Shown here in pieces: positions 1-64,000 of a stretch of DNA of 64,000 bases (the first letter of the stretch is position 1; each line of letters opens with the position of its first letter). The stretch is from Spirosoma endbachense. GTDB taxonomy: Bacteria > Bacteroidota > Bacteroidia > Cytophagales > Spirosomataceae. The stretch is taken from positions 6,091,001-6,155,000 of the forward strand of contig NZ_CP045997.1 in the NCBI RefSeq assembly GCF_010233585.1. The letters run 5' to 3'. A program made the position numbers and the translations under genes. The notes beneath the pieces were generated by a model. The model did no database searches, was not told where the DNA came from, and saw only the letters and a program-made list of their open reading frames with translations.

Positions 1-189
1 CTGTCAAAATTTCCCGAAAGCTTCCGGAGCGAAGTGGCTAATTATTTTAACCTGCCCTTCGATTATGTGCTGAAACGTGCCAATCACCTTGGGCTTGTTT
101 CGGAACAGGTAATTGAAGAAGCCCGGAGCAATACGCAGCCGCTTCGCACAACAACGCTGCGCCGTCCGCAGAGTAGCCGGGCCGCGTAG
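1..189 (+). CDS. C-terminal end of an unidentified protein (5' end outside window)
   Basis: Frame 1 is open from the first base and ends at TAG (187-189), giving the last 62 residues of a protein. The tail contains a short segment (NYFNLPFDYVLKRANHLGLV) followed by a basic Ser/Arg/Thr-rich end. The segment resembles the C-terminal helical part of ImmA/IrrE-type metallopeptidases, but this is a weak impression from a short fragment and no catalytic motif is in view. A terminator-like hairpin lies 73 bp downstream. Confidence 0.5.
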   Translation: MSKFPESFRSEVANYFNLPFDYVLKRANHLGLVSEQVIEEARSNTQPLRTTTLRRPQSSRAA

Positions 190-261
190 GCTGTAAGAAG
201 CCCTATTTCCTGATTTTTTTTGGAATAGACGCTGGAAACTTCATAAACTTTATTTATAATC

Positions 262-300
262 AGCCGGTTAAGGATGCGAATGTACCTAGCCGGCTTTTTT
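262..300 (+). terminator. Rho-independent terminator
   Basis: A 9-bp stem (262-270 with 287-295, one G-T pair, core AGCCGG/CCGGCT) encloses a 16-nt loop and is followed by TTTTT at 296-300. It lies after the upstream partial gene. It also abuts the ATG at 301, so a start at 274 would put the hairpin inside the next coding region. This favours 301 as the start. Confidence 0.7.
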
Positions 301-894
301 ATGCGTATAATTACTCGGATACTATTTGGCTTGATTGTGCTTTTCGGGCTATTTATGATAGTAATGCACTTTAGGGCAAAGTCCCAGCATGAAGACGAAG
401 AAGCTTACCTGACCACATTACGAAAAAGCATCACGGTTTCCAGCGGTTCATTTCCGCCCAACGGTGATATGCCTGTCAATTGCAGTTGCCGTGGAAGCGG
501 GGTATCACCGGCGCTTGCGTGGGAAAGCAATCAGGCCGATGCGGAGGCTTACGTTGTTCTGGTAACTGACTACGACGTGCCAACCCCAACTTTTCCAATA
601 TTCAACCTTTCGCACTGGGTATTGTACAATTTACCCGCATCGGTCCGAAGCCTTCCGGAAGCCCTGACTACCGAGCAATTGCAGTTACTGGGTGGTAAAA
701 TTGGAAAAAGCTCGACTGGTAATCTGAAGTTTATCGCCCCTTGCCCACCAGCAGGACGCCATGCGTATGTATTTCGTGTGTATGCCCTCGATGAAGCGCT
801 ATCATTTACGGATGTGCCCAATAAACAACAGGTTATAGACGCCATGAAAGGCCACATTCTGGGTTATGGCGAATTAACAGGCTATTTTGAGTAA
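301..894 (+). CDS. YbhB/YbcL-type PEBP (Raf kinase inhibitor-like) protein, membrane anchored
   Basis: A 197-residue protein of the phosphatidylethanolamine-binding family, whose bacterial members bind small anionic ligands and have no settled role. The first 24 residues form one hydrophobic helix (uncleaved anchor or signal). The PEBP core follows: a GSGVSPALAW block, then VLVTDYDVP and FNLSHWVLYNLP, which hold the conserved Asp and His of the ligand pocket, and the late FRVYALD strand. An in-frame ATG at 274 exists, but it lies inside the terminator hairpin, so 301 is preferred. The gene stands alone and converges on the DUF2490 gene. Confident in the family, not in the role. Confidence 0.85.
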   Translation: MRIITRILFGLIVLFGLFMIVMHFRAKSQHEDEEAYLTTLRKSITVSSGSFPPNGDMPVNCSCRGSGVSPALAWESNQADAEAYVVLVTDYDVPTPTFPIFNLSHWVLYNLPASVRSLPEALTTEQLQLLGGKIGKSSTGNLKFIAPCPPAGRHAYVFRVYALDEALSFTDVPNKQQVIDAMKGHILGYGELTGYFE

Positions 895-915
895 AAACGG
901 GCCTGCATCCGGCCG

Positions 916-1650
916 CTACCTGAAATCAAGATCGTGGTAGAGAAATAGCCTTAATACATGCTTGTTCTGAAATTCATTCCCTTCTTCCTGCTGCTGAAAC
1001 ACGTTCATATAACCTGCCTGAAGCCGTAGCTGCTCCGAAAACGGGTAGACGATCCCTAGAAATAACCGGTTCTGATCGAAGTAATTATATACGATTTCCC
1101 CGCCAGCGTTAAACCATATTTCATTCTGGGCAAGTATAGACGGGACACCCGGCTTTGCTTCTTTACCCCATAGTGGCAACTGAGCGGATACCATTATCCG
1201 AAATCGGAAATTGAAGCCATAACCGGGGGCCAATTGCTCATTGACCAGATTCCGGCGAAACCGCTCCTCGATTCGTATCCAATGATTGGTTTCAAATCGC
1301 CCTAGTTTGCCTTCCCAGTTTACCTGCTGCCACGGACGGTGCTCTGGCCGAACATCGCCCTCTGGTTCAGTGGAGTAAAAACGGGCATAAGCGTATCCAG
1401 CCATGAGTCGCGCCTTATCGGATAAGTGATAAACTGCGCCGGGCCTGAAAATCTGCGTTGCCCAGCGTCCCAGAAAATCGGTGCGTCGCGCGTGCGTGTC
1501 GAACCAGATGCTCCACTTATCACTTAGCCGGGTTTGATTGTAATAGGCAAACCATACCTGGTTAGATGACGTGACATCTTTAAGTACCTGACCCCTGCTC
1601 TGGCTACTAATCAGTAACAGACTACAAAGCAGAATGTAGAGTTTCTTCAA
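916..1650 (-). CDS. DUF2490 family outer-membrane beta-barrel-like protein
   Basis: A 244-residue protein with a cleavable signal peptide (about residues 1-20) and alternating amphipathic strands rich in Trp, Tyr and Phe, ending in a short aromatic strand (LYHDLDFR). The pattern, with SNQVWFAYYNQTRLSDKWS near the start and RIEERFRRN in the middle, fits DUF2490, a Bacteroidota family thought to form small outer-membrane barrels. No ligand is known. It is divergent from the TonB receptor at 1939 across a 288-bp spacer and its 3' end faces the PEBP gene. Confidence 0.8.
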   Translation of the reverse strand: MKKLYILLCSLLLISSQSRGQVLKDVTSSNQVWFAYYNQTRLSDKWSIWFDTHARRTDFLGRWATQIFRPGAVYHLSDKARLMAGYAYARFYSTEPEGDVRPEHRPWQQVNWEGKLGRFETNHWIRIEERFRRNLVNEQLAPGYGFNFRFRIMVSAQLPLWGKEAKPGVPSILAQNEIWFNAGGEIVYNYFDQNRLFLGIVYPFSEQLRLQAGYMNVFQQQEEGNEFQNKHVLRLFLYHDLDFR

Positions 1651-1938
1651 GGGTTGTTGTTGCGACTAAACGGAGTTTTTAACTATAGAAAATCATTAGG
1701 TTAAGTATTTTTTCCAGGCGAATGTTTGGAAAAGAGAGGGAAGTGGTTGTTCCTTTGTAAAGTCTATAATATCAATAGATTATAAGTACTAATAGTCTAT
1801 CCAGTACCGGGAGTATAGGGAGAATACATAGACAACACTAAAATGAACTGGCACGAAAGCACGCGCAGCTATTGAGATTTCGTCAATTATGTACGTCTTA
1901 TATCGTGACACTAATCACATTTACCACAAAAAATCGGA
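1651..1938. other. Divergent spacer between the DUF2490 and TonB-receptor genes
   Basis: 288 bp, AT-rich, no ORF. It must hold promoters for both flanking genes, but I see no clean TAnnTTTG box on either strand. A short inverted repeat (TATAAT at 1765-1770 with ATTATA at 1779-1784) lies in the middle and could be an operator. Confidence 0.4.
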
Positions 1939-4506
1939 ATGAAACAAGTTTTAAAGTCAATGTTTCTGATAGGGGTTATTCTTTTACCCTTATTCGTATC
2001 AGCTCAAAATCCCCCCGTCATCAATTCCACTATTACTGGGAAAGTTATTGATGCCCGCACGAAAGAACTATTAATTGGTGCTACTGTAACCATTAAAGGA
2101 ACGACCAATGGAGGGCCAACCGATCAAAACGGTCAATTCAGGCTACTAACAGCTCAAAAGCTTCCCCTGGCAGTGGTTGTGTCCTTCCTGGGTTATCAGA
2201 CCAAAGAAGTTGTGGTATCTGATGACAACACAGAAATTCAACTCGAAGAGGGGGCCAATCAGTTAGCCGACGTAGTGATTACGTCCCGACGTCGTCAGGA
2301 GTCGGCACAGGACGTTCCTATTCCGATCTCGGTTGTCAGTGGTAACCGGGCCGAAGATGCTGGCGCTTTCAACGTGAACCGATTGAAAGAAATGGTGCCT
2401 ACCGTTCAGTTGTATGCCTCCAATGCGCGAAATACAACGCTTAATATTCGTGGCTTAGGCTCTACGTATGGCTTAACGAACGATGGTATTGATCCGGGCG
2501 TCGGATTTTATGTCGATGGCGTTTACTACGCTCGTCCAGCAGCTACAGCACTCGATTTCATCGATATTGAGCAGGTAGAGGTGTTACGAGGTCCTCAGGG
2601 AACGTTGTTTGGTAAAAACACAACAGCCGGAGCTTTTAACATTTCGACGCGTCCTGCTGGTTTTACCCCAAGCGGTAGCTTTGAATTAAGTTATGGCAAT
2701 TATGGGTATATCCAGGCTAAAGGCTCACTAACGGGGCCACTGAGTAAAAAGCTTGCCGCACGGGTATCGTTTACGGGTACGCAACGGAACGGCACATTTT
2801 TCAATGTACATACCCAGCTTCCAATCAACGACATTAATAATATTGGTGTGCGCGCGCAACTCTTATATACACCAAGCGAAAATGTAAGAATTACCATAAT
2901 CGGGGATGTTTCTGATCAAAAACCGAATGGTTATGGCTGGCCAGTAGCCGGTGTTGTTCCCACCAAGCGGGCTGCCTATCGTCAATTCAATGCTATCATT
3001 GCCGATTTAAATTACAAACTCCCGTATTCAAGCGCTTTTGAACGGATTGTTGACCTGGATACACCATCAAAAGCAGATAATCAGCTTGGTGGCGTATCAG
3101 TGAACGCCGACATTAAAATAGGGGGTGGTACCCTAACCTCTACAACCGCCTGGCGTCACTGGCAATGGACCCCGTTGAATGACCGCGACTACATCGGTTT
3201 ACCCGTCTTTACGATTTCGGCGGGTAATTCGGTTCATGACCAGTGGTCGCAGGAAATACGGTATGCGGGTAAAGTTTCATCCCGGTTGAGCGGTGTTGTT
3301 GGCTTATTCGGCCTTTGGCAGGATTTGAAATCTGACCCCGTACAGACCGAAGAAGCCGGTTCTGCCCAATGGCGCTTTGCCCAAAGCTCGACAAGTGCCC
3401 TCTGGAAAACGCCGGGCCTGTTCGATAACTTCGGTATTCGGACAACCAATAGAATCAAGAGCACGGGTTTGGCGGCATTTGGACAACTTGACTGGGCCTT
3501 AACAGATAAAATCCACGTTTTACCAGGTATCCGGTATAATTACGACAAGAAGGTAGCCAACTATAAACGAGAAACCTACGGAGGTCTGCAAACGACCGAT
3601 GCGGCTTTGATCGCCTTAAAGAACGGAGTTTATACCAATCAGGCGTTCGATACGGACGTATCAGAGGATAATTTCTCCGGACAGGTTACGCTGCAATATA
3701 GAGCAGGAAGTGCGATCAATGCCTTTGCAACCTATGCTATAAGCTACAAACCCGTCGGGATTAATATTGGCGGATTGCCAACGGCCAATGGGCAGACATT
3801 ACTTGACCTGGCCAGGGTGAAGCCCGAGCATGTAAACCACGTCGAATTTGGCCTAAAAACAAAACCATCGCCTAACTCGATCCTGAATCTGGTCTTCTAT
3901 AATACAGAGATTAAAGATTATCAGACACAGGTACAAACGCCTGAACCGGGCGTAAACAGAGGTTATCTGGCCAATGCCGAGAAAGTGCGTGTAATGGGTG
4001 TTGAGGTGGATGGAAATATACGGATAGCCAATCGGTTAACCCTGAACGCGGCCTTTGCTTATACAGATGGCAAGTATGTGACATTCAAGAATGCGCCAGT
4101 GCCGCTCGAAGAAACTGGCGGTGAGCAGGCTTTCAAAGACATTTCGGGTGGGGTGTTACCCGGTATCTCAAAATGGTCAGGTTCGGTAGGTGGCGAGGTA
4201 ACTGCTAAAGGAAAGCTCATCAGTTTAAAAGGAAATTACTTTGTTGGCTTAGATGCTTTTTATCGCTCCTCCTTTTCGTCGAGTCCATCACCGTCTCAAT
4301 ATTTAAATATTGACGATTACACCCTGGCAAATGGAAGGCTTGGTTTTAGAGCTTCCACCGGAATTTCGATTTTTGTCTGGAGTAGAAACCTGTTCAATAC
4401 CAATTACTTTGAGCAATTATTGGCGGCTCCCGGAAGCGCAGGCCATTATGCCGGCATTGTAGGCGATCCGCGTACCTATGGCGTTACCTTACGATACACG
4501 TTCTAA
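1939..4506 (+). CDS. TonB-dependent outer-membrane receptor with carboxypeptidase-regulatory-like N-domain
   Basis: An 855-residue receptor for energised uptake across the outer membrane. A signal peptide (residues 1-22, ending SAQ) is followed by a CarboxypepD_reg-like domain (about 32-110: GKVIDARTKELLIGATVTIKGT). The plug comes next (QDVPIPISVVSG, then LNIRGLGS and EVLRGPQGTLFGKNTTAGAFN), then a 22-strand barrel ending in TLRYTF with a terminal aromatic residue. The QDVPxxISVV plug signature is common in receptors for small substrates such as iron chelates, but the substrate cannot be read from sequence. No SusD partner follows, so a SusCD glycan system is unlikely. A carbonic-anhydrase gene follows at 120 bp. 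Confidence 0.93.
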   Translation: MKQVLKSMFLIGVILLPLFVSAQNPPVINSTITGKVIDARTKELLIGATVTIKGTTNGGPTDQNGQFRLLTAQKLPLAVVVSFLGYQTKEVVVSDDNTEIQLEEGANQLADVVITSRRRQESAQDVPIPISVVSGNRAEDAGAFNVNRLKEMVPTVQLYASNARNTTLNIRGLGSTYGLTNDGIDPGVGFYVDGVYYARPAATALDFIDIEQVEVLRGPQGTLFGKNTTAGAFNISTRPAGFTPSGSFELSYGNYGYIQAKGSLTGPLSKKLAARVSFTGTQRNGTFFNVHTQLPINDINNIGVRAQLLYTPSENVRITIIGDVSDQKPNGYGWPVAGVVPTKRAAYRQFNAIIADLNYKLPYSSAFERIVDLDTPSKADNQLGGVSVNADIKIGGGTLTSTTAWRHWQWTPLNDRDYIGLPVFTISAGNSVHDQWSQEIRYAGKVSSRLSGVVGLFGLWQDLKSDPVQTEEAGSAQWRFAQSSTSALWKTPGLFDNFGIRTTNRIKSTGLAAFGQLDWALTDKIHVLPGIRYNYDKKVANYKRETYGGLQTTDAALIALKNGVYTNQAFDTDVSEDNFSGQVTLQYRAGSAINAFATYAISYKPVGINIGGLPTANGQTLLDLARVKPEHVNHVEFGLKTKPSPNSILNLVFYNTEIKDYQTQVQTPEPGVNRGYLANAEKVRVMGVEVDGNIRIANRLTLNAAFAYTDGKYVTFKNAPVPLEETGGEQAFKDISGGVLPGISKWSGSVGGEVTAKGKLISLKGNYFVGLDAFYRSSFSSSPSPSQYLNIDDYTLANGRLGFRASTGISIFVWSRNLFNTNYFEQLLAAPGSAGHYAGIVGDPRTYGVTLRYTF

Positions 4507-4626
4507 CGGATTGAGCAAACAGCCTGATCACTCGATACACGTAAAACCTGGTGCTCTGGCTTGTTGGGATGACTTGCCACCTGGAAGAGTTTTCTGAATA
4601 CCCAACCATATAAACAATCAATTGTT

Positions 4627-5229
4627 ATGGAAACCCAAGTCCGGAGCCAGGTATTACACGAGGTATTGACTGCCAATGAAGCCTATGTTGAATCGTTCGG
4701 TGATAAAGGGAGTTTACCGTTGCCACCGGGCCGACATTTTGCCATTCTGACCTGCATGGATGCCCGCCTGGACCCGGCCAAATATGCGGGTCTGGCCGAA
4801 GGCGACGCTCACGTTATTCGAAATGCCGGTGGCCGGGCTAGTGATGATGCGATCCGGTCGCTCATTATTTCGCACAAATTACTTGGCACAACGGAGTGGT
4901 TTGTCATTCATCATACCGACTGTGGCATGGAGCTTTTTACCGACGACATCATCCGTGGTTTGTTGAAAAAAAGCCTGAAAACCGCAACGATCGACGCCAG
5001 CGGATGGCGGAATGTAACAGAAGAAGGTGGCTCCGACGAAGCCAAATTCGTTTCGTTCCTGACCATTAGTAATCTGGCAGACAGCGTAACGGAAGACGTT
5101 GAACGCATTAAAAGCCACCCACTGGTTCCTGCTGACATTGCCGTTTATGGTTACATTTACGACGTTAGGACCGGCAGGTTGATTGATGTACCCGAAGCTA
5201 CACTAGCAGGGGCCATTGCTGAGAGTTAG
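4627..5229 (+). CDS. Beta-class carbonic anhydrase
   Basis: A 200-residue enzyme expected to interconvert CO2 and bicarbonate in the cytoplasm. The zinc site reads C43-x-D45-x-R47 (TCMDARL) and H96-x-x-C99 (HHTDCGM), the Cys-His-Cys ligand set of beta carbonic anhydrases with the Asp/Arg dyad; a VIRNAGGR block lies between. It is of the short type, related to YtiB/Rv1284-like proteins. The ATG at 4627 precedes a normal N-terminal helix. A strong terminator hairpin begins 27 bp after the stop. Confidence 0.92.
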
Positions 5230-5256
5230 TGCGCTAATTCATTGACTTGATTTTAG

Positions 5257-5296
5257 AAAGCTGACCACGTTAAATTTATTTAACGTGGTCAGCTTT
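5257..5296 (+). terminator. Strong hairpin terminator after the carbonic-anhydrase gene
   Basis: A perfect 18-bp inverted repeat (5257-5274 with 5279-5296) has a 4-nt TTTA loop. The 3' arm ends in a T run (5293-5297). Because the arm begins AAA and ends TTT, it could act in either direction. A -7-like promoter box for the next gene begins 3 bp beyond it. Confidence 0.9.
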
Positions 5297-5298
5297 TG

Positions 5299-5306
5299 TA
5301 TTTTTG
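5299..5306 (+). promoter_or_regulatory. Candidate Bacteroidota -7 box for the second TonB receptor
   Basis: TATTTTTG matches the TAnnTTTG consensus. The expected start site is near 5312, giving a leader of about 45 nt before the ATG at 5358. The region where a -33 box should lie is the 3' arm of the terminator hairpin, and no TTTG is evident there. Confidence 0.45.
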
Positions 5307-5357
5307 TGTCATTTGTATCCAACTTTTATAAAAAATTACACTTTTAATAACTCAGCT

Positions 5358-8216
5358 ATGAAGAAACTTCTTTTACTAATGATGTTTCTGCTGTTCGGCC
5401 TGATCGGTGTCCGGGCACAGACAAATATCGAGGGCCGGGTTACTGACGAAAAAGATCAGCCGCTGGCGGGTGTGACCATTATTATTCGGGGAACGAATAC
5501 GGGTACGGTCACGCAGCCAGACGGGCACTTTATATTACCAACCACAGAATCATTACCGCTGACCATTAGTATTTCGTTTATCGGTTATGGCCGTCAGGAT
5601 GTGGCCGTAAGAGGAAATAACTTTCGCAGTATTTCTGTGACGCTCACCGAAGAAGCGATCACTGCCGATGAGGTGATCATATCGGCTAGCCGTGTTCCTG
5701 AAGATATCCGAAAAGCAGCCGTAACAGTCGAGAAACTCGGTGCCCGACAGTTTCAGCAGTCGCCGGCAGCCAGTCCGTTTGATGCGTTGCAAAACGTGAA
5801 AGGAGTCGATTTGCTGACACAAAGCCTGACGTTTAAATCAGTTAATCTGCGGGGATTTGGGGCTAACAACAACAATCGCTTTCTGCAACTGACCGATGGC
5901 ATGGACAACCGCTCACCGGGCTTAGGGTTTGGCTTTGGCAACGTAGCCGGTATTTCTGATCTGGATGTTGAGAGCATTGAACTTATTCCGGGGGCGTCAT
6001 CAGCTCTGTATGGGCCTGACGCATTGCAGGGTTTAATGCTGACATCCAGCAAGAATCCGTTTACGTATCAGGGCCTGAGCGCTCAGGTAAAAGTAGGCGT
6101 CAATAATGTCGGGAAGTCGGGGTTTGGGCCAAAAGGGTATGGTGATTTCGCCATTCGATACGCCCAACAGCTCGGGACACGCTTTGCGTTTAAAGTGAAT
6201 TTCCAGCGATTAAGTGGTACCGATTTCATTGCCGACGACTACAGCGACCGCTCGACTCGTGCGCGGGAGAATTTTTTTGCAACGGATGCTACTCGGGGAA
6301 ACATTGCCACCGGAATCGGTTTTGTGCCAAACAACGACTCCAATACGAACCTTCAGTACGATGGCGTGAATGTCTATGGTGACGACATCAATGCGGGAGG
6401 TGCCTACACGTTTCCCGCCAATTATGGCAATTCATCCCTGCGGAATACGCTGGTAACCCGCACTGGCTATACCGAACTGGCCGTATTGGGTAACAATGGT
6501 AAGGTATTTAATAATCGCGCTAACGTATCCCTGCATTACAAACTGTCGGGTACTATTGAGGCCTCACTGGGTTGGTATTACGGCAATGGCAATTTTATTC
6601 GCACGGCCGGTTTCCGGGAGTATTTTCCGGACTATCAGCGGCATCAGTTCAAGGCTGAAATTCGGGGTGAGAATTTCTTTCTACGGGCGTATACCACCCA
6701 GCAGCAAGCTGAAGGCTGGAACATTGGTCAGACCGCCGTTGCTATTAATAATGCCTGGAAACCACTGACACAGTGGGCTACTGAGTTTGGGCAGGTATAC
6801 GTAGAAAATAAAGTGAGTGCCGGACTGGCCCGGAATGAGGCCGATCGTGGACGTTATTTGCCCGGTTCTGCGAGCTTTAATCTCGTGCGGGATCTGTTTG
6901 CCAATACCTTCAACACCGATACCGTTCCTGGCTATAAAGGCGCGAAAGGAACACGCTTTCGCGATAATTCAGCCCTTTGGCACTACGAAGGTATGTACAA
7001 CTTCACGAATCTGTTCGAAGTGGCTGAGGTGATTGCGGGGGGCAGCATCCGGCATTATGCCCTGAACACTGGCGGAACTGCCATTACGCTGAAAGCGGAT
7101 GGTTCAGAGTACACCATCAACGAATACGGTGCCTATTTACAGGTTGCCAAAGAAGTAAAGCTTGGCTCCTCGCTAACGATAAAGCCAACAGTGGCCATTC
7201 GTTACGATAAGAATCAGTATTTCAGTGGTGGTTTTACGCCCAGAGCATCGGCGGTGATAAGCGCTGGGGTTCATAATTTCCGGGCTTCGTGGCAATCGGC
7301 TTTCCGGAATCCATCGCCGGGGCAGTTGTTTTCCGTTCCGGCGGCTGGCAAAGGGGGCGAAGTGGGTGGGGCACGTCTGGCGGCTGAGTCAGCCGGATTA
7401 TTTTCCAATCCGGCTTATCTGGATAGCGACGTTAAAGATTTTGCGGCAGGGCGCATTACAGAAGCTCAACTGCGTAGTCGGGCCTATAATCCGGCTAATT
7501 TTACGACCGAAAAAATCAAAACCTGGGAAATAGGTTACAAAGCCCTGATTCAGAATAAACTGTACATAGACGCCTTCTATTTTTACAGCAAATACACCGA
7601 TTTCATTGCCGCTCAGAGCTTTTATCAGCCAACCAATGGCCAGATTGCTGATTTTGCAACGAATACCTACCGGACACTACAAATCAATTTCAACAACTTT
7701 AACGAGATTTTCGTAAATGGCGCCGGGTTGGGTCTGGAGTACGGACTAGGTCGGGGATTTACGCTCAGTGGTAATTACACCTATCAGGTTGGCACCGTAA
7801 CGCTTCGCGATGCACAGGGCAACATCATTAAAGACAATGCGGGTCTTGATATCGTAAAGCGGAAAATGAGTAACCCTGAAGTGGCGCAGAAAGGCCGGAA
7901 CTTCTTTATTTCGCCCGAAAATCGCTATAACATCAGCCTGAACAATGCACGCCTGACTGATCGGATCGGAGCCACGCTTACCTATCGCTGGACAGATCAA
8001 ATGTGGGTTGAACAGGGAACTACAGCGGGCGACGTCTGGCTTCCATCGTGGAGCAGTGTCGATGCGCAGGTATCGTATAAAGTGCCGGACTATAAATCAA
8101 CGGTTAAACTCGGTGGTACCAACATTTTCAATAAATACTACGCTCAGGGCTATGGCCTTGCCCGGATCGGCGGGTTGTATTACGTGAGCGTTACGTTTGA
8201 TGAGTTGTTTCGCTAG
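5358..8216 (+). CDS. TonB-dependent receptor with carboxypeptidase-regulatory-like N-domain
   Basis: A 952-residue outer-membrane receptor. The open frame extends to 5304, but ATG 5358 starts a classic signal peptide (MKKLLLLMMFLLFG to VRAQ). A CarboxypepD_reg-like domain follows (about 25-105, VTDEKDQPLAGVTIIIRGT), then a plug (LRGFGANNNNRFLQLTDGMD, then IELIPGASSALYGPDALQG) and a large barrel ending YVSVTFDELFR. The plug says SSALYGPDALQGLM rather than the usual GPxxxLYGxxAxGGVI. The LLM flavin monooxygenase gene starts 51 bp downstream, so the pair may import and oxidise an organosulfur or similar compound. That substrate is inference from the neighbour. Confidence 0.93.
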   Translation: MKKLLLLMMFLLFGLIGVRAQTNIEGRVTDEKDQPLAGVTIIIRGTNTGTVTQPDGHFILPTTESLPLTISISFIGYGRQDVAVRGNNFRSISVTLTEEAITADEVIISASRVPEDIRKAAVTVEKLGARQFQQSPAASPFDALQNVKGVDLLTQSLTFKSVNLRGFGANNNNRFLQLTDGMDNRSPGLGFGFGNVAGISDLDVESIELIPGASSALYGPDALQGLMLTSSKNPFTYQGLSAQVKVGVNNVGKSGFGPKGYGDFAIRYAQQLGTRFAFKVNFQRLSGTDFIADDYSDRSTRARENFFATDATRGNIATGIGFVPNNDSNTNLQYDGVNVYGDDINAGGAYTFPANYGNSSLRNTLVTRTGYTELAVLGNNGKVFNNRANVSLHYKLSGTIEASLGWYYGNGNFIRTAGFREYFPDYQRHQFKAEIRGENFFLRAYTTQQQAEGWNIGQTAVAINNAWKPLTQWATEFGQVYVENKVSAGLARNEADRGRYLPGSASFNLVRDLFANTFNTDTVPGYKGAKGTRFRDNSALWHYEGMYNFTNLFEVAEVIAGGSIRHYALNTGGTAITLKADGSEYTINEYGAYLQVAKEVKLGSSLTIKPTVAIRYDKNQYFSGGFTPRASAVISAGVHNFRASWQSAFRNPSPGQLFSVPAAGKGGEVGGARLAAESAGLFSNPAYLDSDVKDFAAGRITEAQLRSRAYNPANFTTEKIKTWEIGYKALIQNKLYIDAFYFYSKYTDFIAAQSFYQPTNGQIADFATNTYRTLQINFNNFNEIFVNGAGLGLEYGLGRGFTLSGNYTYQVGTVTLRDAQGNIIKDNAGLDIVKRKMSNPEVAQKGRNFFISPENRYNISLNNARLTDRIGATLTYRWTDQMWVEQGTTAGDVWLPSWSSVDAQVSYKVPDYKSTVKLGGTNIFNKYYAQGYGLARIGGLYYVSVTFDELFR

Positions 8217-8267
8217 TGACGAGCTGGTTCGTAAGGGGTCGGTAAGAACCGATTATGAATTAATTGT

Positions 8268-9437
8268 ATGATTGATACTATAAAATCTGTCGCCGTTCGC
8301 ACTGCCGATCGCGTGGCTGAAATTGCCTGGTTCTGTGATCTTTGCGGAGGAGATACTGAATTCCTGGGCCAACTCGACCCGGACCGTCGCAGTAGTTTTG
8401 AGCACTGTCGCGACATCTTGCTTACCGCCGAAAAACAGGGCTTCAAGAATATTTTGCTACCAACCTCCTACGTCGTTGGGCAGGAGCCGATTGCGTTTGC
8501 ATCGGCAGTGGCTCACCTGACGCAGGATATCAGTTTACTGGTCGCCATTCGTACCGGAGAGTTCCATCCACCCATGCTGGCAAGGGCCATCAGTACACTC
8601 GACCATCTGCTCGAAGGGCGGCTGACAATCAATATTATTAATTCTGACCTTCCCGGTTATAAAGAGGATGGGGCGCTTCGTTACCAGCGATGTTCTGAAA
8701 CCATTGAGATTTTGCGCCAGGGCTGGACTCAAAATCAAATTATTCACAATGGACCAGTGTATGGGCAATTTACTATGGCTACCGATCCTGTTAAGCCTTA
8801 TCAGCAAAAGGGTGGGCCGCTATTGTATTTTGGTGGTATTGCCGATGGGGCTCGTGAAGTTTGTGCGCAATACTGTGATGTATTTTTGATGTGGCCCGAG
8901 AAAGAGGAAAGCCTGTATGCTACCATGCAGGATGTGTCGGCTCGGGCGGCTCGCCACGGCCGGACGATTGATTTTGGCCTGAGGATTCACGTCGTTGTGC
9001 GCGAAACGGAAGCCGAAGCCCGTGCGTACACCCGACGATTAATGAGCAAATTCAATGCACAACAGGCAGAAGCGCTGAAACAACGGACCCAGGACGGTAA
9101 ATCTCTGGGCGTCTTGCGGCAGGATGAGATGCGACAGGGAGCCGATGAGGAGGGTTTTGTGGAGCCAATTCTGTGGACGGGCATAGGTCGGGCGCGATCG
9201 GGGGCAGGTGGCGCATTGGTCGGAACACCAGAGCAGATTCTGGCCCAGCTCAACCGCTACATGGACATGGGTATCCGGTCGTTTATTTTCTCGGGTTACC
9301 CACTTATTGAGGAGTGCGGGTATTTTGGGAAATTGGTTTTGCCGCATCTGCCAACTGTACGATTGGCCGATGTTCAGGGCCGTCGACCGACACACGTACC
9401 CGAAACACCGCTGACGTTTGGTGCATTGAGTTATTAG
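8268..9437 (+). CDS. LLM-class flavin-dependent monooxygenase, SsuD-like
   Basis: A 389-residue member of the bacterial luciferase-like TIM-barrel family, close in length and layout to FMNH2-dependent alkanesulfonate monooxygenase SsuD (about 380 residues), which splits sulfonates to sulfite and aldehyde. Family features: VAIRTGEFHPPMLARAISTL, LDHLLEGRLTINIINSD, a YFGGIADGAREV strand-loop and the late GTPEQILAQLNRYMDMGI block. The N-terminus WFCDLCGGDTEFLG is extended compared with typical SsuD. No SsuE reductase or ABC transporter is nearby; the partner is the preceding TonB receptor. The family is clear; the substrate is not proven. Confidence 0.85.
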   Translation: MIDTIKSVAVRTADRVAEIAWFCDLCGGDTEFLGQLDPDRRSSFEHCRDILLTAEKQGFKNILLPTSYVVGQEPIAFASAVAHLTQDISLLVAIRTGEFHPPMLARAISTLDHLLEGRLTINIINSDLPGYKEDGALRYQRCSETIEILRQGWTQNQIIHNGPVYGQFTMATDPVKPYQQKGGPLLYFGGIADGAREVCAQYCDVFLMWPEKEESLYATMQDVSARAARHGRTIDFGLRIHVVVRETEAEARAYTRRLMSKFNAQQAEALKQRTQDGKSLGVLRQDEMRQGADEEGFVEPILWTGIGRARSGAGGALVGTPEQILAQLNRYMDMGIRSFIFSGYPLIEECGYFGKLVLPHLPTVRLADVQGRRPTHVPETPLTFGALSY

Positions 9438-9525
9438 CCGCGAAAGACCTGGGGCCAGTCTGGTGAAGGGTGAGTAGGTTTGCCCGAATCCGGCCTTCCT
9501 TGATGACCTCATCTACCGATTTATT

Positions 9526-10380
9526 ATGCGCCTAGTTAGCAGTAAGGAACTTATAGCCATTGTTTTTTGCCTCATTTGTTTCATCTCCACTATACAGGCA
9601 CAGAGTAAGGCGGGCAAGTTTAACGTGATCGCTTTTTACAGGGCTAAAAGCGATCAGGCGCACATTAGCTACGTACATGAAGCTAATCGGTGGTTTCCTA
9701 AAGAAGCTGCCAGGCATAATTTTACCTACGATTCGACAGACAATTGGACGAATCTAAATGCTGATTTTCTGGCCAATTATCAGGTTGTTTTGTTTCTAGA
9801 CAGCCGGCCTGAGGAACCTGCTCAGCGGGAAGCGTTTCAGAAGTACATAGAAAAGGGTGGTGCCTGGATGGGTTTTCACTTTGCGGGATTTGCCTTGACT
9901 CCATCTGCTTTTCCGCAGAACTGGGACTGGTATCATAACCAGTTTTTAGGATCAGGTCAATATAAAAGCAATACCTGGCGACCCACTTCGGCTATTTTAC
10001 GGGTTGAAGATCGGAAGCACCCGGCCACAAAGCATTTGTCCGAAACATTTAAGTCGACACCGAATGAATGGTACAGGTGGACGAATGATCTGCGTACGAA
10101 TCCGGATATTAAAATACTACTATCAATTGACTCAACAAGTTACCCATTGGGAACGGGACCAAAACCGCACGAAATATGGCATAGCGGTTATTATCCGGTA
10201 GTCTGGACGAATAAAAAATACAACATGATTTATGCAAACATGGGGCATAATGATATTGATTATGAAAACAAAACCAATAAAGAACTGTCATTTACATTTA
10301 CGAATGAAACGCAGAATAAACTGATTATCGACAGCTTGTTATGGTTGGGCAATTCGTCAAAAATAAAGGCTAAAAAATGA
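9526..10380 (+). CDS. Secreted ThuA-domain protein
   Basis: A 284-residue protein with a signal peptide (residues 1-25, ending IQAQ) and a ThuA-like fold related to class I glutamine amidotransferases. Visible are the start strand FNVIAFYRAKSDQAHISYVHEANRW (17 to 40 after the signal), LANYQVVLFLDSRPEEPAQ, the GGAWMGFHFAGFAL turn and a YPVVWTNKKYNMIYANMGH block. ThuA proteins occur in Bacteroidota sugar and trehalose-related loci and are usually exported; catalysis is unproven. The ATG at 9526 follows the SsuD-like gene by 88 bp in the same direction. Composition becomes more AT-rich towards the 3' end. Confidence 0.85.
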   Translation: MRLVSSKELIAIVFCLICFISTIQAQSKAGKFNVIAFYRAKSDQAHISYVHEANRWFPKEAARHNFTYDSTDNWTNLNADFLANYQVVLFLDSRPEEPAQREAFQKYIEKGGAWMGFHFAGFALTPSAFPQNWDWYHNQFLGSGQYKSNTWRPTSAILRVEDRKHPATKHLSETFKSTPNEWYRWTNDLRTNPDIKILLSIDSTSYPLGTGPKPHEIWHSGYYPVVWTNKKYNMIYANMGHNDIDYENKTNKELSFTFTNETQNKLIIDSLLWLGNSSKIKAKK

Positions 10381-10403
10381 GCCTTTCCTCATTGAAATAT
10401 TGA

Positions 10404-10991
10404 ATGGAGACTACAGTACAGACTATTATCGATACTATCAAAACCTTTTATTCAGAATTGTCTACCGATGCCACTCAAGATTTAATTGATCGCTGTAAAA
10501 CTATACGGTTTGAAAAAAATACACTTCTGGTAAAAGAAGGGCAATATTCAGATAAAACTTTTTTTATTGCTGAGGGTGCTGCCAGAGCCTATTACTTAAA
10601 AGATGGCAAAGAAATTACCGATTGGTTTGCCTTTGAAAACGATTTTATCTCGTCAATTAATAGCTTTTTTCTTGATGTGCCAAGTCCTCATTTTATTGAA
10701 TTAATTGAGCCATCAATACTAATAGAAGTTTCCAGAGATACCATGCTCGAGCTATGTGACAAGCATCATAGCTTCGACCGATTATGCCGGGTTATAGTCA
10801 CGAAAACGATGTTACAACTGCAACAGCGAATTGTGTCTGTTCAGTTTGAGCCTGCGCACCAGAAACTTGAAAATCTGCTGGCCATCCGCCCCGACATCAC
10901 GAATCGGGTTCCTCTTGGCCATATTGCTTCTTATTTAGGAATAACGCTGGAGACGTTAAGTCGAATTAGACATCCGAAGAAACGAATTTGA
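10404..10991 (+). CDS. Crp/Fnr-family transcriptional regulator
   Basis: A 195-residue regulator. The cNMP-binding-like beta roll spans about 20-115 (FEKNTLLVKEGQYSDKTFFI, then EGAARAYYLKDGKEITDWFAFENDFI). A helical linker leads to a short C-terminal winged helix-turn-helix (VPLGHIASYLGITLETLSRI). The Arg/Ser pair that grips cAMP in E. coli CRP is not evident, as usual in this Bacteroidota group, so the ligand is unknown. It starts 23 bp after the ThuA gene and 57 bp before a membrane-protein gene, which it may control. Confidence 0.9.
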   Translation: METTVQTIIDTIKTFYSELSTDATQDLIDRCKTIRFEKNTLLVKEGQYSDKTFFIAEGAARAYYLKDGKEITDWFAFENDFISSINSFFLDVPSPHFIELIEPSILIEVSRDTMLELCDKHHSFDRLCRVIVTKTMLQLQQRIVSVQFEPAHQKLENLLAIRPDITNRVPLGHIASYLGITLETLSRIRHPKKRI

Positions 10992-11048
10992 TCTAGATCA
11001 AATGAAGCCCCTCATTTTAGCCCAACCTTTGCGAAAAAATGAGACCAA

Positions 11049-11666
11049 ATGGACTGGAAGCGTATTCATTACTTATCGGGGATAACACTATCAATTTTTA
11101 TTGGTCTTCACTTAGCTAACCATGCTATCAGTGTACTGGGCGAAGAGGCCCATTTAAAGACAATGGCGTTTCTGCGTCATCTATATCGAAATAGAATTGC
11201 TGAGACGTTTTTATTACTGGCTGTAGTAGTTCAGATTACGTCAGGTTTGCGATTATTTTTTAGCAAACGAAAGGACGTCAACGGCTTGTTTGATAAGTTA
11301 CAAATATGGACCGGTCTCTATCTGGCTTTTTTTCTTCTGGTTCATGTATCTGCTATATTGTTCGGGCGGCTTGTTCTACATCTTGATACGAATTTATACT
11401 TTGGAGCGGCAGGCATCAATACATTCCCGTTCAGCCTGTTTTTTATCCCTTACTACAGTTTCGCTATTATGGCTGTATGGGGGCACATTGCAGCTGTACA
11501 CAGAAAGAAAATGACAGTCAGAGTATTTGGTTTATCACCACAAGTCCAGGCAAAATTACTGCTCTATACCGGGCTTATTTTGGCAGTTCTGATTCTATAC
11601 GGATTGACCAATCATTTTACCGGGATGACTATTCCTGAAGAGTATAATGTATTAGTCGGAAAATAG
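11049..11666 (+). CDS. Five-helix membrane protein, possibly cytochrome b-like
   Basis: A 205-residue inner-membrane protein with about five hydrophobic helices (near residues 8-30, 52-70, 82-105, 120-148 and 172-190). Histidines recur inside helices (GLHLANH, LLVHVSA, WGHIAAVH), which recalls the heme-ligating helices of SdhC/FrdC-type cytochrome b subunits. No SdhA or SdhB partner is nearby, so this remains a guess. The gene lies just downstream of the Crp-type regulator and is followed by the tandem-repeat region. Confidence 0.65.
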   Translation: MDWKRIHYLSGITLSIFIGLHLANHAISVLGEEAHLKTMAFLRHLYRNRIAETFLLLAVVVQITSGLRLFFSKRKDVNGLFDKLQIWTGLYLAFFLLVHVSAILFGRLVLHLDTNLYFGAAGINTFPFSLFFIPYYSFAIMAVWGHIAAVHRKKMTVRVFGLSPQVQAKLLLYTGLILAVLILYGLTNHFTGMTIPEEYNVLVGK

Positions 11667-11856
11667 AAAAATGGTAAAGTTTTGATAATTATATAGATCT
11701 GATTTTGCAACGTAATTGATCCTATTACGGGTTGTTTATCACGAAATGAAGCAGCCTCATTGACCCGTGAATTCGTAGTAAAGAAGCCGCTGTGGTGATG
11801 TGATGGCAGTTTCTTCAAACTGACACGGAGAGGTTTCTTAAAGCCGACACAGAGAG

Positions 11857-11984
11857 GACGGTTCGCCGATGCGACGGTTCGCCGATGCGACGGTTCGCCG
11901 ATGCGACGGTTCGCCGATGCGACGGTTCGCCGATGCGACGGTTCGCCGATGCGACGGTTCGCCGATGCGACGGTTCGCCGATGT
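11857..11984. repeat. 16-bp tandem repeat, 8 copies
   Basis: Eight head-to-tail copies of GACGGTTCGCCGATGC run without interruption; seven are identical and the last ends in T. Because 16 is not a multiple of 3, all three frames cycle through a 16-residue peptide, which creates spurious overlapping ORFs here. Just upstream, two related words (GACACGGAGAGG at 11822-11833 and GACACAGAGAGG at 11846-11857) form an imperfect 24-bp-spaced pair. Copy number is probably variable between strains. Confidence 0.97.
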
Positions 11985-13139
11985 GGTTATCAACTTGTTA
12001 GGGCGAAAAAAGCCCAAAAATATGGTTGCTCAACTAGAAGACTTTGCCGACAAATTCCTAACATTGATTCAGTTCATGAATCAAGAACTGGTTTTATAAG
12101 AAAGCCCTGAATAAATAGGTAAGTGGCATTTTTATAGTTTTTATTGAGTAACTAAAAACCTGATTCGGCTCAAATCTTCATACTTCAAGAAGCCAGGTAC
12201 AGCATCTTACGGCGAGACTTCTTCTGGTTTAAAAATAAATGAGCTTTTTTGTATGATTCGGCGAAATAATTTGTTAAAAATAAATACGTGGCCACCAACA
12301 GACTAACAAGTAAACTTGCATAGCAGAAGAAAGGCATTATTTCGCATCTACATTTGTAAAATAGTGTTTGTTTTTATTACCATGCCATTTCACTAAAATT
12401 TCGATCTAAAACAACCGAAAATATTTATTCTTTTTTAGTGATCTAATAAAATTTACGATCAATATTTTTAATAAGACTGCACAAAAAAACTAAAATTTTG
12501 ATTTTTAGAATATAGTATAATAGTAAACTTGACTATAGATTCTAAGGCTGGAATAGTAAACAGATGTTGGCCAAACATACAATCAATCTGTCAAAAAAAT
12601 AACCACTCACCGGCCCAGCCTGCGTTCATGCTCTTCGATCAGGTACGAGAAGGGAGTCGGAATCATTCTATTCCTTAGTACGACAGGGATACTCATTACC
12701 TGTTGACAAGGACAAGTCACTTTTACTGTTAGCCACACAACCGAAGCAGGTGAGTCGATTTCCTCGAGCACAAAACCCAGTTAGCATACGCTTTGACTCC
12801 CCATTGCAGCTGGAGATTAGATCCGCCTAAACAAAAAGGCTTTCCAATCTATCTAGTCGGGCAAACCGAAACTGCCTCCTGATTCAGGCCCTAATATATA
12901 GCTACTTGTGCCCTAACCAAAAACTAGTTTCTTGTTCGATTATCCTCAGGAAATTATATAAGTGGCCCTGGTCCTTTTTCGGGAGCAGGCAGGATTTTAA
13001 TTTAAAGTCGTAATTTACTAATAATCAACGGATTGTCAGATTTGTTTATATAATTATAGCTCAATATTATGTAGTCTGGCACTACTAGCTTTGGCAAGCC
13101 CTAAGCACATATAGAGGTTCACTTTTTTAACGGCTGGTA
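11985..13139. other. Gene-poor AT-rich stretch
   Basis: About 1.15 kb without a convincing gene. 12100-12600 is strongly AT-rich with long A and T runs. A stop-to-stop open stretch at 12603-12830 (75 codons, no ATG) reads like protein sequence at its end, but I recognise no family. It may be the remnant of a gene. No inverted terminal repeats or transposase motifs were seen. Confidence 0.5.
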
Positions 13140-13643
13140 TTACCAGCCTTGAGTTAGTAGATCCTGCTCACGTTTATAAGGATAAATAAGTCCATCAGCA
13201 GCAATCGAAACAGATTGACTAGTTCCATAGATCCAATCGCCAACAAAAGGGGTTACTGTAGGATTTTGGATGGTCAGGGTCGGCATCTTTCCAGACCAGG
13301 ACTCTATTCGCTTATCTAATACCAGACATAACCGACCGGCCTGGTTCTCAACGCTGGCAATTTGGCCATCAAAACTTAATGGATCTTTAAAGTTAACGGG
13401 CGAAATAAGTCGTAGACGAGACTCACAGGAGAAAAAGCTTTCCTTCCCAAAGCCTTTTACATGATACCAACGTTCATTATTTATTTGATCTTTAGTAGGT
13501 TCAACACTTTGCTGATTCAGCCACCACATACCTTCCGATTTGGGTCCGTCATAAACCTGCCAGAAGTTTGGTGCTATTAGGTCAATGGACCCCTGATATC
13601 CATAAATCGTTGACTCAACAGCGCTTCCAATTTCAAATAACAT
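13140..13643 (-). CDS. Hypothetical protein, 167 residues
   Basis: A soluble-looking protein with no signal peptide or membrane helix. It has a well-mixed composition, several Trp residues (NFWQVYDGP, MWWLNQQ, RWYHVKGFGKE) and an alternating strand pattern that suggests a mostly beta fold. I do not recognise a family. It is isolated in an AT-rich, gene-poor region, preceded by about 110 bp and followed by a non-coding stretch. Its composition is close to that of the flanking DNA, so it may have arrived with the island. It is likely a real gene because of its length and balanced amino-acid use. Confidence 0.6.
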   Translation of the reverse strand: MLFEIGSAVESTIYGYQGSIDLIAPNFWQVYDGPKSEGMWWLNQQSVEPTKDQINNERWYHVKGFGKESFFSCESRLRLISPVNFKDPLSFDGQIASVENQAGRLCLVLDKRIESWSGKMPTLTIQNPTVTPFVGDWIYGTSQSVSIAADGLIYPYKREQDLLTQGW

Positions 13644-13755
13644 AACTAAACTATCAAGGTTAGGGTGAATACAATCGCGATACGGTCTTCTAATAAGCTA
13701 CAAATATAACGTTCATACTTATTTTGCGGCTATAAAATCCAGCAACTTACTAGCA

Positions 13756-13977
13756 TTAAGCCAGCGAGGTTACACATGTCAAATCCAGCAAAAATTTATA
13801 GGAAGTAAATATGCCCCCATTCTCCTGTGACGTAGCTTTTTTTGAATTATATTGATTAATAGTAAAATTTTCGGCGCTTTTACGGCTTACCTTAATCGGG
13901 CGTTTTTTTAGAATTAATCTGTGTTGATTTCCGTTATCCACAGTTAAATCTACTAACCAATTGGTAATTTTTGGCAA
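13756..13977 (-). CDS. Small hypothetical ORF, 73 residues
   Basis: A basic 73-residue ORF (ITNWLVDLTVDNGNQHRL near the start, then Lys/Arg/Asn-rich) that ends in a hydrophobic tail. It lies upstream of and in the same direction as the 167-residue hypothetical protein, 112 bp away. No family is recognised. It may be a real small gene or chance; the first 55 residues look more protein-like than the tail. Confidence 0.3.
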   Translation of the reverse strand: MPKITNWLVDLTVDNGNQHRLILKKRPIKVSRKSAENFTINQYNSKKATSQENGGIFTSYKFLLDLTCVTSLA

Positions 13978-14395
13978 ACTTTGATTAGGCAGGCAGACCT
14001 CTCCTAAACCTATCTACTACGTTTTGTTACTGGCTAAGTTATACATCAAAGCAACAGTTTCAAAAAACCTAAAAATCGTAGTTACCCCTAAAAAATTCCC
14101 TACCGTTCAGCGCTTAATCCGATTACTTAGCTTCGCACGAACGTATCCTAATTGAACAGGCATCCAATTTATTTCTATTGCTCTGAGCCAGGATACCCCT
14201 TCTGGATCAGTAGATCTTGTCTTGAGAACAGTATTCCATCCGGCAACAGCCTTATCCCTGTGATTTACAGCCGTTCAGGTTTTATCAAAAGACATTTTTG
14301 TTCACAATCTGGTTTAGTTATCGTACATTGTTAAATCAATTGGTCATAAATAGTTGTTTAATTACCTCAGGGATAAAAGCAGGTGATGAGGTCAC
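13978..14395. other. Intergenic stretch without a supported gene
   Basis: About 420 bp, AT-rich. A 60-codon ORF at 14152-14334 has a low-complexity, Ser/Cys-rich translation with no family features and is not called. I see no clear hairpin or promoter box. Confidence 0.4.
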
Positions 14396-14447
14396 ATGAC
14401 TACAGTTTCTAAAATCAATGAGTTTTTAAACCGATTAAATAAACTGT

Positions 14448-14972
14448 ATGCTATTCCGCCTAACTATCTTAGACCGCCAGGCCCAATTTCGAGAGTTTTC
14501 CTGCATGCTCGATAAACTTGAGGTTGGTTTTGACTTTCTTAATACTGTAGTCGCGGGTGGAGAAACGCTGATCAAGGTATTGCTTATCGAGAATGGTAAG
14601 GAGAGTGAACTCCCTCTGGAGGTATTTGACGGTTTTCCCTGTCTGGAGCCCATACAACAATTAGAGAATGAGTGGAAATATCTGTTAAGCCAACCCGTTC
14701 GCTCTATTTCTATTATAGATCAAGAGTTGATTGACCTGACCAGGAAACGGATGCATCAATGCGAGGCTAATGTATCAAGCCAGAAACTGGTGATAAGCCG
14801 GTTCAAAGCTTTATTAATAAGGGCTGAAGTGAGCATTCGGGATCAATCCATAAGATCCAGACTTATACTCCATTATAACCTGGAAATTGATCGGTATGAG
14901 CAGCAAATGGCTAAATCGCAGCTCTATCAACAGCAAGTTGCCAGAAGACTTGATGAATTAATCCAGGTATAA
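14448..14972 (+). CDS. Hypothetical protein with coiled-coil C-terminus; possible 5' frameshift
   Basis: A 174-residue soluble protein. The first part is mixed (LEVGFDFLNTVVAGGETLIKVLLIENGKE), while residues 80-174 are helical with heptad-like leucines and many Gln/Arg, suggesting a coiled coil. No family is recognised. A second ORF, 14396-14515, overlaps its 5' end in another frame and translates to a natural-looking N-terminus (MTTVSKINEFLNRLNKLYA). So the true gene may start at 14396 and carry a frameshift near 14510. Otherwise 14396-14515 is a short leader ORF. Confidence 0.5.
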   Translation: MLFRLTILDRQAQFREFSCMLDKLEVGFDFLNTVVAGGETLIKVLLIENGKESELPLEVFDGFPCLEPIQQLENEWKYLLSQPVRSISIIDQELIDLTRKRMHQCEANVSSQKLVISRFKALLIRAEVSIRDQSIRSRLILHYNLEIDRYEQQMAKSQLYQQQVARRLDELIQV

Positions 14973-15577
14973 TCTTATTTCAACACCTCTGCTCAAACAC
15001 TTGTAGCCGAATTTCTTTCCTGCCAGTGATTCATCATCGTCAAACCAATAGACTTCTCATTTACTTATCGGGCCAGTTCTCTTCCTATCAATATATTTTC
15101 TGGAATTGCTCGTATCGCAAAACGGCGCCAGTTAGCAATCGATAAACCCGCCTAGACTAATAGACGTATGGTTAAAAGGCATTTATGTGCCCTGAACTGT
15201 CTCTTCCAGTGCGAATAGAAGCCATACTTATTTCCCTTCCTGTCAATTTTTTGACGATCCGATCAGAAGCTCATAAAGACGATTCGGCCTGCATTGGAGC
15301 AGGGCGTTTAGATAGCATTCAAATAAATTCTGAGGAATAAACCTCAACATAGAGGAAAATAGGCAACTGACTGTCTTATAAAAGGGTTTACCGGTCTTTA
15401 TAAGACTGGTAGGTTTTGGCGAAATAAATTAGTGCCGGACTAGCATTGACAAGCGGTGAGTGCCCGAAAATTTATCCGCTTATACTAGTTAGTCTCTATT
15501 TTTTATTCTTTCTAATGGCCAAGGGTGCCAACCACAGGTTTTGAATCAGTACGTATATTCATAAAAGTAAGCTTAAA
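14973..15577. other. Leader region of the MFS transporter gene with alternative hairpins
   Basis: 605 bp without an ORF. At 15373-15410 two mutually exclusive hairpins share a strand: GTCTTATAAA (15373-15382) pairs with TTTATAAGAC (15397-15406), while ACCGGTCTT (15390-15398) pairs with AAGACTGGT (15402-15410). A TTTT run follows at 15414. The arrangement lies about 170 bp before the MFS gene and could be an attenuator or two nested operators. The rest shows nothing I can name. Confidence 0.4.
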
Positions 15578-16861
15578 ATGGGACAACCCTTAGCAAAATC
15601 CCGCTGGTATCGTCTGATACCCATAGCGTTTATTACTTATAGCCTTGCTTACCTCGACAGAGCAAATTTTGGATTTGGAGCGGCCAGTGGAATGGCTACT
15701 GATTTAAAGATCACGCCCTCCATGTCTTCCTTGTTGGGGTCTCTATTCTTTCTGGGCTATTTCTTCTTCCAGGTACCCGGCGCGATCTATGCGGAAAACA
15801 GAAGTGCGAAAAAGCTAATTTTCTGGTCGTTAATTCTGTGGGGTGGATTAGCCATGGCAACCGGAATAATCAGCAATGTCAATTTGTTGATTGTTATTCG
15901 TTTTATGCTTGGTGTTGTCGAAAGCGCGGTCATGCCTGCCATGCTGCTTTTTTTAAGCCGGTGGTTTACGAAAGCTGAACGCTCTCAGGCCAATACGTTT
16001 TTAATTCTTGGCAATCCGGCAACCATACTCTGGATGTCAGTTCTTTCGGGTTATTTAATCAAAGCGGTCGGTTGGCGATGGATGTTTATTCTGGAAGGGC
16101 TTCCGGCAATAGTCTGGGCTTTCTTCTGGTGGCGGTTAGTCGATGATAAGCCAAAAGATGCAACCTGGTTAACCGAATCTGAAAAACAGGCCGTAGAAGA
16201 GCAGTTACAGCAAGAGCAACAAGGAATTAAGCCGGTTAAAAACTATGCGGAAGCATTTAAATCCCGAATTGTTATTCTGTTGAGTCTGCAATATGCCTTG
16301 TGGAGTATTGGTGTTTATGGATTTGTTATGTGGCTTCCATCCATTATCAATGCAGCACCAAACATGAATATTGTAAAAACCGGCTGGCTGTCTTCAGTGC
16401 CCTACGTACTGGCTATAATCGGTATGTTAAGTGCGTCCTATTTTTCCGACAAAACCCTGAACAGAAAGCTATTTGTCTGGCCGTTTTTATTATTGGGTGC
16501 CATTGCTTTCTATGGTTCATATTTAATCGGCGTAAATCATTTCTGGATATCCTTCGTGCTCCTGATCATTGCTGGCGGTGCGATGTATGCACCCTATGGG
16601 CCATTTTTTGCCATTATTCCAGATGTTTTACCCAAAAATGTGGCAGGTGGCGCTATGGCCCTGATCAACAGTTTAGGTGCTTTAGGGTCATTTGTTGGCT
16701 CGTATATCGTTGGCTATTTAAATGGAACAACCGGTGGGTTCGGCGCTTCCTATATTTTTATGGCTGGCTCTCTCTTCTTATCAGCAATTATCACGTTGGT
16801 TGCCGTAAAACCGGCCGGTTCCACTTATAAACCCCAACCGGAAAAGTTGACCCTTCAATAA
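15578..16861 (+). CDS. MFS transporter, anion:cation symporter (ACS) type
   Basis: A 427-residue, 12-helix inner-membrane carrier. It has the ACS start (RLIPIAFITYSLAYLDRANFGF), SLFFLGYFFFQVPGAIYAE, and the helix 4-5 RFMLGVVESAVMPAML region. A hydrophilic loop (about 195-225, Glu/Gln-rich) separates the two six-helix halves. ACS carriers take up organic anions such as hexuronates, tartrate or hydroxyphenylacetate with H+ or Na+. The substrate cannot be read and no catabolic gene is adjacent. The stop codon lies inside the palindromic repeat that follows. Confidence 0.9.
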   Translation: MGQPLAKSRWYRLIPIAFITYSLAYLDRANFGFGAASGMATDLKITPSMSSLLGSLFFLGYFFFQVPGAIYAENRSAKKLIFWSLILWGGLAMATGIISNVNLLIVIRFMLGVVESAVMPAMLLFLSRWFTKAERSQANTFLILGNPATILWMSVLSGYLIKAVGWRWMFILEGLPAIVWAFFWWRLVDDKPKDATWLTESEKQAVEEQLQQEQQGIKPVKNYAEAFKSRIVILLSLQYALWSIGVYGFVMWLPSIINAAPNMNIVKTGWLSSVPYVLAIIGMLSASYFSDKTLNRKLFVWPFLLLGAIAFYGSYLIGVNHFWISFVLLIIAGGAMYAPYGPFFAIIPDVLPKNVAGGAMALINSLGALGSFVGSYIVGYLNGTTGGFGASYIFMAGSLFLSAIITLVAVKPAGSTYKPQPEKLTLQ

Positions 16862-16923
16862 CGATGAGCCGTGCCACGGTTAACCATAACTCCCATATGA
16901 ACCGTGGCACAGCTCATCGTTAT
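16858..16923. repeat. Palindromic repeat, GTGGCACGG family (copy 1)
   Basis: A 24-bp inverted repeat (16858-16881 with 16900-16923, one mismatch) with an 18-nt loop. The inner arm carries CCGTGCCACGGTT/AACCGTGGCAC, a core shared with the elements at 19884-19952 and 44611-44681. It starts inside the MFS stop codon and lacks a T run, so it resembles a REP-type element more than a classic terminator, though it could end transcription in both directions. Confidence 0.85.
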
Positions 16924-16983
16924 TGCTTACGTAAGTTTCTACACATTGATACGTCGTAAAATTCTGGAGTCTTTCCCAATCGG

Positions 16984-17016
16984 GCGAAATCGCACATCTT
17001 GTGCGATTTCGCACAG
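16984..17016. promoter_or_regulatory. Candidate enhancer site for the NtrC-type regulator
   Basis: GCGAAATCGCACA (16984-16996) and TGTGCGATTTCGC (17000-17012) form a perfect 13-bp inverted repeat; the right part extends to TGTGCGATTTCGCACA, itself a near-perfect palindrome. It lies about 55-85 bp upstream of the candidate sigma-54 -24 element, the usual place for an enhancer-binding-protein site. Binding by the regulator encoded at 23461 is inferred. A terminator for the MFS gene is an alternative, since TTTTTT follows. Confidence 0.55.
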
Positions 17017-17067
17017 TTTTTTCATAGCAATATCCAAATAAAACCCTCATATACAATCATTTATACA

Positions 17068-17083
17068 TGGCATAGTGTTTGGC
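17068..17083 (+). promoter_or_regulatory. Candidate sigma-54 (-24/-12) promoter
   Basis: TGGCATAGTGTTTGGC matches the sigma-54 consensus TGGYRYRNNNNTTGCW at all positions except the last two. The predicted start is near 17095, with ATG at 17114. A sigma-54 activator (GAFTDA motif) is encoded at the end of the same locus, which makes the promoter plausible. Confidence 0.6.
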
Positions 17084-17113
17084 GTACCAGGTAGGTAACT
17101 ACACTAGCCAAAA

Positions 17114-18373
17114 ATGGACCGCGAATTAGCACCCGAACTTGTTGCCCGAACCCGCCGAAGAAGCTGGCTGATTGGCGCCGTCGTGTTTATCAGTCTGGCA
17201 GCTGGCATCGTCTGGTTCCAAAAGATATTAAAAACATCCGTTGAAGCGAGCAAAATCCGAACGGCGGTTGCTCAAATCGGTTTTGTTGAAAACACCCTGA
17301 GCGCTACGGGCGAGATTATTCCAGCTTACGAACAAATCATAACCAGCCCCATTCGCGCCAGTATCCGGCGGGTATTGCTCACACCCGGCACTCGCGTTCG
17401 GCCCAACCAGCCCATTCTTGAACTTGATAAGTCGCTAACTCAGATTGAGTACGAAAAAATAGCAGACCAGCTTGCTCTCAAGAAAAATAGCATCGAACAA
17501 CTGCGGCTTAAACTAAACAAGGAACTCTACGATGCCGATGTTGACGATCAAATCAAATCACTGACAATCAACAAGCTCAAGGCCGAACTTGGCGATGCCA
17601 AACGCCTGTTGAAAGTTGGCGGTCAAACACCCGAAGATGTAACCCGTGCCGAAAACCTTCTGCAAATCGCTCAATTAGAAAAAAAACAACTCGAGAACGA
17701 TCTGGCCTATAACCGTCAGTCGATGAGCGCCAGCCTGAAAGAGTCTGAATTACAGGCGCAAATCGAAGCCACAAATCTTAAAGTACTCGATCATAAACTC
17801 AAACAAGCCGATATACTCACCGACCGGGCAGGTGTGCTGACCTGGGTAAATGAACACATCGGTTCGGCCGTAAGCGAGGGCGAAATGCTGGCAAGATTAG
17901 CGGATCTGGGCAGTTTTCGCGTGGAAGGTTCCTGCTCCGATATTTATGCCGAACAGGTAAAAGTGGGCCTGCCAGTAATCGTAAAAATCAATGAAACCTC
18001 CCTCCGCGGACAGATCACGCAGGTAAAACCGTCTGTCCAGAATGGTGTGGTGCAGTTTGCAGTAGATCTGGACGATAACCACCATACCTCACTTCGCCCC
18101 AATCAGAAAGTCGAAGTATTTATCGTCACAAACCGGGTTGCTCAGTCGGTGCGGGTAGCCAATGGGCCTGCCTTTAAGGGTAAACGGAAGCAGTTTGTGT
18201 ATATAATGACCAGTCCTACTGTGGCTACCCGACGAGAAGTGCAGTTGGGACTGTCAAACTTCGACTGGGTAGAAATCAAGAGTGGATTGCAGGCTGGCGA
18301 CCGGGTCATTCTGACGGATTTGAGTGAGTATGAACACCTCGAACAACTCACTATTGACCCTAACAAGCCCTGA
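17114..18373 (+). CDS. Periplasmic adaptor (HlyD/MacA-type) of an ABC export system
   Basis: A 419-residue membrane-fusion protein linking an inner-membrane ABC permease to TolC. One N-terminal membrane helix (residues 18-38) leads to a lipoyl/barrel-sandwich half (ENTLSATGEIIPAYEQIITSPI, RVLLTPGTRVRPNQPILELDKS). A long alpha-hairpin coiled coil (about 105-225) follows, then the second lipoyl half (ILTDRAGVLTWVNEHIGSAVSEGEMLARLADL) and beta-barrel and membrane-proximal domains. It is the first gene of the locus, behind the candidate sigma-54 promoter; the TolC gene starts 3 bp after its stop. Family and complex are clear; the cargo is unknown. Confidence 0.92.
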   Translation: MDRELAPELVARTRRRSWLIGAVVFISLAAGIVWFQKILKTSVEASKIRTAVAQIGFVENTLSATGEIIPAYEQIITSPIRASIRRVLLTPGTRVRPNQPILELDKSLTQIEYEKIADQLALKKNSIEQLRLKLNKELYDADVDDQIKSLTINKLKAELGDAKRLLKVGGQTPEDVTRAENLLQIAQLEKKQLENDLAYNRQSMSASLKESELQAQIEATNLKVLDHKLKQADILTDRAGVLTWVNEHIGSAVSEGEMLARLADLGSFRVEGSCSDIYAEQVKVGLPVIVKINETSLRGQITQVKPSVQNGVVQFAVDLDDNHHTSLRPNQKVEVFIVTNRVAQSVRVANGPAFKGKRKQFVYIMTSPTVATRREVQLGLSNFDWVEIKSGLQAGDRVILTDLSEYEHLEQLTIDPNKP

Positions 18374-18375
18374 CG

Positions 18376-19875
18376 ATGAACGCACTTCTTACTGGAACGG
18401 GCAACTTTATGCGCTCGCTGACAAAATGGGGCTTAGGGCTATTATGGCCTCTTGTGAGCCATCTGGCTGTAGCACAAACCCAGAAGCTTACGCTCGATGA
18501 GGTAGTACAACTAGCCCGCGAGCAATCGATAGCGGGCAAACAGGCGGCTACATTGCAGAAAACCAATTACTGGAAATACCGCTCATTTCTGGCTGATTTT
18601 AAACCGCAGTTGAGCCTCGATGGATCGTTGCCGAGCTTTACACGCTCGTTTGTTCAGGTCACACAACCCGATGGAACCATTGCTTTTCAGCCCGTTTCGA
18701 ATAATAACTCGGTGTTGAACCTGTCGCTGAGTCAGAATATTCCATTAACAGGTGGCTCAATCTTTATTCAACAACAACTCCAGCGATTCGATAACTTCCT
18801 GAACAGCAGTACGCTTTATAACGGAATTCCCTTCGCCATCGGCCTGACTCAGCCGCTGTTTCGTTTCAACCAGATGAAATGGGACCGCCGGACCGAACCA
18901 CTACGCTATGCAGAAAGTAACCAGCAATACATCGAGGCTCTCGAACAGGTTGCCCTCGATGCTACAGGTCTGTATTTTGACCTACTGGTGTCGCAGGTGA
19001 ACCTTCAGATTGCCGAAACAAATCGCGCCAATAATGATACGCTCTTCAAAATAGCCGAACATAAGCTGGAGCTGGGGAAAATCTCACAAAACGATCTGCT
19101 CCAGTTGCAACTAAGCGTTCTGAATGCAAAAAAAGATCTGGCATCGGCGCGCCAAACAGCCGAAGTTGCATCATTGAAACTGCGATCATACCTGAACTCT
19201 AAAAATGAAGGCAGCGGGCAACCGCAACGATTTGAATTAGTCGTGCCGACACAGCTGACCGATTTTTCGGTAGACATCAACCAGGCTCTGGCTGAAGCAT
19301 TTGCCAATCGCTCTGCTTCTATCGCCTTTCGTCGTCAGGTTCTCGAAGCCGATCGCGATCTGGATAAAGCACGTAAAGAAAACGGCCTAAATGCTACCTT
19401 AAATGCAGCTTTTGGCTTGTCGAACCGAGGCAATCGGCCGGGTGATGTATACGTACGCCCACAGGATCGGGAGTTTGTCGAAATACAGTTTACGCTTCCC
19501 ATTATGACGTGGGGGCGAGCCCAGGCCCGAACCGAAACGGCCCGCGCCAACCAGCAACTCACGGTTCAAACGGTCGAACAATCGAAACGAACATTCGAGC
19601 AGCAGATTTATACGCAGGTAACCTTACTGGAAATGCTTCGACAGCAGGTTAAACTAACCGCCGAGGCTGATCAAATTGCTCAAAGCCGTTATCAGATCGC
19701 CCAGGATCGCTTTAAACTCAGCAACCTGAGTGTAACCGATCTCGGAATTGCCACGCAGGATAAAGATCGTGCCCGTCGCGACGCGATTCTGGCCTTACGC
19801 GATTACTGGCAGGCATTTTATGCGCTTCGCTTATTGACGTTATATGATTTTGAAACAAATCAGAAAATCAAATGA
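18376..19875 (+). CDS. TolC-family outer-membrane efflux protein
   Basis: A 499-residue outer-membrane channel. A signal peptide (about 1-33, ending AVAQ) precedes two repeats of the OEP fold with long helices (LTLDEVVQLAREQSIAGKQ, LDATGLYFDLLVSQVNLQIA, LELGKISQNDLLQLQLSVL, then TLPIMTWGRAQARTETARAN). TolC trimers form the outer conduit of tripartite exporters. It lies 3 bp after the adaptor gene, so the two are surely co-transcribed. A repeat element and 163 bp separate it from the ATPase gene. Confidence 0.93.
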   Translation: MNALLTGTGNFMRSLTKWGLGLLWPLVSHLAVAQTQKLTLDEVVQLAREQSIAGKQAATLQKTNYWKYRSFLADFKPQLSLDGSLPSFTRSFVQVTQPDGTIAFQPVSNNNSVLNLSLSQNIPLTGGSIFIQQQLQRFDNFLNSSTLYNGIPFAIGLTQPLFRFNQMKWDRRTEPLRYAESNQQYIEALEQVALDATGLYFDLLVSQVNLQIAETNRANNDTLFKIAEHKLELGKISQNDLLQLQLSVLNAKKDLASARQTAEVASLKLRSYLNSKNEGSGQPQRFELVVPTQLTDFSVDINQALAEAFANRSASIAFRRQVLEADRDLDKARKENGLNATLNAAFGLSNRGNRPGDVYVRPQDREFVEIQFTLPIMTWGRAQARTETARANQQLTVQTVEQSKRTFEQQIYTQVTLLEMLRQQVKLTAEADQIAQSRYQIAQDRFKLSNLSVTDLGIATQDKDRARRDAILALRDYWQAFYALRLLTLYDFETNQKIK

Positions 19876-19883
19876 TGGATGCA

Positions 19884-19952
19884 TGCCTTTCGACCAGAAC
19901 CATGTTACAATTGACTATACCCAAGCCGTGGCACGGTTTTGTGCGAAAGGCA
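19884..19952. repeat. Palindromic repeat, GTGGCACGG family (copy 2)
   Basis: An imperfect inverted repeat of about 28 bp per arm: TGCCTTTCG (19884-19892) pairs with CGAAAGGCA (19944-19952), and the inner part of the right arm carries GCCGTGGCACGGTTTTG (19925-19941). It shares the core with copies 1 and 3 and the outer GCGAAAGGCA with copy 3. It lies between the TolC and ATPase genes. Confidence 0.7.
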
Positions 19953-20038
19953 GGAGCTATTGTAGAGTCAATACCTGAATGAGACCATCCGCCATCCATT
20001 CGACATTCGACATTCACCATTATCCATTTCCCAACGCC

Positions 20039-20788
20039 ATGATTACGCTCAAAAACATCGAAAAAGTCTACCGGACCAGCAGCATCGAGACGCTGGCGCT
20101 GACGAACATCAACCTCGACATTCGGGCTGGTGAGTTTATTTCTATCATGGGGCCAAGCGGCTGCGGCAAATCGACCCTAATGAACCTGATGGGCCTGTTA
20201 GACGCACCCAGCCAGGGCAGCGTTGAAATTGGTGGTCAGGCTGTAACGCATTATCGCGACAAAGAACTGGCTCAGCTCAGGAACCAGAAAATTGGCTTTA
20301 TTTTCCAGAGCTTTCACCTGATCAACGACTTATCGGTACTCGATAATGTCGAGATTCCATTGCTCTACCGGAAAGGCGATGCTACGGGCGCGTCACGTCG
20401 GGAACTGGCGCGTCAGGCGCTTGAGCGTGTGGGGTTGAGCAACCGGATAAAGCACTTTCCGAACCAGTTATCGGGTGGGCAGAAACAGCGGGTTGCCATT
20501 GCCCGTGCGATTGTTGGTCGTCCTGATATTATTCTGGCCGATGAACCGACCGGAAACCTCGACAGCGGGATGGGAAATGAAATTATGGCCATTCTCCAGC
20601 AACTCAATACCGACGGTAGCACGATTGTTATGGTAACGCACGATGAATCGATGGCCAAAAAAACGCATCGGCTTGTACGGCTGTTCGACGGATCGATGGT
20701 GGGAGACTCCAGCATTGGACAAGGAGCTCTGAGCATGGAGACCGGTATTGGGCGTGTCTTCCCATCGGAAGAACAATCAACTTTATAG
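20039..20788 (+). CDS. MacB/LolD-type ABC transporter ATP-binding subunit
   Basis: A 249-residue ATPase of the MacB/LolD (FtsE-like) branch. Walker [10 protein letters not shown] is near residue 39, the Q-loop follows ([18 protein letters not shown]), then the signature [15 protein letters not shown], Walker [14 protein letters not shown] and the H-loop VTHD. The open frame reaches back to 19979, but that stretch is the CATTCGACATTC-rich spacer, and ATG 20039 starts at the family's usual [13 protein letters not shown]-terminal tail of about 25 residues follows the fold. Its partners are the two FtsX-type permeases downstream. Confidence 0.95.
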
Positions 20789-20842
20789 GCTTACGAATCA
20801 CAACGGGTATCCGCGTTCCATACCCCTCCCACTCTTTGCGCC

Positions 20843-22090
20843 ATGTTAATCAACTACATAAAAATCGCCTGGAAGGTCCTGCTACGGCATCCGTTCTATA
20901 CCTTCATTACACTCTTTGGCATTAGCCTTACCTTAACAGTGCTGATGGTGCTAACCTCCTTTCTCGACCATCTGATTGGAAGTCACTATCCAGAAACCAA
21001 ACGGGATCGGTCGCTTTATATCATGCAGATGCTCCAGACCGATTCGAGCAGAAGTTCGAGAAGTATGGGTCCTATGAGCTTCAAATTTCTGACAGACTAT
21101 GCTAAATCGCTGAAAACGCCGGAAAGGGTAACACTCTGCACCTTCATCAACAGTTCGAACGCCTATGTAGGCTCCCAGAAAATAAAGCTTAATACCAAAT
21201 TTACGGATGCTGATTTCTGGCAGGTAACTGACTTTGAATTTCTGGAGGGGAAACCCTATAATGAACAAAATATAGCGAATGGTGACTATGTAGCGGTGAT
21301 TACCGACGATTTTAAAAATCACTATTTTGGTAATACGACAGAATCGGTCATTGGTAAGGATGTTGAAATTGAGAACATTCACTATAAGGTAATCGGTGTG
21401 GTAAAAGGTAGCCCCGTTACCCGGCCGTTTACGTATGCAGATGTTTATTTTCCATATACGACTCCCAAAAGTAATTATCAGCGGTCTGGATTTCGGGGCG
21501 GTTATGTAGCGATATTATTAGCCAAAAATAAATCTGACCTGAAAGCGATTCAGGATGAATTTCAAAGTCATATAAACCGGATTCCATTACCTGGCAATCA
21601 GGATGGGTTTAAGTACTCGGTACTGGAGGTAAAAAGTGATCCTTATCTGGAAAACTTCATTGGCACCCTTTTAGATGGTGGCCCCGGCCTGAGGACCATA
21701 TTTTTTGGCGTCATTGGCTTTATTATGTTCATGCTTATGGGTTTACCGGCCATCAATCTGGTAAACATAAACGTTAGTCGAATTATGGAACGGGCGTCAG
21801 AAATAGGCATACGAAAAGCATTTGGTGCACCCGTAAAAGCGCTTGTGTGGCAATTTATTGTCGAAAACATTTTCATCACATTCATCGGTGGGGCCATTGC
21901 ACTCGTGCTCACGTTTATGATCATCCAGCTCATCAATAACAGCGGATGGATCGCATATGCCGATCTAACGATCAACATGAACGTATTCATTATCAGCCTA
22001 TTGGTGTGTCTCGTATTCGGACTCTTATCGGGTGTGCTACCGGCCTTGCGTATGTCGAAACTTAATATTGCCGAAGCCCTTAAAGCTTAA
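20843..22090 (+). CDS. FtsX/MacB-type ABC permease (first of two)
   Basis: A 415-residue permease of the MacB type. TM1 (about 15-40, HPFYTFITLFGISLTLTVLMV) is followed by a large periplasmic MacB_PCD domain (about 45-280) and three C-terminal helices of the FtsX fold (about 290-315, 340-370 and 375-405). The coupling region ASEIGIRKAFGAPVKALVWQF precedes TM3. Such permeases work as mechanotransmitters with MacB ATPases and TolC to expel periplasmic peptides, toxins or drugs. The next gene encodes a second permease, so the membrane part may be a heterodimer. Confidence 0.92.
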   Translation: MLINYIKIAWKVLLRHPFYTFITLFGISLTLTVLMVLTSFLDHLIGSHYPETKRDRSLYIMQMLQTDSSRSSRSMGPMSFKFLTDYAKSLKTPERVTLCTFINSSNAYVGSQKIKLNTKFTDADFWQVTDFEFLEGKPYNEQNIANGDYVAVITDDFKNHYFGNTTESVIGKDVEIENIHYKVIGVVKGSPVTRPFTYADVYFPYTTPKSNYQRSGFRGGYVAILLAKNKSDLKAIQDEFQSHINRIPLPGNQDGFKYSVLEVKSDPYLENFIGTLLDGGPGLRTIFFGVIGFIMFMLMGLPAINLVNINVSRIMERASEIGIRKAFGAPVKALVWQFIVENIFITFIGGAIALVLTFMIIQLINNSGWIAYADLTINMNVFIISLLVCLVFGLLSGVLPALRMSKLNIAEALKA

Positions 22091-22095
22091 AGAAT

Positions 22096-22208
22096 GAATG
22101 CGTGAATGGCGAAAGAGTGAATTGCTGACGCAAGATATTCACCTACTAATCACGCATTCACACTTTCGCTCTTTCAGTCATTCGCTGTTTCACACTTTCG
22201 CTCATTCA
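22096..22208. repeat. Short inverted and direct repeats between the two permease genes
   Basis: GAATGCGTGA (22096-22105) pairs with TCACGCATTC (22150-22159). CACTTTCGCTCTTTC (22161-22175) and CACTTTCGCTCATTC (22193-22207) form a near-identical direct pair whose complement GCGAAAGAGTGA occurs at 22109-22120. The stretch is open in the frame of the next gene but is low-complexity, which supports the later ATG at 22224. Confidence 0.6.
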
Positions 22209-22223
22209 TCTACTCTTTATACC

Positions 22224-23378
22224 ATGATCCGTCATCTTTTCAAATTAATCTGGAACAAGAAGAAAACCCACGCTCTGCTGATGATAGAGATCTGGGCTTC
22301 GTTTATGGTCCTCTTTGGGCTGGCCTCACTGATTGTCTATAATGTCGGCAATTACACGAAACCTTTAGGTTTTGAGTACAAAAATGTTTGGGCAATCAGT
22401 CTGAAAAGTAATCAGGACACTACCAATGTCGAGCAGAAAATTCAACGAGCCCTGCAACAGTTAAAGACATACGCCGATGTAGAATCCGCTACGAGAATGA
22501 GTAGTAATTTCCCATTTTCAGCAAACTCAATGAACAATGGGGTAGAGTACAACAAAAAAAAGATAATGGCTGATTTTTACGTAACTGACGATAATTTCGC
22601 CAAAACACTCGATATTCCCATGGCTGCCGGGAAGTGGTACCGAAATGCTGACAGCATCGGTAAATACACGCCCGTTATCATCAATCAAAAGGCGAAAGAA
22701 GGCCTGTTTGGTGATGAAAACCCAATGGGCAAGATCATTGGCGAACGTTTTAAGGTAGTAGGCACGGTTAATACCTTTAAGGCGAAAGGCGAATTTATGG
22801 CTGATAAACCCGCCGTATTTGAATTATTAAATGCCAAAAGTCCCTGGAACGATTTGCTGCTTATTCGGGTAAAACCCGGTACGGACGCCGTGTTTGAAGC
22901 TAAAATTGTGAAGAATATTACATCGATGCTGACAGGATGGAGTGTAGAAGTTGATCATCTGGCCGATTCCCGAAAAAACCAGCATAATCTTACACTCGTG
23001 CCTGTCATAATTTTTCTGATCGTGTGTAGCTTTCTGCTGATCAATGTTGCCCTGGGCCTATTTGGTATTCTCAATCTGAGCATTGCTAAACGGCGGAGCG
23101 AAATAGGATTACGTCGGGCATTGGGGGCTACAGAAAAAGGGATTTCGACACAGTTCATTGGTGAAATTTGGGTGCTGGCCACCTTTGGAATGCTGATTGG
23201 TTTGTTATTTGCCGCTCAATTCCCACTCCTGAACGTATTTGATTTACACGCAAATGTCTATATAACAGCCATTGTCGTTTCAATCATAGTCATCTACCTG
23301 ATCGTTACGCTCTGTGCCTTATTCCCAAGCCGACAGGCCGCAACCATTCAACCAGCCGTAGCGCTTCATGAAGAATGA
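22224..23378 (+). CDS. FtsX/MacB-type ABC permease (second of two)
   Basis: A 384-residue permease with the same layout as its neighbour: TM1 (about 18-42), a periplasmic MacB_PCD-like domain and three C-terminal helices with the coupling segment SEIGLRRALGATEKGISTQF. It is shorter than the first permease by 31 residues, mostly in the periplasmic part, and the two are only distantly alike, so an old duplication is likely. The frame is open from 22098, but the first 42 codons are repeat-derived; ATG 22224 (MIRHLFKLIWNKKK) matches the family start. Confidence 0.9.
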   Translation: MIRHLFKLIWNKKKTHALLMIEIWASFMVLFGLASLIVYNVGNYTKPLGFEYKNVWAISLKSNQDTTNVEQKIQRALQQLKTYADVESATRMSSNFPFSANSMNNGVEYNKKKIMADFYVTDDNFAKTLDIPMAAGKWYRNADSIGKYTPVIINQKAKEGLFGDENPMGKIIGERFKVVGTVNTFKAKGEFMADKPAVFELLNAKSPWNDLLLIRVKPGTDAVFEAKIVKNITSMLTGWSVEVDHLADSRKNQHNLTLVPVIIFLIVCSFLLINVALGLFGILNLSIAKRRSEIGLRRALGATEKGISTQFIGEIWVLATFGMLIGLLFAAQFPLLNVFDLHANVYITAIVVSIIVIYLIVTLCALFPSRQAATIQPAVALHEE

Positions 23379-23460
23379 ACAGGGAGTGAATGCTGTAAAC
23401 CCTGAAAACCCAAAACCTACCATTTTACAGTATCCCTTGTCCATTCGCCATTAGACCAGC

Positions 23461-24831
23461 ATGCTCCTCATCATCGACGACGATATTGCCATCCAGACGT
23501 CTCTTTCCCTCCTGTTCAGGAAAGAAGGGTTCACGGTACGTACGGCCGACGGGCCTTTTGATACCTTCGAGATTTTGCAGGAGGAAACGCCGGAAGTCAT
23601 TCTGTTGGATATGAATTTCTCCGTCGATACCTCCGGTGATGATGGCTTACGCTTGCTCCGCCGGATTCGGGAGCGCCTGCCGGATGTACCAGTCATTCTG
23701 ATTACCGGATGGGGCAGCATCGACCTCGCCGTAGAGGGCATGAAAGCCGGAGCCAAAGACTTCATTACCAAGCCCTGGCAGAATGATTACCTGGTTCAGT
23801 CGGTCAGAACGGCCCTAAACCTGGCCCAGTCAGATCCGGTCTCACCCGATCGTCGGGAGCTTGATCAGCAATTTTCATTTGATAACATCGTTGGCGAAGA
23901 TCCAACCCTGTTAACTATTCTGAAAACCGTTGGACGCGTGGCACCTACCGATGCTCCTGTACTCATTACGGGCGAGAGTGGTACGGGCAAAGAACTCATT
24001 GCAGAAGCCATTCACCAGAACAGCCGACGAAAACGACAGCCGTTTGTCAAAGTTAATCTGGGCGGTATTTCATCGACACTGTTTGAAAGCGAACTATTCG
24101 GGCATATTCGTGGTGCTTTTACCGATGCCCGAACCGACCGCGTAGGGCGATTTGAACTGGCCAACAAAGGCAGTATTTTTCTGGACGAAATCGGTGACCT
24201 TGACCCAGCCAGTCAGGTAAAATTACTACGTGTATTGCAGGATCGGACGTTCGAGCCGCTGGGTAGCAGCAAAAGTCGAACGGTTGATGTGCGGGTGATC
24301 TGCGCGACGAACCGAAACCTGGAGGATATGGTCGCCAAAGGGTTATTTCGGGAAGATTTGCTGTACCGGATCAACCTCATCATGGTTCGGCTACCTTCCC
24401 TACGCGAACGGCCGAACGACATTGCAAGGCTGGCGACTTTTTTTGTCAACAACCTGAAAACGCTCTACGGACGACCTGATCTGCACATCGGCAAAGAAGC
24501 GATGAACTGGCTCAAAACGCTGTCATTACCGGGCAACATTCGCCAGTTGAAAAATGTCGTAGAGCGAACGGTGCTGCTGGCCCACAACGACAAATTAATG
24601 ATCGCTGACTTCGAACAAAACCTCACTGTGAGTCCCAAACTCCAGGCTTCCCGTTCACTGCCCGAAGTAGGAACCATGACGCTCGAAGAAATGGAATACC
24701 AAATGATTCAACAGGCGATGGCTTTTCATAACAATCGGGTTGCCAAAGTTGCCAGAGCGCTGGGCATTACTCGTTTTGCACTCTACCGCCGATTAGAGAA
24801 ATTTGGCATTCCCTACACAACTGAGGAATGA
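23461..24831 (+). CDS. NtrC-family sigma-54-dependent response regulator
   Basis: A 456-residue activator. The receiver domain (1-120) has D6-D7-D8, phospho-acceptor D50 (ILLDMNF) and the conserved Lys in TKPW. The AAA+ domain (about 145-380) has Walker A GESGTGKE, the sigma-54 contact loop GAFTDA (common variant of GAFTGA), Walker B ELANKGSIFLDEIGDL and an R-finger region. A Fis-type helix-turn-helix is at the C-terminus (VAKVARALGITRFALYRRL). The partner kinase overlaps by 4 bp. It probably activates the export genes at the candidate sigma-54 promoter 17068. Confidence 0.95.
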   Translation: MLLIIDDDIAIQTSLSLLFRKEGFTVRTADGPFDTFEILQEETPEVILLDMNFSVDTSGDDGLRLLRRIRERLPDVPVILITGWGSIDLAVEGMKAGAKDFITKPWQNDYLVQSVRTALNLAQSDPVSPDRRELDQQFSFDNIVGEDPTLLTILKTVGRVAPTDAPVLITGESGTGKELIAEAIHQNSRRKRQPFVKVNLGGISSTLFESELFGHIRGAFTDARTDRVGRFELANKGSIFLDEIGDLDPASQVKLLRVLQDRTFEPLGSSKSRTVDVRVICATNRNLEDMVAKGLFREDLLYRINLIMVRLPSLRERPNDIARLATFFVNNLKTLYGRPDLHIGKEAMNWLKTLSLPGNIRQLKNVVERTVLLAHNDKLMIADFEQNLTVSPKLQASRSLPEVGTMTLEEMEYQMIQQAMAFHNNRVAKVARALGITRFALYRRLEKFGIPYTTEE

Positions 24832-26123
24832 ATTTACGCCTGCGTACGCGTTACCTGCTTTACATTATCACGGTTCATCTCGCGCTGGTCGCTTTAATCG
24901 GCTGGGTATTGAGAGAACAAAAAGCATTGTTTATTGCCTCAGAGGTTCTGATTCTGATTTCAGTATACGTTGCCATTCGTATTTATCGGGCGTTTCAGCA
25001 GCCGTCGGAATTCATTGCGTCAGGAATCGAAGCGATTCGGGATAAAGACTTTACCGTCAAATTCGTGCCGACTGGTAATTACGAAGTCGATGAGTTGATC
25101 ACGGTCTATAATCTGATGATTGACCAGCTTCGGCAGGAGCGCACCCGGCAGGTTGAGCAGCAGTTCTTCCTAAATAAACTGATCGAAGCCGCTCCAATTG
25201 CCATACTGATCTTTGATTTCGACGATCGAATTGCATCCGTTAATCCAAGGGCCTGCCAACTTCTGGGAATGCAACCCGAAGCAATGCTCATGAAACGGTT
25301 GGCTGAGCTGGGTTACTCCTTGCTTGCTCAAATGGCCGATCTGGCCGACGGCGAGTCGCGGGTGATGAAGCCCAACGGGATTGAAACCTACAAAGTACTT
25401 CGGTCAAACTTCATCGATCGGGGATTCCGCCGATCGTTTCTGATCATTGAAGAGTTAACGCCTGAGATTCTGGCTTCTGAAAAGAAAGCATACAGCAAAG
25501 TAATTCGGATGATGGCACACGAGGTCAATAACTCCATTGGGGCCGTAAACTCCATTCTGAGCGTGACAGAATCCGAACTACCCGACTCTGAGTTAAAACG
25601 CGCCGTTCGGGTAGCGATCGACCGCAACGATCGGCTCAATCGCTTCATGCGTCGCTTTGCCGACGTTGTGCGGCTACCTCAGCCTAACCTGGCTCCCAGC
25701 GATATGGCTGAGTTAACGCGTAACGTTGTGCGGCTTATGCAACCACAGGCTGAAGCCAGTAATGTGGCGCTAACCATCACGGCTCCCGATACTCCGGTTA
25801 TGCACCCCGTCGATTTAGGGCAACTGGAACAGGTACTGGTCAACATTGTCAAGAATGCGATTGAGGCTTGTGAGCCAGGCAATCGTGTAGAAGTCCTGAT
25901 TACACCCAGTCACCTGATCATTCGAGATAATGGTGCTCCTATTCCAGAGGATGTAGTAGCTAATTTATTCAACCCTTTTTATAGTACCCGCCCCAACGGA
26001 CAGGGCATCGGCCTGACCCTAACACGGGAGATTTTACTTAATCATGGCTTTTCGTTTTCACTACAAACCGAGCCAGATGGATGGACCGTTTTCGCCATTT
26101 CCTGGGCTAGAGCAATTGGTTGA
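24828..26123 (+). CDS. NtrY-like sensor histidine kinase
   Basis: A 431-residue kinase whose ATG overlaps the regulator stop (ATGA). Two N-terminal membrane helices (about 7-28 and 33-54) with almost no periplasmic loop are followed by a HAMP-like linker, a PAS domain (about 110-190, ILIFDFDDRIASVNPRACQL) and a HisKA-like box with H231 (MAHEVNNSIG). The ATPase domain has N (IVKNAIEACE), G1 (IIRDNGAPIP) and G2 (GQGIGLTL) boxes. With so little periplasmic sequence it likely senses membrane stress or an internal signal through PAS. It pairs with the NtrC-type regulator. Confidence 0.93.
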   Translation: MNLRLRTRYLLYIITVHLALVALIGWVLREQKALFIASEVLILISVYVAIRIYRAFQQPSEFIASGIEAIRDKDFTVKFVPTGNYEVDELITVYNLMIDQLRQERTRQVEQQFFLNKLIEAAPIAILIFDFDDRIASVNPRACQLLGMQPEAMLMKRLAELGYSLLAQMADLADGESRVMKPNGIETYKVLRSNFIDRGFRRSFLIIEELTPEILASEKKAYSKVIRMMAHEVNNSIGAVNSILSVTESELPDSELKRAVRVAIDRNDRLNRFMRRFADVVRLPQPNLAPSDMAELTRNVVRLMQPQAEASNVALTITAPDTPVMHPVDLGQLEQVLVNIVKNAIEACEPGNRVEVLITPSHLIIRDNGAPIPEDVVANLFNPFYSTRPNGQGIGLTLTREILLNHGFSFSLQTEPDGWTVFAISWARAIG

Positions 26124-26162
26124 TTGAAGTTCATGAATCGCCACGTTTAGCTATTACCTGCG

Positions 26163-27698
26163 CTAATTCTTCTTGGATTCTTCCGGCTTTTCGGAAGCCG
26201 AGTTAGCTTTGGCAAATGCGGCAACGGCCTGCTCATCAATGCCACCAACAACATCTAGTTTTGGCATCGCTTGCTTCAGGGTAGCCAGTCCCTGAGCAGT
26301 CACTTTTGTTTGCCAGAGGTAAACCGTTTTGAGGTTTTTCAAGGTTGTCAGCTCCGCCAGGCCCGCGTCGGTCACAGCCGTACCATATAGGTTCAGGTAT
26401 TCGAGGTTAGCCAGCCCTTTTAGTTGTTTCAAGCCAGCGTCAGTTATTTTCGTCTGCTCCAGATGTAGTTTTTGCAGGTTTTTCAATTTAGATAGCTGCG
26501 CTAATGTCGCATCAGATATGTCGGTCTCACCCAGCTTCAGCCAAACAATCTGGTTGCTGAGTTTGGGTAACAAGGCCGCCTGTGCATCATTGTAGGTTCG
26601 TGCATTAACCGCGCTAACTTCCAGCTGATTCTGTTCTTTTGAGAGCGGCAAGACCAGTAAACCGGTTTTCTTAAGTTCCTCAATTACTCTAGGGTCAGCC
26701 GCCGGAACTTTCATTGTCAGCACGGGCGATTCGGGCGCAGGACCCGCAGCAATTCCACTGCCAGAGGAGGCATTGGTCGAACCGCTACCACCCAGCGATG
26801 CCAACACGGGTTTGATGGCGTCGTTCACGGCTAATTCCGATACTTTTTTGTCAAAAGAAGCCCCCTGATCGATCCACCAGGTCAACAAGGCGATCTGCCC
26901 TTCACTAAGCTGCGATTTACCCTTTGGCGGCATGTGGTGATCATCTTCCTCGGGCAGTAAGCAAACCTTCACCATTTCACTGGTGCTACTTTTACCCGCT
27001 ACGAAAACAGGACCATCTTCGTAGCCTTTCTTTATCATTTCGGGCGAATCCAGCCGAAGGCCAGCCTTCGACTTATCGGCATTATGGCATTGAACGCAAC
27101 GCGTCTGGAGAATAGGATTGATAATCTGTTTATACACCATTGCCTGATTGACGTCGGTGATCGGCTCCGCCTTAAATTCTTTCTGCTTAGGCGGTAAGCC
27201 AGCCAGTGTTCTCAGTGGTCCGGGTGCATACTGAGTCAGGAAATCCGAACCGTGGGTCAGGTTTCCGCCCTGATGCCCAGCTGCCAGCAACAACAGCAGC
27301 GATACGCCCAGAGCAGGCAGATACATCAATTGGGCAAACGGGATCACCCGGCCCAGATTCTCCGATTTTACAGCCCAGGCAATCCAGGCAAACGCTGCTA
27401 CGCCAATCCCCTCCCATTTATGGTTATTGAGCGTTTCGGTGTCATAGCCTCCGCCCAGAGAAAGCATATAACCAAACACGCACGCCATCGTTGCACTTAC
27501 CGCCGACCAGAATAAAATCAGGGTAATTGTATGGGGACTAACCGAATTACGGCGAGTCAGACGGTCAATTTCGAGCAAGCCCGCAATGAGCAAAAACCCA
27601 ATCGGCAGGTGGACAATCAGCGGATGGAAATGGCCAAAAAACAATACCCAGTCCGAGGGCTGAGCAGCATTCGCCTGCAAAAAAATCAGTTTATTCAT
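26163..27698 (-). CDS. DUF2231 membrane domain - c-type cytochrome - leucine-rich-repeat protein
   Basis: A 511-residue multi-domain protein. Residues 1-150 hold about four helices of the DUF2231 type (FFGHFHPLIVHLPIGFLL). Residues 185-290 form a planctomycete-type cytochrome c-like domain with a single CxxCH heme motif (RCVQCH, near residue 200) and a distal Met in HHMPPKGKSQLS. Residues 370-480 carry four LRRs of the 24-residue type (LKNLQKLHLEQTKITDAGL). The frame is open to 27761, but ATG 27698 avoids overlapping the upstream gene. It is translated after the beta-propeller gene (14-bp gap) and probably sits at the cytoplasmic membrane facing the periplasm. Confidence 0.85.
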   Translation of the reverse strand: MNKLIFLQANAAQPSDWVLFFGHFHPLIVHLPIGFLLIAGLLEIDRLTRRNSVSPHTITLILFWSAVSATMACVFGYMLSLGGGYDTETLNNHKWEGIGVAAFAWIAWAVKSENLGRVIPFAQLMYLPALGVSLLLLLAAGHQGGNLTHGSDFLTQYAPGPLRTLAGLPPKQKEFKAEPITDVNQAMVYKQIINPILQTRCVQCHNADKSKAGLRLDSPEMIKKGYEDGPVFVAGKSSTSEMVKVCLLPEEDDHHMPPKGKSQLSEGQIALLTWWIDQGASFDKKVSELAVNDAIKPVLASLGGSGSTNASSGSGIAAGPAPESPVLTMKVPAADPRVIEELKKTGLLVLPLSKEQNQLEVSAVNARTYNDAQAALLPKLSNQIVWLKLGETDISDATLAQLSKLKNLQKLHLEQTKITDAGLKQLKGLANLEYLNLYGTAVTDAGLAELTTLKNLKTVYLWQTKVTAQGLATLKQAMPKLDVVGGIDEQAVAAFAKANSASEKPEESKKN

Positions 27699-27712
27699 AG
27701 TTAGCACTCGAT

Positions 27713-28780
27713 TCAGGAAACCCGTTCTAATTTTATAGGATAGGTTTTCTTGGAACTCCATTGCGCCACATAGATGCTATCATCTTCATCTACCAGCACA
27801 TCATGTGGATGCAGAAACGCCGAAACGCCACGTTCTTTGCGTTGTTCACCAAGTTTGCCATCCTGATAGACTGGCTCCGATCCGCCGGGGGTCGAAATTA
27901 CCCGGTCGTTTTTATCCAGAATGGTAATATAACCCGAATCAGGATAATTATCAGATGTGCTCCTAAAAACAGCACCATAGATATTTTCGCCATGAATAAC
28001 CGGTCGGCAAATGTATGATCCAGGCAGCGATATGGTCGAAACGTATTTGCCATCGAGTGTAAAACGCTTGAGCGCATTCCGTCGGCGATCAGTAATGAGC
28101 AGCGTTGGGCTACTGGTTCGGCGGTCAACGACAATACCGTGGCAGCAATCAAACGTATCGTTCGCTTCGCCCTTACCACCCCAATACCGGATAAGTTTAC
28201 CGGCTTTGTCATACTGCATTACGTAGTTCAGGCCATACCCATCGACTACATAAATATCGCCATTGGCTGGGTTTATAGCGGTTTCGGTCGGCTTAAACTG
28301 CGTCGGGTAGGCATAAACGCCCGTTTCTTTCGGATAGTCTAGCTTCATCAGTTCACTCCCTTTCAGATCCGTCTTAATGACCTGATGCCGGTCGGTATCG
28401 CTGATCAGCAGGTATTGGTCATTGCCTTCTCCACCCAGCGTTAAGCCATGACCACCGGGGTAGTCGTGGCCCCAGGTTTCGAGCAACTTACCTGACTTAT
28501 CATAAACGAGAATATTATTTTTGGTCTCGTTGGTTAGGAGAATGATTCGCCCCTTAGCGTCCTGTACCATCTCGTGGCAATCATTAACGGGATTTTTTCC
28601 CGCATCCAATACGCCCCAGCCTGGCACTACCCGATAACGGAATCCATTATGCCCTAAAACAGTTGTTTCGGCGCTATAACGATTGGTTTTTGCCGAAAGA
28701 ATCGTTGGTACGGAGGTACTTGCCGCTGCTACGAGCGATGCCTGCCGAATAAATGAGCGACGCGAAAACGAAGAAGCCAT
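27713..28780 (-). CDS. Tat-exported NHL/6-bladed beta-propeller protein
   Basis: A 355-residue periplasmic protein. The N-terminus has a twin-arginine signal (SRRSFIRQASLVAAASTSVP). The remainder is a beta-propeller of NHL-like blades: GHGLTLGGEGNDQYLLISD, GDIYVVDGYGLNYVMQYDKAG, LLITDRRRNALKRFTLDGK and HPHDVLVDEDDSIYVAQWS. This resembles the lyase domain of peptidyl-alpha-hydroxyglycine amidating enzymes, although activity is unproven. Several conserved His and Asp (NDCHEMVQD, CCHGIVVD) could bind metal. Tat export suggests folding or cofactor loading in the cytoplasm. It is followed at 14 bp by the cytochrome/LRR gene, suggesting a joint redox role. Confidence 0.87.
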   Translation of the reverse strand: MASSFSRRSFIRQASLVAAASTSVPTILSAKTNRYSAETTVLGHNGFRYRVVPGWGVLDAGKNPVNDCHEMVQDAKGRIILLTNETKNNILVYDKSGKLLETWGHDYPGGHGLTLGGEGNDQYLLISDTDRHQVIKTDLKGSELMKLDYPKETGVYAYPTQFKPTETAINPANGDIYVVDGYGLNYVMQYDKAGKLIRYWGGKGEANDTFDCCHGIVVDRRTSSPTLLITDRRRNALKRFTLDGKYVSTISLPGSYICRPVIHGENIYGAVFRSTSDNYPDSGYITILDKNDRVISTPGGSEPVYQDGKLGEQRKERGVSAFLHPHDVLVDEDDSIYVAQWSSKKTYPIKLERVS

Positions 28781-28901
28781 GGTGTCTGTACTATTTACAG
28801 AAAAAGGAAGTTGGCCCTAAACTTTACTGTTACCAGCATGCTTACTGGCCTGCCTTGTCCATTCTCAGGCGAATCAGCAGGTAGCCCGATTCCGGGAAAC
28901 G

Positions 28902-28957
28902 CCTAAACGGCAGAGGCCTGATTCTTCAAAGCAAGAATCAGGCCTCTGCCGTTTAGG
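28902..28957 (-). terminator. Perfect 25-bp hairpin downstream of the DUF4890 gene
   Basis: CCTAAACGGCAGAGGCCTG begins a 25-bp arm (28902-28926) that pairs without mismatch with 28933-28957 around a 6-nt CAAAGC loop. It starts 9 bp after the DUF4890 stop on the minus strand. The poly-U tract is poor on that strand (TTT only), but the very stable stem should still halt transcription before the beta-propeller gene. Confidence 0.8.
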
Positions 28958-28966
28958 TTAATTCGT

Positions 28967-29416
28967 TCAGTTTTTTTCCTGATCGTCCTTACTTCCATGA
29001 TTTCCACCCTTGCCTCTTCCCATGCGGCCACGCATCGATTCAAACTTAGTGAATTGATCGGGTGTCAAAATACTTTGCAGTTTACTTTTAAAATCGTCGG
29101 CATTAGCCTTCAAAGCCTCTGCTTTTGTTTTGTTGTCATCAGAACTTTTCTGAATCGCATCCACTTTCTCAGCGCGGGCTAAGGTTACATCATAAACCTT
29201 TTTAGAAGTAGCCTCGTCCAGCCCTAGTTGCTGCGTCATCCGGTCGGTCATTTTCCGGGCACGTGTAGCTGGGTCACCAGCCTGATACTCCTGCATGGCC
29301 CGGCCTCTACCTCTCTGGGCTGAAGCGGGGGCATCGGGGGTAGTCGTTTGCTGGGCCAACAGCGACAAAGAGAGCATCGAAAGCATCAGTCCGCTAAATG
29401 CAATTTTCTTAAACAT
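28967..29416 (-). CDS. DUF4890-like periplasmic protein
   Basis: A 149-residue protein with a signal peptide (1-22, ending LLAQ), a low-complexity Thr/Pro/Arg segment and a helical core (RKMTDRMTQQLGLDEATSKK, then LQSILTPDQFTKFESMRGRM). The LTPDQFTKFE motif resembles the LTxxQ motif of CpxP/Spy-type stress chaperones, and the whole fits DUF4890, common in Bacteroidota. The C-terminus is Gly/Lys-rich and hydrophilic. A chaperone or metal-stress role is possible but inferred from the fold only. Confidence 0.8.
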   Translation of the reverse strand: MFKKIAFSGLMLSMLSLSLLAQQTTTPDAPASAQRGRGRAMQEYQAGDPATRARKMTDRMTQQLGLDEATSKKVYDVTLARAEKVDAIQKSSDDNKTKAEALKANADDFKSKLQSILTPDQFTKFESMRGRMGRGKGGNHGSKDDQEKN

Positions 29417-29519
29417 GGTTCGTGATCGTTTTATTCGAACCTAAGACGACCTGCAACAGCCTATGGTTTAAGCAATCGCCAGAATTTAATAGCATCTTAA
29501 CCAGGTTTATCGAAGAGGG

Positions 29520-30017
29520 CTATTCAGCAGTATAGTGTAAATCGGTAATCAATGCCGCGATGCGTTCCAGATGTTGAACGTCGACGTCGCTAAAGTCATT
29601 TAATTGATCACTATCGACATCCAGTACCATACGAACTGTTCCCGCCCGATCAAACACAGGCACAACAACCTCCGATTTCGACGCCGAACTACAGGCAATA
29701 TGTCCGGGAAACTGCTCAACGTCGGGCACCAGAATTGTTTCACGCCGGGTATAGGCTGCTCCGCAAACACCCTTATCGAACGCGATACGTGTGCAGGCAA
29801 TAGGCCCCTGAAACGGTCCAAGTACCAACTGATTCTCTTTTTTGATATAAAAGCCAACCCAAAAGAAACCAAAGGCTTCTTTCAGCGCGGCCGAAATATT
29901 GGCCAGATTAGCAATTAGATCCGGTTCGCCATCAATAAGTGCGGCAATTTGCGGAATCAGGCTATCGTAAACCAGCCGACGATCGGCGGTCTGGGGGAGA
30001 AATAAGGATTCTGCCAT
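29520..30017 (-). CDS. Free methionine-(R)-sulfoxide reductase (GAF domain)
   Basis: A 165-residue single-GAF enzyme that reduces free L-methionine-(R)-sulfoxide with thioredoxin. The three catalytic-loop cysteines are C75 (IACTRI), C85 (GVCGAA) and C109 (HIACSS). Their spacing of 10 and 24 residues equals that recalled for E. coli YebR (C84, C94, C118). The core motif FFWVGFYI and VLDVDSDQLNDFSDVD also fit. It lies 55 bp upstream of mreD's stop side in the same direction, so it may be transcribed with or after mreBCD. Confidence 0.92.
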   Translation of the reverse strand: MAESLFLPQTADRRLVYDSLIPQIAALIDGEPDLIANLANISAALKEAFGFFWVGFYIKKENQLVLGPFQGPIACTRIAFDKGVCGAAYTRRETILVPDVEQFPGHIACSSASKSEVVVPVFDRAGTVRMVLDVDSDQLNDFSDVDVQHLERIAALITDLHYTAE

Positions 30018-30072
30018 TTTTATCGATACTGCTTATTGATGCAGTAGTAGAATGACAAAAAACAAAACGGAG

Positions 30073-30579
30073 TTAGTTCCGCGTAAAAAACTGAATGAGA
30101 ACGATACTTAGGGTCGTAAACAGCGTACTGGCTCCAACCCGAATCAGCGTAGGAATCAATAAGGTCAGGCTGCTGGCTTCAATAAAAAACAGGGCCGAGT
30201 GATGTATCAGTGCCAATATAAATACATACCGAAAAAACACGCCGACTCCCAGTTCCTTCAATGAAAACTCAATTCGTGATTCCATACCCGGCACGTCAAT
30301 TTGTGTTCGTACGACAAACGGCCTAAAATAAGCCATCAGCACCGTAGCGGCCGCATGCATACCGAGCGTATTGTAGAACGTATCGACAATAATTCCGGTC
30401 ACAAACCCAATGAGCAGCAGCCAGGTAAGGCTGGTCTCGTTGGGCAATAACAGAATACAGGCGATGTAAACGAAACAGAACGCGTAATCAAAGAGCACCA
30501 AATTCCGCACAAGCAGGATCTGCAATACCAGATACAGCAAAAATAAAAACGCAGTAGACAGAATTTCGCGTAAAGTCAT
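30073..30579 (-). CDS. mreD: Rod-shape protein MreD
   Basis: A 168-residue integral membrane protein with about five helices (LREILSTAFLFLLYLVLQIL, FDYAFCFVYIACILLL, LLLIGFVTGIIVDTFYN and two later). Short length and the GIIVDTFYNTLGMHAA segment fit Bacteroidota MreD, which helps hold the elongation machinery of the cell wall at the membrane. Sequence identity in this family is low, so the position after mreC is the main support. The spacer from mreC is 78 bp and contains a nested hairpin. Confidence 0.85.
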   Translation of the reverse strand: MTLREILSTAFLFLLYLVLQILLVRNLVLFDYAFCFVYIACILLLPNETSLTWLLLIGFVTGIIVDTFYNTLGMHAAATVLMAYFRPFVVRTQIDVPGMESRIEFSLKELGVGVFFRYVFILALIHHSALFFIEASSLTLLIPTLIRVGASTLFTTLSIVLIQFFTRN

Positions 30580-30593
30580 CTTGTAGTAGGCGG

Positions 30594-30643
30594 TGGGCAG
30601 TCGATAGTTGGCAGTTGGCTAGTTTCTCACTGCCGGCTGCCCA
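30594..30643 (-). other. Nested inverted repeats in the mreC-mreD spacer
   Basis: GGGCAG (30595-30600) and GGCAGT (30610-30615) can pair in order with CTGCCC (30637-30642) and ACTGCC (30629-30634), forming an interrupted stem. It has no T run, so it could reduce rather than end transcription into mreD, or be an mRNA processing site. Confidence 0.35.
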
Positions 30644-30657
30644 TTCCTTACTGCTTA

Positions 30658-31494
30658 CTATTTCTCTGTTTCAACTTGTTTTTCTAACTGCTCCTGCTCT
30701 GCCTGCAGGCGATTTTCTACGATATATACAAAGGCCAGACTGCCGAAGTTTGTGGCCAGATTAAGTGTAATATCGTGAAAGACCCGATTGGGCTGGACGC
30801 CAACTGTTCGGACATAGCCGACCAAGATACCCGGAGGAAACGTAGAGTTACGCTCCGAGGTAACGACCGAATCGCCTTTGTGAACCGTCTTTGTCAGCGA
30901 AATGTCATTCAGCTTGATCAGGCTCGGGTCTACGCCATCCCACCTCGCCGTCCCAATTTCATCCGCTTTCGTTAAAGCTGACGACACCAGAAACCCAGAA
31001 TGCAAAATCGACGTAACGACCGAAAAATGTCGGTTACACACTTTCACCTTACCGACGACACCCGTTGGCGAAATCACGCCCATACCCGGTCGGATTCCAT
31101 CATCGGTACCTTTATCGATCGTAATGTAGTTGTTAGCGAACTGTGTTGTATTGTCAATTACCTTAGCAACAGTGTACTTAAAGCGGTCGGCAAAAGCCGA
31201 GTCGGCCAGATACTCTCTTGGAGACGCGGGCTTACTTTGCAGTAACTGAGTTAGTTGGGTATTGAGCCGTTGGTTTTCCATGGCCAGGTCAGCATTAACC
31301 TGCCGCAGACGAGCATATTCATTGGCCGCGTTGGACCACGCCAACACCTGAGCCGCATACCGGTTCGATGTGTTGAAATAGGTCACGCTCCAGTAATTGC
31401 TTGTGTTAATGATAAAATAGAAGCAGAACACTTCCAGTAACACAAACAAGATGAAGTTTCGGCTTCGAATAAAAAAGTCGACTAACTCTCCCAT
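30658..31494 (-). CDS. mreC: Cell-shape protein MreC
   Basis: A 278-residue protein with one N-terminal membrane helix (about 12-30), a coiled coil (about 55-95, EYARLRQVNADLAMENQRLN) and the two-lobed beta domain of MreC (YITIDKGTDDGIRPGMGVIS, GVVGKVKVCNRHFSVV, GILVGYVRTVG). MreC lies in the periplasm and links MreB to PBP2/RodA during cell elongation. It is downstream of mreB, separated by 131 bp that carry a 104-nt hairpin, so its dose relative to MreB is probably lowered. Confidence 0.95.
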   Translation of the reverse strand: MGELVDFFIRSRNFILFVLLEVFCFYFIINTSNYWSVTYFNTSNRYAAQVLAWSNAANEYARLRQVNADLAMENQRLNTQLTQLLQSKPASPREYLADSAFADRFKYTVAKVIDNTTQFANNYITIDKGTDDGIRPGMGVISPTGVVGKVKVCNRHFSVVTSILHSGFLVSSALTKADEIGTARWDGVDPSLIKLNDISLTKTVHKGDSVVTSERNSTFPPGILVGYVRTVGVQPNRVFHDITLNLATNFGSLAFVYIVENRLQAEQEQLEKQVETEK

Positions 31495-31514
31495 AAAGTG
31501 GGGAACATCTTAAC

Positions 31515-31618
31515 AATGTAGCCTGGACTTGGTCGGGTAGCCGGAGGCCAGGTTGTAGAGACAAAATACCAGCTACAATCCAGCCTTCGGTTAACCGGGC
31601 TAAAGTCCAGGCTACATT
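31515..31618. repeat. 104-nt hairpin (MITE/REP-like) between mreB and mreC
   Basis: Outer arms AATGTAGCCTGGACTT (31515-31530) and AAGTCCAGGCTACATT (31603-31618) match perfectly over 16 bp. Inner segments (GCCGGAGG with CCTTCGG, GGTTGTAG with CTACAATCC) extend the pairing. It fills the mreB-mreC spacer. The structure suggests a miniature element or a dispersed palindromic repeat that may act as an intercistronic attenuator. Confidence 0.75.
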
Positions 31619-31625
31619 ACAAAAC

Positions 31626-32651
31626 TTAACTAATCAGAACGGATCTGTACATATCCAGATTCTTAATCACCTCGCCCGTACCTTTTACAACAGCTTTGAG
31701 CGGATCATCGGCCACGTGAATGGGCAGCTTGGTTTTTGCGCCCAGCCGTTTGTCGAGACCATGCAGCAGGGCACCGCCCCCCGTCAGGTGAATACCGTTC
31801 GTGTAAATGTCGGCCGAAAGTTCCGGTGGCGAAATTTCCAGCGCCTTCATCGTAGCCTCTTCAATCTTTGAAATTGATTTGTCGAGAGCGTAGGCGATTT
31901 CGCTGTAGGTAACCTTAATTTCTTTCGGAATACCGGTCATTAAGTCACGACCCCGGATTTCGTAATCGGCGGGCGGGTTGTCGAGTTCGGGCAAAGCCGA
32001 GCCAACTTCCATTTTGATTTGTTCAGCTGAGCGTTCGCCAATAAGCAGGTTATGTTCCCGACGCATGTAATCGACAATATCGCGGGTGAAAACGTCTCCG
32101 GCGATCCGGATCGACTGTTCGCAGACAATTCCTGATAAAGCAATTACGGCAATTTCGGTAGTACCACCGCCAATATCGACAATCATGGTACCATTCGGCT
32201 GTGTAATATCGATACCGATGCCAATTGCCGCGGCAATTGGTTCATGTACCATGTAAACTTCCTTCGCCCCGGCATGTTCGGCAGAGTCTTTAACAGCGCG
32301 CTTTTCCACTTCGGTAATCCCCGATGGTATACAAATAACCATCCGATGCGAAGGTGAAAACAGTTTGCTCCCGGTATCTATCATCTTGATCATGCCCCGA
32401 ATCATTAGTTCGGCGGCAGTAAAGTCGGCAATTACGCCGTCTTTCAACGGGCGAATCGTCTTAATATTTTCATTGGTCTTTTCGTGCATTTGCATGGCCT
32501 TATGGCCAATGGCCAGCACTTTTCCGCTGGCTTTGTCCATTGCAATAATCGAAGGCTCATCCACCACAATCCGATCCTTGTGAATAATCAAGGTATTCGC
32601 CGTGCCCAGGTCAATCGCAATGTCGCTGGTTAAAAAATTGAAAAGTCCCAT
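31626..32651 (-). CDS. mreB: Rod-shape actin MreB
   Basis: A 341-residue bacterial actin that organises cell-wall elongation on the inner membrane. Motifs in order: phosphate 1 (DIAIDLGTANTLI), VVDEPSIIAMDK, connect 1, phosphate 2 (MIVDIGGGTTEIAVI), the adenosine motif HLTGGGALLHGLD and the C-terminal LDMYRS end. The frame is open to 32729, but ATG 32651 (MGLFNFLTSDIAI) is the standard MreB start and follows a good promoter (32701-32730). It is the first gene of mreB-mreC-mreD. Confidence 0.97.
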   Translation of the reverse strand: MGLFNFLTSDIAIDLGTANTLIIHKDRIVVDEPSIIAMDKASGKVLAIGHKAMQMHEKTNENIKTIRPLKDGVIADFTAAELMIRGMIKMIDTGSKLFSPSHRMVICIPSGITEVEKRAVKDSAEHAGAKEVYMVHEPIAAAIGIGIDITQPNGTMIVDIGGGTTEIAVIALSGIVCEQSIRIAGDVFTRDIVDYMRREHNLLIGERSAEQIKMEVGSALPELDNPPADYEIRGRDLMTGIPKEIKVTYSEIAYALDKSISKIEEATMKALEISPPELSADIYTNGIHLTGGGALLHGLDKRLGAKTKLPIHVADDPLKAVVKGTGEVIKNLDMYRSVLIS

Positions 32652-32700
32652 TCCTGGTTGCTGTTGTTCCTTTTTACAAGTACCGTTTTTAAAAGGTTTG

Positions 32701-32730
32701 CAAAAATATGGATTATTCAAGAGAAACAAC
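32701..32730 (-). promoter_or_regulatory. Bacteroidota sigma-A type promoter of mreB
   Basis: On the minus strand TATTTTTG (32708-32701) matches the -7 box TAnnTTTG, and GTTG (32730-32727) lies 18 bp upstream as a -33-like box. The start site would be near 32695, giving a leader of about 45 nt before the ATG at 32651. Confidence 0.65.
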
Positions 32731-32889
32731 GATGCTATGTAAATACAGTATTGCTTTTTTTATATGACAATCAGAACAGTTAGCAATTTTCGACCCTTAG
32801 TTTGTACCAATTAATCAAGATCGGCCTGCCAACCCGCGCTGCTATTACCCATTACAAACTCCCTTACTGAAGACTGCCAACTGTTTTCG

Positions 32890-32897
32890 TAACTTTG
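32890..32897 (+). promoter_or_regulatory. -7 box directly in front of the GH3 gene (near-leaderless)
   Basis: TAACTTTG matches TAnnTTTG exactly and ends 7 bp before the ATG at 32905. Transcription would begin within a few bases of the start codon, so the mRNA is probably leaderless or nearly so. No clear -33 TTTG was found at the right distance. Confidence 0.5.
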
Positions 32898-32904
32898 CAT
32901 CATT

Positions 32905-34407
32905 ATGGGAATTCGCTCAGTCGTAAGTAAGCCACTGGCTAAATGGGTTGTAGAAAGACAGCAGTCGTGGATGTATCAACCCGCCGAGGCCCAGCAGCGT
33001 TGGTTGCAGGAGTTGGTTAAAGGTGGTCGCAACACGGTGTTTGGCCGTATTCACCACTTTCGGGATATACAAACGGTTGACGATTTTCGGCAAGCGGTTC
33101 CTGTACGCGATTACGAAGATCTCAAACCTTACATTGATCAGATCCTGGCCGGTACACCGGATGTGCTCTGGAAAGGCCAGCCATTGTACCTGGCTAAAAC
33201 CTCAGGAACAACCTCCGGTACAAAATACATTCCGATTACGAAGGATTCCATTCCGAACCACATCAACTCAGCCCGTGATGCGCTTTTGAATTACATCTAC
33301 GAAACGGGAAACAGTGCTTTTCTCGACAAAAAACTCATTTTCCTATCGGGTAGTCCCGAACTGGCGCAAAAAGCGGGTATCAATATCGGGCGTTTGTCGG
33401 GCATAGCCAATCACCATGTTCCGGCTTATCTACGGTCGAATCAGTTACCCAGCTACGAAACCAATGTTATCGACGATTGGGAAACCAAGCTGGAGCGTGT
33501 CATCGACGAAACGTTGACGCAGCCCATGTCGTTGATCTCGGGCATTCCTCCCTGGGTCCAAATGTATTTCGACCGAATTCAGGACCGAACGGGAAAGCTG
33601 ATTAAAGATGTCTTCCCCGATTTTTCGGTGTTTGTCTATGGTGGCGTCAATTTTGAACCGTACCGTGCCAAATTGTTCGAGAGCATCGGCAAGCGGATCG
33701 ATTCGATCGAAACCTATCCGGCATCAGAGGGTTTTATCGCTTTTCAGGATACGCAGACCGAAGAAGGTTTGTTGATGTTACTCGACAGTGGTATCTTCTT
33801 CGAGTTCATTGCGGCCGACGAATACTTTACCGAAAACCCGCGCCGATTAACGATTGATGAGGTCGAACTAGGTAAAAATTACGCTGTCATCATCAATAAC
33901 AACGCCGGGCTGTGGGGCTATTCTCTGGGCGATACGGTTAAATTTGTTTCGCGGGAGCCTTACCGGTTACTCGTAACAGGACGCATCAAGCACTTTATTT
34001 CGGCCTTCGGCGAACACGTTATTGGCGAAGAAGTTGAAAAGGCTTTGCAGTACGCGATGCAGCTTCACCCCGAAACAGAGGTCGTAGAGTTTACGGTTGC
34101 GCCGATGGTTAGCCCCAAAGAAGGATTACCCTACCACGAATGGTTAATTGAATTTGCCACTCCCCCCAACGATCCGGCTGCCTTTGCCCGCGACATCGAC
34201 AACCGATTAATCGGATTAAACGTATATTACGACGACCTCATCACGGGCTCGATCCTGCAACCGCTCAAGCTAACCAGCCTGCCTCGTGGGGCATTCCAGC
34301 GCTACATGAAGTCGCAGGGAAAACTAGGTGGCCAAAATAAAGTGCCACGTTTGGCTAATGATCGGAAAATTGCGGAGGGGTTAGCAGGAATAATGTCCAA
34401 TGCCTAA
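32905..34407 (+). CDS. GH3-family acyl-adenylating enzyme
   Basis: A 500-residue member of the GH3 (auxin-responsive) family of the ANL superfamily. In plants, GH3 enzymes join amino acids to acyl acids via an adenylate; bacterial members have no proven substrate. The ATP-binding loop LAKTSGTTSGTKYIPIT is near residue 100. Further family blocks are SVFVYGGVNFEPYR, SIETYPASEGFIAFQD (adenine site), YSLGDTVKFVSREPYRLLVTGR (hinge) and the late GAFQRYMKSQGKLGGQNKVPR. Length is normal. It is divergent from mreB across a 253-bp spacer and is followed at 13 bp by the ATPase/HNH pair. Confidence 0.92.
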   Translation: MGIRSVVSKPLAKWVVERQQSWMYQPAEAQQRWLQELVKGGRNTVFGRIHHFRDIQTVDDFRQAVPVRDYEDLKPYIDQILAGTPDVLWKGQPLYLAKTSGTTSGTKYIPITKDSIPNHINSARDALLNYIYETGNSAFLDKKLIFLSGSPELAQKAGINIGRLSGIANHHVPAYLRSNQLPSYETNVIDDWETKLERVIDETLTQPMSLISGIPPWVQMYFDRIQDRTGKLIKDVFPDFSVFVYGGVNFEPYRAKLFESIGKRIDSIETYPASEGFIAFQDTQTEEGLLMLLDSGIFFEFIAADEYFTENPRRLTIDEVELGKNYAVIINNNAGLWGYSLGDTVKFVSREPYRLLVTGRIKHFISAFGEHVIGEEVEKALQYAMQLHPETEVVEFTVAPMVSPKEGLPYHEWLIEFATPPNDPAAFARDIDNRLIGLNVYYDDLITGSILQPLKLTSLPRGAFQRYMKSQGKLGGQNKVPRLANDRKIAEGLAGIMSNA

Positions 34408-34420
34408 TGAATAATGGGTA

Positions 34421-35761
34421 ATGAAAATAACAGGAATCGACATTGGCGACTACCGCCAGTTTAAAAATATAAAATTTGATTTTACGTATCCGGCCGACCA
34501 CCCAACCAAAGCAGGTCTGCCGTTGGATAAGGTATGCTTTATCGGGCAGAGCGGTACAGGGAAGACGACGTTGCTGAATGTAATTTGGGATTTCTTTCAA
34601 GTTGTAAGCACCAGCTTTCAGCGATTAGCTAACAAACATATTCCTGTAAACGACGAACCTTATAAAACTTTCAAAGAAGTTACTATTCACTCCACTCTTG
34701 AAGAAAATAAAATTACGCTGGGTAGCTCCCTTCTTGGAGGAGATTCCGATTGGTTAGATCTAGATACAAAATCAGACTTCGCATCTTTAGGCTTTCATTG
34801 GTTAAAAGGTCAAAATATTTACAAAAATCTAAAAGAAATTACACGAGAAGGAAAACTATGCTTGTACATAGATGAATCTGCTGTTAGCTCATCTAAAAAT
34901 CTTCTGGAGGAAAGAGATTCAGCAGATAAAAGTATAGTTATACTTAAAGAGCAGGCATCTAGTTTTACTGATACGAAAATCAACACGCCAATATTAGGCT
35001 TAAGTGAATACCCCTCTGAGAGTTTATGGTCAAGTGTACTAGGCGATATAGATAGTTATGATAATGATTTAAAGCAATTTGCAGCTAATCTGGTGAGCAA
35101 AAATTCATTCAGTGAGAACCGTTTAATTAGTCAAATAAGTCAGTGGCAGAAAGACCATCCAAACCCAAGGGCAGACTTAGCAGAAAACTGTTTGAATAAA
35201 ATTCTTCGTCTACTTTATTTGGAAGTAGATACAGATGGCACTGAGTCTAGGCTTGTTTTAAAAACTAATCAGGGAGATCATATATCTGGAAAATACCTTA
35301 GTGCGGGGACCAAACAGTTGCTAACTACATCAATTCCAATTTATAAAATCAATATTAGTGAAGGAGTTATCTTGTTCGATGAACCAGAGCGTTCCCTATT
35401 CCCTGATATTCAGCGCGAACTAATAAGCCATTACACATCCCTCGCTCCTACGGCCCAGTTTTTCTTCGCTACTCACTCGCCCATTATCGCATCTGCTTTT
35501 GAGCCATGCGAACGGTTCATTCTGTATTTTGACGAGAATGGCGAAGTGAAGTTCCATAACGGTATTGCGCCAGAAGGCGACGACCCAAATGATATTTTGC
35601 GACAGGATTTTGCTATGGCCGACTTGATGTTACAGAAAGGATTGGAAGCTTACGAAAAGTACCGCCAGCTTGCGATGCAGATTCGGTCGGAAACAAATGA
35701 AGAAAAGAAAAACCAACTTATTGTCGAGCGGATAGAATTAGGTAATCGCTATAATTTCTGA
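34421..35761 (+). CDS. AAA/ABC-type ATPase of a Septu-like (PtuA-like) pair
   Basis: A 446-residue SMC/OLD-like ATPase. Walker A is G42-T50 (GQSGTGKTT). A variable, charged and helical insert spans about 60-270. The ABC signature is LSAGTKQLL, and Walker B with the catalytic Glu is VILFDEPERSLFPD, followed by FFFATHSPIIASAF (H-loop). In Septu systems such an ATPase (PtuA) assembles with an HNH nuclease (PtuB) and restricts phage. The HNH gene starts 5 bp downstream. Codon use across 34.6-35.4 kb is clearly more AT-rich than in GH3 and dxr, a sign of transfer. No reverse transcriptase is present, so it is not a retron. The defence role is inferred. Confidence 0.8.
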   Translation: MKITGIDIGDYRQFKNIKFDFTYPADHPTKAGLPLDKVCFIGQSGTGKTTLLNVIWDFFQVVSTSFQRLANKHIPVNDEPYKTFKEVTIHSTLEENKITLGSSLLGGDSDWLDLDTKSDFASLGFHWLKGQNIYKNLKEITREGKLCLYIDESAVSSSKNLLEERDSADKSIVILKEQASSFTDTKINTPILGLSEYPSESLWSSVLGDIDSYDNDLKQFAANLVSKNSFSENRLISQISQWQKDHPNPRADLAENCLNKILRLLYLEVDTDGTESRLVLKTNQGDHISGKYLSAGTKQLLTTSIPIYKINISEGVILFDEPERSLFPDIQRELISHYTSLAPTAQFFFATHSPIIASAFEPCERFILYFDENGEVKFHNGIAPEGDDPNDILRQDFAMADLMLQKGLEAYEKYRQLAMQIRSETNEEKKNQLIVERIELGNRYNF

Positions 35762-35766
35762 GTCGA

Positions 35767-36357
35767 ATGCGAAGAGTTAATAAGCCAGTAACCTCCGAGA
35801 TTTTAAAGAACAAGCTTATTTACAAGGTTGGAGGAAATAATTCAAAGCTTGCAAAAGCATTATGTGATGAACAACATAATATCTGTGCTTATACGGAAAC
35901 CTATTTGGGGCGTTCGGACAAGAAAGATATTGACCATTTCAATCCAACTCTGAAGGGTAAAGCAGAGGATGGCTTTGATAATTGGTTCCTTGTTAAATCG
36001 CAATGGAATAGCGAAAAAGCAACGAAATGGAACCCAGACCGACCTATCTTACATCCAACCTCTATTGACTTCGAGAACCGTATTATATATGTTGAAGGTG
36101 AATATTATCCAGCTTCAACAGCTGACAGTGCAGCAATAAACTTGATTCGATTGTTGAAATTGGATGATGAGCAATTGGCGAATACACGTAAACGCTACAT
36201 AAAACGCATACGAGAAACCATTAGTTGGTCAGGAAAAACTAGCCAAAGGTTTATTGATGATTTATTATTGACTGACCGAGACGGACTTTACTTCATCCGC
36301 GCCATTGAAGAAGAATTACAGGTAAAAGTCAATTTTGACTTAGTGAAAACTAAATGA
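35767..36357 (+). CDS. HNH-nuclease-like partner (PtuB-like)
   Basis: A 196-residue protein with an HNH layout of the TIGR02646/PtuB kind: C40-AYTE, then KKDIDHFNPTLKG with H57, then DNWFLVKSQWNSEK with N72 and N81-K84. Usual relatives have Cys pairs (CxxC and CxxCN); here three of those four positions appear as non-Cys (CAYT, KSQWN). So the structural zinc may be lost while the His/Asn catalytic core remains. The C-terminal half is helical and Arg/Lys-rich. It starts 5 bp after the ATPase gene. Its stop overlaps the dxr start by 4 bp (ATGA), so the defence pair and an essential gene are translationally coupled. Confidence 0.75.
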   Translation: MRRVNKPVTSEILKNKLIYKVGGNNSKLAKALCDEQHNICAYTETYLGRSDKKDIDHFNPTLKGKAEDGFDNWFLVKSQWNSEKATKWNPDRPILHPTSIDFENRIIYVEGEYYPASTADSAAINLIRLLKLDDEQLANTRKRYIKRIRETISWSGKTSQRFIDDLLLTDRDGLYFIRAIEEELQVKVNFDLVKTK

Positions 36358-37526
36358 CTGATATAAAAAAACGCCATATCGCCATCCTTGGCTCGACGGG
36401 CTCCATCGGAACGCAGGCCGTTGATGTGGTCAAGAGCCATCCCGACCAGTTTCAGGTCGAAGCGCTGACGACCAACAACAATGCGGACTTACTCATTGAG
36501 CAGGCCATCGACCTGAAACCTAACGTTGTCGTGATCTGCAACGAAACCAGGTACGATCAGGTATTTGGCGCGCTTGATCCGCTAGGCATTAAGGTATATG
36601 CAGGGGCCAAAGCGATAGCGTCGGTAGTGCAGATGGACACGATTGACATGGTCCTGACCGCAATGGTTGGCTATGCGGGTTTACTGCCGACCATTAAGGC
36701 GATTGAAGCCGGAAAATCCATCGCGCTGGCCAATAAAGAAACCCTTGTCGTTGCGGGCGAGCTAATTACCCGACTGGCTGCGCAAAAGGGTGTCAACATC
36801 TATCCGGTTGATTCTGAGCACTCTGCTATTTTTCAGTGTCTGGTTGGCGAGTTCCACAACCCGATTGAGAAAATCATCCTGACCGCTTCTGGAGGGCCAT
36901 TCCGGGGGAAATCGCGGGAGTTTCTATCGACGGTCACGAAAGCGCAGGCGCTTAAACACCCCAACTGGACCATGGGTGCCAAGATCACGATCGACTCGGC
37001 TACGCTCATGAACAAAGGACTGGAAGTAATCGAAGCGAAATGGCTTTTCGGCCTGACACCCGCCCAGATTGACGTAATCGTGCATCCACAGAGCATCATT
37101 CATTCGCTGGTTCAGTTCGAAGACGGAAGCCTGAAAGCTCAGATGGGTCTGCCCGATATGCGACTGCCGATTCAGTTCGCCCTTGGGTATCCGAATCGAT
37201 TGCCGTCCAATTTCCCTCGTTTCAATTTTCTGGACTATCCGTCACTAACGTTTGAAAAGCCGGACCTGGAAACATTTCGGAATCTGCAACTCGCTTTCGA
37301 AGCCCTCGATCGGGGCGGGAATGCCCCTTGTATTATCAACGCTGCCAATGAAGTAGCCGTAGATGCTTTTCTTCATGATCAGATTGGTTTTCTGGAAATT
37401 TCGGAGATAATTGAATTATGCTTAGCGAAATCGACCTTTGTTCAGAATCCGACTTATGACGATTACGTCAACTCGGACGATGAAGCCCGTCGATTAGCTT
37501 CAGAACGAATTAAAAGTTTTGTTTAA
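36354..37526 (+). CDS. dxr: 1-deoxy-D-xylulose-5-phosphate reductoisomerase
   Basis: A 390-residue cytoplasmic enzyme of the MEP isoprenoid pathway (DXP to MEP with NADPH and a divalent metal). The NADPH loop GSTGSIGTQAVDVV is at the N-terminus. NKETLVVAGELI, the metal/substrate site VDSEHSAIFQ, the flexible loop TASGGPFRG and the site-closing block SATLMNKGLEVIEAKWLF are all present, with HPQSIIHSLVQF following. The ATG lies within the stop of the HNH gene, and GH3, ATPase, HNH and dxr all run the same way. Without an internal promoter, dxr expression would depend on the defence genes. Confidence 0.97.
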   Translation: MTDIKKRHIAILGSTGSIGTQAVDVVKSHPDQFQVEALTTNNNADLLIEQAIDLKPNVVVICNETRYDQVFGALDPLGIKVYAGAKAIASVVQMDTIDMVLTAMVGYAGLLPTIKAIEAGKSIALANKETLVVAGELITRLAAQKGVNIYPVDSEHSAIFQCLVGEFHNPIEKIILTASGGPFRGKSREFLSTVTKAQALKHPNWTMGAKITIDSATLMNKGLEVIEAKWLFGLTPAQIDVIVHPQSIIHSLVQFEDGSLKAQMGLPDMRLPIQFALGYPNRLPSNFPRFNFLDYPSLTFEKPDLETFRNLQLAFEALDRGGNAPCIINAANEVAVDAFLHDQIGFLEISEIIELCLAKSTFVQNPTYDDYVNSDDEARRLASERIKSFV

Positions 37527-37650
37527 CTGTTTGTATTATATGACCTGAACATATCGTTTTTACGATCACGACGTATTGAATTTAGCTGACCAATCCTGTA
37601 AATTACTCCTTTGGCATCGGCCCAGTTGATACGCAGTCGTTAAATAATCT

Positions 37651-37658
37651 TAAATTTG
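37651..37658 (+). promoter_or_regulatory. Candidate -7 box for rseP
   Basis: TAAATTTG matches TAnnTTTG and lies 22 bp before the ATG at 37681. A GTTG at 37625-37628 is 22 bp upstream, slightly far for a -33 box. Otherwise the 154-bp dxr-rseP spacer shows no hairpin. Confidence 0.45.
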
Positions 37659-37680
37659 ATCTTATCATTCTGTTGAATAC

Positions 37681-38997
37681 ATGGAAATTTTAGTGATGGC
37701 CGGACAGCTCATTCTGGGTCTGTCCATCTTGGTGGGGTTACATGAGTTAGGTCACCTGCTGGCCGCAAAAGCTTTTGGCATGCGGGTAGAGCAATATTTC
37801 ATTGGATTTCCTCCTAAAATATGGAGTATCAAACGGGGCGAAACCGAATATGGCGTCGGAGCAATTCCGCTCGGCGGCTTCGTAAAAATCTCGGGGATGA
37901 TCGACGAATCCCTTGATACGGCCCATACACATACCGAACCACAACCCTACGAGTTTAGGGCTAAACCAGCCTGGCAACGACTCATCGTTATGCTTGGCGG
38001 TATCATCGTAAACGTGATTGTTGGCATCCTGATTTTCGTGATCCTGACCTACAAAAACGGGAATACGTATCTGGCGGCCAAAGATGCGAAATACGGCATT
38101 GTTGCCTACGATTTGGCCAAGGGCATTGGTTTGCAAACAGGCGATAAGATTGTTAAAGTCAACGGCAAGCCGATCACCGATTTCAATGAAATTCGTAGCT
38201 CTGACGTATTCCTTGGTAATAATAGCTCCTATACGGTTGAACGAAACGGCAAGCTTGAAGACATTTATATCCCCAATAATTTTGTGGATAAGCTGGCCGA
38301 CAAGAAATCTGCCGGTCAGTTTGTTGAAGCTATAGAGCCTTTTAAAGTTGGCGAATTAGTACCTGGTCAACCAGCGACCAAAGCTGGTCTGAAGAAAGGT
38401 GATTTTATAACAAGTGCCAATGGCAAGCCAATCCGGTTTTATCATGAGTTTACCGAAGTTGTAAAACCGCTGAAGGGGAAACCCATTGCTCTGGGCATCA
38501 ATCGCAATGGACAGGCGCTTACGCTCAATATGACCACCACCGAAGAGGGAACGATTGGTTTCTACCCTGACCTGCTGCTTCCACTTACGAAAGAAGAGTA
38601 CACGTTCGGCCAGGCGCTGTCTATTGGTACCAAAAAAGCATTCCAGGTTGTGTTTGACAACATTAAAGGTTTTGGCAAGATTTTCCGTGGTGAAGTATCG
38701 GCATCAAAAGCGCTGAGCGGCCCAATCGGTATCGCCCAAAACCTGTTTGGTGGCATTTGGGTATGGGATCGTTTCTGGACTGTTACAGGCCTCCTCTCAA
38801 TGGCTCTGGCCTTTATGAACGCCTTACCAATTCCGGCGCTCGACGGTGGCCATGCCACGATTTTAGGCTACGAAATCATCTCTGGCCGCAAACCGTCTGA
38901 TCGTTTTCTGGAAGCCGCTCAGCGGGTTGGTATGGTGATTCTGCTTGGCTTAATGGCCTTTGCTATCTTCAATGACGTCTTTAAAGCTGTTTTTTAA
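37681..38997 (+). CDS. rseP: Site-2 intramembrane metalloprotease RseP
   Basis: A 438-residue membrane protease that cuts membrane-bound anti-sigma factors or signal remnants. H21-E22-L23-G24-H25 in the first membrane helix is the zinc motif; the third zinc ligand lies in MNALPIPALDGG near the C-terminal helices. Two PDZ-type domains lie between (IVKVNGKPITDFNEI and PGQPATKAGLKKGDFI). Four membrane helices are visible, as in the family. dxr and rseP are often adjacent in bacteria, which supports both calls. A DUF6702 gene begins 3 bp after its stop. Confidence 0.95.
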   Translation: MEILVMAGQLILGLSILVGLHELGHLLAAKAFGMRVEQYFIGFPPKIWSIKRGETEYGVGAIPLGGFVKISGMIDESLDTAHTHTEPQPYEFRAKPAWQRLIVMLGGIIVNVIVGILIFVILTYKNGNTYLAAKDAKYGIVAYDLAKGIGLQTGDKIVKVNGKPITDFNEIRSSDVFLGNNSSYTVERNGKLEDIYIPNNFVDKLADKKSAGQFVEAIEPFKVGELVPGQPATKAGLKKGDFITSANGKPIRFYHEFTEVVKPLKGKPIALGINRNGQALTLNMTTTEEGTIGFYPDLLLPLTKEEYTFGQALSIGTKKAFQVVFDNIKGFGKIFRGEVSASKALSGPIGIAQNLFGGIWVWDRFWTVTGLLSMALAFMNALPIPALDGGHATILGYEIISGRKPSDRFLEAAQRVGMVILLGLMAFAIFNDVFKAVF

Positions 38998-39000
38998 GCA

Positions 39001-39525
39001 TTGAAATCGCCTAAATTAATCACAGCGCTGATAATAATGGTGGCCGGTTGCCTGATAGGCAGCCGGCCACTGACACTTCATGATTTTCATGCCAGTGTCA
39101 CGCAGATGCAGTATAATTCGAAAGAACGAACGTTTGAAATTAGTGTCCGAATTTTTACGGACGATTTTGAAAAAGCATTATCTCAGGAAACAAATACCAA
39201 AGTACATTTATCAGGATCTCCGGGCGGACCGAATGATAAAAATGACCCGTTAATAGAAAAATATATTCGTTCACATTTTGCTTACGTAAATTCACAAAAA
39301 CAAACTAAGGTTATTGAGTATGTGGGCAATGAGGTTGAGGCCGATGCAAATTGGATTTATCTCGAAATGCCGTATGCCGAACCATTTAAGGGGGGGGTGC
39401 TAAAGCAAAATGCACTCATGGAACTGTTTGATGATCAGGTAAATATGGTCAATATTCAATATCAGGGACAGAAAAAAACATTTGTTTTTAAAAAAAATCA
39501 GCCCGTTCAGGATGTTTCGTTCTGA
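39001..39525 (+). CDS. DUF6702-like exported protein
   Basis: A 174-residue protein with a signal-like N-terminus (residues 1-22; IIMVAGCLIG contains a possible lipobox Cys). The HDFHASVTQMQYNSKERTFE and ISVRIFTDDFEKAL blocks match the short DUF6702 family found in Bacteroidota, often near peptidases. The only start that gives the full signal is TTG 39001, 3 bp after the rseP stop, so translational coupling is likely. The 3' half is more AT-rich than rseP. Role unknown. Confidence 0.8.
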   Translation: MKSPKLITALIIMVAGCLIGSRPLTLHDFHASVTQMQYNSKERTFEISVRIFTDDFEKALSQETNTKVHLSGSPGGPNDKNDPLIEKYIRSHFAYVNSQKQTKVIEYVGNEVEADANWIYLEMPYAEPFKGGVLKQNALMELFDDQVNMVNIQYQGQKKTFVFKKNQPVQDVSF

Positions 39526-39563
39526 ATAATAAATTTATTGGTTCAGTGCCCATCCTATTTAAT

Positions 39564-39571
39564 TACTTTTG
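39564..39571 (+). promoter_or_regulatory. Candidate -7 box for lon
   Basis: TACTTTTG matches TAnnTTTG; TTG at 39538-39540 lies 23 bp upstream. The predicted start near 39577 would give a leader of about 130 nt before ATG 39711. That long leader contains a GGCACGG word at 39618-39624 that resembles the palindromic repeat core. Confidence 0.45.
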
Positions 39572-39710
39572 CAGTAAACGCAGGTGACCTGTCGGTTCGT
39601 CATAGGTTAGTGCTATGGCACGGCTCTTGCAATTGGCTCATAACCTTGCCTTTCCTGACATTATAAGACACCTACCACATAATGAAAGCTGTCAGTTTGG
39701 CAGTTCACAT

Positions 39711-42200
39711 ATGATTTCAGAAAAAGAATTAGCTACCCGTTTGATGCTGGCCGATTTCGACTCGGACAATTTAGAGATTGTGCCACTTGGGTCGCCAGAA
39801 GGGTTAGATGATGATTATGACCTTCCGCCGAACCTGCCAATCCTGCCGGTTCGTAATACGGTGTTGTTTCCAGGTATGGTTATTCCCGTTACGGTGGGTC
39901 GGGCAAAATCAATCCGACTCGTAAAAAAAGCATATAAAGGAAACCGGATCATTGGTGTTGTCGCGCAGTTGAATCAACAAAAAGATGAACCAACCGCCGA
40001 CGATCTCTATCGTTTCGGTACAGTGGCCTATATCATCAAGATGATTACGCTGCCCGATGGTAACATTACCATTATCATTCAGGGTAAAAAGCGCTTTGAA
40101 ATTCAGCAGATCACGCAGGAAGAACCCTTCATGACGGCACAGGTTCGTCAGATTGAGGATTCGTTTCCAAGTGTGACGAAAAAGGAAGGAAAAGCCTTGC
40201 TGCAATCGCTTAAAGATTCGGCCTATAAAATTCTGCGGCTCAATCCGGAAATACCCCAGGAAGCACGTATTGCGCTCGATAATATCGAGAGCCCAACGTT
40301 CCTGTTACACTTCCTGTCGTCGAACATCAATGCCGAAGTAGGTGATAAGCAACGCCTTCTGGAAACGCTTGAAGGCAATCAGCAGGCGAATTTGCTGCTT
40401 GAATACATGCTCCGGGAAGTCCAGTTGCTTGAACTCAAGCGCGAAATTCAGTCCAAAGCATCCTCTGACCTCGATCAGCAACAGCGCGATTATTACCTGC
40501 GCCAGCAAATGAAGGTTTTGCAGGACGAGTTGGGCATGGATAACCCCGATCGTGAGATCGACGAGCTACGGATAAAGGCCGATCGCAAAAAATGGCCTAC
40601 CGAAGTACGTTCTCATTTTGATAAAGAACTAAATAAGCTACAGCGTATCAACCCAATGGCGCCGGAATATCCGGTGACGATGAATTACGTCGAGTTGATG
40701 GTCGATCTGCCCTGGAATGAATACACCAAGGACAATTTTGATCTGAAGCGAGCGCAGAAAATACTGGATGCCGATCATTTCGGACTCGAAAAAGTAAAAG
40801 AGCGAATCATTGAATACCTGGCCGTTCTGAAGTTAAAGAACGACATGAAAGCGCCGATCCTGTGCCTTTACGGGCCTCCGGGCGTGGGTAAAACCTCGCT
40901 GGGCAAGTCGGTAGCTAAGGCATTGGGCCGTAAATATAGCCGGATGGCACTAGGTGGTGTTCACGATGAAGCCGAAATTCGGGGACACCGTAAAACCTAC
41001 ATTGGTGCTATGCCAGGTAAGGTGATCCAGAACATTAGAAAGTGCGGCACATCGAACCCGGTCTTTATCCTGGACGAAATCGACAAGGTTAGTTCAGATT
41101 TCCGGGGTGATCCATCGTCGGCCCTGCTCGAAGTTCTTGATCCTGAACAGAATTCGACGTTCATGGACAATTACCTCGAAACGGAGTTTGATCTGTCGAG
41201 GGTGTTATTCATTGCCACGGCGAACTCGCTCGATACCATTCACCCCGCCCTACGCGACCGGATGGAAATTATCGATATTGCGGGCTACACGGTAGAAGAA
41301 AAAGTCCAGATTGCGAAGAAGTATCTGATTCCCAAGCAGCGTAGAGATCACGGCCTGAAGCCCAAAGATTTACTGTTTGAAGACAAAGCCATTCTGCGGA
41401 TCATTGAGGGCTATACCCGTGAGTCGGGGGTTCGGAATCTGGAGCAAAAAATCGGGGCTCTGGTCCGGAAAATAGCCAAATCCATCGCAATGGAGGAGGA
41501 ATATAATCACACGATCAAAGCTGCCGACGTCCCTAAAATGCTGGGGGCCGAGATTTTCGATAAAGAGCTTTATGCCGATGATGACATCGCCGGTATTGTA
41601 ACGGGGCTGGCCTGGACCCAGGTTGGGGGAGAAATTCTGCTTATTGAGTCGAGCTTGAGCCGTGGGAAAGGTGCCCTGACCTTATCGGGTCAATTGGGTG
41701 ATGTCATGAAGGAGTCAGCCATAACTGCCCTCTCCTACCTGAAAGCCCACGCCGATGATCTGGGCATAGATTATCGAATTTTTAGTCATTACGATCTGCA
41801 TATTCACATTCCAGCGGGGGCCGTACCAAAAGATGGGCCATCGGCGGGGATTACGATGCTGACATCCATGACGTCGATTTATACCCAGCGTAAAGTTAAG
41901 CCTTATCTGGCCATGACCGGTGAGGTTACATTACGCGGTAAGGTATTGCCAGTTGGCGGGATTAAGGAGAAAATTCTGGCAGCTAATCGGGCCGGTATCA
42001 AGGAGATAATCCTGTGTTCGAAAAACCGTAAGGATATTGAGGAAATCAATGCCTCCTATATCAAAGATCTCAAGTTTCATTACGCAGATACAGTCGATCA
42101 GGTACTTGAAATGGCGCTTTTACCTGGCAAAGTCGGCAAGCCGATGAAGTTTGTGTTACCCGAAGACAAAGAACAGCGTGAAGTAGAGCGCGTATATTAA
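39711..42200 (+). CDS. lon: ATP-dependent protease Lon
   Basis: An 829-residue AAA+ serine protease that degrades damaged and regulatory proteins. The N-terminal LonB substrate domain (about 45-240, [19 protein letters not shown]) is followed by a coiled coil (about 250-310). The AAA+ module has Walker [10 protein letters not shown] and Walker [11 protein letters not shown]. The protease domain has catalytic S711 (DGPSAG) and K754 (GGIKEK), 43 apart as in E. coli Lon (S679/K722). The open frame reaches 39615, but the upstream 32 codons are not Lon-like; ATG 39711 ([11 protein letters not shown]) fits relatives. It ends in a strong terminator. Confidence 0.97.
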
Positions 42201-42212
42201 GTACCAAAGGAG

Positions 42213-42288
42213 CGCGGCTCAAACGAATTTTAACAACTAAAAGCGGATAATCCGTTTGAGTCGTACAATTCGTTTGAGCCGCGTTTTT
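42213..42288 (+). terminator. Lon terminator with duplicated 3' arm
   Basis: CGCGGCTCAAACGAATT (42213-42229) pairs perfectly over 17 bp with 42267-42283, followed by TTTTT (42284-42288). The 37-nt loop holds a second partial copy of the 3' arm (CCGTTTGAGTCG, 42252-42263), so the 5' arm can choose between two partners. The T run overlaps the -7-like box of the next gene. Confidence 0.85.
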
Positions 42289-42295
42289 ATCTTTA
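42288..42295 (+). promoter_or_regulatory. -7-like box at the start of the AGE gene
   Basis: TATCTTTA differs from TAnnTTTG at one position and ends 4 bp before the GTG at 42300, so the transcript would be leaderless. It begins in the T run of the lon terminator. Confidence 0.35.
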
Positions 42296-42299
42296 CACC

Positions 42300-43502
42300 G
42301 TGCTTGATTTTCATAAACTTTCCGCCGACTATCAGCAGGCTTTGCTTCGCCAGATTGTACCGTTTTGGCTTAAACACAGCCGCGACGAGCAATGTGGTGG
42401 CTATTTTGACTATCTGACTGATACGGGGCAAGTTATTGAAGGCGATAAATTCGTTACCACTCAGGCACAACAGGTGTGGGCATTTGCCTGGCTCCACAAT
42501 AAGTTTGATGGCCAGCCCGCCTGGCTTGAACATGCCCGTCACGGAGCTGTTTTTCTGAGCCAGTTTGCCCATAATGAAACGCTAAACGCCTATGGTCAAC
42601 TCGATCGCCGGGGTCGTTCGGTCGCCCCTTCCAACGATTGTTTAGCCGATTGTTCGCTGGTTATAGCCTATGCTCAGCTCCATCGCGCCACCAAAGATGA
42701 TGAGTGGGCAATGCTGGCCAGGCAAACTTTTTCGACTCTATTCCAACATTGGACCAATACGCGCACAGAGCAGGCACAGATCGTGGGTGGTTTTCGACAA
42801 CAGTGTCACCTGAGCGAACCGGTGCTATTGCTTAAAACTTTACTTGAGATTCAATCGCTATTGGATGAGGAGACCTGGAAGGAAAACATAGAGGCTGTAC
42901 TGAATGTGTTGTTACGCGAATTTCTGGATCGCCGTACGGATACATTGCGCGAGTACGTGCTGCCCGAAGGTTCGTTTTTCAATACACCCGATGGACGACG
43001 ACTTAACGTTGGACTAACCTTTCAGGCAATTGGTTTTCTGCTTGATCTCTGCGCCGAATCAGGTAACCGTAAATTAGCCATGCAGGCTACAACCTGGAGT
43101 CTTCGCATGTGTGAGCTTGCCTGGTCGGAGTCGACGCTGGGGCTCAATCAGTATGTAGACCTGAAAAATCAACCGCTGATTTTCCCCGAATGGAGCCAGA
43201 AATGGGCATGGGTACAGGTTGAAGCGATCTCGGCGCTGGCTAAAAGCTACTTTCAAACTCGCCATCCAGAATGCCCGAAGTGGATTAAGCGTATCCATGA
43301 TTTTACGTTCCAATACTTTCCGGACCCCAAACACACTGGGTGGCATGTAGCCGTTGGTCAGAACAATCAGCCGTTGCTGGCGGCAAAGGCAATTGCCCCA
43401 ATTGGTTGCTTTTCGCTCATTCGGTGCCTCGCCGAAACGGCACAGACGCTAACTAAATGCGCCCAATTGCAGCCAGTAGGCCGACATATTCGCATAAATT
43501 GA
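42300..43502 (+). CDS. N-acylglucosamine 2-epimerase (AGE) family protein
   Basis: A 400-residue (alpha/alpha)6-barrel protein. Family members interconvert sugars at C2 (N-acylglucosamine, cellobiose or mannose). Visible blocks are HSRDEQCGGYFDYLTDTG near the start, KFVTTQAQQVWAFAWLHN (barrel His/Arg site), LNVGLTFQAIGFLLDLC and the late KWAWVQVEAISAL and WHVAVGQNNQPL. Bacteroidota members are often cellobiose 2-epimerases, but the subtype is not certain. The start codon is GTG and no ribosome-binding site is evident. It converges on murQ. Confidence 0.87.
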   Translation: MLDFHKLSADYQQALLRQIVPFWLKHSRDEQCGGYFDYLTDTGQVIEGDKFVTTQAQQVWAFAWLHNKFDGQPAWLEHARHGAVFLSQFAHNETLNAYGQLDRRGRSVAPSNDCLADCSLVIAYAQLHRATKDDEWAMLARQTFSTLFQHWTNTRTEQAQIVGGFRQQCHLSEPVLLLKTLLEIQSLLDEETWKENIEAVLNVLLREFLDRRTDTLREYVLPEGSFFNTPDGRRLNVGLTFQAIGFLLDLCAESGNRKLAMQATTWSLRMCELAWSESTLGLNQYVDLKNQPLIFPEWSQKWAWVQVEAISALAKSYFQTRHPECPKWIKRIHDFTFQYFPDPKHTGWHVAVGQNNQPLLAAKAIAPIGCFSLIRCLAETAQTLTKCAQLQPVGRHIRIN

Positions 43503-43506
43503 ACGA

Positions 43507-43785
43507 CTATAAAGCAATCACGGCCAATTCTTGGGTATTGACTTCAGCAACCAGAAAATTGATTGAGCTTTTGTCATTTACAGCAATTGACGTAGAAAAC
43601 GTATGACTTCCTGCTTCAATAAATTCTGAAACAAGCGTCTGCTGCCGGGTTGCGTGGACGGCGTCTAACTGATACAGGTTTATTTTTAATTGGCCATTCA
43701 AGAGCTTCCCGAACGTTTGTTTAAGGCATTCGGGAAGTTGACAATTAACGGGACTGATTATAGCCGTCAATAGCTCCTCTGACAT
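43507..43785 (-). CDS. Small hypothetical protein overlapping the murQ 3' end
   Basis: A 92-residue ORF starting at ATG 43785 (MSEELLTAIISPVNCQLPE), 41 bp inside the end of murQ in another frame, and ending 4 bp from the AGE stop. It is well mixed, has no signal peptide, and has an amphipathic strand/helix pattern. No family is recognised. It is likely real because it fills the whole gap and reads naturally, but it may be a chance ORF. Confidence 0.45.
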   Translation of the reverse strand: MSEELLTAIISPVNCQLPECLKQTFGKLLNGQLKINLYQLDAVHATRQQTLVSEFIEAGSHTFSTSIAVNDKSSINFLVAEVNTQELAVIAL

Positions 43786-44551
43786 TGCTATATTTTGCCA
43801 GCAACTCCTCCGCTTCTTCCCGACTAACCCCAATTTCGCTCATCACCATTTTGGCAGCCCGGTCCTGTAATTTAATATTGGTCAATTGCATATCAACCAT
43901 TTTATTCCCCTTTACCCGACCTAGCTGAATCATGACCGAGGTAGAAATCATATTGAGCACAAGCTTCTGAGCAGTGCCTGCTTTCATACGCGTACTGCCT
44001 GTAACGAACTCTGGCCCAACAACCACTTCAACCGGAAATTCAGCGGCCTGCGCTACGGCAGAACCCGGATTACAGACGACACAACCTGTGAGAAGACCAG
44101 CCGCCCGCGCTTGATTCAAACCACCAATCACGTACGGGGTTCTGCCCGATGCGGCAATACCAATCACGGTATCATGCTCATCTGGATGATACGGTTCAAT
44201 ATCTTTCCAGGCTTGCTCGGCATCGTCTTCGGCAAACTCAACCGCTTTGCGGATAGCCCCATCGCCACCAGCCATCAGGCCAATCACCAGATCATGCGGA
44301 ACGCCATAGGTAGGTGGGCATTCAGAGGCATCGACAACACCCAGCCGCCCGCTTGTTCCGGCGCCAATATAAATAAGGCGACCGCCTTCTTTCATCCGTT
44401 TGACAATCGCGGTAACCAATGCTTCAATTTGAGGAATTGCCTTTTCGACGGCAAAGGGCACCGTTTTATCTTCCTTATTAATATTCGTCAGCAAGTCGTG
44501 AACCGACATCTGCTCCAAATGATCGTAATGCGACGAGGTTTCTGTTATCAT
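43745..44551 (-). CDS. murQ: N-acetylmuramic acid 6-phosphate etherase
   Basis: A 268-residue SIS-fold enzyme that splits the lactyl ether of MurNAc 6-phosphate during cell-wall recycling. Motifs: GGRLIYIGAGTSGRLGVVDASECPPT holds the sugar-phosphate loop and the catalytic Glu (written here in parts: IYIGAGTSGRLG, then DASECPPT), ITGIAASGRTP-like GIAASGRTPYVIG and TGSTRMKAGTAQKLVLNM. The frame is open to 44665, but that stretch is a palindromic repeat, and ATG 44551 (MITETSSHYDHLE) fits the family start. No murein permease is adjacent. Confidence 0.94.
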   Translation of the reverse strand: MITETSSHYDHLEQMSVHDLLTNINKEDKTVPFAVEKAIPQIEALVTAIVKRMKEGGRLIYIGAGTSGRLGVVDASECPPTYGVPHDLVIGLMAGGDGAIRKAVEFAEDDAEQAWKDIEPYHPDEHDTVIGIAASGRTPYVIGGLNQARAAGLLTGCVVCNPGSAVAQAAEFPVEVVVGPEFVTGSTRMKAGTAQKLVLNMISTSVMIQLGRVKGNKMVDMQLTNIKLQDRAAKMVMSEIGVSREEAEELLAKYSNVRGAIDGYNQSR

Positions 44552-44610
44552 ATACCAAAAGTAATAGGTCGTTATTTTAACTGGCAAATAATCCGATATT
44601 ACTTTATAGG

Positions 44611-44681
44611 ACTTTCGCTGAGAGTCGTGGCACGGTACTAAGGATGGATAAACTAACCGTGGCAAGGCTCGAAGCGAAAGG
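44611..44681. repeat. Palindromic repeat, GTGGCACGG family (copy 3)
   Basis: CTTTCGCT (44613-44620) pairs with AGCGAAAG (44673-44680). The inner arms TCGTGGCACGGT (44625-44636) and ACCGTGGCAAGGCTC (44656-44670) give an imperfect stem of about 25 bp with a loop near 44637-44655. It shares the GTGGCACGG core and the outer GCGAAAGGCA with copy 2. It lies between murQ and the antiporter. Confidence 0.75.
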
Positions 44682-44725
44682 CATAAACTGAATGATAGAA
44701 CGTGAACTTGCCGTTTTTGTCAGGA

Positions 44726-46309
44726 TTAAATGATTTTCAACCGTTCTTCTTCCAAATCGATTTGATATAACTGCTGACGGATAATATCTTCATCAATCTT
44801 CGGGTCTTTGTTGAGTTCGGTAAGGTATTGCCGTTGAGTTTCGAGCAATTCCACAAAAATTACCTTTGTCTTTTCAGTCATCCAGCTATCATCGGTGGCT
44901 TTGGCCCGCTCTTCCCATTGCTTCAGGAATTTCTCCATACCGGCGTAACCATTCAGCTCGCTTTCATATTTATTTTTCAGAAACTGATAGACGTGTTGTT
45001 TCAGGCCTTGTTTCATGTTTCGTCTGGTCAACTCTTCTGGTTCTTCTTCGATAAAGCCGTCAAACAATCTCAACCGTTTTATCAAATAAGGGAGCGTAAG
45101 TCCCTGCACCAGGAGTGTAAGCAGGATCACAACAAACGTGACAAACAGAATCAGGTTCCTTTGTGGGAAAGCGATACCATTGTCTAGCGTGATGGGTATT
45201 GCTAAAGCCGCAGCCAGCGACACCACCCCCCGCATACCCGTCCAACCCAGAAGCAGAGGCATCAGCCAACGCCTTCTATTGGATCTGGCACGAGGAAGTA
45301 CGCCAGGACGGAAGATAAACGTAGCCAGTAATGCTACATAAGAACTAATGACTCTGGCCGCAATCAACACGCCTGTTACCAATACGCCAGAGCCAATGGC
45401 GGTCCGTAATGGAATGCCTTTAGCATGTAGCCCTTCGACAATTTCGGGAAGCTCCAGGCCGATGATCAGAAAGACAATACCATTCAATATAAATACAAAA
45501 CTTTCCCAGACACTAAAGCTCTGAATACGGCTGGCACTGTTTAGAAAAATAAGCCGCCTGGTCGACATAAACAAGCCACCGCTTACTACCGCCAGCACAC
45601 CCGAGCAATGAAACTGCTCAGCTACCCAATACATAAAATAAGGCTCAATAAGCGTCAGTGCTATAGCTGATTGAGCATCGAGAGGGAGTCGTTTATGAGC
45701 CTCAACAAAAATCCAGGCCAGCAATAAGCCACTACCCGCACCACCTATTACCATCCATAAAAAACTCAGAGCCGCTTGCTGCCAGATAAACTGACCTGTA
45801 GCCACAGCTACCAGGGCAAACTGGAAAATGATCAGCGATGAAGCATCATTGAGCAGGCTTTCACCTTCCAGAATAGCCGAAGTGGATTTGGGAATTTTAA
45901 CAAATTTGGTAATGGCTCCGGTACTCACCGCATCGGGTGGTGATATGATTCCTCCCAATAAAAATCCTAAGGCAATGGTAAATCCTGGAATGAAATGAGT
46001 AGCCACTACCGCTACCGACAATGCGGTAAAAAACACCACCAGAAAGGCAAAACTACCAATGATACGCCACCATTTTTTCATCTCCTTAAACGAGATCGTC
46101 CAGGAAGCCTCAAATAAGAGTGGTGGCAGGAAAATAAAAAAGATAAGGTCAGGATTGATTCGTACCCTTGGCAGACCCGAGATAAAACTAACTAACAGCC
46201 CGGCAATAACCAGCAGAACCGGATAAGCAATTTTCAGTTTGTTAGCCCACATGTTCAGCAACACGATGGCTGCTATCATGGCGAGCAGAAAAGGTAAAAG
46301 TGTGTGCAT
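44726..46309 (-). CDS. CPA1-type Na+/H+ antiporter
   Basis: A 527-residue inner-membrane antiporter with about 12 helices (residues 1-410) and a hydrophilic C-terminal tail of about 110 residues. Family blocks: DLIFFIFLPPLLFEASW, LGGIISPPDAVSTGAITKFV and ILEGESLLNDASSLIIFQFA, the latter with the ND pair of CPA1 antiporters. Function is probably export of Na+ (or K+) for pH and salt balance. The tail is charged and helical and may be regulatory. It has the minus strand to itself, 174 bp after murQ's start. Confidence 0.93.
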   Translation of the reverse strand: MHTLLPFLLAMIAAIVLLNMWANKLKIAYPVLLVIAGLLVSFISGLPRVRINPDLIFFIFLPPLLFEASWTISFKEMKKWWRIIGSFAFLVVFFTALSVAVVATHFIPGFTIALGFLLGGIISPPDAVSTGAITKFVKIPKSTSAILEGESLLNDASSLIIFQFALVAVATGQFIWQQAALSFLWMVIGGAGSGLLLAWIFVEAHKRLPLDAQSAIALTLIEPYFMYWVAEQFHCSGVLAVVSGGLFMSTRRLIFLNSASRIQSFSVWESFVFILNGIVFLIIGLELPEIVEGLHAKGIPLRTAIGSGVLVTGVLIAARVISSYVALLATFIFRPGVLPRARSNRRRWLMPLLLGWTGMRGVVSLAAALAIPITLDNGIAFPQRNLILFVTFVVILLTLLVQGLTLPYLIKRLRLFDGFIEEEPEELTRRNMKQGLKQHVYQFLKNKYESELNGYAGMEKFLKQWEERAKATDDSWMTEKTKVIFVELLETQRQYLTELNKDPKIDEDIIRQQLYQIDLEEERLKII

Positions 46310-46473
46310 TAAACCAGGGTTGTGTAGTGCTTATATTTCTAAAAAAAATAGTTGCTCATTTGTTTACACGATGAACCGACGGTTCGCTTTGCAGGCATTG
46401 CATGAGAGATGAATTAATACCCGCCGTCGCGGCTCAATCAGTTGCACCCAGAAAAATAAAAAAAGTAATTACC

Positions 46474-47550
46474 TTATTCTTTAGCCGTCAGCGTCAATAA
46501 TTCCTGAAGATAACCGCCCCAGATGGTCGGGTTGGAATGGGTACCATGGCCCGTCGTTTTGTCCGATATAGGCAGTAGAATGTAGCGACCCCGTTTAACG
46601 CTTCCGATGTGCTTTTCCATGAGTTGGAGTTCAGGGGGATTAACCTGATCATCAGCAGAGTTTATAGCAAACAAAGGCGCTTTTATTTTAGACAGATTAG
46701 GTGCGGGATTGTAGTCCCGGGAGGCATCAAATTGATAAATAAAATCATTGGCATCCAGGGACGTAAAATACCTCTGTTCCAGCATCACCAGGGACGAATC
46801 GGCCTTTGATTTGGTGGGCGACCCTTTTTGCATCTGAAACGGACTGCTGGTCATAAAAATCAGGGATGATATGGCACCCGTTAAGCCAACCTTTGGCTGC
46901 GAGGTATACTCCCCCTGTTTCCATTCCGGATCCATTTTAATCAGATCAATGGCCATTTTCCGCACCATCCGATTTCGACCCGCAATTTCTACAGGAAGGC
47001 TCGCCAGCGGCATCAGGGCATCCATAAAATCAGGGTAGGTATAGCCCCATACCCACGCCTGCATAGCGCCCATGGAGGTACCCAAAACCAGGCGAAGATG
47101 ATTGACACCTAAATGCTCGGTGAGCAGTCGGTAGTTGGCGGCAACCATATCATCATAGGTGTATTCAGGAAACTTCATGCGTAAACCATTGCTTGGCTTG
47201 CTCGATTTTCCATGCCCTACGGCATCGGGTAATATGATATAATATTTGGCGACATCCAGCAATTGGCCGGGGCTGAATAGATTCCCGGCAAACAGATCGC
47301 TTAAAAAACCACGGCCACTGCCGGTCGTGCCATGCATGATTAAGACGGCATTGATCACCGTTCCGGTTTTGTCTTTTACTGGCTGCCCAAGGGTTGTGTA
47401 ATGGATATTGAGTTGGGGGAGAACGTCACCAGTTTCAAATTTGAAGTTTTTGATTGCGTAATCTGATTCGGTACCCGTGGGAAATTTTGCCTGGGCATAT
47501 CCATTTAGGCTGATCAGGATAGCACTCCAGAGCACTATAAATAGTTTCAT
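46474..47550 (-). CDS. Exported alpha/beta-hydrolase, MetX-like
   Basis: A 358-residue protein with a signal peptide (1-19, ending GYAQ). The fold is alpha/beta hydrolase with the nucleophile Ser in VLGTSMGAMQAW, an oxyanion region (IMHGTTGSGRG), the acidic residue in FAINSADDQVNPPE and the catalytic His in TTGHGTHSNP. The layout resembles homoserine O-acetyltransferases (MetX), but export to the periplasm argues for an esterase or lipase role instead. It is not in an operon with methionine genes. Confidence 0.85.
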   Translation of the reverse strand: MKLFIVLWSAILISLNGYAQAKFPTGTESDYAIKNFKFETGDVLPQLNIHYTTLGQPVKDKTGTVINAVLIMHGTTGSGRGFLSDLFAGNLFSPGQLLDVAKYYIILPDAVGHGKSSKPSNGLRMKFPEYTYDDMVAANYRLLTEHLGVNHLRLVLGTSMGAMQAWVWGYTYPDFMDALMPLASLPVEIAGRNRMVRKMAIDLIKMDPEWKQGEYTSQPKVGLTGAISSLIFMTSSPFQMQKGSPTKSKADSSLVMLEQRYFTSLDANDFIYQFDASRDYNPAPNLSKIKAPLFAINSADDQVNPPELQLMEKHIGSVKRGRYILLPISDKTTGHGTHSNPTIWGGYLQELLTLTAKE

Positions 47551-47704
47551 TTTTCCAGTGAAGTGGGGTTTCTAATTTGGAAGTGACTAAAAATACAGGC
47601 TAACCGGTTGTAAAACAAGCTAAAGAGACAGATGTGGTGTTCTCCAAATGCTGGCTGGTTTGGGAGAGCACCTAGTAGTTGCTACGTATAAACTGAATTG
47701 GTCA

Positions 47705-48931
47705 TTAATGGAAAACCGGCGCTGTTTGACCATCCTCTACTACAGGTCGAACAATCTTCCGACGGCCAATGAGCAAAATCAGCAGTGCGCCCGTTGCAGC
47801 CACGGCCATTATACTGATCATGGGCACTGCCGATTGAACATCAAATAGGCTTACGGCCACCGAAGCAAGCGCCCCAATGCCCATCTGGAGAGCACCCATC
47901 AGCGCCGATGCACTTCCGGCATTATTCGCAAACGGCGCTAATGATAACGCCGACGTATTAGGATTGGTAAAACCCAGGCAACACAGAAAGGCAAATAAAA
48001 ACGCAATCGTGCTAAACAGTCCCAGCAAGCCCAATAGCGCACTAATTAAGAAAATGAGGCCAATTATCGATTGGCTCAGTAAGGCGACAGGTACAATCTG
48101 TTCACTTCGATAGTAACGCAAAGCGATACTGTTCAGTTGGCTGGAGCCAATAAAGCCGACAGACAAAAAGGCGAATATCCATCCATATCCCTGGCCACTG
48201 ACTTTGTATATACCCATAAATACCTGCGCTGATCCAGCCACATAAGCAAACAAACCCGAGAACGTAACCGCACCTGCCAGCGCATAGGTATAAAACTGGG
48301 GCTCCCGAAGCACCGACCAGAACCGGGTAAGAATTGGTTTGGGCTTTAACGAATACGATGGATCAGGTTGATAGCTTTCAGGCAGCCAGAAAAAGGTAGC
48401 CAGCAGGATGAGTGTTCCCAACACCATTAAAATCAAAAATACCGCCTGCCATCCATAAGCCGCGATTACGTAGCCGCCTACTGTGGGGGCAATCATGGGT
48501 GAAGCCCCAAGCACCAGCAAGAGCAGGGAGAATACCTTGGCATTGTCCTCAATGGGAAACAAATCCCGGACCATTGCCACCGCAGCAACAGCAGCGGCAC
48601 AACTACCAATCGCCTGAACAAATCGAAGAGCGATCAGCGTATCGACAGAGTGGATGAAAAGGCAACCGGCGGATGCTACTACGTAGAGAATCAGCCCCAG
48701 ACAAAGCGGCTTCTTCCGCCCAAAGCGGTCAAGTAGCGGTCCATATAGCAATTGCCCGGCTGAGATGCCGATAAAGAAGCTCGACAGGGAAAGCGAGACA
48801 CTGGCAACGGTGGTGTGTAGGTCTTTGGCGATAGCCAGAAAACCGGGCAAATACATGTCGATTGAGAAAGGGCCCAGAGCCGATAAGGAACCCAAAATCA
48901 GAATTAAAAAGACGTATCGTTTTGTCGTCAT
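47705..48931 (-). CDS. Bcr/CflA-type multidrug efflux MFS transporter
   Basis: A 408-residue, 12-helix drug/H+ antiporter. Typical blocks are LSALGPFSIDMYLPGFLAIA at the N-terminus, SSFFIGISAGQLLYGPLLDRFGRKKPL (helix 2 and the loop 2-3 motif A, seen as GPLLDRFGRKKP), RFVQAIGSCAAAVAAVAMVRDL and SPMIAPTVGGYVIAAYGWQAVF (motif C region). The family exports bicyclomycin, sulfonamides and cysteine-like compounds. The start at 48931 is the first ATG and is preceded by a 277-bp gene-free spacer. Confidence 0.94.
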   Translation of the reverse strand: MTTKRYVFLILILGSLSALGPFSIDMYLPGFLAIAKDLHTTVASVSLSLSSFFIGISAGQLLYGPLLDRFGRKKPLCLGLILYVVASAGCLFIHSVDTLIALRFVQAIGSCAAAVAAVAMVRDLFPIEDNAKVFSLLLLVLGASPMIAPTVGGYVIAAYGWQAVFLILMVLGTLILLATFFWLPESYQPDPSYSLKPKPILTRFWSVLREPQFYTYALAGAVTFSGLFAYVAGSAQVFMGIYKVSGQGYGWIFAFLSVGFIGSSQLNSIALRYYRSEQIVPVALLSQSIIGLIFLISALLGLLGLFSTIAFLFAFLCCLGFTNPNTSALSLAPFANNAGSASALMGALQMGIGALASVAVSLFDVQSAVPMISIMAVAATGALLILLIGRRKIVRPVVEDGQTAPVFH

Positions 48932-49208
48932 TAGTGCTGAATTACTTTACGAAGTAGTTATGGGCCAATTAGCAGACTCTACTTCAACTAGCGAAGAAAT
49001 GCTCTTTAAGAAGAAGCAGTTACTTTTAATGGTTCCTCACAGGCAGCTACAAACTAAAAAGATAATCTACGTGATTGTTGCATAACTCATTTGTGGTAAG
49101 GTCCAACGGAAATTTTGATGACTAACTAATTCAGAAACGGCTATTTAGCCGAAAATTTGAGTTTTCAATAGTTGACCTTTTTCAAAATCCTTTCCGATTC
49201 CTCCTTAA

Positions 49209-49412
49209 TCACTCCTCTAAGTCATCCAATTGAAACAAAACTTCGACAGTCGTATTAAAAACCTTAGCCATCCGTAAGGCAAGTACCGTGGATGGGATAA
49301 ATTTCCCGGTTTCAATCGAATTTAGCCCCTGTCGGGATATCCCGATGTGTGTTGCCAGGTCGGCCTGTGTCCAGTTTTTCTTAGCTCGTTCCACCTTAAT
49401 CGTGTTTTTCAT
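49209..49412 (-). CDS. Small XRE-family helix-turn-helix regulator
   Basis: A 67-residue Cro/CI-type regulator: KVERAKKNWTQADLATHIGI with the helix-turn-helix, then SRQGLNSIETGKFIPSTVLA (recognition helix) and the family's LRMAKVFNTTVEVLFQ. Its ATG (49412) overlaps the stop of the membrane-protein gene as ATGA, so both are one operon. Such HTH/small-membrane-protein pairs are common; the membrane partner may modulate the regulator. The frame is open to 49466, but 49412 gives the normal family start. Confidence 0.9.
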   Translation of the reverse strand: MKNTIKVERAKKNWTQADLATHIGISRQGLNSIETGKFIPSTVLALRMAKVFNTTVEVLFQLDDLEE

Positions 49413-49803
49413 ACTCCGTACTTTTTTTTCGAAATCAACCAGCCAATAAAATAAAAACCCCAGCAATAGCCCGCCAGTTGTCCATAGCCAAACAGGTCGG
49501 GGTTCGAAATATCACATAGGCCAAGCAAAAACAACAGCATCAGCAGCATAGCTGTCAATGCAAAACCGATCACAACGGCTTCCAATTGCACCCGTTGCTT
49601 CACTTCGTCCAATACCGAAAAGTCGTTGATGAATTTAACAATAAAAATGGCGAACGTAATAATTGGTACTACTGCAATAAGTACCGAAACAGGTTGACTA
49701 AATCGTTGACCTGTTAACAGCCATGTTGCCGGCAAATAGGTGGCTACGTGCAGGAGGGCGAAGATAACCGAGCGTTGGTTCAGTTTTTTTTAGAGTGTTC
49801 CAT
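49409..49803 (-). pseudogene. Four-helix membrane protein with a frameshift in an A8 tract
   Basis: From ATG 49803 the frame reads MEHSKKN then stops. In the next frame the same protein continues: LNQRSVIFALLHVATYLPAT, then four hydrophobic helices, ending ISKKKYGV at 49409. The break lies in a run of eight A on the minus strand (plus-strand T8 at 49784-49791). Nine A would give an intact 131-residue protein. The promoter at 49828-49857 points to ATG 49803 as the true start. So the gene is phase-variable, made by slippage, or truly broken, unless the run is a sequencing error. Downstream of the shift the first usable start is TTG 49735. Confidence 0.75.
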
Positions 49804-49827
49804 TATGTTCTATTGTTTAGCTTCTTT

Positions 49828-49885
49828 CAAAGATATGTAAACGTTTCTTTTTGTCAAGTATTATAGACTTTTTGTCAAGTATTAT
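49828..49885 (-). promoter_or_regulatory. Promoter of the membrane-protein/XRE operon with paired operator repeats
   Basis: On the minus strand TTG (49857-49855) and TATCTTTG (49835-49828) are separated by 19 bp, an excellent -33/-7 pair. Two identical 18-bp repeats (CTTTTTGTCAAGTATTAT on the plus strand, 49847-49864 and 49868-49885) lie 21 bp apart, two helical turns, and cover the -33 box. This is the layout expected for autoregulation by the XRE protein. Confidence 0.75.
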
Positions 49886-50430
49886 GGCTCTTCGTGTAAT
49901 GATGATTCTTATCAGTACTGAACATTGAAGAAGAATAAGCGTATTGAGACCTTAATAGGTTTTGTTCGTAAGTGAGGTGTTCCAACAGCCCCCTACATTT
50001 TGGTTGAAGTTAGCCACCGGCCTGACAAATGATGCGTTTTGCTCGATTACTGAAACTTCTTCAGCCTCTATCCAGCCAGGAAAAATCAATTAGGCTCAAG
50101 TCGGGTTTCAGTTTGTGATTCATACCATCGATAAGCCTGTGAGAGCTACTCACCCCGCTTGCGTTGTAGTATGTAGGCTACGAAAAAGTGGGACAGGTAC
50201 TTAAATCAAAGTAGGAAATGTCCGATTATCCTTGAAAGACCAGATGCTACTGAGCTACTTTTAACTCCAGTCGAAACAGACTCGCCTAAACGGGTAAGGA
50301 CACGATGCCGTAGGCCCGAAGATGAGATGGAGTTACAGAAGTACAAGCGATGAAGGCGGAAAATCCATCATATAGATAGTATCTTTAAAAACCAGATGAA
50401 GAAGCCTTAAGCCCTGGTTCAAATACCACC
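49886..50430. other. Intergenic region without a supported gene
   Basis: 545 bp. A stop-to-stop open stretch at 50177-50353 (58 codons, no start) has a charged Arg/Glu-rich translation but no recognisable family. The region could contain remnants of a mobile element, yet I see no terminal repeats. Confidence 0.4.
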
Positions 50431-51405
50431 ATGTTTCTAGAAAAGATCAAATCCGGAGAATCAGGCGTGCTGCTTTACGGCATCACTCCGCCCAAAGCCG
50501 GTACTACCCCTGAACGCATTGCCGAAATTGCCCAAAAAACAATGGAGCGACTGTCTACCCTGGATATCGATGCACTCGTGGTATATGATGTACAGGATGA
50601 GTCGGCCCGGACAACAGAAAAAAGGCCCTTTCCGTTTTTAAATGCGCTTGACCCTCTTGTTTTTGCCGCCGACTATCTGTCGACTTTAAACATCCCGAAA
50701 ATAATCTACCGACCTGCCGGCAAATTTTCTAACGTCGAGCTATCAGCTTGGCTGGAAGAGCTGCACGGATACAATTTCTACCCTGTTTTTGTAGGCGTAC
50801 CAGCGCCGGATTTCCCGGTAAAAACTAGCCTCCCGGAAGCTTACAAGATCTGGAGCAAACACCAGGATACCTCCGTTATCGGTGCTGTAACCATCCCCGA
50901 AAGGCATAAAGTGCTGAAAGATGAAGATGTCAGGATGCTGGATAAGATGAACTGCGGAGTATCTTACTTTATTTCACAGTGTGTTTTCAATCTTGACTAC
51001 GCAAAGCAGGTCATCGAAGACCTGGCGATCAGTTGTAACAGGGAGCACATAAAATCCCCGACCATCATTTTCACGATTACCGCCTGTGGATCTACCAAAA
51101 CACTGCATTTTATGGAGTGGCTAGGTATTCACGTACCGGATGAATTGAAAGAAGACCTGAAAAAATCAGACGATATTCTGGAGAAATCTGTAAAGATATG
51201 CCTCGATATCGCTTCGGAGCTGACCACCTACTGTATGGAACGCTCTATCCCCTTCGGCTTCAATATCGAAAGCGTTGCCATTCGCAAAGCCGAGATCGAA
51301 GCGTCAATCTATTTAGCCAATGAGATAGGTCAGATGCTTCATCATAAAGGGGTAAGGAAGTCGTCAGAAAGTAAGGATTATGAAGTCACGAACGGTTACA
51401 GATAA
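50431..51405 (+). CDS. MetF-like methylenetetrahydrofolate reductase-family protein
   Basis: A 324-residue protein with the TIM-barrel pattern of methylenetetrahydrofolate reductases: LLYGITPPKAGTTPERIAEI at the start, LDIDALVVYDVQDESART, NIPKIIYRPAGKF, and later SYFISQCVFNLDYAKQVIE and SIPFGFNIESVAI. The first strand ends YGITPPK where true MetF has FEFFPP, and the canonical FAD-binding residues are not all evident, so it may be a divergent enzyme rather than housekeeping MetF. It lies 2 bp upstream of a GNAT gene, and the two are surely co-expressed. Confidence 0.75.
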   Translation: MFLEKIKSGESGVLLYGITPPKAGTTPERIAEIAQKTMERLSTLDIDALVVYDVQDESARTTEKRPFPFLNALDPLVFAADYLSTLNIPKIIYRPAGKFSNVELSAWLEELHGYNFYPVFVGVPAPDFPVKTSLPEAYKIWSKHQDTSVIGAVTIPERHKVLKDEDVRMLDKMNCGVSYFISQCVFNLDYAKQVIEDLAISCNREHIKSPTIIFTITACGSTKTLHFMEWLGIHVPDELKEDLKKSDDILEKSVKICLDIASELTTYCMERSIPFGFNIESVAIRKAEIEASIYLANEIGQMLHHKGVRKSSESKDYEVTNGYR

Positions 51406-51407
51406 GT

Positions 51408-51926
51408 ATGCGTGGTACTAATTTTGAAAGAGATGGTTACTCCCTTTACCAGTTTGAAAAACAGGACTGGATGTCTCTAAAAAAAATAAGACTCGAAGCG
51501 TTGACAGAAGAACCAGGAGTCTTCGGTAGCTCATTTGCAAAAGAATCACTGCTTTCCGATAGTAGCTGGCAGGAAAGGCTCGCTGCGAAAGATAAGGCGT
51601 ATTTTGGGCTGTTTCTGGATAATGGAGAATGCGTTGGCATCACTGGTATCGGAAGACAAACAAGCATGGGCAATTCGGTTGTTCTGGTCGCTTCCTATAT
51701 AAAGAAAGAACATCGAGGCCGAGGATTATCGAAACTCTTTTACGATGCACGGATCGACTGGGCCAAACAAAATGGATACGATAAAGCCATAGTTTCACAC
51801 CGTGATACCAATCTAATGTCGAAAGCGGCTAATCAGAAGGCTGGCTTCAACTTCACTCACTCGGAAGAACGAGTGTGGCCTGACGGAATACGATCAAACG
51901 AGTTATTTTATGAGCTTTGTTTGTAG
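51408..51926 (+). CDS. GNAT-family N-acetyltransferase
   Basis: A 172-residue acyl-CoA-dependent acetyltransferase. The first strand/helix (YSLYQFEKQDWMSLKKIRLE) leads to the beta core (CVGITGIGRQTSMGNSVVLV). The acetyl-CoA loop is in YIKKEHRGRGLSKLFYDARI (the R/Q-x-x-G-x-G/A motif reads HRGRGL). LMSKAANQKAGFNFTHSEER completes the fold. It starts 2 bp after the MetF-like gene. The substrate is unknown. Confidence 0.9.
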   Translation: MRGTNFERDGYSLYQFEKQDWMSLKKIRLEALTEEPGVFGSSFAKESLLSDSSWQERLAAKDKAYFGLFLDNGECVGITGIGRQTSMGNSVVLVASYIKKEHRGRGLSKLFYDARIDWAKQNGYDKAIVSHRDTNLMSKAANQKAGFNFTHSEERVWPDGIRSNELFYELCL

Positions 51927-52359
51927 TCACAGCTCAATGCGGAGTTTGCAACGTAGTGTGTATACTATGCGACTGATCGTATTTGACAGGTATTAAAAAA
52001 ATGACAATCCTACTCCAGTTCGAAGCAAATACTAATTTGATCGGACGGCATAGGCCGCGCTACGCCGAAGCAGACTGTCTTACTAAGCTCCTTTGGCTAA
52101 CATCTTCCCTGAACTAGTTGGCCGCCCGGCCCCTATCAGATGCATATCAATGTAAACGAAAGCCCAGGTTTCGCCGGGCACCCGGTGGCGAAATGTGCCA
52201 GATGAAGCCTCTGTGGCGCGGCCGTATTTCGACGATTTTAATGGCTGTCCGACTCAATCATCGGTTGGCGAAATACAACTAACCTAACACTCAAAATTTT
52301 AAAGAATTTTCCGCCAACATTACGTACCTTAACGCATACTTTCCTCTATACTCGTCAAC
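51927..52359. other. Upstream region of the caspase/CHAT gene block
   Basis: 433 bp without an ORF. GGCGAAAT occurs at about 52189 and 52265. A 7-bp stem (TTTCGCC at 52168-52174 with GGCGAAA at 52188-52194) lies in the middle. No clear -7 box precedes ATG 52360; TACTTTCC at 52337-52344 is the nearest match. Confidence 0.35.
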
Positions 52360-55300
52360 ATGCCTAGCCCTAATCTTTATGCCTTAATTGTGGGTATTGG
52401 CGCTTACGAACGGGTACGCCCTTTACGCGGGCCCGTTAACGATGCGCTTTCTGTCAATAATTATTTAGGACTATTAGCGCCCCATTTCACCCTGAACATA
52501 CAGGTCCTAACCGACCAGCAAGCCAATAAAACCGCCATTATTGACGGGTTTCAGACCCATCTGGCTCAGGCGGGTCCGGATGATACCGTGCTGTTTTATT
52601 TTGCCGGGCATGGCACGCAGGAAGCCGCCGATTCAACAATCTGGCTCACCGAAACCGACGGACAACTTGAATGCCTGGTTTGCCATGATGCGGGCACTGC
52701 CAATACATGGGATTTTCTGCTGGCCGACAAAGAACTGCGCTACCTCATCGGTCAGGTCGGCGCAACGGGGGCGCACGTCGTCACCGCGTTCGATTGCTGT
52801 CATTCGGGCGATAATACCCGATCCGACGTGTTGCTGATGGCCGCGCTTGCCGAACAGGATGTGCGCGAACGACGACTGACCTTCAACGCCCCTCAACGCC
52901 CGTATAATGGCTTTTGTTTTCACACCACGGTGCCGGCTGAATTGATTAAAAGCCATGGCATCGAAACGGCGCTGCCTCAGGGTGCGCATGTTCAGATGGC
53001 CGCCTGTGAGTCGGATGAGAGTGCGGTGGAAGTTAATGGCGAAGGCGTTTTTACCAAACATCTGCTGGCGGTGTTGGGAGCGGCTCACGGGCAGTTATCG
53101 TATGGCGATTTGCACAACCGCGTTCGGCAAACGATGCGGTTCGGCTACGAACAGCACCTACGAATATATACACCGGCGGCAGGCTCACCCAGCGATGGTG
53201 GGGATAGCCTGCTGAGCCGGGGATTTCTGAACCAGCCGCTTGATGCCGATACGCTCACGGCCTCTGTTATGTTCAATAGACAGGAAGGCTGGCTGCTCGA
53301 CGTGGGGGCTATTCATGGAGTCGGGAAGTCCGATCAAACTATTTATCTGTATGACCGCGATGGAGAACGTTATCTGCTCGGTATTGAACGGATCGGGGCC
53401 GATTATAGCGTTGTAACCCTTCCCGATGCTTTACGGCCTATACTCGACAAAATGATCGTCTATCGGGCAACAGTGGCGGGTCTGTTGAGTCAACCCATTC
53501 GGCTTCAGTTGTTCAATCACGGTGGCCTGGCAAGCGATTTACCCGATTTGTTGAGCGAGCTAAACAATCGGGCTGGCGCCTGCTTCGTGACGGAAGATGA
53601 TCCGGCTAAAGCCGACTATTGCCTGCACGTTCGTAACGGACTCTATTACATCACCCATCCTGATATAACCGATCCGTTAGCCCACGAGCGACCACTCATT
53701 CGCCCCGTTCAGGCCGACAATCCGCAGGCGTTTGAGGGATTGGCGGAAGACCTGCGCCACCTGGCCCGCTGGCACTACCTGACCCATCTCCGTAACCCCG
53801 AGGTTACTGATCCGGTATTAAATGTAGAGGTAGAAACCACATCGGAGCAGTCCATACCCTTAACTGAAGCCCATCCAGCGCCATTGCCTGTTCAGTTTAC
53901 CCGTATAAACCCAACTAAACCTTATTTGGCGCAACTTCGCATTCGGCTGACTAATCCCAATGATCAGGCGCTGTATTGTACGGTGCTGTATCTTTCGCGG
54001 GATTTTGGTTCGTTTCTGGATTTTCTGCCCACAAATTACCGCCTGGAAGCTGGCCAAAACGTCGCGTTGGGTTTGGCCGATCGAAAAGCGCCGACGGGTC
54101 GGCAAACAACATTGCGGCTGGGACTGGAAGAGGTAATCCGACAGTATAACTGGCCCACGGTTTTCGAACAGATTAAATTACTTATTACGACGGAGCCGCT
54201 GTCGGAGAAAACACTGGCGTTTATAAAGTTAAACGCGCTGCCTTCGCCCCCAGTACTGACCGACCGCAACAAACCGGAGGGAATGAACCGGGGAGCATTC
54301 GAAATCGACGCCGACGAAACCGAACCCCTACCCGAATGGAGTACGCAAACTATTACCCTTCAACTAGTTAATCCGCTTTACAACCAGGTTCGGGCGGATG
54401 AAGTAAGCCAAATGCTGGAACCGGTTGCTGACGGGTCTTACTCCGTTCAGACTGATTTTGCACTGGGTTTATATTACAAAATGACCCAGGCCAATGGGTT
54501 GCTGCCAGATTTACAACTCCGCGACGAACTGGTTTTGATACACCCGGCCGAGGGCGAACGTGGGCTCTGGAACGACCTGAAAGTAGGCATTGCCAATCGG
54601 ATAGCGAACCAGTTACGGAATCGGCAATACCGACAAAACCTGATCCGCTATCCAGACCGTATCCGCATCGTGGCGGAGGGTGATTCCTGGTTCCATTATC
54701 CGTTTCTGCTGCGGGATATTGTCGATTATCTGTCGGGAGTTTATACCGTTTACAACGTAGCCAGTGCGGGGGCCACGATGGATGACTACCTGAAAGAGGG
54801 TAGTTTTCTGGAGGCTATCGCACAGGTAAAACCAGCATTTTTCCTTCTAAGCGGAGGGGGCGATGAGTTATTTGGTGAAGCCTTTCCCCGACTCATTCGC
54901 GACGTACCCCGTACCGACGTATCGGATGCTTCCCGATATGTGTCCGACGCTATTGACGAAACGTTGGCGCAGCTAAATGAACGCTTCACCCGTATGCTGC
55001 GACTCGTGCAGCAGGGATATCCGAAGGTAAACGTACTGATACACGGTTACGATTATGTCATTCCGGCAAATACCGCCATGAATAGGCAACCCGGCTGGCT
55101 AGGTAAAATCCTGGTAGCCAAAGGTATTACGGACGCCAACGAGCGCGAAGCAATTATCCGCTATGTAGTCGATGCCTTTAACAACGAACTCCGCCGGGTG
55201 TCGGATGCTTATTCGAACGTAACGTATCTTGATTTGCGCAGTACGATTCAGCGCACCAACCGGCCCGCCGATTACTGGTACGATGAAGTTCATCCCAACG

Positions 55301-57363
55301 ACAAAGGCTTTCTGCGTTTGGCTTCACGATATGTAAGCCACATCAACCACAAGGAAGGAAAAACCGACAGTATCGATGCCGCATCCACCGACGCAACCGG
55401 TGAGGATGGCGACGCCCCCGAACGTTGGTCAACCGCTTACCTGGAAAGCAAGCGCCTGTTAGGCGACCCTTTGGCCGACCACGTTATCGAAACATTGCTG
55501 GCCGAAAACCAAAAAGGCGAAATCGACCAGATTTTTCAGGTGCTCGTGCGAAACCGACACTTTCCCAATCCTGCTTTCGACGTGCTGCCTGATCCGGTTA
55601 AGCGCATCGTTGAGAATTATTTCGGGCAAACCCGCCAGCTACCCGCCAACGCCGAGCCGTTCAAACTGATGATCGCCAGCGAGGTGTTCAAGCATCATGG
55701 CCCGAAAATCCTGTTTATTCTGCTCTGCAAGTCGCTTCCGCTTTGCTACACCTGCTGGCGAGGGGCCAAAGTGCTGTATCGCACCGGTCGGTTGCGCGTT
55801 AACGACGGCTCTCTGGATGCCTTTAGCCGACGGGTAATGGAAACCGCCCAGTTTGTGGTAGACATGATGACGCACAATAATTTTGAGCATGACGGTACAG
55901 CCATTGTCGCTACGCAGAAAGTCCGGCTTATACACGCGACCATCCGGTACTTTGCGCAACAGCGGGCCTGGGACATAGATACTTACGGCATTCCCATTAA
56001 CCAGGAAGATTTAGCCGGTACGCTCTTGTCCTTCAGTGTAACTATCCTTGATGGGCTGGACCAGCTCGGCGTAATGCTCACGCCCGAAGAGCGTAGTGCG
56101 TATATGCACCTGTGGAGCGTCGTAGGGACGATGATAGGCATTGACCCCGATCTGGCAGTAGAAGACGAAAACGAGGCTCGTGCCCTGATGAAGGCCATTA
56201 TGGACCACCAGGCCGGACCTTCCATGGAAGGGGCCGAACTAACCAATGCGTGCATCGAGCTCATGAACGAGCGGATGGTGGTGGGGCCGCTCAAGCGGCT
56301 GTCGCCTTATTTTGTCCGATTTTTCATTGGCGATCACTACGCCGACATGCTCCGCATCGCAACCGTCGATCCAGACAACTCGTTTGTACTGGAAGCGGCT
56401 CAATGGTTAGACAAGGGCATTCGGGGAATGAACGAGCGGAACCTACTGCTGGCAGCTTTGGGCCGCTCGTTGAGCCACAGCATGGTCACTGGATTCATGC
56501 GGTTTACCAATGCCGCGAAACACGAACAGTTTTACTTACCCTCGGCTCTGACCGACGACTGGGAGGCCGTCACGCCCGACTTTCGGATTCCACCCCTCGA
56601 TCGTATTGAGGATATGATCAGTTACCTGGATAAACTGGCGCGCCACTTTCGGGCACAGAACAATCCAATGGGGCTGTTCTGTGCTGTTTATAAACTGGTT
56701 ACGGAGCGCGTGGCAGCTGGTATCCGACTCGGCCTATTTGAGAATCCGGTGGAGATGGAACAGGTCGATGTGGGATTTGGAAACCGTTATTTTGAGGCTA
56801 TCAATCTGTACTTCGACGGCAAACCCGCACCGGGTCCCTGGCAACTTTCGTTCGATGCTGCCCAGACGCTCCTCACTACCGATCAGCATATTTTTTCGGC
56901 AGCCAACGCGCATATCACGTATGACCTGCCCATTGTCGTAGCGGAGGTATATCGAGGTAAAGACATTGAGCGGTTCAAAGACGATTTTACCCAGATGAAC
57001 GCGCTCTTCGACGATCTGTACCACCAGATGAACGACAATGTCGGGCGGATCTTCCGGCCTTTCGGTCGTATACTGACCTACTTTTCCGACCAAATCATAC
57101 GACTTGAGAGCGAAGTGATGAAAAAAGGCCGTGAGCTGGCCTGGCAGAAAAGCGGACAACTTCATCGGGCAACCGACACCACCGAATACGCCCGGCTGCT
57201 CGCCCAGCTTGAAGCCGACGCCACCGCGTTGGGCGACGCTATCGTGCATCCGCCGGTGTTGTTGCGAATGCCGTTGCAACGCATTGCCAAACAGGAATTC
57301 GGAACGGCCGCCCACAAAATAGATGTTATGCTTCGAACGGCGTTGCTGCCCGAAGTCGCTTAA
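52360..57363 (+). CDS. Caspase-like peptidase / SGNH hydrolase / Lcp-DUF2236-like oxygenase fusion
   Basis: A 1667-residue soluble protein without signal peptide. Residues 1-260 form a caspase/metacaspase domain: LYALIVGIGAYE, catalytic H84 (YFAGHGT) and C147 (DCCHSG). Residues 290-760 are less clear; RIRLTNPNDQALYCTVLYLS looks like a DUF4384-type beta domain. Residues 765-1000 are SGNH/GDSL: S776 (EGDSWF), LLSGGGDELF, and D975/H978 (DEVHPND). Residues 1080-1400 resemble latex-clearing-protein/DUF2236 heme oxygenases: R1158-x3-T1162 (RVMET), then H1192 (VRLIHAT) exactly 30 residues on, then PINQEDLAGTLLSFSVTILD. A helical end of about 270 residues follows. The oxygenase call rests on pattern memory. 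The kinase gene starts 14 bp downstream. Confidence 0.8.
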   Translation: MPSPNLYALIVGIGAYERVRPLRGPVNDALSVNNYLGLLAPHFTLNIQVLTDQQANKTAIIDGFQTHLAQAGPDDTVLFYFAGHGTQEAADSTIWLTETDGQLECLVCHDAGTANTWDFLLADKELRYLIGQVGATGAHVVTAFDCCHSGDNTRSDVLLMAALAEQDVRERRLTFNAPQRPYNGFCFHTTVPAELIKSHGIETALPQGAHVQMAACESDESAVEVNGEGVFTKHLLAVLGAAHGQLSYGDLHNRVRQTMRFGYEQHLRIYTPAAGSPSDGGDSLLSRGFLNQPLDADTLTASVMFNRQEGWLLDVGAIHGVGKSDQTIYLYDRDGERYLLGIERIGADYSVVTLPDALRPILDKMIVYRATVAGLLSQPIRLQLFNHGGLASDLPDLLSELNNRAGACFVTEDDPAKADYCLHVRNGLYYITHPDITDPLAHERPLIRPVQADNPQAFEGLAEDLRHLARWHYLTHLRNPEVTDPVLNVEVETTSEQSIPLTEAHPAPLPVQFTRINPTKPYLAQLRIRLTNPNDQALYCTVLYLSRDFGSFLDFLPTNYRLEAGQNVALGLADRKAPTGRQTTLRLGLEEVIRQYNWPTVFEQIKLLITTEPLSEKTLAFIKLNALPSPPVLTDRNKPEGMNRGAFEIDADETEPLPEWSTQTITLQLVNPLYNQVRADEVSQMLEPVADGSYSVQTDFALGLYYKMTQANGLLPDLQLRDELVLIHPAEGERGLWNDLKVGIANRIANQLRNRQYRQNLIRYPDRIRIVAEGDSWFHYPFLLRDIVDYLSGVYTVYNVASAGATMDDYLKEGSFLEAIAQVKPAFFLLSGGGDELFGEAFPRLIRDVPRTDVSDASRYVSDAIDETLAQLNERFTRMLRLVQQGYPKVNVLIHGYDYVIPANTAMNRQPGWLGKILVAKGITDANEREAIIRYVVDAFNNELRRVSDAYSNVTYLDLRSTIQRTNRPADYWYDEVHPNDKGFLRLASRYVSHINHKEGKTDSIDAASTDATGEDGDAPERWSTAYLESKRLLGDPLADHVIETLLAENQKGEIDQIFQVLVRNRHFPNPAFDVLPDPVKRIVENYFGQTRQLPANAEPFKLMIASEVFKHHGPKILFILLCKSLPLCYTCWRGAKVLYRTGRLRVNDGSLDAFSRRVMETAQFVVDMMTHNNFEHDGTAIVATQKVRLIHATIRYFAQQRAWDIDTYGIPINQEDLAGTLLSFSVTILDGLDQLGVMLTPEERSAYMHLWSVVGTMIGIDPDLAVEDENEARALMKAIMDHQAGPSMEGAELTNACIELMNERMVVGPLKRLSPYFVRFFIGDHYADMLRIATVDPDNSFVLEAAQWLDKGIRGMNERNLLLAALGRSLSHSMVTGFMRFTNAAKHEQFYLPSALTDDWEAVTPDFRIPPLDRIEDMISYLDKLARHFRAQNNPMGLFCAVYKLVTERVAAGIRLGLFENPVEMEQVDVGFGNRYFEAINLYFDGKPAPGPWQLSFDAAQTLLTTDQHIFSAANAHITYDLPIVVAEVYRGKDIERFKDDFTQMNALFDDLYHQMNDNVGRIFRPFGRILTYFSDQIIRLESEVMKKGRELAWQKSGQLHRATDTTEYARLLAQLEADATALGDAIVHPPVLLRMPLQRIAKQEFGTAAHKIDVMLRTALLPEVA

Positions 57364-57377
57364 TTACCCGTTGATCC

Positions 57378-59534
57378 ATGCCCATAAAACGCTGTTATCT
57401 CTTCGCCTTGTTGGCCTTCCTGCTGATTAGTTCGCTTCGGGCAGCGCCGGTCGTTGTTCAGGACCCAGCTCAATCCTATAATCTCTTCAATGCCAGTACG
57501 CTGCTGGAGACGAAAGCAGGGAGTTTATCGATGAAGGCTTTGCTGCAAAACCCAGAACGGTATCAATTTGTACCTACCCAGCATGGGCTGATCAAACCTT
57601 ATTATCGCCAGTTTGAATACTGGTTTCGGTTCGAGCTGACAAACCAAACCGCATCGGACCTGTTTCTGCACTTCGTTTACGCTGGAACCGAATACATCAC
57701 CGTTTATGAAGTGGCTGATGGAAAGCTCCTGGAGACCTATCAACTCGGCACGCTCCAACCCCAACGGACATACACATATCTGAAAAGTAATGAAGTGTGC
57801 CCTACGTCGGTTCGCCAGGGCCAAACGCACGTCTTCTATGTGCAGATGCGCGGAGTATTCACTACGGCGCTGCCCATCTACGCCCAGGCCACGGGGATGT
57901 TGTTGCAAACGTTGCACCGGGACGATCTGTTTTACGGCCTCTATTACGGATTTATCCTGATTATCATTATTTACAGCCTGCTTCTATACGTTCGGCTTCG
58001 GGAAAACGATACGCTCCTGTATAGCATCTGGGTCATTTTTATGGGGCTGCAACTGGCCCTTTTTCGGGGTCATACCAACGAGTTTTTCTGGCCGTCGAAC
58101 CCCGCTATCGAGCGCTACGCTACGGTCCTGGCCGGGCTTACGGGGCTGGTGCATATCCCGTTCACGCTGGCCTTTCTTCGTCTGCGCCAGCGAGCTCCGC
58201 TATTCTACAAACTGGGCATCGGCATACTGATCCTCTACGCGATCGGGATCGTTCTCAACCTCATCGGCGTCAGTGCGTCAGTGGGCGAAAGCCGTCGGTT
58301 GGACTTTGTTCCCCAAATTGCCTTGCTGGAAGGCATTTTCAGCGTAACGGCGGGGATCATCATCTTCCGTCGGGGATTCCGGCCCGCCCTGTTCTACGTC
58401 ATTGGTAACCTGGTCTTTTTTGCGTCTATTTTCCTTTTTCTGGCTTACGCCAACGGGACGTTACCGTACTCGTTCTGGACTTATAATAGCCTGCATCTGG
58501 GGTCGGGCATTGAGATTATTCTATTTACGCTCGCCCTGACCAACAAGGTAAACCTGCTCAAACAACAGCAGGAAGCTGCCGTACAGGAACAGCTTCGACT
58601 GACCGAAGCCAACCGGCAACTGGTAGCGCAGCAGAACACTATCCTGGAAGAAAAAGTAAGCCTACGCACGGCGGAACTACATAGTCAGAAGGAAGAATTG
58701 CAGAAAACATTAACCACGCTGCAGGCCACCCAGACGCAACTGATTCAGCAGGCAAAACTTGCGTCGCTGGGCGAAGTGACGGCGGGTATTGCCCACGAAA
58801 TCCTGAATCCGCTCAACTTCGTCAATAATTTCGCCAAAATGTCGGTCGAGCTGGCCGATGAGTTGAAAGAGGGTGTAGAAACGAACGACTATCCGTTGGT
58901 GACCGATCTGACGGGTGATATCCGAAAAAATTTACAGTCTATCGCACAGAACGGACAGCGGGCAGCGGACATCGTTGGAAATATGCTTGAACACGCCCGT
59001 ACTGGCACCTCTGGCCCGCGCCAACCCACAGACCTTAACGCTTTGGCCGACAGGTACATCCATTTGAGCTATCACGCCCTGCTGGCCAAAGACAAGTCGG
59101 GTTCGCTGGCTCAACTTAACGCCCAGCTAATTACCGACCTAGACCCTAAGGTGGGCATGATTGATCTGGTGCCGCAGGATATGGGGCGGGTGTTGCAGAA
59201 TTTGTTCAATAACGCTTTTTACGAAGTGGCTCAGAAAGCCCGGAAGCAGCCTGCCGATTATCAGCCAACTGTATGCGTTCGGACGGAACGGACGAAAAAC
59301 GAAGTTAAACTCACCGTATACGACAATGGTGCAGGCATTCCCGTGTCGATCCGTCCCAAGATTTTTCAGCCATTTTTCACGACCAAACCCACCGGACAGG
59401 GTATTGGGCTGGGCCTATCGCTCAGCTACGACATCGTTACCAACGGCAACGGCGGGCGTATAGACGTTCACACGGAAGAAGGCAATTTCACTGAATTTCA
59501 CGTTTATCTACCACTTAGTTCCTCTGGATCATGA
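57378..59534 (+). CDS. 7TMR-DISM sensor histidine kinase
   Basis: A 718-residue kinase. A signal peptide (1-22) precedes an extracellular 7TMR-DISMED2 beta domain (about 30-175, YYRQFEYWFRFELTNQT). A seven-helix 7TMR-DISM membrane block spans about 185-390, followed by a long coiled coil (395-460). The HisKA box has H473 (GIAHEILNPLNFV), and the HATPase domain has N (NLFNNAFYEVA), G1 (VYDNGAGIP) and G2 (GQGIGLGLSL) boxes. DISM sensors often detect carbohydrates or small metabolites. No response regulator is encoded in view, so it is an orphan here. It starts 14 bp after the fusion gene and is likely co-transcribed. Confidence 0.93.
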   Translation: MPIKRCYLFALLAFLLISSLRAAPVVVQDPAQSYNLFNASTLLETKAGSLSMKALLQNPERYQFVPTQHGLIKPYYRQFEYWFRFELTNQTASDLFLHFVYAGTEYITVYEVADGKLLETYQLGTLQPQRTYTYLKSNEVCPTSVRQGQTHVFYVQMRGVFTTALPIYAQATGMLLQTLHRDDLFYGLYYGFILIIIIYSLLLYVRLRENDTLLYSIWVIFMGLQLALFRGHTNEFFWPSNPAIERYATVLAGLTGLVHIPFTLAFLRLRQRAPLFYKLGIGILILYAIGIVLNLIGVSASVGESRRLDFVPQIALLEGIFSVTAGIIIFRRGFRPALFYVIGNLVFFASIFLFLAYANGTLPYSFWTYNSLHLGSGIEIILFTLALTNKVNLLKQQQEAAVQEQLRLTEANRQLVAQQNTILEEKVSLRTAELHSQKEELQKTLTTLQATQTQLIQQAKLASLGEVTAGIAHEILNPLNFVNNFAKMSVELADELKEGVETNDYPLVTDLTGDIRKNLQSIAQNGQRAADIVGNMLEHARTGTSGPRQPTDLNALADRYIHLSYHALLAKDKSGSLAQLNAQLITDLDPKVGMIDLVPQDMGRVLQNLFNNAFYEVAQKARKQPADYQPTVCVRTERTKNEVKLTVYDNGAGIPVSIRPKIFQPFFTTKPTGQGIGLGLSLSYDIVTNGNGGRIDVHTEEGNFTEFHVYLPLSSSGS

Positions 59535-59801
59535 GTTCCCAGGAACTTCCTACGATCGCAGTCCGCTTTTGCAAGTCCGGACAGGAGGGCTGATAGATGT
59601 CGGGGCCAACGAATCGCTCATTCCGCTGCTGCCTAAGCCGAGACCTGCCATGTACGAAAATGAGCCGTATGAAAACAGGATGTAACCGGTTACTAATGGA
59701 TCATAAGTTGGCGTACCGTCAACTCAATAATTACCCAGGTAAACAGGCTGATATATAATCTTTTGCGCTAGATTTATAGTGATTTCTGTATTCTTTCACT
59801 T

Positions 59802-61061
59802 ATGAAAACCCTTCTTTTCTGCTTTGCCAACGACCGGGATCGTCCGCTGCCAGAACTACGGCGCGAGGACGATACCATTGATCGGTTGCTGGACCCATTA
59901 AGCAGCCAACAACACTTTCAAAAGATTCGGGATTCATTCGCCACAACCAACTCCATTGCCAGCAAAATCATTACGTATCAGGACTCGTTGTGTCTGTTTC
60001 ATTACAGTGGACACGCGGGGGCTTCCATGCTCCATCTGGAAGATTCACCAGCCAGAGCCGTGGGGGTTGCGCAACTGCTGGCCCGTTGCCCGCAGCTCCG
60101 ATTGATCTTTTTAAATGGCTGTTCCACGCTGGAACACATCCAGTTGCTTCGGCAGCAAAACAGCAAAGCCGCTATCATTGCCACCAGCACCCCCGTTGAG
60201 GATACGGTAGCGACCCAGTTCTCGATTACGTTTTACCGCGCCCTGATCAGTGGCACGACCCTGGCGGAAGCACTGGACCGGGCACGTCTGGAACTCCAGG
60301 TTAAAGACTCAACTGTGATCGAAACCATCCGGGGCGGTATCGTTACCGAACTGGAAGAGGTAAGCCGAAATCAATGGTACTTCTCGACACCCGATGAAGT
60401 AACTACGCAATGGAAGCTGCCCGCCGGGGAGGAGTTGCGTAGTGCCGAGCGCCGGACCCGCTACGACCGCAACATCCGCCTGGCCCTGATTCTGGGCAGT
60501 ATAGCGATTGTGGGCGGGAGTTATCAGTATTTTCGCACGCATCAGAGTTTCGACTACATCGTTTACCTACGCCCTGGGCAAGGCCAGGCCCCGGTTGCGG
60601 GTAAAGTCAAACTACGGCTGCTTCTGGGAAATACGCCCCGTGAGGAAACAGCCGATGCAAACGGCCGGGTAGTGATTGCGGGAATTCCGGCCCAGTTTCA
60701 GGAAAAACCCGTTCGCATCGAACTGCTCAACAGCCCGGATCAGGCGTTTAGCAACGGTACATCCGTCGATACGCTCCTATTGGCCGAAACCGAAGCCACA
60801 TTGTTGTTAATTCCGCACCAGGATTTGTGCTGCATTCGTGGCACGGTCTACGATAACAACGGCCAGCCCGTTCCCAAAGCCACCGTTTGGGCGGAGAACT
60901 TTCCGGCCCAGCAAACTGACAGCGTAGGGCGTTTTGTCCTCCCGTTGCCGGTACAGTACCAACAGGAAACCAGCATCCGCGTGACGGCCCGTAAAAACCA
61001 GCAGCAAGCCTCCGTACACGCGACTCCCCGCGAAGAAACGTCGGTATCACTTCCTCTATAG
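59802..61061 (+). CDS. Membrane-anchored CHAT-domain protease
   Basis: A 419-residue protein. Residues 1-200 form a CHAT (caspase HetF-associated) protease: H71 in HYSGHAG and C107 in FLNGCSTLEH are the clan-CD dyad. ATSTPVEDTVATQFSITFYR and GTTLAEALDRARLEL are typical CHAT follow-ups. One membrane helix lies at about 226-243 (LALILGSIAIVGGSYQYF). The outside part carries two CarboxypepD_reg-like beta domains (APVAGKVKLRLLLG and IRGTVYDNNGQPVPKATVW). So a protease inside is anchored to a sensor-like domain outside. It is followed at 4 bp by the TPR gene; TPR-CHAT pairing is typical of this protease class. Confidence 0.87.
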   Translation: MKTLLFCFANDRDRPLPELRREDDTIDRLLDPLSSQQHFQKIRDSFATTNSIASKIITYQDSLCLFHYSGHAGASMLHLEDSPARAVGVAQLLARCPQLRLIFLNGCSTLEHIQLLRQQNSKAAIIATSTPVEDTVATQFSITFYRALISGTTLAEALDRARLELQVKDSTVIETIRGGIVTELEEVSRNQWYFSTPDEVTTQWKLPAGEELRSAERRTRYDRNIRLALILGSIAIVGGSYQYFRTHQSFDYIVYLRPGQGQAPVAGKVKLRLLLGNTPREETADANGRVVIAGIPAQFQEKPVRIELLNSPDQAFSNGTSVDTLLLAETEATLLLIPHQDLCCIRGTVYDNNGQPVPKATVWAENFPAQQTDSVGRFVLPLPVQYQQETSIRVTARKNQQQASVHATPREETSVSLPL

Positions 61062-61065
61062 CCCA

Positions 61066-64000
61066 TGAAAACGGTAATTGCACTAATCGTTTGGGTGAGT
61101 CTGCCGCTGCTAATGCAGGCGCAGGCTCCCTGTTTACAGGAATATAAGGGCGAAATAACCCTTTACACCAACAAAGGCCGGTTACCTCAGATACCGATTG
61201 TGATTGACGGCAATCAGGGGCCACTGAGCGATGCCAATGGTATCTTTCGGTATCGCCTGAATAAGTGTCCGGGCATGACGGTTCGCATCAAGTTAGGCGG
61301 CAGCAATTGGGATATTGTTAACCACAGCGAAATCTATTCCTATACGATCCGCCAACTGGCCGACCCCTCTGATTTTCAGTTTAAGCTGATTGTGGCGCAA
61401 GTCCAGGACATCGAAAAAGCAAGGCGTCAGTACTACGCCACTATTGCCGGCGTGGCGTTGGATAAAGGCTTGACGTCGATGAAAGGAGACATCAAGAAAC
61501 TAACCGATCTGGTAGTTGATCAACAGCGGCTCATGGCAAATGGAGCGAAAAAACCGGAGGGACAACCGCAACCATCGACCGGCGCTCTGGAGCAACGGCT
61601 GCAACAGCAACAAAAAGAGTATCAGCGCGTACTGGATAGTCTGGTCAAAGCGCCTGCGATGCTCACCAGTCGCATTGATGAGTTGCAGAAATTACTCGAA
61701 AAGCAGCGGGGAGCTGACAAACGACTGATCGACAGTCTGGGCCGTGGAGGAACCAGCCAGCAAAGTAAAATTGCCGAGTTAGAAAAAATCCTGAATCGAC
61801 AGCGGCAGGAAAATCAGCAATTGCTGACGAAACTAGTGCAGCAACAGGATTCGACCCGGCAGAACGATAAGTCTGGGGAGTTACGAAAACTTGTTGAACA
61901 GCAAAAACAGGAGAACCAGCGACTACTCGACAGTCTGGGCAAAAAGGAACTGGCCTGGCAAAAGAGCCGGCAGAACGAGCTGGCCAGTACCGAAAAAAAT
62001 AAGACAATCGAGCAACTGCGCGACAGCCTGTCCCGGATGCAAAACCGCTATGAGCAGGCCCTGAGCGAACGGGATAAACAGCTGAGCGAAGCCCAGGCAA
62101 TGGCGGCCGTTTTTGCGAAGCAAACCGCAATCGACAGCAGTTATCAGAAAGCCTTCCTGCAATATAAAGAAGGCCAGTTTGCGAAAGCGTTATCGGCGCT
62201 GGACGATGATGATATACGCATCAAACAATCCATGAAGAAGAGCGCTCAGGTAGGCACCGGCGCTCCTCCGAATGGTGCTTCTTCTAGTGCAAATGAGCAA
62301 ACAAATCAAGTACCGGTGGAGGATCGGGCTGTCTACATCGGTAAGTGCTTGTTAAAAGCCAACATTTACCGCAGCCAGTATGACATGGACCAGGCGGCAC
62401 ATTGGTATGAGGAAGCCATCCAGGCCGATCCGACGCAGGTGGAAAACATACTCACCTACGCCAACTTCCTACAGCAACTGAATCGGCCTCTGGAACCAGG
62501 GCGTTGGTATCAGAAAGCCTTGGACCTCAATCCACCCGCTTCGCTTAAGGCCGACATCTACGTTGAATTGGGCTATTATCACATGGCCAACAATCGGTTC
62601 GAGGAAGCCGAAGCCGCGCTTCAGCAAGCCAAAACTCTAAGACAGCAACTGGCCCGGACTAATCCTGAGCAGAATGAGCCGGGTCTGGCCCACGTGCTGG
62701 ATGGATTAGGGACACTTTACTCGAAAAAAAGACAATTCGATGAGGCTGAAAAAGCCTTTGTTCAGGCCAAGAACATCCGCGAGAAACTGGTTGAAAAGTA
62801 TGCCGATGAGTTTGAAGCCGATCTGGCGTTTTCGCTCAATAACCTGGGTACATTTTATTACATCAACAAACGGTTAGGCGACGCCGGAAAGACGTATCTC
62901 CGCGCCAAAACGATACAGGATCGGCTTGTTCGCCGAAATGCGGATCAATATGAACCGGATCTGGCATCTACCCTGAATAATCTGGGTACGCTCAATTCTG
63001 ACCTGGAACGGATACCCGACGCAGAAACGGCCTATAAACAGTCTAAAGCCATTCGGGAGAAACTCGCTCAGAAAAACCCTGACCTATATGAACCGAGTCT
63101 GGCGCAGGTGCTTAATGATTTAGGCGATCTGTATAGCCTGACGAAGCGGTATCCTGAAGCAGAAGCCTCGTATCAACAGGCCAAAACCATTCGGGAAAAA
63201 CTCGCCCAGAAAAACCCCGACCAGTTTGAGGGCGACCTGGCACAAACCCTGACTGATATCGGTAATTTTTACCGGGATACAAAACGCTATCCAGAAGCCG
63301 AAGCAACGTATACGCGTGCCAAAACGATACAGCAGAAACTCGCCGGTAAGTTTGCCGAGCTGTTCGAACCGACTCTGGCGATGACTCTGGGCGATATGGG
63401 CTTTTTCTACACCGAAATGAAGCGCTACCCCGAAGCCGAAGCCTTTTATCAAGAGGCCAAAACGATTCAGGAAAAGCTTGCGAAAAAGAAGCCAATCGAT
63501 TTTGAGCCCGACCTGGTGTATACACTGATGGATATGGGAAATCTCTACTTCGACACAGAACGGCCCAGAGAAGCCAAAGGCGCGTATGTAAGGACCAAAG
63601 ACATCCTGGAGCGACTTGCCGCAACAGATGGCGGACAGTCGACCTCGCTACAGATTCAGGTCCTGCATCGACTGGCGCTCCTAAGCGATGCACAGGAGCG
63701 TAGCAGCTATTTTCTGGAAGCTGATTCCTTACAGCAAAAAGTGGTTGAACTGGTCGAAAAACAATTTGGTGATGCAGATTCGGCGCTGATGGCCCGTGAA
63801 TTGAGCAATTGGTCGTATCACTCGCTTTTCAGCAGAAAGTTTGCCAAAGCTCAATCATTAGCGGAGAAGTCGCTTTCCTACGATGACCACGAAGCATGGG
63901 TTAATGCCAATTTAGCGATGGCCTACCTGATGCAGGGCAAGCTTGACGATGCCAAATCGCTCTATACGTATCTGAAAAACAAACCCCACCGATCTGGCAG
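61066..64000 (+). CDS. Exported coiled-coil/TPR repeat protein (3' end outside window)
   Basis: Open from ATG 61066 to the window end, at least 978 residues. Signal peptide 1-20 (ending MQAQ), a small beta domain (about 22-105, related to the outer domain of its CHAT neighbour: DGNQGPLSDANGIFRYRL), a coiled coil (about 130-350) with repeated DSLG words, then TPR from about residue 365. From 62700 to 63665 the TPR units repeat every 138 bp (46 residues) with core NNLGTLY...RYPEAEATYxxAKTIREKLA, of the kinesin-light-chain-like type. It starts 4 bp after the CHAT gene. It probably scaffolds protein contacts in the periplasm or on the cell surface. Confidence 0.85.

Follow-up and report, generated by a model that had tools for sequence, protein, structure and literature searches.

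The window, a stretch of 64,000 nucleotides of the Spirosoma endbachense genome (contig NZ_CP045997.1, positions 6,091,001 to 6,155,000), encodes a single protein in which a caspase-MID-SGNH core is joined to an MpaB/Lcp oxygenase-like domain and a DUF5995 domain (Table 1). We tentatively propose, with slightly less than even confidence, that this protein represents a caspase-controlled suicide or conflict module of Spirosoma and its near relatives, with the MpaB-DUF5995 half as executioner. This reading is favored because related cores exchange this half for a peptidoglycan amidase, because gasdermin genes adjoin several of the loci, and because caspase, CHAT and nSTAND proteins are found in their company.

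Table 1. Coordinates of the fused gene, its regions and the downstream genes in the window.
Feature	Position	Strand	Basis or remark
Whole fused gene, caspase-MID-SGNH-linker-MpaB/Lcp-DUF5995	52360..57363	+	1667 aa; Pfam, PADLOC caspase model, relatives
Caspase domain	52378..53154	+	Pfam, residues 7-265; dyad H84/C147; metacaspase-1 alignment
MID region, residues 286-750	53215..54609	+	Conserved with the core; no Pfam match
SGNH domain, residues 756-1000	54625..55359	+	Pfam, residues 780-983; S776, G804, D975 and H978 present; D835 replaces the block-III Asn
Variable linker, residues 1001-1018	55360..55413	+	Junction point of the separate genes in relatives
MpaB/Lcp oxygenase-like domain, residues 1019-1345	55414..56394	+	Pfam, residues 1152-1340; R1158, E1161, T1162, R1189, H1192, R1196
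DUF5995 domain, residues 1405-1667	56572..57360	+	Pfam, residues 1416-1631; conserved H1510, H1518, D1522, D1542
7TMR-DISM receptor histidine kinase	57378..59534	+	14 bases downstream of the fused gene
CHAT domain and CarboxypepD_reg protein	59802..61061	+	Likely same cluster; Pfam
TPR-repeat protein	61065..64000	+	Extends past the window end; cluster membership by position only

Domain architecture, active-site residues and selective constraint

The fused gene starts with ATG and forms one unbroken frame. The three domains that the original prediction had placed in this frame all score above the curated Pfam cut-offs, namely Peptidase_C14 (71.9 bits; cut-off 21.4), Lipase_GDSL_2 (39.8 bits; cut-off 32.9) and MPAB_Lcp_cat (82.3 bits; cut-off 23). 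A fourth domain that had been overlooked, DUF5995, gives the strongest match of the entire protein (161.2 bits; cut-off 27). The profile search returned no Pfam match for the ~465 residues between the caspase and SGNH domains; the PADLOC caspase model PDLC02987 aligns with residues 4-965 at 264.5 bits over its full length (profile positions 1-453 of 453). The caspase-MID-SGNH module thus matches, at the level of sequence, a protease model that is numbered beside the bacterial gasdermin in PADLOC.

The catalytic residues proposed earlier, comprising the caspase dyad (H84, C147), the SGNH triad (S776, D975, H978) and the Arg-Thr-His set of latex-clearing proteins (R1158, T1162, H1192), were verified at these positions. 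In the alignment to metacaspase-1, H84 falls on the GHG motif and C147 on the DSCHSG motif. Asp145, two residues before C147, is invariant (41/41 copies), which would predict a basic P1 residue, as in metacaspases. The relationship of the C-terminal part to DUF2236/Lcp, on which the oxygenase claim had been staked beforehand, is borne out by significant matches in both Pfam and PDB. Lcp (5o1m, 5o1l; E ~8e-17) is its sole PDB match at E <= 1, and R1158, T1162 and H1192 are paired with the Arg, Thr and His of Lcp. Since this alignment is ungapped from the paired Thr to the paired His, the 30-residue spacing that had been pointed out for both proteins (the residue numbers of Lcp being assumed in that comparison) reflects homology and not coincidence. 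The residue preceding Thr1162 is Glu1161, and the alignment places at this site a Lys of Lcp, presumably K167. Other differences are that the window protein is joined to caspase-SGNH and DUF5995, that its haem is only predicted, and that its chain opens straight into the caspase domain, whereas Lcp is a secreted protein. The structural model of the C-terminal part, with a mean pLDDT of 51.9, has low confidence and Lcp as its best Foldseek match; the N-terminal model, likewise of low confidence, gives GDSL esterases and metacaspases as the best matches. The matches of these low-confidence models agree with the sequence evidence, and the models do not place H1192.

The SGNH domain retains its profile match, the GDS serine S776 and the DxxH residues D975 and H978. 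However, in both the window protein and the sister at 96% identity, block III reads GGGDE, not GGGND, and thus the N of S-G-N-H is missing. The earlier assumption of a working esterase is not supported for the window copy, in which D835 occupies the position of this Asn. In the DUF5995 domain, the near-invariant H1510, H1518, D1522 and D1542 of an all-helical fold may constitute a candidate metal site.

Selective constraint was estimated from three pairs of fused genes, in which dN/dS of the five regions excluding the linker ranges from 0.055 to 0.233. The lowest values within the gene belong to MpaB (0.056-0.076) and DUF5995 (0.055-0.060); those of the caspase, SGNH and middle regions are 0.070-0.125, 0.077-0.187 and 0.145-0.233, respectively, and dN peaks in the linker in every pair. 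The caspase His and Cys are kept in all 41 copies; a wider set has the Cys in 25 of 27 cases, the exceptions being a Thr and a gap. The six MpaB residues R/E/T/R/H/R are complete in 18/18 complete copies and in 57 of 58 stretches of a wider set, the remaining one being a gap. The SGNH block-III Asn is present in 29 of 37 aligned copies, having been lost from 8/18 MpaB-side copies vs 0/19 of the others, as though its task had passed to another part, a contrast that rests on two lineages; one Larkinella copy also lacks the SGNH catalytic His. DUF5995 is not uniformly intact, since H1510 is replaced by Tyr in six Larkinella copies and H1518 by Tyr in two second copies (see below). We infer that the caspase and the oxygenase are the indispensable pair on the MpaB branch, with the esterase under relaxation.

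Fused and split versions and exchange of partners

The proposed architecture recurs in five other genomes, which encode the fused protein at 60-96% identity: it is found whole at 96% in a genome of the same genus (G004) and at 60-62% in Fibrella aquatilis (G256), Fibrella rubiginis (G079), Fibrisoma limi (G367) and Fibrisoma montanum (G359). In addition, an open frame spans the joint (residues 589-1665) in a fragmented Spirosoma MAG (G028); the fused state therefore occurs in seven genomes of three genera. In nine further genomes of the family, Larkinella included, the caspase-MID-SGNH and MpaB/Lcp-DUF5995 halves are encoded by two genes on the same strand. The gap between them is 179 bases in G870, 1.1 kb holding a gasdermin gene in G403, 1.9 kb in five genomes labelled with the genus Larkinella and 8.4 kb in L. 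knui (G879); in G015, the two frames overlap if the second is read from its beginning, and a start at its in-frame Met at codon 83 would leave ~23 bases between them. Altogether, MpaB-DUF5995 was detected in 16 of 222 family genomes (E <= 1e-85), with the core fused in seven and linked in nine, without exception; this count scored the two best candidates per genome and may miss second copies.

A tenth split pair, with its halves 110 bases apart, was found in the record Flavobacterium sp. SUN052 (NZ_JAPQNS010000002.1), which a scan of genome contigs by two exact peptide patterns had listed; such a scan does not measure rarity. Transfer to Flavobacterium was rejected: RpoA of this record is 93% identical to that of the window genome, which equals the G403 value and exceeds that of Fibrella aquatilis (91%), and, judged by this sequence comparison, the record most probably belongs to the window's family and carries a wrong label. 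A second set, diverged to 35-40% identity, is also present in the window genome and in G004; a sub-threshold WD40 protein and a caspase-nSTAND1 protein (Pfam on the window genome's set only) are encoded in the 5.6 kb between its halves. In the window genome, this second conflict cluster (C1:8108000-8127900; L006 1687-18709) encodes caspase-SGNH, the sub-threshold WD40 protein, caspase-nSTAND1 and MpaB-DUF5995 with Tyr at H1518, as well as a methyltransferase and a 1781-aa kinase-AAA-GAF-cyclase protein. Four other loci, L156 (G895), L166 (G904), L167 (G846) and L080 (G032), contain the gene parts in separate frames and are apparently split or decaying copies.

Beyond these loci, a search of the genus gave some match to the query in 36/36 genomes, mostly MpaB-only frames of ~350 aa, and such frames are widespread across the order. 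Among 395 sampled genomes of the phylum, MpaB-DUF5995 (E <= 1e-50) was found in two, both of the window's family. The 22 genomes with DUF5995 include 11 with any MpaB match (E <= 1e-10) and one with the long type reaching residue 1402. The 13 stand-alone DUF5995 loci have no neighbor common to more than two of them, and none adjoins MpaB, caspase or SGNH; their neighbors were rejected as a clue to function, as no functional link was found. Carriage by phages was rejected: viral contigs yielded no confirmed relative of MpaB-DUF5995, six of them having weak caspase or SGNH matches (22-30%), and of three matching phage records two contain an Lcp gene and the third a stretch of caspase. A record named Acinetobacter phage MD-2021a (CAKLQH020000035.1, 1052-1741) includes a gene with the annotation latex clearing protein. 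The 153 plasmid records that match part of the fused protein include none that covers 80% of it.

The phylogenetic tree of 34 caspase-MID-SGNH cores, which omits four of the 38 loci (G032, G846 and G904, with caspase and SGNH not in one frame, and G895, with the core not seen), is divided into two sides with support 100/99. On one side, MpaB-DUF5995 accompanies the core in 18/18 rows (6 fused, 12 linked); on the other, the core has a fused N-terminal Amidase_2 domain in 12/16 rows and neither partner in 4/16. MpaB-DUF5995 is thus a partner fixed to one core branch, whereas the sister branch, which has the same core at ~36-42% identity, mostly carries a peptidoglycan amidase. Pairwise distances of the core and of MpaB are correlated (r = 0.89 over 18 loci; 0.95 minus the two divergent copies), which could also be expected from shared ancestry alone. 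G015 and the SUN052 record, with their separate genes, fall among the fused rows, so that the fused state does not form one clean clade. G015 combines both partners in one gene row, its stand-alone Amidase_2 gene lying two genes past the receptor.

A family of ~250 aa adjoins eight of the 12 amidase-caspase-SGNH genes and also occurs in the G015 cluster and beside an SGNH-Amidase_3-M15 gene of Sinorhizobium fredii (loci L158, L160-L163, L168, L073, L078, L070 and L129 6145-6918); Pfam scans of two of its copies, L070 and L129, gave no match. Plasmid proteins from Rhizobium (L127 6881-8791) and Palleronia (L128 100-1731) likewise contain SGNH and caspase, in the reverse order SGNH-caspase; the SGNH match of the Rhizobium protein is below the Pfam cut-off.

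Neighboring receptor, gasdermin and conflict-type genes

Of 18 MpaB-DUF5995 copies, 16 are followed immediately, at a distance of -4 to 60 bases, by a 7TMR-DISM receptor gene, which is missing from the two divergent second copies. The output domain of the receptor is a histidine kinase in ten of these copies and a class III cyclase in six genomes of Larkinella label, the latter called by Pfam on one receptor, to which the other five were matched (phmmer); despite this change, the sensor half is kept at 54-56% identity to that of the window. The exchange of kinase for cyclase behind a retained sensor half can be seen at L151 12358-14334 and in its five Larkinella relatives. A search with the sensor half (E <= 1e-60) gave matches in 25 of 222 genomes, including all 16 MpaB genomes. 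The others comprise G006 and G018, which have a close receptor (53-54%) adjoining an AraC-type hybrid regulator and no MpaB-DUF5995, the broken locus G895, and six genomes with more distant paralogues. No receptor was found alongside the amidase-type cores examined.

As the receptor is associated with the enzyme rather than with the core, the strongest rival to a suicide module is signal production, whereby MpaB-DUF5995 would oxidatively cleave an isoprenoid, the adjacent receptor would read the product or the lipid state, and the caspase core would act as a regulatory or downstream partner in a sensory pathway that involves no weapon. The association of the receptor with the enzyme is better explained in this way than by the suicide module, and the close spacing and the sensor half retained through a change of output also favor signal production. 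Nevertheless, we consider signal production doubtful, as the receptors of G006 and G018 are equally close without the enzyme, the second enzyme copies are without the receptor, and the company of gasdermin and amidase is left unexplained.

In three MpaB loci (G367, G359 and G403), a bacterial gasdermin gene directly adjoins the core. The Fibrisoma limi protein matches the PADLOC bGSDM model PDLC02986 at E 4e-70, and the G367 and G403 proteins match the PDB gasdermins 8sl0 and 7n51 (best E 1.5e-17 and 2.6e-14); all three genes were also recovered when the whole family was searched for gasdermins. A gasdermin match was obtained in only 12 of 222 family genomes; hence three direct adjacencies are unlikely to arise by chance. 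In bGSDM systems, the caspase acts by cutting the gasdermin, and we presume that PDLC02987 is the caspase of such systems from its number and these three loci. However, the window's genome contains no gasdermin (no PDLC02986 match at E <= 0.001), and none was detectable in 13 of 16 MpaB genomes in the family-wide search, which speaks against the suicide module; the window protein is therefore better described as a member of a protease family used beside gasdermin than as a gasdermin system. It further differs from bGSDM-caspase systems by its MpaB/Lcp-DUF5995 half and by the receptor in the gene row. Neither an alignment of the gasdermin C-termini, inspected by eye, revealed a clear common site, nor did the linkers of the six fused proteins an evident common self-cleavage motif.

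CHAT, nSTAND1 and caspase-nSTAND1 proteins were also found in the core loci, and the downstream CHAT gene of the window has counterparts in G004 and G403. Window-type cores share these neighbors with the multi-component caspase/CHAT/nSTAND conflict systems, a class from multicellular bacteria. Elsewhere in the window, positions 26163-27761 encode a PSCyt1 cytochrome protein with leucine-rich repeats.

The neighborhoods also bear on a purely metabolic role, that is, a lipid- or isoprenoid-degrading oxygenase with an esterase, regulated by proteolysis and devoid of any death function. Members of the MpaB/Lcp group are catabolic or biosynthetic, and the wide occurrence of MpaB-only frames in the order is in keeping with such a role; however, the surroundings of fused and split copies have no catabolic or transport genes in common, and their common neighbors are the receptor, regulators, gasdermin, CHAT and nSTAND. 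We regard a metabolic enzyme of this kind as improbable.

Predicted mode of action and significance

A protective function, with the caspase-SGNH core as the killer and MpaB-DUF5995 as an antidote or repair arm that removes oxidized or excess lipid or holds the caspase inactive, is likewise a poor candidate. The strict linkage and strong constraint would also fit a toxin-antidote pair, which fusion would keep together; however, it was the SGNH domain, not the oxygenase, that lost an active-site residue in 8/18 copies of this branch, and sister cores do without MpaB, having an amidase or no known partner instead. Finally, a junction of two unrelated genes created by accident or by mis-assembly, to which the separate genes of G015 and SUN052 within the fused group might point (they indicate that the joint is not essential), is highly improbable given its recurrence across three genera and the purifying selection on every domain.

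The caspase-controlled suicide module remains our preferred explanation. We propose that it would be switched on by a signal that the adjacent 7TMR-DISM receptor senses, by an internal trigger to which the caspase and its nSTAND/CHAT neighbors respond, or by both. The caspase would then cut partner proteins, such as gasdermin where present and perhaps its own linker, and the putative haem oxygenase half would cleave an isoprenoid lipid of the cell, presumably stopping respiration or envelope synthesis. As Lcp and MpaB cut isoprenoid chains, menaquinone, undecaprenyl carriers and carotenoids are the natural candidate substrates. Of the original notion of a lipid-attacking suicide effector released when the caspase part cuts itself, the effector is consistent with the gasdermin of three loci, the fused amidase on the sister side and the caspase/CHAT/nSTAND neighbors, whereas self-cutting release as a necessary step is not supported, since 9 of the 16 family genomes encode the two halves separately. 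The suicide module is also weakened by the abundance of MpaB-like proteins without a caspase, which implies that the family has ordinary roles.

A more specific version of the suicide module, which we put forward as a rather unlikely one, holds that a caspase-gated haem dioxygenase brings about the death of its own cell through oxidative cleavage of a polyisoprenoid, be it a menaquinone side chain, an undecaprenyl carrier or a carotenoid, and that the older SGNH hydrolase, its block-III Asn lost in two lineages, is being given up as the oxygenase takes over as executioner, beside gasdermin pores or replacing them.

Most known effectors of bacterial suicide destroy nucleic acids, proteins, NAD or membranes. 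If the proposed function is true, oxidative lipid cleavage would constitute a new effector chemistry for bacterial suicide of the caspase/gasdermin type. A caspase-linked MpaB/Lcp oxygenase would also provide a testable role for the widespread DUF2236 and the uncharacterized DUF5995, and would demonstrate the exchange of partners (amidase, gasdermin and oxygenase) on one caspase core. The natural fused and split versions allow the two halves to be tested apart, and the receptor with its exchangeable output offers a handle on the presumed trigger.
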